NCBI GenBank assembly: GCA_002863065.1
Contig: PKDL01000067.1
Span: forward strand, 1-34,268
Direction of reading: 5' to 3'
DNA length: 34,268 bases
DNA from: Pseudomonadota bacterium
GTDB lineage: Bacteria > Myxococcota_A > UBA9042 > GCA-2863065
Part shown: positions 1 to 34,268 of the stretch, one piece after another
How the letters are laid out: each line of letters opens with the position of its first letter
How positions within the stretch are numbered: the first letter of the stretch is position 1
Made by a program: the position numbers and the translations under genes
Notes under the pieces: model-generated
Told to the model about the DNA's origin: nothing
The model's database searches: none
Seen by the model: only the letters and a program-made list of their open reading frames with translations

Positions 1-2
1 GT

Positions 3-776
3 ATACACCGCAGGCAGCCGGTACAAAGTCGCCGTGCCGGCAGTCGGTCAGAGGCGGTTCGCTATGATGCTTCCAGACGGCCAACTCGGGCACCACGCTC
101 TGACGCGCGGCGAGCCACTCGCAATCCTGATTTTCGACCGCCGAAGTACAAAGGTATAGGCAACCGTGGGCGGTCTCAGGCACGACGCGGGACACGCCCG
201 CCTAGTCGTTCTGTTCAGCCCAACCGGGCAACGACCGGACGTACTGGCCGGGCCCCTAACGTACGCGACCGCAACACACGACGGGTCAATACCACGAATG
301 GTCGGCGCGGTACGATTTCGAGGACGCGGCCTACCGCGCGCTCCAAGCAGAGGACCCGAAATCGGATGAATCAGCGCGCGCGGACGGGTTCGCGCCGGAT
401 GAATACGCCGCCAAAGACGCGTCGTAACAACCGACCATCTAGCGGGACGGCGCGCCCGAACCGGACAAATCGTATGAGAACAGCGCCTCCTGTGACGCGC
501 ACTGGTCGGTCGCAGAGCAAAAGCGTTCGACGTGCGCCTGCACGGAATACGGCTCCAAAGAAAGCAACATCGAGGCCGCAAGAGAGACAGCGCCGGGTGG
601 CACCCGCCACGCGCACGAAAGCACGCGGGTCAATGCGACGGATGCCAACTCAAAGGTCCAATACTCGGGTGCGTTCTGCGCCGAGCCAGCGCCGAAGCCG
701 TGCAAAGTCACAAAGTTCTCGCTCGTCGCGCGGCCGCAGTTCAGGCCGGCGTTCGTCTCGGAGTCGCAGGCGTTAG
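3..776 (+). CDS. 3' part of a gene encoding an extremely Arg/Ser/Thr/Pro-rich basic, probably disordered C-terminal tail (5' truncated by window)
   Basis: Frame 3 is open from position 3 through the stop at 776; the ORF-track entry 366..776 is only its internal-ATG part. Translation reads IHRRQPVQSRRAGSRSEAVRYDASRRPTRAPRS...SSRSSRGRSSGRRSSRSRRR*. Confidence 0.6.
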   Translation: MHRRQPVQSRRAGSRSEAVRYDASRRPTRAPRSDARRATRNPDFRPPKYKGIGNRGRSQARRGTRPPSRSVQPNRATTGRTGRAPNVRDRNTRRVNTTNGRRGTISRTRPTARSKQRTRNRMNQRARTGSRRMNTPPKTRRNNRPSSGTARPNRTNRMRTAPPVTRTGRSQSKSVRRAPARNTAPKKATSRPQERQRRVAPATRTKARGSMRRMPTQRSNTRVRSAPSQRRSRAKSQSSRSSRGRSSGRRSSRSRRR

Positions 777-918
777 GTCTGCCAATGACCGGCCGGGTGG
801 AGTGTGTGTCATGACACCATAACGGCGCACCTCCGGTTCTGGGCACGGTACCTTGCGAGGTCAAGTAGCTTCCAGATATGGCACTACCGTACGCGAGCCT
901 GCAACCCCGGGTCAGCCT

Positions 919-1497
919 TTACTTTGGACGTGCTTTGCGTGTTTCATATCGCCTCATATTGGGTCTAGGACATGGACTCTTCGCAAAATTTTCTACCTTT
1001 TCAAGTTCGCATAGCGCCCAAGCGCACCACTGTTTACCTAATGGCTCCTCGTCGGATTCTGCACAAAATCTCAGTGCCGGTCTTGCGGACACTGCTCCCC
1101 AGCTTCCAAGGATGAAAGCGCTATTCCAGCGCACCTGAGGCAATGGGTCATCAAGCATCTTTTGTATTTCTGGGAGCGCTTCTGTATCTCGGAGTTCCGC
1201 CAATCGCCAAGCAGCCTCGATGCGAAGCTTCCACCCGCATCTTGTATCCGTGAGCAGCTTAGTTTGAAACGGTGTTGCTGCCGCGCTTCGTGCCCATGCG
1301 AGTGCATTGACGGAAGCGCACACAACGTCTAGGTCGGTCGCATCCAATTGTTTTGCGATACTTGCATAGTCTTGTCTGATGAGAGCATCAGCAATGCGAT
1401 CGGGCGAGCCGGAATCTTTACACCCAAGTAGTGAGGACAATATAAGGACGTATGTGACGACGGTTGGTCTCATCGCCATTCTCTCTCGAGCGAACAT
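919..1497 (-). CDS. HEAT-repeat-like predicted lipoprotein
   Basis: Signal peptide plus lipobox (LILSSLLGC; start likely MRPTVVTY...) and helical repeats (RIEAAWRLAELRDTEALPEIQKMLDDPLPQVRWNSAFILGSWG). Confidence 0.75.
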   Translation of the reverse strand: MFARERMAMRPTVVTYVLILSSLLGCKDSGSPDRIADALIRQDYASIAKQLDATDLDVVCASVNALAWARSAAATPFQTKLLTDTRCGWKLRIEAAWRLAELRDTEALPEIQKMLDDPLPQVRWNSAFILGSWGAVSARPALRFCAESDEEPLGKQWCAWALCELEKVENFAKSPCPRPNMRRYETRKARPK

Positions 1498-1547
1498 ATG
1501 CGCACGGTATACGCTTAAAATCTTCGACGGAAGCGACGTTACGTCAC

Positions 1548-2345
1548 TCAGTCGAATGCCACGAGGAATTGGACCGCAGGGCTGGTCAGACTTGCATCCT
1601 CTGAGTCTTGGGCAAATACCAATAGAGTGTCTCCATTTTCCGCGGGTATTTCCACGCGAATGGCGCCTGAATCCGTATCTACATTTGCTGATATCACTGC
1701 CCCGGTATTGAGGTTGGAGACGATAACGATGCTGTCTTGGTCGGCAAACCCTATTGGACCTTGTAACGTGACGATACCATTGGAGAAGGAAGCGACCCAG
1801 TCTATCTCTTCGCCCCCTTCTGTCGTGCCGCCTCCAGCAGTGAGGCAGTCTTCATCCTCAGCTGCACATGGTTCGGCGTCGGTACTCTCGGACGATTCGG
1901 ATGGGGCACCTGGGATCGTCGGCTGGTTACTCGCGTCAGGAGCCGCAAGGCTTGATGCGGGCGAGTATTCTGAAATCGTGATGTTTGTAGCGCGGCTACG
2001 GCGGCCCTCCGCGTTCACGTATATTAGGCGGAGTTCATCATCGGGGCGGCCATAGGCACGTCCGGCAAATGTGCCGACGATAGACGCTACAGCAGAGACC
2101 GTTTCATTCGTACGCACATTGGTAATCTCTACTGCGCCCATGGCATCTACCGCGCCAGGTGTTCCCACCACCGAAACCAGTCGATTCTCTTCATTATCCT
2201 CCGTTTCCACTGCGGTGAGACTAGACAGTAGAATTCGGGTGCCATCGGGTTCGACAGGGGACGGAAGAGGAGCTATTGCATCGGGCTCGCACCCCAGGCA
2301 TAGGATCGTTAACCACAGAACATGTATCCGGAAAGTGCCCTGCAT
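1548..2345 (-). CDS. predicted lipoprotein of unknown function with Ig-like/beta-rich segments
   Basis: Start MQGTFRIHVLWLTILCLGCEPD gives a lipobox (ILCLGC); the ORF track extends to 2441 but the internal Met yields a clean signal peptide. Confidence 0.7.
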   Translation of the reverse strand: MQGTFRIHVLWLTILCLGCEPDAIAPLPSPVEPDGTRILLSSLTAVETEDNEENRLVSVVGTPGAVDAMGAVEITNVRTNETVSAVASIVGTFAGRAYGRPDDELRLIYVNAEGRRSRATNITISEYSPASSLAAPDASNQPTIPGAPSESSESTDAEPCAAEDEDCLTAGGGTTEGGEEIDWVASFSNGIVTLQGPIGFADQDSIVIVSNLNTGAVISANVDTDSGAIRVEIPAENGDTLLVFAQDSEDASLTSPAVQFLVAFD

Positions 2346-2575
2346 ATATCGCGCTCCCATATCGCCGGTGGCTTTCGTTGCTTCGAGCCCTACAATACCG
2401 TCTCGCCGAAGTGGCCATTTACCCGCGGATATTTTAGGCAAGTCTTGTGCCGCCGTACGTTAGGCGTACACACATCAATAATCATCGATACTTATCTATT
2501 CTGCGCCGATGTGTAAACGTCTCTTAGGATGTGTCTTATATCGACATTCGTAAAATAATTTGTCATATTTTCACG

Positions 2576-5500
2576 ATGGCAGAGACATCTCGTTATCGGG
2601 TTATTCGCCCTCTGGGGGCCGGCGGCAGTGGGCGGATCTGGCTAGCTGAAGATACTAGTAGTCCCAAGCAACTGGTGGTCTTAAAGCGCTTGCATCCCAA
2701 TGTTGACATAGAGTTACTTTCGAAAGAGTACGACGTCCTCCGAAGCATATCCCATCCCCACATTGCTGAAGTCTTCGATTTTCAGCAGCAGGTAGATAAT
2801 GGACCGTTCCTAGTGGAGCAATACATCGACGGCGCTACCATTACGGCGTCGGTGAAAGATGCGCCAGTGGAGGTAAAATGGCGTGGGTTATGCCAGCTTC
2901 TGGGTGCGCTGGAGCATGTTCACTCAAAGGGGATTGTTCACGGGGATATCTCACCGGCTAACGTATTAGTATCTGACGTCGGCGGGCAGATTCATGCATA
3001 CCTTATTGATTTCGGATTAGCAGCGCGACTGAGCGCCGCAGATGCAGGTTATGGCGGGACGCCGGGCTATATGGCGCCTGAGGTGTATCGCGGCGAAGCG
3101 CGTACGCATCGGGCTGACCTATATTCGTTTGGTGTCTTAGCATACGAAGTGCTTGCTGGCTGCTCAGCGTTTCCTGGCACTGATAATGCGGTAATAATCC
3201 AAGCCCAACTCGCTGGGCAGACCGTGTCACCGTCCACTCATAACCACAGTCTTTCGGCGCGCGCGGATGCAGTGCTCTTGGCCTTATTGGAGCCAGAGCC
3301 GGCAGCGCGTCCGAAAACGGCGCGCGACGTCATGATTGAACTCGCTGCTGCATTAGAACTGGAAGTGTTCGACTCATCCAGCCAGACCTTAGAGGGTTAT
3401 ATGCGGTCCGCTCGGCTCGTTGGACGTGATTCGGTCATGGCAGCGAGTGCTAGGATGCGGAAGCAACTCTTCGGGAATACCCCCGGCGGGTCCCACAGCT
3501 CATTACTGTGGCTTCATGGTCCGTCAGGGTCCGGACGCACTCGTGTACTTAAACAGATTGCCGGGGATGCTCGAATTGATGGTGCCCGCGTAGTCATGGC
3601 TACTGAGGGGGTCGGTCCCTTCGATGGCATTATGACTTGGTTGAAAGGGGTCGGACACACCGATGTGCCATGGATGTCTGATTCGGAACCGTTGTCTCGC
3701 CTTGTAGCGTCTTTAGACGCGATTGTTGAAGCGGTGAAAGACACGCCTACAGTGCTCTGTTTTGATGATTTGGAGGTTGATAACTCACAGGTAACAGAGC
3801 TGCTGCGTATCTTTTCTGCGGTTATTGGAACGACAACGGCTCCCGGGTATCAAGGGCCAGTCCCTAAGTTAGCCATTGTAGTTACTGCCGGTGGACCGCC
3901 GCCAGAATCGATTGCACGTTATGGCTGTGTGCATTGTCATCCATTGCCGACATGGACCACTGATGAGCTGATGTCTTGGTTACAGGGACTCCTTCCACGC
4001 AAGACAGCGTTAGATAACAGCGTGGTGGACGCCATTCACCATCTCACGCTTGGGCGGCCTGGCTTCGTTGTATCTCTGCTCGGCTATTGGTCGAGACAGG
4101 GATTTCTGCGTCTAGCAAACGGAATGATCGAAGTCGAAGCCGACATACGGACTGCTCCAATACCAGGCACGTTAAGGCAGCTATTAGTCGAGCGGGAGAG
4201 TACACTAGAGTCGAACGAAGCGGAGGTACTCCAGGTAGTGCGTGTGCTTGAACGCCCCGCGATGTCATCTGTGATCGCTGCCGCGTTACCCGAGCTCATA
4301 AGAGACCAAGTCCCGAGTTGCCTAACCCGACTTGCAGATGCAGGCTTCCTCACGAAAATACCCAGTACGGCCGTGCATCCTACCTCATTGTATCACGCGC
4401 CAACAGGCGACTATGCAGTCGATAACGAGCGTCGCAAGGATATTTTTGCGGCTGCAGCCAGAGCGGTTATGTCGACAAGCAGCAGCAGTGGCGCCCCAGA
4501 GAGTAGCATGGCAATGCTAGCGCGCTTTGCATTCCGGGCGGTGGAATGTGGCGATACTCGTCTGAAAGCGGCCGGGTATAGGGCGGCGCGCGCGGCTCTC
4601 CTCGGCTGTCGTCAACGTCGCGAATTCAACCTCGTCCGTGAAATGTTATGCATAACGCGAGCTCTCGCCCCTGAAGGCGAGACCGCTAGTTGGACCTTGG
4701 AATTAGCAACGGACGCTATTCGCCAAGGTAAGCACCAGCTAGCCAGTCAGTACCTTACCGAAGTTGTAAATATGACGAGCGAGACGGATCCAGTTCGAAA
4801 CCAAGCGGTGGTTGCCATGGCTCGCATGCAATCTGATCTAGGCTCATACTCAGATGCTGTGAGCCTGGTAGCACGCGTCACAGAGGTAGCTGCCAAAGCA
4901 GTGGAAGCCCACGCACGAATGAGCATGGGTGAGTACGCCGCGGCAGAAGCCATTTGCGAAACAGCACTACAGAGCGTGTCTACTGCAGACGAAAAAGCGG
5001 AACTCCGAAATATCTTGGCCTTGGTGTACTACTACACTGAGCGGATGGACCTTGCAGTGGAACAGTTTGAGGCCGCTGCGGCTGCTTTTGGGGCATTGGG
5101 AGATCTTCCGCGGCAGGCTCAAGCGGTCACTGGAATTGGCCTCATACATCATCGTCGTGGTGCATTCGAACAAGCGCTTGCAGCGTATTCACGAAGTCTA
5201 GAATTGGCACAGCAGTCGGGCGATCGTCGGCGTATCACCATATCAAATATGAACATTGGTACCGTTCTCCAAGAGACGGGGCGTCTATCTGAGGCGGTCG
5301 AACAATACCGTAAGGCAGTGTATTCGGCAGAGCTTTTGGGAGACAGCGTGAGTGTGGCAAAGGCCGCGAATAATCTTGGGAATGTACTCGTGGAAATAGG
5401 CTCTCTCGCGGAAGCCGAGTGGTGGCTAACGCGCTCAATTGACGCCGCAAAGTCACAGAATGACCGCCTGCTGGGTGCCTATGCGCGAGGTATACTGGGG

Positions 5501-7738
5501 CGTCTGAAGCATCTTCAGGGGGATATTTCAGCCGCACGTGTGGAATTGACGACTGTAGCCGCCGAGCTCCGAGAATTAGGTACCCTTGGTGAATCCGGCG
5601 AGATATTGATCGAACTTGGGCTTGTTGCCCGTTCTGCTCATGACCCTGACGGTATGGATCATTTTGCTGCGGCGGTGGAGCATGCGGCGAAACATTCAGG
5701 AGCCGAAAAGCAAACAGCATGGGTGACATTTTTACGGGGGGAGGCACTACGCATTCGTGGTGAACCTGAAGCAGCTATGCGTTTGATTCGCGCAGCGTTG
5801 CAGCTTGCAGAGCAAACGAATGTTCGGAAATTATCCTGGAGATGCGATGCGAGTCTTGGTCGTATTTATCGAGAGCTGGGGAATGCGATGGAAGCACGTG
5901 CGCGATTCCACGCCAGCTCCGAACGTTTACTCACTCACGCTGGCACCTTAGAAGGTCGCTTGCGTGAGGCCTTTCTGTCGCTTCCAGAGCGTGCAGCTGC
6001 GCTGGAGGAAGCTCGGCTCGCGATGAGTGACTCTGGTACAGGTCCGGCACAGGCGCGTGAGAGTCAGGAGCGGTTGCTTCGGCTGATGGAAATTAACCGT
6101 AGACTTGCGAGCGAACGGTCGCCTAAGCGGTTACTTGAATTCATCTTGGATTCGGCAGTTCAGCTCACAGGAGCGGAGCGTGGCTTTTTGATACTGCGCG
6201 ATGATGAGGATGAAAAAGAGGATTCGAAGTTAAACGTACGGGTAGCAAGGAATATCGACCGCGAGAGCCTACGGCGAAATCCTGGACGAGTTTCTCGCTC
6301 GATCACTCGAGATGTACTGGAAACTGGCGAGCCTATTATCACCGTGGATGCTGGTGAGGACTCAAGATACCGGCATGCGGCTTCTGTACACCACCTTAAG
6401 CTTCGTTCGATACTTTGCTTTCCACTACGGCATCAAGGACGAGTAGTAGGCGCCATCTACTTGGATAATCGCTTCCAGGCGAGCACTTTTTCGGAACGGG
6501 ACCTTGATATTATTGGCGCCTTTGGCGACCAGGCTGCGGTCGCCATCGAGAATGCCTGGTTATTCGACTCAAGTGAAAAGGCGCGACTAGCACTAGAGGC
6601 AAGTCACAGTAAAATTGCAGCGCTGAATGGCCAACTGCAATCCAGACTTCAGGACCAAGCAGCGCGTCTTGCTCAGGTAGAAACCAACCTCGAGCGCCAG
6701 CGCAATCAGCTGGAAACACGCTACAGCTATGACAATATCATCGGAGCATCCGTACCGATGCGACGCATTTTCAAGGTCCTGGATCGTGTCACAGACACTA
6801 GCGTACCGGTCTTGGTCCAGGGTGAGTCTGGCACGGGCAAAGAGCTTGTTGCACGGGCGATCCACTATAATGGGGCACAGCGTCGTAATCGCGAATTCGT
6901 GTCTGTGAATTGTGCTGCATTGACAGAGACGCTCCTGGAAAGTGAGCTGTTTGGTCATGTGAAAGGTGCGTTCACTGGGGCAGATCGTGATCGAAAAGGG
7001 TTGTTCGAAGTCGCGGACAAGGGGACTCTGTTTCTCGATGAGTTGGCAGATATGTCATTAGGCATGCAGGCCAAGCTTCTGCGTGCGCTACAGGATGGCG
7101 AGGTCTGGCCGGTTGGAGCGCGGCGGTCGATCCGGGTAGATGTTCGCATTGTGGCTGCATGTAATCGTGACTTGTCGCAAATGGTGGAATCCAAGGAGTT
7201 CCGACAGGATCTTTATTTTCGATTGAATGTCGTAAAGATTGTCTTGCCGCCGTTACGGACCCGTGGTGAGGACCTCGTCATGCTCACGCAGCACTTTTTA
7301 CAGCAATTTCAGAAGAAACACCGTCGGGAGATACGTTTATCTCAGGGGGCACTTGATCTGCTCAGTCGGTTTTCGTGGCCCGGTAATGTGCGTGAACTTG
7401 AAGCCACGCTTACCAATGCATGTTTATTTTGCGACGGCGACTTGCTTACTGAAGCCCACTTTTCGCACAAACCGGAGCTGTTTGAGGATGACCAAATAAT
7501 CCGTGTACGTAATCCTGGGGATCGGCCCAGTCGTTTGGGACAGGAGCTTCTCGACCTTGGGGATATGACATTACGAGAGATAGAAGAACGTGCCATTCTG
7601 GCGGCGCTTGACCGATCGGATGGTAATAAAGTGGAGGCAGCGCGACGGTTAGGTGTGACGCGTCAGACGCTATACAACAAGCTGAGGTCGTACGGCATTG
7701 AGGTACATCGGCGGGTTCGTAGAGCCGACGCGGAATAG
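2576..7738 (+). CDS. Ser/Thr protein kinase - STAND/AAA ATPase - TPR - GAF - sigma54-interacting AAA+ - Fis-type HTH fusion regulator
   Basis: Kinase motifs GAGGSG, VLKRL, HGDISPANVLV, DFGLA, GTPGYMAPE; P-loop GPSGSGRTR; TPR-like repeats; GAF; second Walker A GESGTGKE, intact GAFTGA (HVKGAFTGADRDRKG), GTLFLDE; C-terminal NKVEAARRLGVTRQTLYNKL. Start chosen at MAETSRYRV (2576). Confidence 0.95.
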   Translation: MAETSRYRVIRPLGAGGSGRIWLAEDTSSPKQLVVLKRLHPNVDIELLSKEYDVLRSISHPHIAEVFDFQQQVDNGPFLVEQYIDGATITASVKDAPVEVKWRGLCQLLGALEHVHSKGIVHGDISPANVLVSDVGGQIHAYLIDFGLAARLSAADAGYGGTPGYMAPEVYRGEARTHRADLYSFGVLAYEVLAGCSAFPGTDNAVIIQAQLAGQTVSPSTHNHSLSARADAVLLALLEPEPAARPKTARDVMIELAAALELEVFDSSSQTLEGYMRSARLVGRDSVMAASARMRKQLFGNTPGGSHSSLLWLHGPSGSGRTRVLKQIAGDARIDGARVVMATEGVGPFDGIMTWLKGVGHTDVPWMSDSEPLSRLVASLDAIVEAVKDTPTVLCFDDLEVDNSQVTELLRIFSAVIGTTTAPGYQGPVPKLAIVVTAGGPPPESIARYGCVHCHPLPTWTTDELMSWLQGLLPRKTALDNSVVDAIHHLTLGRPGFVVSLLGYWSRQGFLRLANGMIEVEADIRTAPIPGTLRQLLVERESTLESNEAEVLQVVRVLERPAMSSVIAAALPELIRDQVPSCLTRLADAGFLTKIPSTAVHPTSLYHAPTGDYAVDNERRKDIFAAAARAVMSTSSSSGAPESSMAMLARFAFRAVECGDTRLKAAGYRAARAALLGCRQRREFNLVREMLCITRALAPEGETASWTLELATDAIRQGKHQLASQYLTEVVNMTSETDPVRNQAVVAMARMQSDLGSYSDAVSLVARVTEVAAKAVEAHARMSMGEYAAAEAICETALQSVSTADEKAELRNILALVYYYTERMDLAVEQFEAAAAAFGALGDLPRQAQAVTGIGLIHHRRGAFEQALAAYSRSLELAQQSGDRRRITISNMNIGTVLQETGRLSEAVEQYRKAVYSAELLGDSVSVAKAANNLGNVLVEIGSLAEAEWWLTRSIDAAKSQNDRLLGAYARGILGRLKHLQGDISAARVELTTVAAELRELGTLGESGEILIELGLVARSAHDPDGMDHFAAAVEHAAKHSGAEKQTAWVTFLRGEALRIRGEPEAAMRLIRAALQLAEQTNVRKLSWRCDASLGRIYRELGNAMEARARFHASSERLLTHAGTLEGRLREAFLSLPERAAALEEARLAMSDSGTGPAQARESQERLLRLMEINRRLASERSPKRLLEFILDSAVQLTGAERGFLILRDDEDEKEDSKLNVRVARNIDRESLRRNPGRVSRSITRDVLETGEPIITVDAGEDSRYRHAASVHHLKLRSILCFPLRHQGRVVGAIYLDNRFQASTFSERDLDIIGAFGDQAAVAIENAWLFDSSEKARLALEASHSKIAALNGQLQSRLQDQAARLAQVETNLERQRNQLETRYSYDNIIGASVPMRRIFKVLDRVTDTSVPVLVQGESGTGKELVARAIHYNGAQRRNREFVSVNCAALTETLLESELFGHVKGAFTGADRDRKGLFEVADKGTLFLDELADMSLGMQAKLLRALQDGEVWPVGARRSIRVDVRIVAACNRDLSQMVESKEFRQDLYFRLNVVKIVLPPLRTRGEDLVMLTQHFLQQFQKKHRREIRLSQGALDLLSRFSWPGNVRELEATLTNACLFCDGDLLTEAHFSHKPELFEDDQIIRVRNPGDRPSRLGQELLDLGDMTLREIEERAILAALDRSDGNKVEAARRLGVTRQTLYNKLRSYGIEVHRRVRRADAE

Positions 7739-7785
7739 GCCAACGAATCGTTCGTACTAGGCCTCGGGGCTTTGGTGCAGAGACA

Positions 7786-8319
7786 CTAGCCTATCGAATC
7801 CAAATATTCCTGACAGGCGTTGGGCATCTGCGCGATATTCGGGGTGACTGTTCCAACCACCCATCGCTCAATAGTAGGGGCTAGTTTCCTGCCTAACAAT
7901 CGAGGCACGCCTGGTAGCTTATCGCCATGGACTTTCAGACTACCGGTAATGTGTATCTGGCACGACCCGTCCCCCAGGTCGCGTACGAAGTTTTCTCCCG
8001 AACATGTGTAGAGGCCGGTGAAGGTTGTGGTCTCTAATCGCCATGCGACAGACTGGGTCTCGTTATTCCACTCCGCGTGATCGAGCCATTTCAGTCGCTC
8101 TGACGCAACGAATGGTCGGATCACTGGAGGTACACTTGACGGAGTACCCGACCACTCCTTTATGGTATGTACCCGATTCCCCTCAAGTTCTTCAGTCAAG
8201 ACTCGTGTGAGGTCAATGACATTCGGTAAGTATGGGATCAGCGCTTTTGTGTTGTCCCGCAGTAGGGGATAGACACGCTCCGCTGGATACGTGACTGTTT
8301 CTTTGTATTCGAACTGCAT
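7786..8319 (-). CDS. SRPBCC/DUF2505-like protein
   Basis: MQFEYKETVTYPAERVYPLLRDNTKALIPYLPNV...; GGAGGGAG ribosome-binding site directly upstream of the internal ATG at 8319. Confidence 0.75.
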   Translation of the reverse strand: MQFEYKETVTYPAERVYPLLRDNTKALIPYLPNVIDLTRVLTEELEGNRVHTIKEWSGTPSSVPPVIRPFVASERLKWLDHAEWNNETQSVAWRLETTTFTGLYTCSGENFVRDLGDGSCQIHITGSLKVHGDKLPGVPRLLGRKLAPTIERWVVGTVTPNIAQMPNACQEYLDSIG

Positions 8320-8394
8320 GCTCCCTCCTGGCCGTACTCTATAAACGGTACGGGTTGACGCTGCATGGCCGGCGTTTTTACCATATGAGTCAAC

Positions 8395-9345
8395 GTGACG
8401 CTTCCAATCGACCGCATTCTTGATGCCCTTCACGAGTTTGAACGTGGCGTATTCCAACTCAATGGACCGGTTTCTCAAAGCGATATCAATGCATTAAATA
8501 CGCGACTTCCTCGTGAACTGCCTGTGATTTGGTCATCATTATTGATGCACCATGATGGGTTGGACCTACGTGGTGATCGGTATTTTGGTGCGGCGGAATG
8601 TCTTGCGCGTTGGGTACGTTGGCAACGCGATGAACTCCCCCGTTATGAAAAACAACCCGGTTGGCGGGGACAACCGCCGACGCAGCTCGTGCCGATCGCC
8701 ACCGATCTCGAAGGAAACCTGAAGTGCCTGGACCTATACACAGACCAGGTATGGGACTGGCATGGAGAGACTGGTCGGCTGACACTCTGGTTTACGTCAC
8801 TTGAGCACCTCGTCTTGTGCGCCCTGCAGTCATTATCACTCCGGTTCGACAAGGCTGGACGCCCTAAAGCGATGTCCTCGCGCCGGCAGAGCGTACTTGT
8901 GCGTGATGAATTGCTTATTCACGTCCAATTTGAGCCAGATTGTCCTTATGCCCAACTTGAATTAGGACGGTGGTTCGAGCAGTACGGCACGCCCGAAGAT
9001 GCGGTTGCTTGCTTCCGGAGAGCTGCCCAATCCTCGGTATCTACCGTGGAGGCTGCATTCGAACTCGGACGCTTCTGTATTACTCAAAAATGGTATGCAG
9101 AAGCGAGGAGGGCACTCCGAAATGCACTTGCAGTGCCTCCAGCTCCTAATCCGTTAGAGCACCAACCGCCCACCGGTATGCAGTATGCTGCACATCGACT
9201 CCTTGAGCGGCTTTACGCGCAGATTGGACAGTTGGCACTCGCCGATACTCAGAAGCAAGCTGCAGATAAGGCATTGAAGGAACACGGCTTGGGCTGGTAT
9301 GGGCATTCAGACGCTTTCAACCAAGCGCTGGACATTCTCAGATAG
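8395..9345 (+). CDS. SMI1/KNR4 (SUKH)-like N-terminus with C-terminal TPR repeats
   Basis: INALNTRLPRELPVIWSSLLMHHDGLDL...LVPIATDLEGNLKCLDL resembles SUKH; C-terminal repeats CPYAQLELGRWFEQYGTPEDAVACFRRAAQ; GTG start. Confidence 0.7.
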   Translation: MTLPIDRILDALHEFERGVFQLNGPVSQSDINALNTRLPRELPVIWSSLLMHHDGLDLRGDRYFGAAECLARWVRWQRDELPRYEKQPGWRGQPPTQLVPIATDLEGNLKCLDLYTDQVWDWHGETGRLTLWFTSLEHLVLCALQSLSLRFDKAGRPKAMSSRRQSVLVRDELLIHVQFEPDCPYAQLELGRWFEQYGTPEDAVACFRRAAQSSVSTVEAAFELGRFCITQKWYAEARRALRNALAVPPAPNPLEHQPPTGMQYAAHRLLERLYAQIGQLALADTQKQAADKALKEHGLGWYGHSDAFNQALDILR

Positions 9346-9353
9346 GGCAAGCA

Positions 9354-9767
9354 ATGAACAACGCATATATATTCAGAACGTACGTGCAAAGCATCTGCCT
9401 TGCTGGTTTCCTTGTGTTTATCGCCGCTGGCTGCACGCCGGGTATTCACGGAACTTGGGATGGTAGTGGCCATGTTGGTGTCGCGGACCGGTTTTCTATG
9501 GAAGTCGTATTCAAGTCCGATACACGTGGCAAAATTCGATACTCAGTACCAGGCAGCGAACCGAGGGCAATTCCAATGTGTCAGACTCGCGTAGATGACA
9601 AGGAGATTTCGTTTGTTATCGACCCGTCCGGTCAGACCAATTGCAGTACATTGGCTCGTCCGCTCCGGTTTGAAGGAGTTCTCGGCGCGCATGTGATCTC
9701 GGGACAGATTACAGTAAATGGTGCATCTGTCGGTATGTGGCGAGCATATAGGCGAACCCAACAGTAA
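9354..9767 (+). CDS. small predicted lipoprotein of unknown function
   Basis: Signal peptide and lipobox FIAAGC; starts 9 nt after the preceding gene. Confidence 0.65.
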   Translation: MNNAYIFRTYVQSICLAGFLVFIAAGCTPGIHGTWDGSGHVGVADRFSMEVVFKSDTRGKIRYSVPGSEPRAIPMCQTRVDDKEISFVIDPSGQTNCSTLARPLRFEGVLGAHVISGQITVNGASVGMWRAYRRTQQ

Positions 9768-9797
9768 GCGGTTTAGAGCGCCTAGACTGCCGTCTAT

Positions 9798-10673
9798 TCA
9801 GCGTTGGTATTCGGGTAATACAACTCCATCAGGCCACGCGGTACGATGTAATTTCAAGTATGCGGAGCGTCTGAGGCCCTCTAGGTATGCCTCACGGTTT
9901 TGCCTGACGACGCGTGGACAGAGTTCCGCCAGCACCTCCGCCCGGACTTGGTGGTCATCAAGACCTTTCGCAGCAGGGGCCTCGTATTCAATCAGTAGCG
10001 GTACTCGGATTGTGCCTGGTGTCGTGATGAACGCTGCCTCTCCGGGGCCGAGTCGTTGGAGTGCTTCAGTCAGTTCTCTTGGTGCACTGGATTCTCCCGA
10101 TTCACTCACATGGAGCGTATATTGCTGGAATCGAATGACACCTGGGGGGTGCTTCGCGGACAGCCAGAGAAGGTGCAGTTCATCGGCAGCGGTGAGTATT
10201 TCTACCAGTGGACCCCAATGTGTTTCTGCCCATGTGGTGAGTGGCAACGCGCACCCGAATGACGGATCCCAGCAATGCAGGGTAAGTTCCGCAAGCCGGT
10301 AGAGGTGCCCATGAACGAATCGAGGTCGCATGGCTTGGTACATGAGCTGTAAGTCTCTTTCTTTCAGGCGTCCGCATACGACCCGTTCAGAGACGACATT
10401 GTTGAGAAACGCCTCCGCGCGTGCCGCTGGTTCTGTCGGAAGATTTGGCACAAGCCCCGACTGCCTCGCCTCCTGTAAAAGCAATACGCGATTTAGTAGT
10501 GTCCGGAGGGCGTCCAATTGCGCTTTTGGACCTTTGGCCTCGCGTGCCGCCTCGGCTATCTCTGAACGGCGGAGCTGTCGAAATCCGACCTCTAGTGCGA
10601 CGGGATCGTCTATCGGTGGGCTTTGGAGTGCCGAGACCGCAGTCAGAGCACTCATGAGAAGTGCTAGTTGCAT
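9798..10673 (-). CDS. exported protein resembling SurA/PpiC-type periplasmic foldases
   Basis: Signal-like N-terminus (MQLALLMSALTAVSA), basic helical segment, C-terminal parvulin-like LTEALQRLGPGEAAFITTPGTIRVPLLIEYEAP; weak motif match only. Confidence 0.5.
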   Translation of the reverse strand: MQLALLMSALTAVSALQSPPIDDPVALEVGFRQLRRSEIAEAAREAKGPKAQLDALRTLLNRVLLLQEARQSGLVPNLPTEPAARAEAFLNNVVSERVVCGRLKERDLQLMYQAMRPRFVHGHLYRLAELTLHCWDPSFGCALPLTTWAETHWGPLVEILTAADELHLLWLSAKHPPGVIRFQQYTLHVSESGESSAPRELTEALQRLGPGEAAFITTPGTIRVPLLIEYEAPAAKGLDDHQVRAEVLAELCPRVVRQNREAYLEGLRRSAYLKLHRTAWPDGVVLPEYQR

Positions 10674-11242
10674 CCACCATCTGCAGTATTGACTATTAGC
10701 CGTGGGGCAATGCGGATTGAAAGCTGTTCAGGTTGTTCATCCGCCTTCACGTCCATGCGCAGCTGCCAAGGGGTCCCAACGCGATATACCGCAGTGAGAG
10801 CCTCGTTAGCTTCTGCAGCAATATCGATCGCCGTGTCGCTAAACAGGGTTTGATTTTGACTGGCCTCCAGCGTCCCGGCCCAGGTGAACATCGGCGATTC
10901 GACTGTGTCACCTACGATGACCGCCGTGAGCTCGAAGGATCCGCCGTTACCACCTTGAACCGAATTTACCGCAGTAAAGCTGTTGTCTACATCGATCTTC
11001 ACACATTCCACCGCGCCCTCTACTTCTGAGAATCCAGGTGTATCATCAGGCGAGATGGTGGCGACTAAGGAGCTTTTACCGGCGAAGGGGGCATCTATCC
11101 GGATATCTAGATCGACACCTTCGACCACAGTGGCATCGCCGCATGCCAGAGCAAAGAGGGAATAACAGATTAGGCTTAGACCACGAGCATAGTGGCTGAA
11201 TACAGATATCTGATTGGGAGATAGGGGGATTTTTCTTTTCAT
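10664..11242 (-). CDS. predicted lipoprotein of unknown function
   Basis: SLICYSLFALACGDATV lipobox; overlaps the start of the downstream gene by 10 nt, suggesting an operon. Confidence 0.65.
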   Translation of the reverse strand: MKRKIPLSPNQISVFSHYARGLSLICYSLFALACGDATVVEGVDLDIRIDAPFAGKSSLVATISPDDTPGFSEVEGAVECVKIDVDNSFTAVNSVQGGNGGSFELTAVIVGDTVESPMFTWAGTLEASQNQTLFSDTAIDIAAEANEALTAVYRVGTPWQLRMDVKADEQPEQLSIRIAPRLIVNTADGGCN

Positions 11243-11329
11243 CTTTACTCTCTAAATGGCTCCAGAAAATTACCATGCAAGCGATCTGATTGGAATCGTC
11301 GCCTTGCGACAGTTACACTCCGGATTACC

Positions 11330-13108
11330 GTGTTAAAGCATACCTACCGTCTTTTGGTCATTACTGCGGCGTTGAACGTTTCATGCCTCATATCCTGCGC
11401 GGAGCCAAACGGCCCGGTGTCGTCTGTGCTACTCACCCAAGGAGAGACGTATACTCGCATTGGAACATCCGAAGGAGAATCATTACGGCTACAAATCGAT
11501 GCCGATGCCGGTTGGATTGTACGTTTTAGAGCATGGTCTGTGGGTGTCCTTGCGGGCGTTGAGGTCACAATTAAGAACGCCAATGAAGAGGTCGTCTACC
11601 AGGATACAGGTCAGGGAACAGAGCTGCGCGTAGACGGCTTTAGAGTGGTGACGGATGGGCTGTATACGGCGACAGTTCGATGGCTGGAAGGTAGCGGAGT
11701 AGCCGGATACAGGTTCGATGTAGTGGGTTTATCGAGTGATCGCCTTCAGGTACAATCCAGACCCTCATTGAGCACGCCCCTTGCGGGACACCGGGCTGTG
11801 CTATTACCCGACGGACGCTTGTTAGTCACAGGGGGCCATACTGTGGGTTCAGGCCTCGCTGCCGGTCAACTTATTCCGGTCGCCACCACCACGCTCATCA
11901 ATCCTGAGACGGGCGAGTCGGGCCCAGGTCAACAGATGCTTGATGCGAGGGCGTACCATGCCACGGCAGTATTTCCTGGCGGCCCTTATCAGGGGCAAGT
12001 CCTCATTGCGGGGGGGCTTGGTACTGCGGGAGATGCCCTCATTACCACTGAAATCTTCAATCCCGAAACCGGAGACTTCACGCGTGGTCCTGATTTACCA
12101 GAGCCTCGAGCCTATTTGGATGCTCTGCCAATACGTGTGCCTTTAGACAGTGAACCATTATTCCTGGATAACAACATTGTGTTGGCTTTCGGAGAACGCA
12201 CACGGCGAGGACCGCAGCATAGCTTTGCTGACGGGCTCTACTCAGAAGTAGACGAGAATCGCCGAGAAATTTGGCGTACTGACGGGGAGGTCGTGCAGCG
12301 CATATCCAACGGCGACAGTGCTGCCTTGCTTGAAACCGGGCGCTTGTTCGGCCGTATGGTGTTTCAGCCATCTTCGCGTTCCATCATGTTCATTGGAGGG
12401 GGAATCGATACGATTCCGACGGCAGCGGGATGTCAACAAGCACCGAATAATGTCTGCCACTGTACGAGTGCAGAAGTCCCGCTTTGTACCGAATTCAGTG
12501 ATTGCCAGGATGGTCAATGCGAAACGATTCGAAGCTATACTAGGAAAGACCTGGCCACCGATGTTGTCGAGGTGCATCGCGACGGTCAGAGATTTACGCT
12601 GCCACCTTCAGGTCGTCTCAACCGCGCTCGTGCAGCCTTCGGTATAGCTCAACTATCTGGAGACCGTGTTTTGGTGGCTGGCGGTGTGTCTGCTGTGCGG
12701 CGTAATTTTTGGGCCAACGAAGCCAGGTTGATGGAAGCACCGGATACTATTGACTCTGTCGAATTGTGGACGCCGAGCGATCCGGCGTCTGGCATTGATG
12801 GGACGTGGCGAGTATTGCTTCCATTGTCAGTTCCCCGAGAACACTTTAGTCTCGCGTTACTTGCGGATGGCGGCGTATATGCCATTGGGGGCATGACTCC
12901 TATGCCAGGGGGACACCGGGGGGTGGACCTCATCGAGCGGTATGATGACGATATATTGCGATTCATACCGGTCGGGAATTTGGTACGCGGTCAAGCGGCA
13001 TCACAGGTCATACTAACTGAAGATGCACGAGAGGCCTGGCTCCTTGGTGGTGAGGCTCGGAATGTGCCTTCAAATTCGATTGAGACAGTGACTCTGCTGA
13101 GCGAATAA
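11330..13108 (+). CDS. Kelch-repeat-like predicted lipoprotein
   Basis: MLKHTYRLLVITAALNVSCLISCAEP signal; repeated AVLLPDGRLLVTGGH, GQVLIAGGL, DRVLVAGGVS, GGVYAIGGM motifs. Confidence 0.8.
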   Translation: MLKHTYRLLVITAALNVSCLISCAEPNGPVSSVLLTQGETYTRIGTSEGESLRLQIDADAGWIVRFRAWSVGVLAGVEVTIKNANEEVVYQDTGQGTELRVDGFRVVTDGLYTATVRWLEGSGVAGYRFDVVGLSSDRLQVQSRPSLSTPLAGHRAVLLPDGRLLVTGGHTVGSGLAAGQLIPVATTTLINPETGESGPGQQMLDARAYHATAVFPGGPYQGQVLIAGGLGTAGDALITTEIFNPETGDFTRGPDLPEPRAYLDALPIRVPLDSEPLFLDNNIVLAFGERTRRGPQHSFADGLYSEVDENRREIWRTDGEVVQRISNGDSAALLETGRLFGRMVFQPSSRSIMFIGGGIDTIPTAAGCQQAPNNVCHCTSAEVPLCTEFSDCQDGQCETIRSYTRKDLATDVVEVHRDGQRFTLPPSGRLNRARAAFGIAQLSGDRVLVAGGVSAVRRNFWANEARLMEAPDTIDSVELWTPSDPASGIDGTWRVLLPLSVPREHFSLALLADGGVYAIGGMTPMPGGHRGVDLIERYDDDILRFIPVGNLVRGQAASQVILTEDAREAWLLGGEARNVPSNSIETVTLLSE

Positions 13109-13193
13109 AATTAATTGACCGTTAGGAGGAAGATTATCACGGTAGCTCACGGACCCATTTGATATCTTTACACATACTGCTAACCTTCTCGCT

Positions 13194-14936
13194 GTGCGAA
13201 TCATGTCCCAATGCCGACGACTCCAACCGATCTCTTTCAGGTGGTCCATCGGGTTGATGTTCGCGACACTTTTTTGCGCATTGCCGTCCACGGCAGAGCC
13301 GCTTCGGATAACCATCGCGTTGGACCTCCATAAGGATGCCGCTGACTTCTCGTTGCGCCAGTCCTTTCGTCCCTTGTTCGAATCGCTCCAGAATGATGAC
13401 TTAGTTGGTATTTGGGCGATTGCTCCCGAAGAAGAGCAAATTCATCCGATTTCACCGGGAGACCAAAGGGAGTCAATGGCGCGTTCAGTTCAAAGAACGT
13501 CGCTTCGAACTCGGCCACGAGCATTGCTGCAAACTGTCGATGTAATGATGAATCACGTACAGCAGACGTTCGTAGAAAGCGGTCTAGACGGAAAACGGGT
13601 GATGATTCTCTTATCGTCCGGTCCTGATTCGAGTTCCATGCAAGCAGGCGAGCTACTCGAACTACTCCGTGCAGCTCAAGTAGAAGTTCACTCAGTCTTG
13701 GTAGGCCCCCGCGCTGCTCCCGTCGCTGAGACATTGGCTCGCGAGACCAAGGGACGCGCCTATCGAGCGTCATCGCCCGCGGATGTCGAGAGCCAGCTTG
13801 CGGCATTAGTTGCGAGCCTGGGGCGCCTGCGCCGGGGCGAACCTCAGGCAGTACAACCAACGCCTGAAAACCTTGAGAAAGAACCCGCGAGTACGGACCT
13901 GCCGGGTACACAGACGCCTAAATCAGCAGCCGTTGTAACTCACGAACCTCCTGCCGACACCCCCGAAGGTGTTGCGGCTGGCGCCAACACAGATTCTGAT
14001 TCGGATGCAGAATCGCAACCGTCGAGGACCTACAAAGATGTACTCGAAGAGACGCGTGATTCTACCCAGACTCCATCCGAAGGCTCGAATGCATACACGG
14101 AGTCAGCAGATAGCGCGGAGAGTGCTGCCGATGATTCCGGTAAATCCTGGCTCCTGTGGTTTGGTTTGAGCCTGTTGCTCCTCGCGACGGTAGCGGCCTT
14201 TCTTTGGTGGAGGAAGTCAACGGAGCCAGCTGTTGAATCCGAGATAGCCCCGCCTGAACCTGCCCTACCTGTGGTGAATTACCACCAGTATTTCAGCACG
14301 GGTACAGGGAGCGCGTCCTCATCTGTCGGAGCCAATAGAGAGGCCACATTCACTCCACTATCACTGGGAGCACAGTTCACTGTTCGTTGCGATAAATCTG
14401 TCACGCGTATTGGCCGAAAGCCGGACAACGATATCGTGTTGGAGCATAGTGGCGTTTCAGGTCACCATGCCGAACTGCAATGGCGTAATGGCTCATTATA
14501 TGCGGTGGATCTGGGTAGTACGAACGGAACGTACCTAGATGATTTGCGAATCGAAGAGCAAGCACTCATTTCGGGGCAAGTACTGCGCTTCGATGCGATC
14601 GGTTTTCAAGTATCTGTGACCACAGAACATGCTGCGACGCCGGCACAATCTGCTCCTCAGAGCATTGAAGATAAGACCATGGTGCTGAACGCGGATGATC
14701 CGATGCTTCTCGAAATGATAGAGTCTTCGCAGCCGTCGGAACCCGTTTTAGAGGCGACGGCGATGATCGACTCCCTGGACGAGATGGAAATACGTCACCA
14801 CAAATGCCTTCGTCATACTAATCGAATTGCTCATGATGTCTGCAGCATTTGCACGCGTCCATATTGCTCCGAGTGTCTGGTAGAGGTAATGGGCGACCTT
14901 GTTTGTTCGAAGTGTCGGGCGGTAGGTCATGTCTGA
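13194..14936 (+). CDS. vWA-like periplasmic domain - TM helix - cytoplasmic FHA domain - C-terminal B-box-like zinc finger protein
   Basis: Signal peptide (LMFATLFCALPSTAEP), vWA-like LRITIALDLHKD...KRVMILLSSGPD, TM WLLWFGLSLLLLATVAAFLWWRK, FHA ITRIGRKPDNDIVLEHSGVSGHHAEL...DLGSTNGTYL (first residues VTRIGRKPDNDI), zinc finger CLRHTNRIAHDVCSICTRPYCSECLVEVMGDLVCSKC. Confidence 0.85.
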   Translation: MRIMSQCRRLQPISFRWSIGLMFATLFCALPSTAEPLRITIALDLHKDAADFSLRQSFRPLFESLQNDDLVGIWAIAPEEEQIHPISPGDQRESMARSVQRTSLRTRPRALLQTVDVMMNHVQQTFVESGLDGKRVMILLSSGPDSSSMQAGELLELLRAAQVEVHSVLVGPRAAPVAETLARETKGRAYRASSPADVESQLAALVASLGRLRRGEPQAVQPTPENLEKEPASTDLPGTQTPKSAAVVTHEPPADTPEGVAAGANTDSDSDAESQPSRTYKDVLEETRDSTQTPSEGSNAYTESADSAESAADDSGKSWLLWFGLSLLLLATVAAFLWWRKSTEPAVESEIAPPEPALPVVNYHQYFSTGTGSASSSVGANREATFTPLSLGAQFTVRCDKSVTRIGRKPDNDIVLEHSGVSGHHAELQWRNGSLYAVDLGSTNGTYLDDLRIEEQALISGQVLRFDAIGFQVSVTTEHAATPAQSAPQSIEDKTMVLNADDPMLLEMIESSQPSEPVLEATAMIDSLDEMEIRHHKCLRHTNRIAHDVCSICTRPYCSECLVEVMGDLVCSKCRAVGHV

Positions 14937-16641
14937 ACAACCTATCGCTTTGGCGGTGATCATTCGCACTGGTCGGTACTCTGGTCAGCGGTACCGGATT
15001 TTTGATGGGATGGTAATTGGTCGCGGTTCGCAAGCGCATGTCTACCTGCCTGATAGCAAGGCCTCGCGCCGGCACGCGGTAATCGCGGTCGGCGAGGAAG
15101 GTGTGCATCTGAACGATCTTTCGAGTCACAATGGCACGTGGGTCAATGGAGAACGCGTCACAGACCGCGAGTTGCAGCATACGGATATGATCCAGATTGG
15201 CGAGAGTCGCTTAGAAGTGGTCGCCGACTCGGTCCACGCGCCGATTTCTGATGCTATTGCTCCGCCGACGATTGTTCTCTCCGCTCGGATGGAGCGACCA
15301 CCGACGCTGGATGAGGTGGAAAGCGAGCAATTTCTCACGTCGGAAGGTCTCCCCACATCGCTCGAAATTGAATCGGGTGATCGCAATGCAGCCAGTGTTG
15401 CACTGACGAAAGCACGTCACTACGCGTTGGTGGTTGCGGTGGCGCGCGCGTTGGGTGCGGGGTTACGGGTAGACCAGATCATTTCACGCTCGCTCGACCT
15501 CCTGCTTCGAGTCATCGGCGGTGATGCTGCATATGTCGTACTTGTAGATCCGGCAACTGGTAACCTCATCCCGCATTCCGGACGTGGTCAAGATGGTGGG
15601 GATGTCCAATTCGAGGCCAGCTCCGGTGTTCTAGAGTGGGTGGTCAAGAATCGCACTGCCGTGGTGTCATCGAACGCGACTGAAGACGATCGATTCAATC
15701 AGCAGCGGTCTGTAGTGCTCCTACAGATGGGTTCATTTATGGCGGCTCCAATGCTGCTTGGCGACCGCGTGCTTGGCGTGGTGCAACTTGTCGATAATAC
15801 CGGGCGCAGCGGGTTTTCTGACGAGGCATTAGAGCTTCTGCGTGTCATCGCACCGGTGCTGGCGACTGCCCTAGAAAATGCTCAGCTAATCGAGTTGAAA
15901 GAAGACACGATTGAGCAATTACAGCTCGCTCACGAAAAATTGATTGATACGCAGCGGCAGCTCTTAGAACGTGAGCGCATGGCCGCTCTGGGTCGATTCT
16001 CGAGTGGGTTGGCTCACGAGGTAAGGAACTTGATGGGTCCGTTTATGCTCGCCGATTTATTGCGAACCAAGTATCCGGAAGACAGCGAGTTGCAGGAAGT
16101 TACCCACCTTATGACTGAAGCCTATGAGCGTATCGCTGCAGTTGTGGAAGAAACCAGGCAGCTCACGAAGGGTGAACTCGGGCAAAAGCTCAACCTGACT
16201 GAAGGCAGCATGGATGAAGTCGTACACTCTGCGGTCCGGCTGGCGCAATGTGATGCGAGAACCCGGGCCCATAATGTCAGCATAGACATCCCGGAGCACG
16301 CTGATTTTCAATTCGATGTCGGTCGAATAAAGCAAGTTCTGCTCAATCTCATTCGTAATGCGAGTGACGCTATGGTGGAGCCTGGTGAAATAACGGTCGC
16401 TGCACGCTACGACGTGGAGCAGGATGTCGTATTGGTGTCTGTCCGCGATACTGGATGCGGTATTCCCGAGGATCAGATAGCGGAGATATGGGAACCTTTC
16501 ATGACCACTAAGGGCCAAGAGGGTACCGGTTTGGGACTGGACTTCTGCCGAGCGATTGTCGAAGCGCATGAGGGGCAAATACGTTGTGAATCAGTCGAGA
16601 GTGTAGGCTCTACATTTGTCTTCAGCTTGCCCTTGAAATAG
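14929..16641 (+). CDS. FHA-GAF sensor histidine kinase
   Basis: FHA (GRGSQAHVYLPDSKASRRHA...LSSHNGTWVNG), GAF, H-box GLAHEVRNLMGP, N-box NLIRNASDA, DTGCGIP, GTGLGL; overlaps the upstream stop by 8 nt. Confidence 0.93.
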   Translation: MSEQPIALAVIIRTGRYSGQRYRIFDGMVIGRGSQAHVYLPDSKASRRHAVIAVGEEGVHLNDLSSHNGTWVNGERVTDRELQHTDMIQIGESRLEVVADSVHAPISDAIAPPTIVLSARMERPPTLDEVESEQFLTSEGLPTSLEIESGDRNAASVALTKARHYALVVAVARALGAGLRVDQIISRSLDLLLRVIGGDAAYVVLVDPATGNLIPHSGRGQDGGDVQFEASSGVLEWVVKNRTAVVSSNATEDDRFNQQRSVVLLQMGSFMAAPMLLGDRVLGVVQLVDNTGRSGFSDEALELLRVIAPVLATALENAQLIELKEDTIEQLQLAHEKLIDTQRQLLERERMAALGRFSSGLAHEVRNLMGPFMLADLLRTKYPEDSELQEVTHLMTEAYERIAAVVEETRQLTKGELGQKLNLTEGSMDEVVHSAVRLAQCDARTRAHNVSIDIPEHADFQFDVGRIKQVLLNLIRNASDAMVEPGEITVAARYDVEQDVVLVSVRDTGCGIPEDQIAEIWEPFMTTKGQEGTGLGLDFCRAIVEAHEGQIRCESVESVGSTFVFSLPLK

Positions 16642-16644
16642 TTC

Positions 16645-16929
16645 ATGGCGTTGCCGAAAAGACCAACATTCTTGCGACGGTCCGCGATGGCACATAGGCT
16701 CGCTTCGGCTTATAGCGTTCTTCTTGTGCTGGTGTGGTGTAGTTGCCAAGCTGTCACGGATGCGGAGTGCATATCGGTTTGCACGCATCTGGAGCACGTA
16801 TATGAGCGGCCCTATCGGCGGTGCCAGGCGCATTGCAAAGGACATGGGCAGCGTAAACGACTAGAGTGCTTAAACACGGCGGCTTCGAAGCAAGATGTTC
16901 AAAACTGTATGCCACAAGATGCTCGTTGA
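16645..16929 (+). CDS. small Cys-rich exported protein with twin CX3C motif
   Basis: Hydrophobic N-terminus (SAYSVLLVLVWCSC); CISVC-X13-CQAHC-X10-C-X12-C; 3 nt after the histidine kinase stop. Confidence 0.6.
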   Translation: MALPKRPTFLRRSAMAHRLASAYSVLLVLVWCSCQAVTDAECISVCTHLEHVYERPYRRCQAHCKGHGQRKRLECLNTAASKQDVQNCMPQDAR

Positions 16930-17359
16930 TTGCTCTCCCAGGGCGCATTTGCGAATCATCGCCGTCATTATTACGACGAGCGCCTGTGTCGGGGGCTGTA
17001 AGCGAGTTCCGAGTGAGCGGGTCTTCGTGCCGCAGGCTATGTCAGCTATCGAGGCAGGTAAGAAGCGCAGTCAGACACAGCATAAGAAAGAGCGGACGGA
17101 AGAACTCGGCGATCTGTGTATGCGGGCATGCGACAACTGGTTGGACCATCAGTTTGTTGTGCCGGTGTCATACGATGACCAGAGGGAGTCTCTACAGGAA
17201 GTGGTGGACAGCGTCATAGAATCGCAGCGGCAAAGGAACCGAGATACCTGTGTGTCGGAATGCCAGCGCCGTGCTGACCGTCCCAAAGCGCGCTGTATTG
17301 CCAGTGCGCCGAGTATTCTTGATATCGATGACTGTCGCTTTAAGCGACAACAAAGATGA
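16895..17359 (+). CDS. Cys-rich predicted lipoprotein with the same CX3C-X10-C-X12-C C-terminal motif
   Basis: LRIIAVIITTSACVGGCKR signal; CMRAC...CVSEC-X10-C-X12-C; alternative start ATG at 16919. Confidence 0.65.
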   Translation: MFKTVCHKMLVDCSPRAHLRIIAVIITTSACVGGCKRVPSERVFVPQAMSAIEAGKKRSQTQHKKERTEELGDLCMRACDNWLDHQFVVPVSYDDQRESLQEVVDSVIESQRQRNRDTCVSECQRRADRPKARCIASAPSILDIDDCRFKRQQR

Positions 17360-17456
17360 TGCACGACCTACTCAACCGTTGATCGCTAACTGTTCCGTTA
17401 TGCGTACCTCAAAAGATTCATTGATCATGGGCTGAGAAATCGTTAGCGTCCCGCGC

Positions 17457-18167
17457 ATGTCGAATCATCGCCATACCCCCCATTGGATTGCTGCCCTCGG
17501 TTTACTCATAACAATTGGGTTTTACACGCAGGCAGCATCGGCAGGGCTGGCAACATACGATTCTGGCCGAACCAAGTACCTTGTGTACACGCCGAAATCC
17601 TATACAGCAGACAAGGAGCTCCCTGCAGTCTTCGCATTCCACTGGTCTACCGGCCGAGCGCAGAGCATGCTGAAGCTGTGGCGTGAGACCGCGGAGCGGT
17701 ATGGGTTCATACTCGTTATACCAAACGCCAGACATCGCATGCGCTGGACCAAACGCGACGCAGCTGACGTTCAAGGTATCTTAGGCTCTGTCATTGAGAA
17801 GTACTCAGTGGATATATCCAGGCTGTATGCCACTGGCTTTTCTAGCGGGGCCAATTTTACCTACCGCGTACTGGTAGAAAACCCTGGTGTATTCCGCGCC
17901 GTCGGACCCTTTGGCGGTCGACTCGTACATCGGACCCAAGCGTTTGGCTCCTTCACTAGTACCGCAGACACCAGAATTTGCGTGTTTCATGGCACACGCG
18001 ATAAAACCATCAACCACAAGCATGCCAGAAGGGCGCGGACACGACTCCGCGCACATGGATTTGAAGTCGTCGAGCGGGACTTCCGGCAGGGGCATTGGCT
18101 TCCACGCGAATACGCTGACGACATGTGGCAGTGTCTTGACGGGATACATCACGACGGCGAGAGCTAG
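17457..18167 (+). CDS. secreted alpha/beta hydrolase, PHB depolymerase/feruloyl esterase-like (COG3509/LpqC-like)
   Basis: Signal peptide; nucleophile elbow GFSSGA; FHGTRDKTI (Asp) and QGHWLP (His) contexts. Confidence 0.8.
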   Translation: MSNHRHTPHWIAALGLLITIGFYTQAASAGLATYDSGRTKYLVYTPKSYTADKELPAVFAFHWSTGRAQSMLKLWRETAERYGFILVIPNARHRMRWTKRDAADVQGILGSVIEKYSVDISRLYATGFSSGANFTYRVLVENPGVFRAVGPFGGRLVHRTQAFGSFTSTADTRICVFHGTRDKTINHKHARRARTRLRAHGFEVVERDFRQGHWLPREYADDMWQCLDGIHHDGES

Positions 18168-18192
18168 CACTAAGCGCTAGCAGGGTCGACCG

Positions 18193-18222
18193 CTTCTCGT
18201 CGCCGGGCCAGACGACGAGGAG
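18193..18222 (+). promoter_or_regulatory. 10-bp stem-loop overlapping the Shine-Dalgarno of the acyl-CoA ligase gene
   Basis: CTTCTCGTCG (18193-18202) pairs with CGACGAGGAG (18213-18222), including one U.G pair; 10-nt loop; GAGGAG SD is inside the 3' arm, ATG at 18230. Confidence 0.55.
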
Positions 18223-18229
18223 AACGCAT

Positions 18230-19777
18230 ATGCCCATTCTAGAAAGCCAGTTCAGCATGCCAGCTGTGCCTGAACACACCATCACAGAGCACGTCTTACG
18301 TCACGTAGAGACCCTTGGAGCCAAAGCGGCCTTTATCGATGGGACGAGCGGGCGGACGGTCACGTATGCTGAGCTTGCCGATCAAATACGTGCACTCGCT
18401 GGTGGACTGCAAGCGCGCGGTATTGGCCCTGGGACTACTTGGGCTCTCATGGCACCCAATATTCCAGAATATGCTATTGTATTTCATGCATTAGCGTACT
18501 GCGGCGCCACCGTCACTACACTCAACCCCACCTACGGTGCCGAGGAGATCGCTTTCCAATTGAAGGATAGTGGTGCACAAGCAATTGTGACTGTGGGCAT
18601 GTTTCTTGAGACCGCGCGAACAGCTGCTGACATCGCTGGAGTTGACCAAGTGGTACTGCTCGGGCCGGGGGATGGCACTCCAATTACGGAGTTTTTTGGG
18701 CAGCCCTTGACCAAACAAGTTCCTGTCGATTTACGTCGTCACGTGGTGGTGCTCCCCTACTCATCTGGAACGACAGGTTTTCCCAAAGGCGTCATGCTGT
18801 CTCACTATAATCTCGTGGCAAATGTAGAACAACTGGCGGGCCACTTGCCTTTGGCATCGGATGAGATCGCATACGCCGTATTGCCGTTCTTCCATATTTA
18901 CGGGATGCAAGTTCTCATGAACTTCATGCTTGCGAGAGGATGCTCCGTAGTAACAGTGCCGAGATTTGACTTACCGCAAATGCTCCAACTGGTACAAGAC
19001 TATAAAATTACGAGACTATTCTTGGTGCCGCCTATTGTATTGGCACTCGCAAAACACCCTGTTGTCGATCAGTACGACTGCTCCAGTGTAAAGCAACTCT
19101 TCTCTGGGGCTGCTCCGCTTGGCGCGGAGGTTGCGGAAGCTGCGGCATCGCGATTGGGCTGCAATATTGCTCAAGGATACGGCATGACCGAGCTGTCTCC
19201 AGTATCGCACGCTATTCCTGAAGATGACTATCGGGCCGGATCAGTAGGTACCCTCATCGCAGGCACAGAAGCGCGCCTGATCGACCCAGAAACAGGCGCA
19301 GATGCGGAAGAGGGGGAGCGAGGCGAGATTTGGGTTCGGGGCCCTCAAGTCATGCTCGGCTATCTAAATAATACTGAGGCAACACGGCATACAATTGACG
19401 CCGAGGGCTGGTTGCATACGGGCGATATCGCATATGTCGATTCCGACGGACATACGTTCATTGTCGATCGCATGAAAGAGCTCATTAAGTACAAAGGATT
19501 TCAGGTGCCTCCTGCTGAGCTCGAGGCCTTACTTTTGACGCATGCTGAGGTGGCTGATGCGGCAGTGATTGGGGTGCCGGACGAAGAAGCGGGGGAGTTA
19601 CCCAAAGCATTCATCGTACGAACGTCCGGCAGTGCCATTGATGCGGATGCGCTCCAAGCGTTCGTAGCGGGTCATGTGGCGAGCTATAAACAAATCAGAA
19701 TCGTCGAATTTATCGATGCCATCCCGAAATCTGCATCTGGGAAAATTTTACGACGCGAGCTCCGAAGGCGCGATTAG
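18230..19777 (+). CDS. AMP-dependent acyl-CoA synthetase, 4-coumarate-CoA ligase-like
   Basis: PYSSGTTGFPKGVMLSH, QGYGMTELSP, GWLHTGDIAYVDSDG, IPKSASGKILRRELR. Confidence 0.93.
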   Translation: MPILESQFSMPAVPEHTITEHVLRHVETLGAKAAFIDGTSGRTVTYAELADQIRALAGGLQARGIGPGTTWALMAPNIPEYAIVFHALAYCGATVTTLNPTYGAEEIAFQLKDSGAQAIVTVGMFLETARTAADIAGVDQVVLLGPGDGTPITEFFGQPLTKQVPVDLRRHVVVLPYSSGTTGFPKGVMLSHYNLVANVEQLAGHLPLASDEIAYAVLPFFHIYGMQVLMNFMLARGCSVVTVPRFDLPQMLQLVQDYKITRLFLVPPIVLALAKHPVVDQYDCSSVKQLFSGAAPLGAEVAEAAASRLGCNIAQGYGMTELSPVSHAIPEDDYRAGSVGTLIAGTEARLIDPETGADAEEGERGEIWVRGPQVMLGYLNNTEATRHTIDAEGWLHTGDIAYVDSDGHTFIVDRMKELIKYKGFQVPPAELEALLLTHAEVADAAVIGVPDEEAGELPKAFIVRTSGSAIDADALQAFVAGHVASYKQIRIVEFIDAIPKSASGKILRRELRRRD

Positions 19778-19812
19778 TGCTTACGGATACATCGGCTTCA
19801 GCAGCTGCTTGT

Positions 19813-21351
19813 TTACCGCATACGGTGTGTGCGTTGTACTCGGCCGACTGAACGGGGAAATGGCGCGGTAAAATGCATAGTGATTAGGAAAAGGCTCGCG
19901 GAGATGGGGCCTAGCATGCCTGCTAATACGAATAGTGCGGGTCCTCCGGATACGTCTTGGTGCAGGTTGAATGCCTGTACGGTTGTCAGGACAAAATCGG
20001 TAAGGGTTGTGCCCGCTAGGAAAAGAGCTCCTGACCGTGCGATGGGTTTACCTCGCCACGTCAGCCATCCGAGTACCGCGAGGGCGATGGCCAGAAATGC
20101 ATCGAATGCTACCCACGCATTTTGAATACTCTCGTCGCCAAACCATCGGCTTCCGTCGGCAAGCGCAAGCAGGATGGTCCAGGGGACAAGCAGGCCTGCT
20201 AATAGAACTAGCATGATGGCCCAGTATCGTAGAGGAATGCGCCGGAGCATTCGGCGCATTGTATCGACCACGAAGCTCGCTAGCCCGCCACCTGCGAAAG
20301 CATCAAGTACTGCATGTATTGACGATATCGTATGACCCGATGGACATTGCACGATAAATTGCGAGGTCCACAATTCGGGTTTGAACCTGGCTTTGAACTG
20401 TCGCAGCCCATTAAAGCGATAAAATGGTTCTCCATGGCGTCTAAGCTGCTTGAGTAACCAGATCAGGACCGGGCGTTCGACCCTTGACTCTTCAATGCCG
20501 GCTAGGGGCGATAGACCAAGCGTGACCCAATCTTCTCCGGATGCTTGGGCGTCTTTCATTGCTGTGTGGATGAGCAGTTCAATGGTTCCATTTGGCGCAT
20601 CTGGCACGCGGATCACATCTTCAAAAAACCATCCTTGGCGTGCATAGACCGGGATTGCTGCGAGAAAACCGACGGCTCGTGAACCGGCCTCTGCCACGTA
20701 ATATCGTCGCTCGGCAGCATGGTGAAATGGCTGTAGATCGACGAGGAATCCGAGGCTACTCATTTGTCGACTGTTGAGCCAGCGCTCCAACACGTCGGCG
20801 ATTTCGGTACGTGTGGATGGTTCATTCAGTTCACTAGGAGTCAACCGGCGGATGGTTACTCCCTTGTTCAGTGCCCGATTACACTGCTGGCGTACGGTGC
20901 GTTTTTCTGGACTATTGAGCTCCCAGCCGCGTGGGTTCCATTCTGGTTGTTGGCCTATTGGTATTAGTCCGAAGTTGAAATCAGGTAGCCCCTCAATGGC
21001 GGAGATAAATCGCGCATCCGCACAAAAGAATAGGACGCGAAAGCCTGCTTCCATTGATTCTCGAACAAAACGTTGGCTGACCTGAGCGAGATGGTCGGGG
21101 GGGGCGACTGGAATACCTGCTACTGCTCGGTATCGACCTGCCTGGACCCAAGCAACTACCGCAGGCGGCCCGTTGTCGAGAGCATAGAACCAGTATTCGT
21201 ATCGCGGCTCCAAGATCTGGAAAGATGTCGCATGATCTCCATAGGCCCGTAGTGACTCCAAGACAGTATCATGATGAATATTCAACGTTGTGATTAGGAC
21301 CTCATTGCACTCGATATCGTCGAACCTGCCAAATCCCGGGATGGTAATCAA
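19813..21351 (-). CDS. DUF2156 / phosphatidylglycerol lysyltransferase C-terminal-like domain with C-terminal TM helices
   Basis: GNAT-like MprF C-domain features (YYVAEAGSRAVGFLAAIPVYARQGWFFEDVIR, FYRFNGLRQFKARFKPEL) followed by multiple hydrophobic helices. Confidence 0.8.
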   Translation of the reverse strand: MITIPGFGRFDDIECNEVLITTLNIHHDTVLESLRAYGDHATSFQILEPRYEYWFYALDNGPPAVVAWVQAGRYRAVAGIPVAPPDHLAQVSQRFVRESMEAGFRVLFFCADARFISAIEGLPDFNFGLIPIGQQPEWNPRGWELNSPEKRTVRQQCNRALNKGVTIRRLTPSELNEPSTRTEIADVLERWLNSRQMSSLGFLVDLQPFHHAAERRYYVAEAGSRAVGFLAAIPVYARQGWFFEDVIRVPDAPNGTIELLIHTAMKDAQASGEDWVTLGLSPLAGIEESRVERPVLIWLLKQLRRHGEPFYRFNGLRQFKARFKPELWTSQFIVQCPSGHTISSIHAVLDAFAGGGLASFVVDTMRRMLRRIPLRYWAIMLVLLAGLLVPWTILLALADGSRWFGDESIQNAWVAFDAFLAIALAVLGWLTWRGKPIARSGALFLAGTTLTDFVLTTVQAFNLHQDVSGGPALFVLAGMLGPISASLFLITMHFTAPFPRSVGRVQRTHRMR

Positions 21352-21404
21352 CTACGCCCAAGTGGAGACATATGGTTGATTCTGAACCAGAGGGCTCAAC
21401 GAGG

Positions 21405-21725
21405 TTACAAATCATTCAGAGAAGCGCACGATTGGCATTGCTCCAGCCAAGGCATTTCGCGGAGTGCGCCGGGCGCAAATGACGTGCCACATTGAATGCA
21501 TCGACCAAAACTCCCATCGTCTGCACGCAATCTCGTCCGGGCACGCTCTATGAGGTCCAAGTAATCTCGGAGTCGTTTCTCTTGCAGGTTTGTCGTGTCG
21601 AGATCGAGACCATCAAGGTCTGACAGTCTGAAATCCTTTCCTGCTTTTAAGTCAGCCAGTCGTTGGGCAATTTCCCAGCCTTTCGCGGCAAGCGTCTTCT
21701 TGTACTGCTCGTTTTTGTCCACCAT
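21405..21725 (-). CDS. TraR/DksA-family zinc-finger protein
   Basis: Helical N-terminus plus C-terminal GRCIQCGTSFAPGALREMPWLEQCQSC; start likely MVDKNEQ. Confidence 0.75.
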   Translation of the reverse strand: MVDKNEQYKKTLAAKGWEIAQRLADLKAGKDFRLSDLDGLDLDTTNLQEKRLRDYLDLIERARTRLRADDGSFGRCIQCGTSFAPGALREMPWLEQCQSCASLNDL

Positions 21726-21813
21726 GTCTCCTATGGTACGAAATTGAACCAGCAATATCAGTCTTTGAACTCCTGCCGTCGAAGCTGTGTGAGGAGTGCG
21801 CTATGATGCAGAT

Positions 21814-22914
21814 ATGGCAGTACCCTTCTTAGACCTGTCTCGTGTCAATAGTCCCCAATGGGCGGACTACCGAGCGGCTTTTGACCGCGTGATGACGGAA
21901 TCGCAGTTCATCATGGGCACCGACGTAGAGGCTTTTGAAAGAGAGTTCGCCGCATGGGTCGGAGTTACTCATGCGGTAGGTATGTCGTCGGGCACCGACG
22001 CACTCTTGGCCACATTGATGGCATACGGTATTGGGCCTGGTGATGACGTACTCGTGCCGACGCTCACCTTCTTCGCAACCGCTGGTACGGTAGCGCGGCT
22101 GGGCGCACGTCCTATTTTCGTCGACGTGGATCCATCCACGATGCTTATCGATATCGACCAAGCATTAGAGCGTCGCACTGCTAATACTCGGGCCATAATT
22201 TCAGTGCACCTATTTGGTCAGTGTGTACCGCTAGACCCACTTCAAGACACTACACTTTTCATTATCGAAGATGCGGCCCAAGCGCATGGTGCCACTAACT
22301 CGCATGGCGTGATGGTTGGTGCGCAAGGGCATGCGGCCTGTTTTTCTTTCTTTCCGACCAAGCCGCTCGGTGGTTTTGGCGATGGCGGAATGGTGACAAC
22401 AAATGATGACGACTTTGCCGACCGCCTGCGATTGATGCGTGTCCATGGCGCTAGGCCAAAGTTTCATCACCTCCACGTTGGTGGAAACTTCCGCCTCGAC
22501 ACCCTTCAGGCGGCCCTCTTACGGCACAAACTTCCGACGGTAGACGCTCAAGCAGATGCTCGCCGGGCGATTGCCGCCCGTTATCGTGATGCGCTCTCAG
22601 TGTTAGAGGGACGCGGGACTTGGCGTTGGGTGGGCCGTACGCCAGGGCGTCATGTCTTTCATCAGCTATGCGGTCTTGCTAGCGCAAGAGATGAGCTACG
22701 GGCATACCTAAAGACACTCGGGATCGGAACTGGTGTGTACTATCCCGAGCCCCTACATACTCAGCCCTGTTTTGAATCGCTGGAACAGGGGCTTGGTCAC
22801 TGTCCGAATGCAGAAAAGGCCTGCAATGAATTAGTCGCCTTGCCATGCTTTGCGGGACTAACTGATTCGGAAATCGACGAAGTGGCAAATGCCATTATAT
22901 CTTTCTATCTCTAG
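21814..22914 (+). CDS. DegT/DnrJ/EryC1/StrS-family PLP-dependent aminotransferase
   Basis: SSGTDALLATLMAYGIGPGDDVLVPTLTFFATAG, IEDAAQAHGA, CFSFFPTKPLGGFGDGGMVTTND. Confidence 0.93.
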   Translation: MAVPFLDLSRVNSPQWADYRAAFDRVMTESQFIMGTDVEAFEREFAAWVGVTHAVGMSSGTDALLATLMAYGIGPGDDVLVPTLTFFATAGTVARLGARPIFVDVDPSTMLIDIDQALERRTANTRAIISVHLFGQCVPLDPLQDTTLFIIEDAAQAHGATNSHGVMVGAQGHAACFSFFPTKPLGGFGDGGMVTTNDDDFADRLRLMRVHGARPKFHHLHVGGNFRLDTLQAALLRHKLPTVDAQADARRAIAARYRDALSVLEGRGTWRWVGRTPGRHVFHQLCGLASARDELRAYLKTLGIGTGVYYPEPLHTQPCFESLEQGLGHCPNAEKACNELVALPCFAGLTDSEIDEVANAIISFYL

Positions 22915-22936
22915 TCTCTGTCGCTGGGTAGTGCGC

Positions 22937-24019
22937 CTAGACACGCGGGACAGTAGCCAGGGTATCTGCCAGACGCACAGATGAATACTTCGCTACGAAG
23001 TATGCTCTCTGGCGGCTGTTCGATAGCAATGGAAGCATGGTTAGACACTCCAGCACACGTTGTTGGAGTCCATCCCGACATAGCCGTCCTGTTTCTGGGG
23101 CATGTAGTATGCGAAAAAGCGCCCGCGACATTGCAGGCGGAGCGCATGCCTCGAACACCTGTGTTGGAATCTCGGTAGCCATGAACGTCGAGCACAATCG
23201 CAGCAGTTCATATAGCATGTACTCCGCCTGCGCTGACTTTGCTGTTTCCACTACGGTGTCCCAGCAGAGTGAGCGGTTTTCGATCCAAAGATGTGCGTCG
23301 ACTAGCTGTTTTAGCGGTCCCATGAATAACTCGCGGCCGCTATGAAGTGCGAAGTGCACAAGCTGATCCTCGTCCCGTAGTCGGCGAGCTGTATTTTCGA
23401 TGGGTATCGAGCGTTCAATCCAGTCATCATAGTCAATAGGGTGGCGGTAATACTGTGCAAAACCTGTGTGTAGCTCTACGACCAGCGAGAGCTGCTCTGC
23501 GGGACGAAACTGGAATACACGTTCATGATACGTCTTGCGACTCGCTGGTCGTGTAGGGAACAGCTCGTGTTCCACGGCCCCAATGCGTTTCAGAATCTCC
23601 GCTGCATGTGATGCGTGACTTTTTGACACCAATATATCGAGGTCATTCATGGAACGCAGGGCGGGATCCGGATACACGAGAGGTGCAATTGCTGCCCCTT
23701 TCAGAAGCACCGTGTTTATTCCTTCAGCATGAAGGGCGCTTAGTACCCGGGTCGTTAGCTTTACTTGGTGTAGGTGCATGAAGGCGAGGTAGGTATAACG
23801 CTTAGCGAGTGTATCTAGGTCTTTTGGGTGCAAATATGCCCGCAGGCCCTTCATACCTCCGGCATGAAACCAAATAAGCGCCTGTAGCTTCCCTTTCGAT
23901 ATTGTACGAAATAGCGTGTCTTTCGGAAGTTGCACTGCCCAGTCAGTCACTCGTCCGATGGCGGCTTTCAGTGCCCATTGAGTGCAAAGCTGTTTGGGTT
24001 CATTTTTAGGCAAAGACAC
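22937..24019 (-). CDS. nucleotidyltransferase family protein (NTP_transf_5-like)
   Basis: INTVLLKGAAIAPLVYPDPALRSMNDLDILV motif; GTG start. Confidence 0.8.
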   Translation of the reverse strand: MSLPKNEPKQLCTQWALKAAIGRVTDWAVQLPKDTLFRTISKGKLQALIWFHAGGMKGLRAYLHPKDLDTLAKRYTYLAFMHLHQVKLTTRVLSALHAEGINTVLLKGAAIAPLVYPDPALRSMNDLDILVSKSHASHAAEILKRIGAVEHELFPTRPASRKTYHERVFQFRPAEQLSLVVELHTGFAQYYRHPIDYDDWIERSIPIENTARRLRDEDQLVHFALHSGRELFMGPLKQLVDAHLWIENRSLCWDTVVETAKSAQAEYMLYELLRLCSTFMATEIPTQVFEACAPPAMSRALFRILHAPETGRLCRDGLQQRVLECLTMLPLLSNSRQRAYFVAKYSSVRLADTLATVPRV

Positions 24020-24028
24020 AACACTTAA

Positions 24029-25477
24029 CTACACGGGAAGCCGGCTTACCACCACTTCAGAGTGTAGGGATGGCGCCATTTGCTCCAGAGCATCGACGGC
24101 AGCGTCGGCCAACAGTCTCATCTGTACTTCGCGCTGAATATCGAGCACTGGGTCACTGGACCGCCGTTGCTCAACTGTTACGACACCGTACCCATGACTT
24201 TCGCTGTAAAGCGGAAGCTCTAATCGTCGTCGCCGTACTGAGCGTCGTTCACTTCCATAGGACCATTGCGCTGGACGCCGTGTGTATAATTCTAACTGTA
24301 CTGATATTGCGCCCTGTGCAATGAGCGCCCGCAGGAGTGCGTCCCAAAGGTCGTCTAGTGAATTAGCGAGGCGAACAGTACGGGCAAGAGTTCTGCGCCG
24401 TGCTAGGTCGCTCGCAGCTTGGGGTTCAAGTGTTTCCACTGGCGGATTGCTTCGTGTCTCCCGCAGTACAATGAAGCGAACAGCTACGAATACAACACAG
24501 CCAGCAGCTGCGATTGCGAGAGCCTGGGCTGGAGCCGATTCCGCCTTAATGGCCCAGGCAGCTGCAGCGAGGCCGACGCCAATGCCATACAGCAGGAAGA
24601 CGGATTCTCGAGTGGTGAACCCTTGACGGATAAGTCGGTGGTGTACGTGACCGAGATCAGGTGACATGGGCGGAGTGCCCTGTCGCATTCGGCGAATGAC
24701 CGCGAGTGCTGTATCGAGCAACGGTACGCCTAATGCGAGTGCTGGAAGGGCAATTGCCCATGCGGTGTATTGCTTGGCCGTCGAGAGCACGCTGACCACC
24801 GCAAGCACGTATCCCAGAAGATGACTCCCGGAATCTCCGAGGAATATTTGTGCGGGAGCCGAGTTGTGCACTAGAAATCCTGTCAGCGCCCCTGCCATGG
24901 TTGCTGTCGCCATGCACAGAAGAACGTGCCCATCAACCCACCCAAATGAGAACAAGGTGCATACAGCGATCAAGCCGATGCCCGCTGCTAGCCCATCCAA
25001 TCCGTCGATGAGGTTCATGGCATTTACCACTGCGACTATCCAGACAACAGTCGCTACGAGACTCCCGACGTTGGATAATGCGACGTAACCATGGAGCGAT
25101 CCAAAGCCTTCAATCCGCACGCCAATCGCCCACGTGGCACTCGCCAAAAGTATCTGTATCGCAAGCTTTTCCGCTGCAGGTGTATCAAAGAGATCGTCGT
25201 ACAAGCCCAACGCTACGACCGCCATGGTCGTACTACATAGCGCCAGAAGTTGGAGTGCTGTGAGTTCAACAACGAACGTGCCAGACGCTATCACTGTGCC
25301 AAGCGGGATGATGAACGCCAATGCGACGGCGAGCCCGCCTAATCGACTTGGTGGTGGGGTGCTCTCGGTTTGAACTGAATGTGCTGATACTCTGTGAGCC
25401 ATTCGCGCCACCATAGACGTCATAGCTACGGCCAGGCAAAAGGCACCGAAGTTCAGTAATAAGAGCGTTACGCCCAA
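24029..25477 (-). CDS. MraY/WecA-family undecaprenyl-phosphate sugar-1-phosphate transferase with C-terminal cytoplasmic extension
   Basis: GLYDDLFDTPAAEKLAIQ, NAMNLIDGLDGLAAGIG, FLGDSGSHLLGYVLA, DLGHVHHRLIRQG; about 130 aa beyond the last TM. Confidence 0.9.
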   Translation of the reverse strand: MGVTLLLLNFGAFCLAVAMTSMVARMAHRVSAHSVQTESTPPPSRLGGLAVALAFIIPLGTVIASGTFVVELTALQLLALCSTTMAVVALGLYDDLFDTPAAEKLAIQILLASATWAIGVRIEGFGSLHGYVALSNVGSLVATVVWIVAVVNAMNLIDGLDGLAAGIGLIAVCTLFSFGWVDGHVLLCMATATMAGALTGFLVHNSAPAQIFLGDSGSHLLGYVLAVVSVLSTAKQYTAWAIALPALALGVPLLDTALAVIRRMRQGTPPMSPDLGHVHHRLIRQGFTTRESVFLLYGIGVGLAAAAWAIKAESAPAQALAIAAAGCVVFVAVRFIVLRETRSNPPVETLEPQAASDLARRRTLARTVRLANSLDDLWDALLRALIAQGAISVQLELYTRRPAQWSYGSERRSVRRRRLELPLYSESHGYGVVTVEQRRSSDPVLDIQREVQMRLLADAAVDALEQMAPSLHSEVVVSRLPV

Positions 25478-25712
25478 TTCTCTTAGCTCCTTTTCCGCAA
25501 CATGCGACTGCTCAATTCAAGTTGCTGGATACACCATATTTGATCGGTTCGTTTATGTCGTGTTGCCGATCATATTGGGTTTTTACGTTGGATCAGCCTG
25601 TCCGTAGAGACTGGCGTGCGTCAGTATACGTACAGCTCTTTGGCTAGCGAGTTTATGGCCTGCCGCTAAATCAAAGGATATGAGATCATGATACTTTTCT
25701 TTTATGCATGCT

Positions 25713-26693
25713 CTAGAACGCCCTGGCGATCAGCCAGGTCAGCAGAAGGAAGCAGATAGCTGTCATCGTGCCGAGCATACGAAGTAGCGCTCGTGAATGA
25801 AGGTACGGGCCAAGGCGGCTCTCAAATAATTGTTGCCGTAGGGGCATCCACCGGTTCTCTCCGAGTAATGCTGGTGGAAGTCGTTTGATGCTTGCAATGA
25901 GCTTCCGAGCAACGATGCCTAATGGGCTGAGTAGTCGTTGCAGTTCGTTGGATGTCATCTGGCCTTCGATGGTGAACCTTGGGATTTCATTGGGATGTGT
26001 ATCGTGCTGGACTCGCCCAGGTTTTGAGGTAAACACTAACCGATACCCGTGCTCAGCCGCGCGTTCTAATACATGTGTTGTGTAGAATCCCAAGGGTATT
26101 GCGAGATCGATGACAGGCGCATCGATGATGCCCTCTAATGTTTGGCGGCATGCGTCAAGCTCCCATCGCAGCTTGGGTTCTGGCATTTCATTGAGTCCGT
26201 GGTGTGATACGCCATGGGCTCCAATATCAAAGCCCCGATTGGTTAGTTCGAGAATCTGTGCCGCTGTAAGGCGCGGTTGGTGTTCGTGAACCCACGCATC
26301 CGGGTCCGACGTAATAAAGACAGCGGCCGGAATAGACAGCGCTTCAGTGATGTTCACTGCATGCTCGTATACACTGGAGGACCCATCATCGAATGTCAGT
26401 ACTGCAAGCTTTTCGCTACGAGCCGGCGGGTTATCCAGCCAAAGGTGTAGTTCCGTTAGCGATAGGAACCGATATCCATCAGCGAGCATGAAGCGCAAGT
26501 GCTCTTCAAAGCGCTCAACAGGGCAACAGAAATTTCGCTCGGCCCCAGTAAGTAATTCCCACTCGGCTTGAGGGCACAGTCGATGGTAGAGCAGTACCAC
26601 GATTCCAGAGCGGTGCGCTTTGCGGCTTATGATGAGATATGACAAGGCAAGCCCAATCGAGACTATTGCCGTTATTACGGTGCTATACAGCAT
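25713..26693 (-). CDS. membrane-anchored polysaccharide deacetylase (NodB-like)
   Basis: LTFDDGSSSVYEHAV and GAHGVSHHGLNEM motifs; TM segments at both termini. Confidence 0.88.
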   Translation of the reverse strand: MLYSTVITAIVSIGLALSYLIISRKAHRSGIVVLLYHRLCPQAEWELLTGAERNFCCPVERFEEHLRFMLADGYRFLSLTELHLWLDNPPARSEKLAVLTFDDGSSSVYEHAVNITEALSIPAAVFITSDPDAWVHEHQPRLTAAQILELTNRGFDIGAHGVSHHGLNEMPEPKLRWELDACRQTLEGIIDAPVIDLAIPLGFYTTHVLERAAEHGYRLVFTSKPGRVQHDTHPNEIPRFTIEGQMTSNELQRLLSPLGIVARKLIASIKRLPPALLGENRWMPLRQQLFESRLGPYLHSRALLRMLGTMTAICFLLLTWLIARAF

Positions 26694-26948
26694 GAGATGT
26701 TGTCATCCACAGATTTTGGCACGTTCATCTATCGGCAAGATACGGGACGTTGTTGGATTGTCCCAGACATCGGCCACAATTGCAGGCACACTCCACACTC
26801 CAATCCGAGGTATTCGCCGCCTGGAGCTGGTTTACCACTCACTTTACTTTGTAAAACTGTTATTTAGGTGCGGAGCTCGGGCGGTGTCGAATTACATGTC
26901 GCCGCGGTCTTATGTTGAATCGGGTGTGCGCTACCCCTGGAGTACTTT

Positions 26949-27713
26949 GTGAAGCAGGTCCCTGAGCTTCAGGATTTTATCGCTGGATTTGCACAGGCCA
27001 ATCGGCAGGCAGTCTGTGGATTATCAGCGCGGCGTGCGTCTCGGGTGAGTGACCTTATGGTCATGTCAACACCGGATACGGTGGCTTCCAGATCAGAGGC
27101 TAGCGATATTGGGGCTGCTTGCCACCTGGTAAAGCAGCTCTGCACATCATCTGAAGCGAACGAATTCAGCATGTTGCCTGCAAACCGACACCTGCGCTGG
27201 CTCCGGGGACGCATTGCGATAAAGACTGCCGTGCAAGTTGGGTTTCGGGGCCATATAGCTAGACCGCTGTCGGCGGTAGATATTGATGTCTATCGCGACG
27301 AGCATGGAGCGCCGCATGTGCGAGTAGATGGGGTCTCACAGGCCGTCTTCGTTTCACTAACCCATAAAGATAATCTAAGCATCGCTTTCATGAGCGCTCA
27401 GCGGGCGGTTGGCCTGGATTACGAGACTGTCAAACCCAGGAGTGCGGCGTTTTTGAAGCTCGCATTCACTCCCGCTGAACTGCAGCTATTGGAACATATC
27501 GCCCCTCCTGAGAGGCTCGCTTGGTATACGCGCCTTTGGTGCGCAAAAGAGGCAGTGAGTAAAAGCCTGGGTACCGGGCTGAAGGGACGCCCAAAATCCT
27601 GGGTAACTACACAAATAGATGGTGAAAGACTGCTGTGCCACAATCAGTGGGTAACAACTCAGCAAACAGCGAGCGGTATCCTTGCCTGGACGTACAGAAC
27701 ATCGGTTTCGTAG
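26949..27713 (+). CDS. 4'-phosphopantetheinyl transferase superfamily protein
   Basis: RWLRGRIAIKTAV, VSLTHKDNLSIA, VGLDYE, WCAKEAVSKSLGTGL. Confidence 0.85.
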   Translation: MKQVPELQDFIAGFAQANRQAVCGLSARRASRVSDLMVMSTPDTVASRSEASDIGAACHLVKQLCTSSEANEFSMLPANRHLRWLRGRIAIKTAVQVGFRGHIARPLSAVDIDVYRDEHGAPHVRVDGVSQAVFVSLTHKDNLSIAFMSAQRAVGLDYETVKPRSAAFLKLAFTPAELQLLEHIAPPERLAWYTRLWCAKEAVSKSLGTGLKGRPKSWVTTQIDGERLLCHNQWVTTQQTASGILAWTYRTSVS

Positions 27714-27749
27714 CAGCCGTGATAGTTCTGAGGATTGGGAGGCAGAGAT

Positions 27750-28085
27750 ATGACGATCTATCGTGAGACGAGCGCCCATATGCCTTTGCGGAGTACCATA
27801 GGTGTGCTTTTGAGTCTGGGAACTATCTGCGGATCTTGTGCAGATTTGTCGTCAAATATTGTTGGTGAAAGACGCAGGGCTGAAGGTGCGGTATGTCCAC
27901 AGACAGTCTTATCCAACGCGGTGACAGCTCGCGAACTGTGCTTGGAGCCAGCGTACTTTGGGCGTACCCGAGCAGATGATTGTGGTCGCCAACTCACCCA
28001 ACACGGGTTCATACGGGCTCCTGCCAAAGCTAGGTTGCTGGGACAGAAAACGGGGAAAGCTCACGTGTGCTACGGACGGCCGTAA
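27750..28085 (+). CDS. small putative lipoprotein, possibly frameshifted near 27957
   Basis: Signal/lipobox-like STIGVLLSLGTICGSCADL; C-terminal half may continue in another frame (see finding). Confidence 0.35.
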   Translation: MTIYRETSAHMPLRSTIGVLLSLGTICGSCADLSSNIVGERRRAEGAVCPQTVLSNAVTARELCLEPAYFGRTRADDCGRQLTQHGFIRAPAKARLLGQKTGKAHVCYGRP

Positions 28086-28099
28086 TGGGCGTACCTTGA

Positions 28100-29620
28100 T
28101 TATGATGCGGCCTGGTATCCGCGAGAAGCTGTACTACCTAGGTCGTTCGCAAGCACTTTGGCCGACAATTCACCCGAAATTAGGCTAGGTGGCATTCCGG
28201 GGCCCGGCACCGTCAGCTGTCCGGCGAAGTACAGACCCCGTACCTTCTGTGACTTGAGTTTCGGCTTGAGGGGACCGGTTTGACGCAGTGTGTTGGCCAT
28301 TCCATACGCATTGCCCTTATAGGCAGAGTAGTCACGCTCGAAATCTTCCATGGCGTAGCTTCTCTGGAAGACAATAGATTTTCGAAGCGCACGTCCGATA
28401 TGTCGCTCCAACCGGTCCATCACGGAGGCAAATATCTCGTCGCGCATTTTGGGGGTGTCTGGAAGGCCCGCCGCGAGTGGTATGAGAAGAAATAAGTTGG
28501 AGGCGCCCGCGGGAGCGACTGACGGATCGGTAGTTGATGGTGCACAGGCATAGAATAGGGGAGCCGTAGGCCATCGAGTCTTGCCATATACCGCGTCCAT
28601 GTGGGCATCTAGGTCTTCATCGAAAAAGAGCGTATGGTGCTTGAGGCCACCAAGGTCTCCATCGATTCCAAGATAGAAGAGAAGGCTTGATGGGCTCATC
28701 GTTCTCGATTGCCAATATCGTTTTGAATATTGTCGATAGCGCGGCTCTAGCAGGTCTTGTTCAACATGATGATAATCTGCTGATGCGATCACGGCATCGC
28801 ATGGCAGGAATCCATTTTCCGTCTCTACGCCCGTAACACGTTTTTCGCGCACACGGATTTGACGCACACGGGTTGATAATTTGGTGCTCACTCCGAGGGC
28901 GTGTCCGACCTTGGACATCGCTTCGATAATCTTGTGCATCCCGCCCATTGGATACCATGTTCCAAGTGCCATATCGGCATAGCTCATGAGGCTATACATG
29001 GCTGACGTGTCTTTCGCTGATGCGCCCAGAAAAAGCACAGGCCACTCAACTAGTCTCGCAAGACGCGGGTTCTTGAAAAAGCGTCGTGCATGCTTGGACA
29101 TGGACTCCAGCATGCGAAGCCTCGCAACCTCTTTTACCAGTCGAAAGTCCACAAATTCGCCAAAAGTGAGGCTGGGGCGGAAGAGGTAGTCGCCCATCGC
29201 AGCATCATAAATTGTGCCCGCATCCTCCAAAAAGCGCTCTAGCTTTCTTCCTCCACCTGATTCATGCGAGTCAAACAAACGCATCAAAGGTTCGACCCCC
29301 GCAGGTATGTCCCACGCCTCACCTCCCGGCCACACCACTTGGTAACTCGGGTCGAGTCGGACAAGCTCATACAACTCGCTGACGTCGTAGCCGAAGTGGC
29401 GAAAATGGCGTTCAAATACGTCAGGCATCCAGTACCAGCTTGGCCCCATGTCGAAGCGGAAGCCTTCATGCGTAAAGGTGCGTGCCCGACCTCCTGGTTG
29501 GTTATGACGTTCTAGCAGTTGAACTGAGTGGCCATCGGCTGCGAGATGTGCACTTGCAGATAGCCCCGCAAAACCGGACCCGATTACAATGATATGAGAC
29601 AAGGCAGCTCCCTTGGCCAC
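28100..29620 (-). CDS. CrtI-family phytoene desaturase-like FAD-dependent oxidoreductase
   Basis: IIVIGSGFAGLSASAHLAADGHSVQLLERHNQPGGRARTFTHEGFRFDMGPSWYWMP and C-terminal LYFAGQLTVPGPGMPPSLISGELSAKVL. Confidence 0.9.
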   Translation of the reverse strand: MAKGAALSHIIVIGSGFAGLSASAHLAADGHSVQLLERHNQPGGRARTFTHEGFRFDMGPSWYWMPDVFERHFRHFGYDVSELYELVRLDPSYQVVWPGGEAWDIPAGVEPLMRLFDSHESGGGRKLERFLEDAGTIYDAAMGDYLFRPSLTFGEFVDFRLVKEVARLRMLESMSKHARRFFKNPRLARLVEWPVLFLGASAKDTSAMYSLMSYADMALGTWYPMGGMHKIIEAMSKVGHALGVSTKLSTRVRQIRVREKRVTGVETENGFLPCDAVIASADYHHVEQDLLEPRYRQYSKRYWQSRTMSPSSLLFYLGIDGDLGGLKHHTLFFDEDLDAHMDAVYGKTRWPTAPLFYACAPSTTDPSVAPAGASNLFLLIPLAAGLPDTPKMRDEIFASVMDRLERHIGRALRKSIVFQRSYAMEDFERDYSAYKGNAYGMANTLRQTGPLKPKLKSQKVRGLYFAGQLTVPGPGMPPSLISGELSAKVLANDLGSTASRGYQAAS

Positions 29621-29725
29621 GTATAAACGCGAGGCTCACTGGAGTCGATGTCCTAAGTTGGGGTGAAGGTGCAATCGCAGGAGAACAGTCTAGCGAAAGC
29701 ATCATCGAGTGTTCACAGATAGGTG

Positions 29726-30850
29726 TTAGAGTCGCTCGCGAGAGGTCTGAGCGATCCCTACCAGCATACTCGGCTGAGTGCACACCTTCTCATGGCAGGT
29801 GACGGCCACGACGCTTTGCTTCGTGGTGTCGAGATAGACGAGGTAGATGAGCTCATTCCAGAAAGCTAAGAATGTTTTGCTTGTGACCGCAGTAGTTTCT
29901 TCGGCGTTTGGATAGCTTCGGACCATTTGCGTGTACTGGCGTTGAGCTTCAATTGGCGACCGCATCTTCCACAGCTGTAGCCCGACGTAATATTTCGCGC
30001 CATCGGGAGAGCCCCAGTAAATCCCGTCGTATTGGTGATCTGATGGGAGGCCGGATAGCTCGTGAACGTCGACCGCTTTCTTTAGCTTTAGTAGCGTCTT
30101 CAAATCCTCTTTTCGCAGGAGCTGTTCGGCATTGGGTCGGACGCGAGTGGGTAGCCCCGCTGTTCGCTTCTTGTCGGAGCTTCGGCTCGCCGGTGGTGCA
30201 GCTGCCATCGGTGTTCTACGGTCATTTCGGAACCGAGATGAGGGTGTACGTCCGTCTTCCGTGTTCGCACGCGCGGGGTTTACTGGATCTCTCTCAGCGG
30301 CCGAAGGGCCACCCCGTCCAGCGTTCCGTTCGGGGCGGTCTGCCCGAGGCCCAGAACGAGGTTTTCGAGCCGTTGGGGTATCCATGCCTTCGCCGGGTGC
30401 GTCGTATTCGTCTTCAAGTCGATCATCTGCAACCGGTGGGCGCGCCCCGGGTCGCATCGTAGGCTTGGTCGGTGGTGCGCCTCCCGGCTTGGCTGCGACT
30501 CTGGGCTTTCTCGCCTCATCAGACTGTTTCTTCGCTTTCTTTTGGTTTTTCGCTTTCGGAAGTGGAGCACCACGCTGGGCTTTTGTCGCCTCAGCTTTGG
30601 TTGTCCCCTTGTCTTTGCCGGTCTTACGTTTCTTTTTGGGTGTCTTCGCCCCCGCTTTTTTTACTTTCAGAACACGGTCTGCTGGTTCTTTGTCCGTCTT
30701 TTCTGACAATGCCGCCGTTTTCGTTTTTGTTTCTGGCTCGCTCACTTTTTCGGGGGCTGACGAAGATTCTTCTTCGTCTTTCTTACAGCCTGTCGACCCG
30801 ATAACGATAAGTAAGAACAGGCCGCAACAGGCAAGATAAAAGCGGTTCAT
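29726..30850 (-). CDS. predicted lipoprotein with long Lys/Ala/Pro/Arg-rich disordered linker and small C-terminal domain
   Basis: MNRFYLACCGLFLLIVIGSTGCKKDEEE lipobox; charged low-complexity region; folded-looking C-terminus (LSGLPSDHQYDGIYWGSPDGAKYYVGLQLWK...). Confidence 0.75.
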   Translation of the reverse strand: MNRFYLACCGLFLLIVIGSTGCKKDEEESSSAPEKVSEPETKTKTAALSEKTDKEPADRVLKVKKAGAKTPKKKRKTGKDKGTTKAEATKAQRGAPLPKAKNQKKAKKQSDEARKPRVAAKPGGAPPTKPTMRPGARPPVADDRLEDEYDAPGEGMDTPTARKPRSGPRADRPERNAGRGGPSAAERDPVNPARANTEDGRTPSSRFRNDRRTPMAAAPPASRSSDKKRTAGLPTRVRPNAEQLLRKEDLKTLLKLKKAVDVHELSGLPSDHQYDGIYWGSPDGAKYYVGLQLWKMRSPIEAQRQYTQMVRSYPNAEETTAVTSKTFLAFWNELIYLVYLDTTKQSVVAVTCHEKVCTQPSMLVGIAQTSRERL

Positions 30851-31082
30851 CTACATTCCCCTCGAATGATGAATGTGCCTTTCGTCTCTCGAAAAGACCC
30901 CCGAAACACCGCAGCGTTTAGGCGTCCCGCAGGTTAGCGGTGAGGGGTAGGGGTGTCAATGTGCAAGGGGTATGGCACCATCTACCTATCGTTGGTATTC
31001 GTTGAGGACGGAGCCGTAACTGCGTGAAACGCGACACGCATGAACCTGCAACAGCTTGGCCATAGGGTGAAGGGAGCCGCCG

Positions 31083-33263
31083 TTGTCGATGGGCGACCAA
31101 GTCGAAATCGACGGGATCGTAACTCGTGTTGTCTACACGAATCCTGACTCGCATTGGACCGTACTTCGTGTGAAGTCGAGTGGAAATGGCAGGGAAATTC
31201 CTGCGGTTGGAACGCTCGCAGGAGTTCGGGAAGGAGAATCGATTCGTTTGTGGGGGCGTTGGGTCACTGACTCTCGGTTTGGCGAGCAAATTCGTGTGGA
31301 TCGCTTCAAGGTAGTGCTGCCTGCTACGAAAAAGGGGATTGAGCGCTATCTGTCTTCTGGCTTGATTCCTGGCCTCGGGCCGAAGACGGCAAAACTTCTC
31401 GTGCGGCGGTTCGGTGAGAAGACTCTCGATGTGATTTCAAAGAATCCGGAGCGCTTGAAAGTTGTAAAAGGCATCGGGAAGAAAAAGGTCATGCAGATCG
31501 TGGCCGCTTGGAAAGAACATGCTGGGCTTACAGAGGTCATGGTGTTCATGCAGGGGATTGGTATCACCCCGAGGTTAGCTACCAAAATCTATCAAGTATA
31601 CGGCAATGATGCAGTGGGGAAGGTACGAGCCAACCCGTACAGTCTGGTCGACGATATTCGCGGTATTGGCTTTAAGACCGCAGACAGTTTTGCCAATGAA
31701 ATGGGCATCGCAGCAGACCATACGATGCGGGTAAAAGCTGGCATCTTGTACGTGTTAAATGAGCACCGTAAAGACGGCCATGTTTGCCTCCCTAAAGATG
31801 TACTTACCCGCAGTGCGGCGGCTACCCTAAGTGTCCGAGAAGATATTATCGAAGATCAGCTGACAGTCCTTCTCGATGCAGGACGCGTAATCGTCGAGAC
31901 CGTACCGGCAGATGAAGGCGCGTTCGACATGGTCTTCCCTCGAGACCTCCACCGGGCAGAGATTAGCGTTGCTGAGCGTCTAATACGCCTCATAGATGGT
32001 CAGGTCCCAGCCTTCCCCGCCGAGCAGCTGCAACTGATCGTGCAACAGGCGGAGTCGGAACTGGGCTTGTCATTAGCTGATGGTCAGAGGGACGCGGTAC
32101 GCGCTGCTCTAGAATCACAGGTTACTGTCATTACAGGCGGACCAGGTACAGGTAAGACCACCATTGTACGCGCTGTCGTGACTGCTCTCAGCCACATGGG
32201 TTCAAAAATCACACTAGGGGCACCGACGGGGCGTGCTGCTCAACGGCTTTCACTATCGACAGGTAGAGAGGCGAAGACATTACACCGCATACTGGAATGG
32301 TCACCCAATGAAGGCGGATTTGTTCGGGACGAAGACAACCCCGTAGAAGTGGATGCAATGATCATTGATGAAGTCTCTATGGTCGATATTCGCCTCTTCG
32401 ATGCCGTAGTACGGGCGTTGCCATCAGGTGCTCGGTTGGTGTTGGTCGGTGATGTCGACCAGTTGCCCTCCGTCGGGCCGGGTGCAGTTCTCCGTGACAT
32501 CATTGATAGCCAGGCTATTCGAGTTGCACGGCTTACGGATATTTTTCGGCAGTCGTCGAATTCCCTCATCACGGCGAACGCACATCGCATATTGCGCGGG
32601 GAAATGCCGGAGCAGCCCCCAGGTGGCGCCGGGTACGATTTTTACTGGATCGAAAAAGAAGACGTTGATGATGCTAGACGCGTAATTGGGGCGCTCATTG
32701 GTGGGCGCATACGTGACGCATTCGGCTTTGACCCCAAAAAAGACGTGCAGGTATTGACACCGATGCATCGCGGTCCACTGGGTTCAGAAGGGCTAAATGA
32801 GCTAGTAGGGGGGATTCTAAACCCCACTAACGAAGCCGCGCGACTTGGCCCTGGCGATAAAGTGATGCAAGTACGTAATAATTACGACAAAGATGTATTC
32901 AACGGTGATGTCGGGTTTGTGGAACGTTACGCTGCAGATGGTCGCACGCTCATTGTGCACTTTTCTGAACCAAACCCTCGTCAAGTGACGTACGAGGTGG
33001 CGGACCAGGACCAACTTGTGTTGGCTTGGGCGATTTCGATTCACAAATCGCAAGGGAGTGAGTACCCCGTTGTAATCGTGCCCGTTCACACACAACACTA
33101 CGTCATGTTGCGACGTAATCTCGTGTATACAGCTGTGACTCGAGGAAAGCGGCTTGTGATTCTTGTAGGATCACGGAAGGCCATGCGCCGCGCGCTAGCA
33201 GCAGCCACCATGGCACCACGATATGGGCGGTTGGCCCATCGGCTGAGGGAGTTTTCGCAGTGA
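31083..33263 (+). CDS. recD2: RecD2-type (RecD-like) superfamily 1B DNA helicase
   Basis: N-terminal IDGIVTRVVYTNPDSHWTVLRV, helix-hairpin-helix regions (GLGPKTAKLLVRRFG, GIGFKTAD), Walker A GGPGTGKTT, IIDEVSMVD, VGDVDQLPSVGPG, AISIHKSQGSEYPVVIVP, YTAVTRGKRLVILVG. Confidence 0.95.
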   Translation: MSMGDQVEIDGIVTRVVYTNPDSHWTVLRVKSSGNGREIPAVGTLAGVREGESIRLWGRWVTDSRFGEQIRVDRFKVVLPATKKGIERYLSSGLIPGLGPKTAKLLVRRFGEKTLDVISKNPERLKVVKGIGKKKVMQIVAAWKEHAGLTEVMVFMQGIGITPRLATKIYQVYGNDAVGKVRANPYSLVDDIRGIGFKTADSFANEMGIAADHTMRVKAGILYVLNEHRKDGHVCLPKDVLTRSAAATLSVREDIIEDQLTVLLDAGRVIVETVPADEGAFDMVFPRDLHRAEISVAERLIRLIDGQVPAFPAEQLQLIVQQAESELGLSLADGQRDAVRAALESQVTVITGGPGTGKTTIVRAVVTALSHMGSKITLGAPTGRAAQRLSLSTGREAKTLHRILEWSPNEGGFVRDEDNPVEVDAMIIDEVSMVDIRLFDAVVRALPSGARLVLVGDVDQLPSVGPGAVLRDIIDSQAIRVARLTDIFRQSSNSLITANAHRILRGEMPEQPPGGAGYDFYWIEKEDVDDARRVIGALIGGRIRDAFGFDPKKDVQVLTPMHRGPLGSEGLNELVGGILNPTNEAARLGPGDKVMQVRNNYDKDVFNGDVGFVERYAADGRTLIVHFSEPNPRQVTYEVADQDQLVLAWAISIHKSQGSEYPVVIVPVHTQHYVMLRRNLVYTAVTRGKRLVILVGSRKAMRRALAAATMAPRYGRLAHRLREFSQ

Positions 33264-34268
33264 AGACCGGTACTGTAGTGTTCATATACCGTTCTGAAGG
33301 CTGGCATATGTCCCGCCTGCTCGGAGTATTGGGTGACCGGATAGAGGTCGAACACATCGATGGTACGCGAGAAATCTATTCAATCCGCCGTATCGCGAGA
33401 ACGAGCGGTAAGGTGGTTTCAAGCTTGGCTGCGCTAGAAGCATACCGACAGCAGGTAGACGCATTAATTCAGTCATTCCAGCCGGATGTGGTTTGGGGGC
33501 TTGCCCTTGACTCAGGTGCGGCTGATGAGGCGCTGGCTCCCGATGTGCTGGCGTCATTGGTATTGCCGCCCGCCGAGTTTGCGGCCGATGATGCCGCGGC
33601 CGAGGCACTCTATAATGACCGAACGTATTTTAGGAGTGACAAGAAGGGAGGGTACTTTGCCCTATCCCCCGACATTGTAAGAGTCCGGCTGAAGGAGAGG
33701 GAGGAAGAGGCAAGGAAACTAATGCAGTACAATGCAATGCTGGCGTGGTTGAACGAGCCGACCGAGGAAATCACCCCGGCAGCCAATCAAGCATTCGAAG
33801 TACTCCAGTCTTTTGTACTCTTCGAAGATGGTTCGGAATCCAGCAAGACTGCGCGGCAATTGATCCGCGACCTCTTTCCTAATTCATCGGAGCCCGATAT
33901 CTCGCTTGCGTTCAAGGAATTGGTTCGCCATGGGGTTTTTAGTGACGATGAAAACCTCGTCTTTCACAGATCAGGACTGCCCGTCGCATTTAGTTTGGGA
34001 GCCCTACGAGACGCTGAGATCCGGTCGCATACGGCCGTTACTTCCGAGCGACGTGAAGACCATCGGCACTTGCTGACAGTGGCTATTGATGACCGCTACA
34101 CCACGGAGATCGATGATGCCTTATCGGTCGAATCGCGGTCAGACGGCACCTGGCTTGTGCATGTATACATTGCTGATGCATCTTTCTTCGTACTAGGAGG
34201 GGTCAACCACGAAACGAAAACGTTCTTCCTAATCCCATACACAAGAGAACTTCAACGCAAGCTAGAGA
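33260..34268 (+). CDS. RNase II/RNase R-family (RNB domain) exoribonuclease, 3' truncated by window
   Basis: GTG start overlapping the recD2 stop (GTGA); open frame to the window end; LTVAIDDRYTTEIDDALSVESRSDGTWLVHVYIADASFFV matches the RNB active-site region. Absent from the supplied ORF track. Confidence 0.8.
   Translation, partial: MKTGTVVFIYRSEGWHMSRLLGVLGDRIEVEHIDGTREIYSIRRIARTSGKVVSSLAALEAYRQQVDALIQSFQPDVVWGLALDSGAADEALAPDVLASLVLPPAEFAADDAAAEALYNDRTYFRSDKKGGYFALSPDIVRVRLKEREEEARKLMQYNAMLAWLNEPTEEITPAANQAFEVLQSFVLFEDGSESSKTARQLIRDLFPNSSEPDISLAFKELVRHGVFSDDENLVFHRSGLPVAFSLGALRDAEIRSHTAVTSERREDHRHLLTVAIDDRYTTEIDDALSVESRSDGTWLVHVYIADASFFVLGGVNHETKTFFLIPYTRELQRKLE

Follow-up and report, generated by a model that had tools for sequence, protein, structure and literature searches.

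The closest described systems each share some part with the locus analysed here. In the T6SS, PpkA carries a vWA domain outside the cytoplasm and Fha reads phosphothreonine on TssL (PMC3224232, PMC3953482). GarA, OdhI and FhaB present the FHA fold with its phosphothreonine residues, and the hybrid histidine kinases EspA and EspC of Myxococcus, in the same phylum as the genome studied here, combine FHA with a histidine kinase. Among small exported Cys-rich proteins, Lep of Leptospira helps LipL41 express and assemble (PMC8951592, PMC3861479), and LipL41, its client, is reported to bind haem (PMC3861479).

The locus resembles these systems in its parts and departs from each of them in its arrangement. 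Its vWA/FHA protein shares with PpkA and Fha a vWA-like domain outside and predicted FHA phosphothreonine reading inside, but unites both on one protein, has no Ser/Thr kinase domain and has no recognised T6SS genes nearby. It has the FHA fold and phosphothreonine residues of GarA, OdhI and FhaB but is membrane-anchored, with a vWA-like domain and a zinc finger. Its kinase, unlike EspA and EspC, has a GAF domain and no receiver domain in an otherwise different architecture, and scored 148.9 bits against the EspA profile, whose cut-off is 1400 bits. The kinase and the vWA/FHA protein with its partner gene are both new arrangements of familiar parts.

Layout of the locus

The window, i.e. the whole stretch of 34,268 nucleotides that was analysed, comes from an uncultured bacterium of the Myxococcota type and contains four packed plus-strand open reading frames at 13194-14936, 14929-16641, 16645-16929 and 16895-17359. 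Their coordinates were confirmed in the sequence. The first two genes overlap by 8 nt, 3 nt separate the second from the third, and the last two overlap by 35 nt, which bears out the close packing described in the original prediction. We divide the genes into block A, which also includes an upstream kelch gene, and block B. The features are as follows:

9798 to 10673, minus strand: SurA/parvulin-N-like exported protein, divergent neighbour of block A (assigned by eye; no Pfam family over the cut-off)
10664 to 11242, minus strand: small lipoprotein of unassigned family, divergent neighbour (homologue in place in G002)
11330 to 13108, plus strand: kelch-repeat lipoprotein, lipobox LISC, gene 1 of block A (Pfam kelch; orthologues in G001 and G002)
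13194 to 14936, plus strand: vWA-TM-FHA-zinc-finger transmembrane protein of block A (Pfam, G001 orthologue, fold search)
13302 to 13835, plus strand: its periplasmic vWA-like domain, aa 37-214 (PF00092 in the G001 orthologue; vWF A1 fold matches from a low-confidence model)
14151 to 14207, plus strand: its single transmembrane helix (hydropathy; helix in the model)
14403 to 14591, plus strand: its FHA domain, GR, S and NG residues intact (profile and residues)
14805 to 14915, plus strand: its B-box-like zinc finger, C-x2-H-x8-C-x2-C-x4-C-x2-C-x9-C-x2-C (sequence; ligands conserved in G001)
14929 to 16641, plus strand: soluble FHA-GAF-HisKA-HATPase histidine kinase of block B (profile matches)
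15013 to 15201, plus strand: kinase FHA domain (profile)
15469 to 15876, plus strand: kinase GAF domain (Pfam)
15988 to 16635, plus strand: kinase core of ZraS/AtoS/NtrB type, phospho-acceptor H363
16645 to 16929, plus strand: short exported six-Cys protein, module C42-C88, first loop shortened
16895 to 17359, plus strand: six-Cys lipoprotein, lipobox VGGC, module C75-C147, four helices
17457 to 18167, plus strand: secreted PHB-depolymerase-like esterase adjoining block B (convergent there in G001)

An Rfam search of 10600-18300 gave no match, a promoter and terminator scan of 11200-17600 gave fewer matches than shuffled sequences did and so was uninformative, and none of the four proteins matched the PADLOC defence families. 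Profile matches to Endothelin (P0003) and GluQRS (P0004) were judged to have arisen by chance. Elsewhere in the window, 8395-9345 (plus strand) encodes an SMI1/KNR4 (SUKH-1) domain followed by TPRs, and 19813-21351 (minus strand) an MprF-type phosphatidylglycerol lysyltransferase C-terminal domain accompanied by extra TM segments, which were recognised by reading.

Gene neighbourhoods in related genomes

The original prediction had proposed that the four genes form a single envelope-signalling operon, in which the Cys-rich proteins and the vWA domain sense outside and FHA-phosphothreonine contacts inform the kinase. Tight packing, a matching topology, intact FHA residues and two conserved threonines (Thr495 and Thr522) in the linker of the vWA/FHA protein are all consistent with it. 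We compared this proposal with the gene neighbourhoods of relatives. The four genes were found together in no other genome searched; no co-conservation beyond close relatives was recovered, an outcome that the original prediction had itself named as refuting it. Kinase orthologues occur in 24 of the 53 class relatives and strong Cys modules in 12 of the 53, and the two sets overlap in only 3 genomes. One four-gene conserved system is rejected on the strength of these neighbourhoods.

The separation is seen directly in G001, the nearest genus having both the vWA protein and the kinase (G000 being the window's own genome). There, an upstream kelch lipoprotein gene runs into the vWA gene, its stop overlapping the vWA start, and this pair lies apart from the kinase, whose preceding gene encodes a mannosyltransferase-like protein and not a vWA protein. 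Upstream of kelch stand a protein gene and a lipoprotein gene, both divergent, as in the window: homologues of the 9798-10673 product occupy the equivalent position in G001 and G002, and a lipoprotein was recognised by reading at the G001 position equivalent to 10664-11242. In G002 the kelch gene and both divergent neighbours are kept, and directly after kelch the contig breaks off; the vWA domain of G001, used by itself as query, recovered no copy from G002, a negative result that the contig end could explain. Kelch with the same divergent neighbours is hence present in three genera (G000, G001 and G002), and the full-length vWA protein only in G000 and G001 among the 379 phylum genomes searched. 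The kelch lipoprotein belongs with the vWA block, and the boundary first drawn was too narrow.

On the other side, the kinase gene of G001 is followed by two genes for Cys-rich lipoproteins, after which comes a homologue of the window esterase. This linkage crosses a contig break within the kinase gene, where the two contig ends overlap by 17 nt. A lipoprotein orthologue occurs in G002, in which no close kinase was found. Two gene orders are kept in two genera: the kinase ahead of two Cys lipoproteins, and kelch ahead of vWA/FHA. Because the vWA protein and the kinase are separated in G001, we conclude that the window joins two separate blocks, one made of kelch and the vWA/FHA/zinc-finger protein (block A) and the other of the histidine kinase and two six-Cys lipoproteins (block B). 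The adjacency of two FHA proteins is not remarkable by chance, since the draft genome holds 30 FHA domains.

The original prediction was therefore right on the parts (domains, export, intact FHA residues and packing) and wrong on the unit. Having the vWA protein and the kinase apart in G001, we consider the single operon an unlikely explanation. Nothing outside this genome supports a physical coupling of the two blocks. Here alone, their adjacency might allow Thr495 or Thr522 of the vWA/FHA protein to be read by the kinase FHA domain, and we assign such direct signalling a low probability. The explanation that we favour, at about even confidence, is that two independent blocks abut: a probable phospho-adaptor (A), and a soluble kinase gated through its FHA domain and accompanied by Lep-like envelope lipoproteins (B).

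The kinase and the six-Cys lipoproteins of block B

The second FHA domain had been placed on a soluble-looking histidine kinase, and this assignment was recovered by profile searches. FHA, GAF and HATPase_c (2e-26) all scored over their cut-offs; HisKA reached 21.0 bits, just under its cut-off of 26.9, with the phospho-acceptor H363 intact in AHEVRN. The N, G1 and G2 boxes are also intact (NLIRNA, DTGCG and GTGLGL). Of the GR, SxxH and NG signature residues, R32, S46 and N68 of the kinase FHA domain are invariant in eight orthologues, and the corresponding residues of the adaptor FHA domain are R408, S422 and N444; the two domains scored 71.0 and 72.1 bits, respectively. Both FHA domains carry intact phosphothreonine-binding residues, from which binding itself is predicted. 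A small ligand at the GAF domain and phosphothreonine bound at the FHA domain would probably gate the kinase, which may hand its phosphate to an unlinked regulator.

A scan of named genomes with the kinase returned few close relatives, all of them uncultured bins. In most of the kinase neighbourhoods that were inspected, the majority from family f5, MlaD-type transporter genes adjoin the kinase, together with NAD kinase where tested. At L085, L079, L087 and similar f5 loci, the kinase orthologue is flanked by NAD kinase on one side and by divergent Mla-type ABC/MlaD genes on the other.

Both small proteins of block B have export signals by sequence, the 16895-17359 product being a lipoprotein, and the Cys motif that they had been said to share proved to define a family. 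An alignment of 24 modules gave the motif CX3C..CX3C-X8-10-C-X12-C with six invariant cysteines. Leave-one-out profiles recovered all family members, and a profile from which f1, the taxonomic family of the window proteins themselves, had been left out still matched both of them (2.6e-10 and 1.2e-6). Both also scored above shuffles preserving the Cys positions, which provides sequence support beyond Cys spacing. The family was found in 51 of the 379 phylum genomes, about one in seven. Its typical member among the inspected loci is a short lipoprotein of about 100 residues, and members usually stand alone. Some proteins contain repeated modules, with as many as three in tandem in G008. In G027, a 1195-aa open frame (L143, 3-3590, plus strand) ends in two six-Cys modules and also carries OmpA and VWD domains.

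AlphaFold modelled the Cys module as four helices, with pLDDT above 90 over most of it. Pfam matched no six-Cys member, and a sequence and fold search of the PDB with the module returned nothing significant. Mitochondrial small Tim proteins likewise carry two CX3C motifs in helices (twin CX3C), but the six-Cys module adds another two Cys, is built of four helices and matches no fold in the PDB, and small-Tim kinship was rejected as a resemblance in motif only.

The family can be compared with Lep (TIGR04464) and with Lepto_8Cys and Lepto_4Cys, which are small exported Cys-rich proteins too and which gave weak reciprocal profile matches. One six-Cys module matched TIGR04464 at 6e-4, and others matched Lepto_8Cys and Lepto_4Cys at 0.002-0.05. 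Conversely, when the 53 genomes were searched with TIGR04464, six-Cys loci came out on top (G005:C659 at 8.8e-5 and G020:C66 at 0.064). The best of these matches, 24.5 bits, stays below the curated TIGR04464 cut-off of 60 bits; all matches to Lep and Lepto profiles lie under NCBIfam cut-offs, and the window's own two Cys proteins did not match the Lep profile directly. Moreover, the six-Cys family differs from Lep in belonging to another phylum, its scores fall well below the curated cut-offs and no LipL41 counterpart was identified. The relation is a weak lead offered by sequence profiles, not membership.

By this distant kinship, the six-Cys helical disulfide lipoproteins may act in a Lep-like way, as small partners or chaperones stabilising an envelope protein; Lep, the one distant relative of the family that has been characterised, serves an outer-membrane lipoprotein as chaperone. 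A broader proposal, that they form a widespread class of Lep-type envelope proteins in Myxococcota, acting as dedicated chaperones or assembly partners, with their level set in the present family by the co-encoded FHA-gated kinase, is speculative and we judge it improbable. Should the Lep-like role be true, it would define a class of envelope helper proteins and give a first handle on many Myxococcota hypothetical proteins. Of all the parts of the locus, the six-Cys lipoprotein family has the most to offer for further study.

The surroundings of some members suggest another role. At L146, L147 and L148 (G021, G013 and G017, respectively), six-Cys genes lie near cytochrome c maturation genes (by Pfam in G013 and G021, by reading in G017), and an ECF sigma factor gene is nearby in G021 (Pfam) and G017 (by reading). 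Next to a third six-Cys protein of the window's own genome (G000:C147; L238, 2031-2360, minus strand) lie genes for a rhodanese-domain protein and, by reading, for an MscS-type channel. The lipoproteins could then be redox or metal proteins of the envelope, and the kinase a reporter of thiol or haem stress, roles to which the maturation genes, the ECF sigma factor of G021, the rhodanese gene and the reported haem binding of LipL41 (PMC3861479) would lend some colour. Many family members have other neighbours, however, no conserved CXXC or haem-binding CXXCH motif appears in the module alignment, and structural disulfides are a better fit for six invariant paired Cys. We find the redox or metal explanation doubtful and retain the Lep-like role in the favoured reading.

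The kelch lipoprotein and the proposed adaptor of block A

The reading of the 13194-14936 product as a periplasmic vWA-like domain, one TM helix, a cytoplasmic FHA domain and a zinc finger was supported, its vWA part through the G001 orthologue and a low-confidence fold. Pfam did not match a vWA domain in the window protein; the G001 orthologue, which aligns over the full length, matched PF00092 over the Pfam cut-off (E 9.4e-8), and the fold search with aa 37-214 pointed to vWF A1 domains. The MIDAS metal site DxSxS is absent, being replaced by DLHKD in the window and DTDKT in G001. Hydropathy indicates one TM segment near aa 320. The C-terminal finger (C538-C574), of the CHCC/CCCC kind, has no Pfam match, and all eight of its ligands are conserved in G001 as read from the sequence. 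Thr495 (DKT) and Thr522 (EAT) are conserved in a cytoplasmic linker that is otherwise variable.

Its sequence features make block A a probable transmembrane phospho-adaptor. Outside, the kelch propeller may contact the non-metal vWA domain, or the two may bind a ligand in the envelope; inside, threonine-phosphorylated proteins would be recruited by the FHA domain and the finger, Thr495 and Thr522 being themselves putative phosphorylation sites. A T6SS threonine-phosphorylation control unit, with the vWA/FHA protein in place of PpkA and Fha, is highly improbable: the outside vWA domain of PpkA and the reading of TssL phosphothreonine by Fha (PMC3224232, PMC3953482) offer a parallel and the genome has a sheath gene, but this gene lies on another contig, no T6SS gene was recognised near the locus and Pfam finds no kinase domain in the vWA protein.

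Two further observations were made around block A. The interval that separates kelch from vWA contains a strong Shine-Dalgarno-like AGGAGG at 13124-13130, and no usual start codon follows it at a suitable spacing. Upstream in the window, the 1735-aa product of 2531-7738 (plus strand) combines Ser/Thr kinase, AAA/TPR, GAF, sigma-54 activation and Fis-type HTH domains and might phosphorylate threonines recognised by the FHA proteins.
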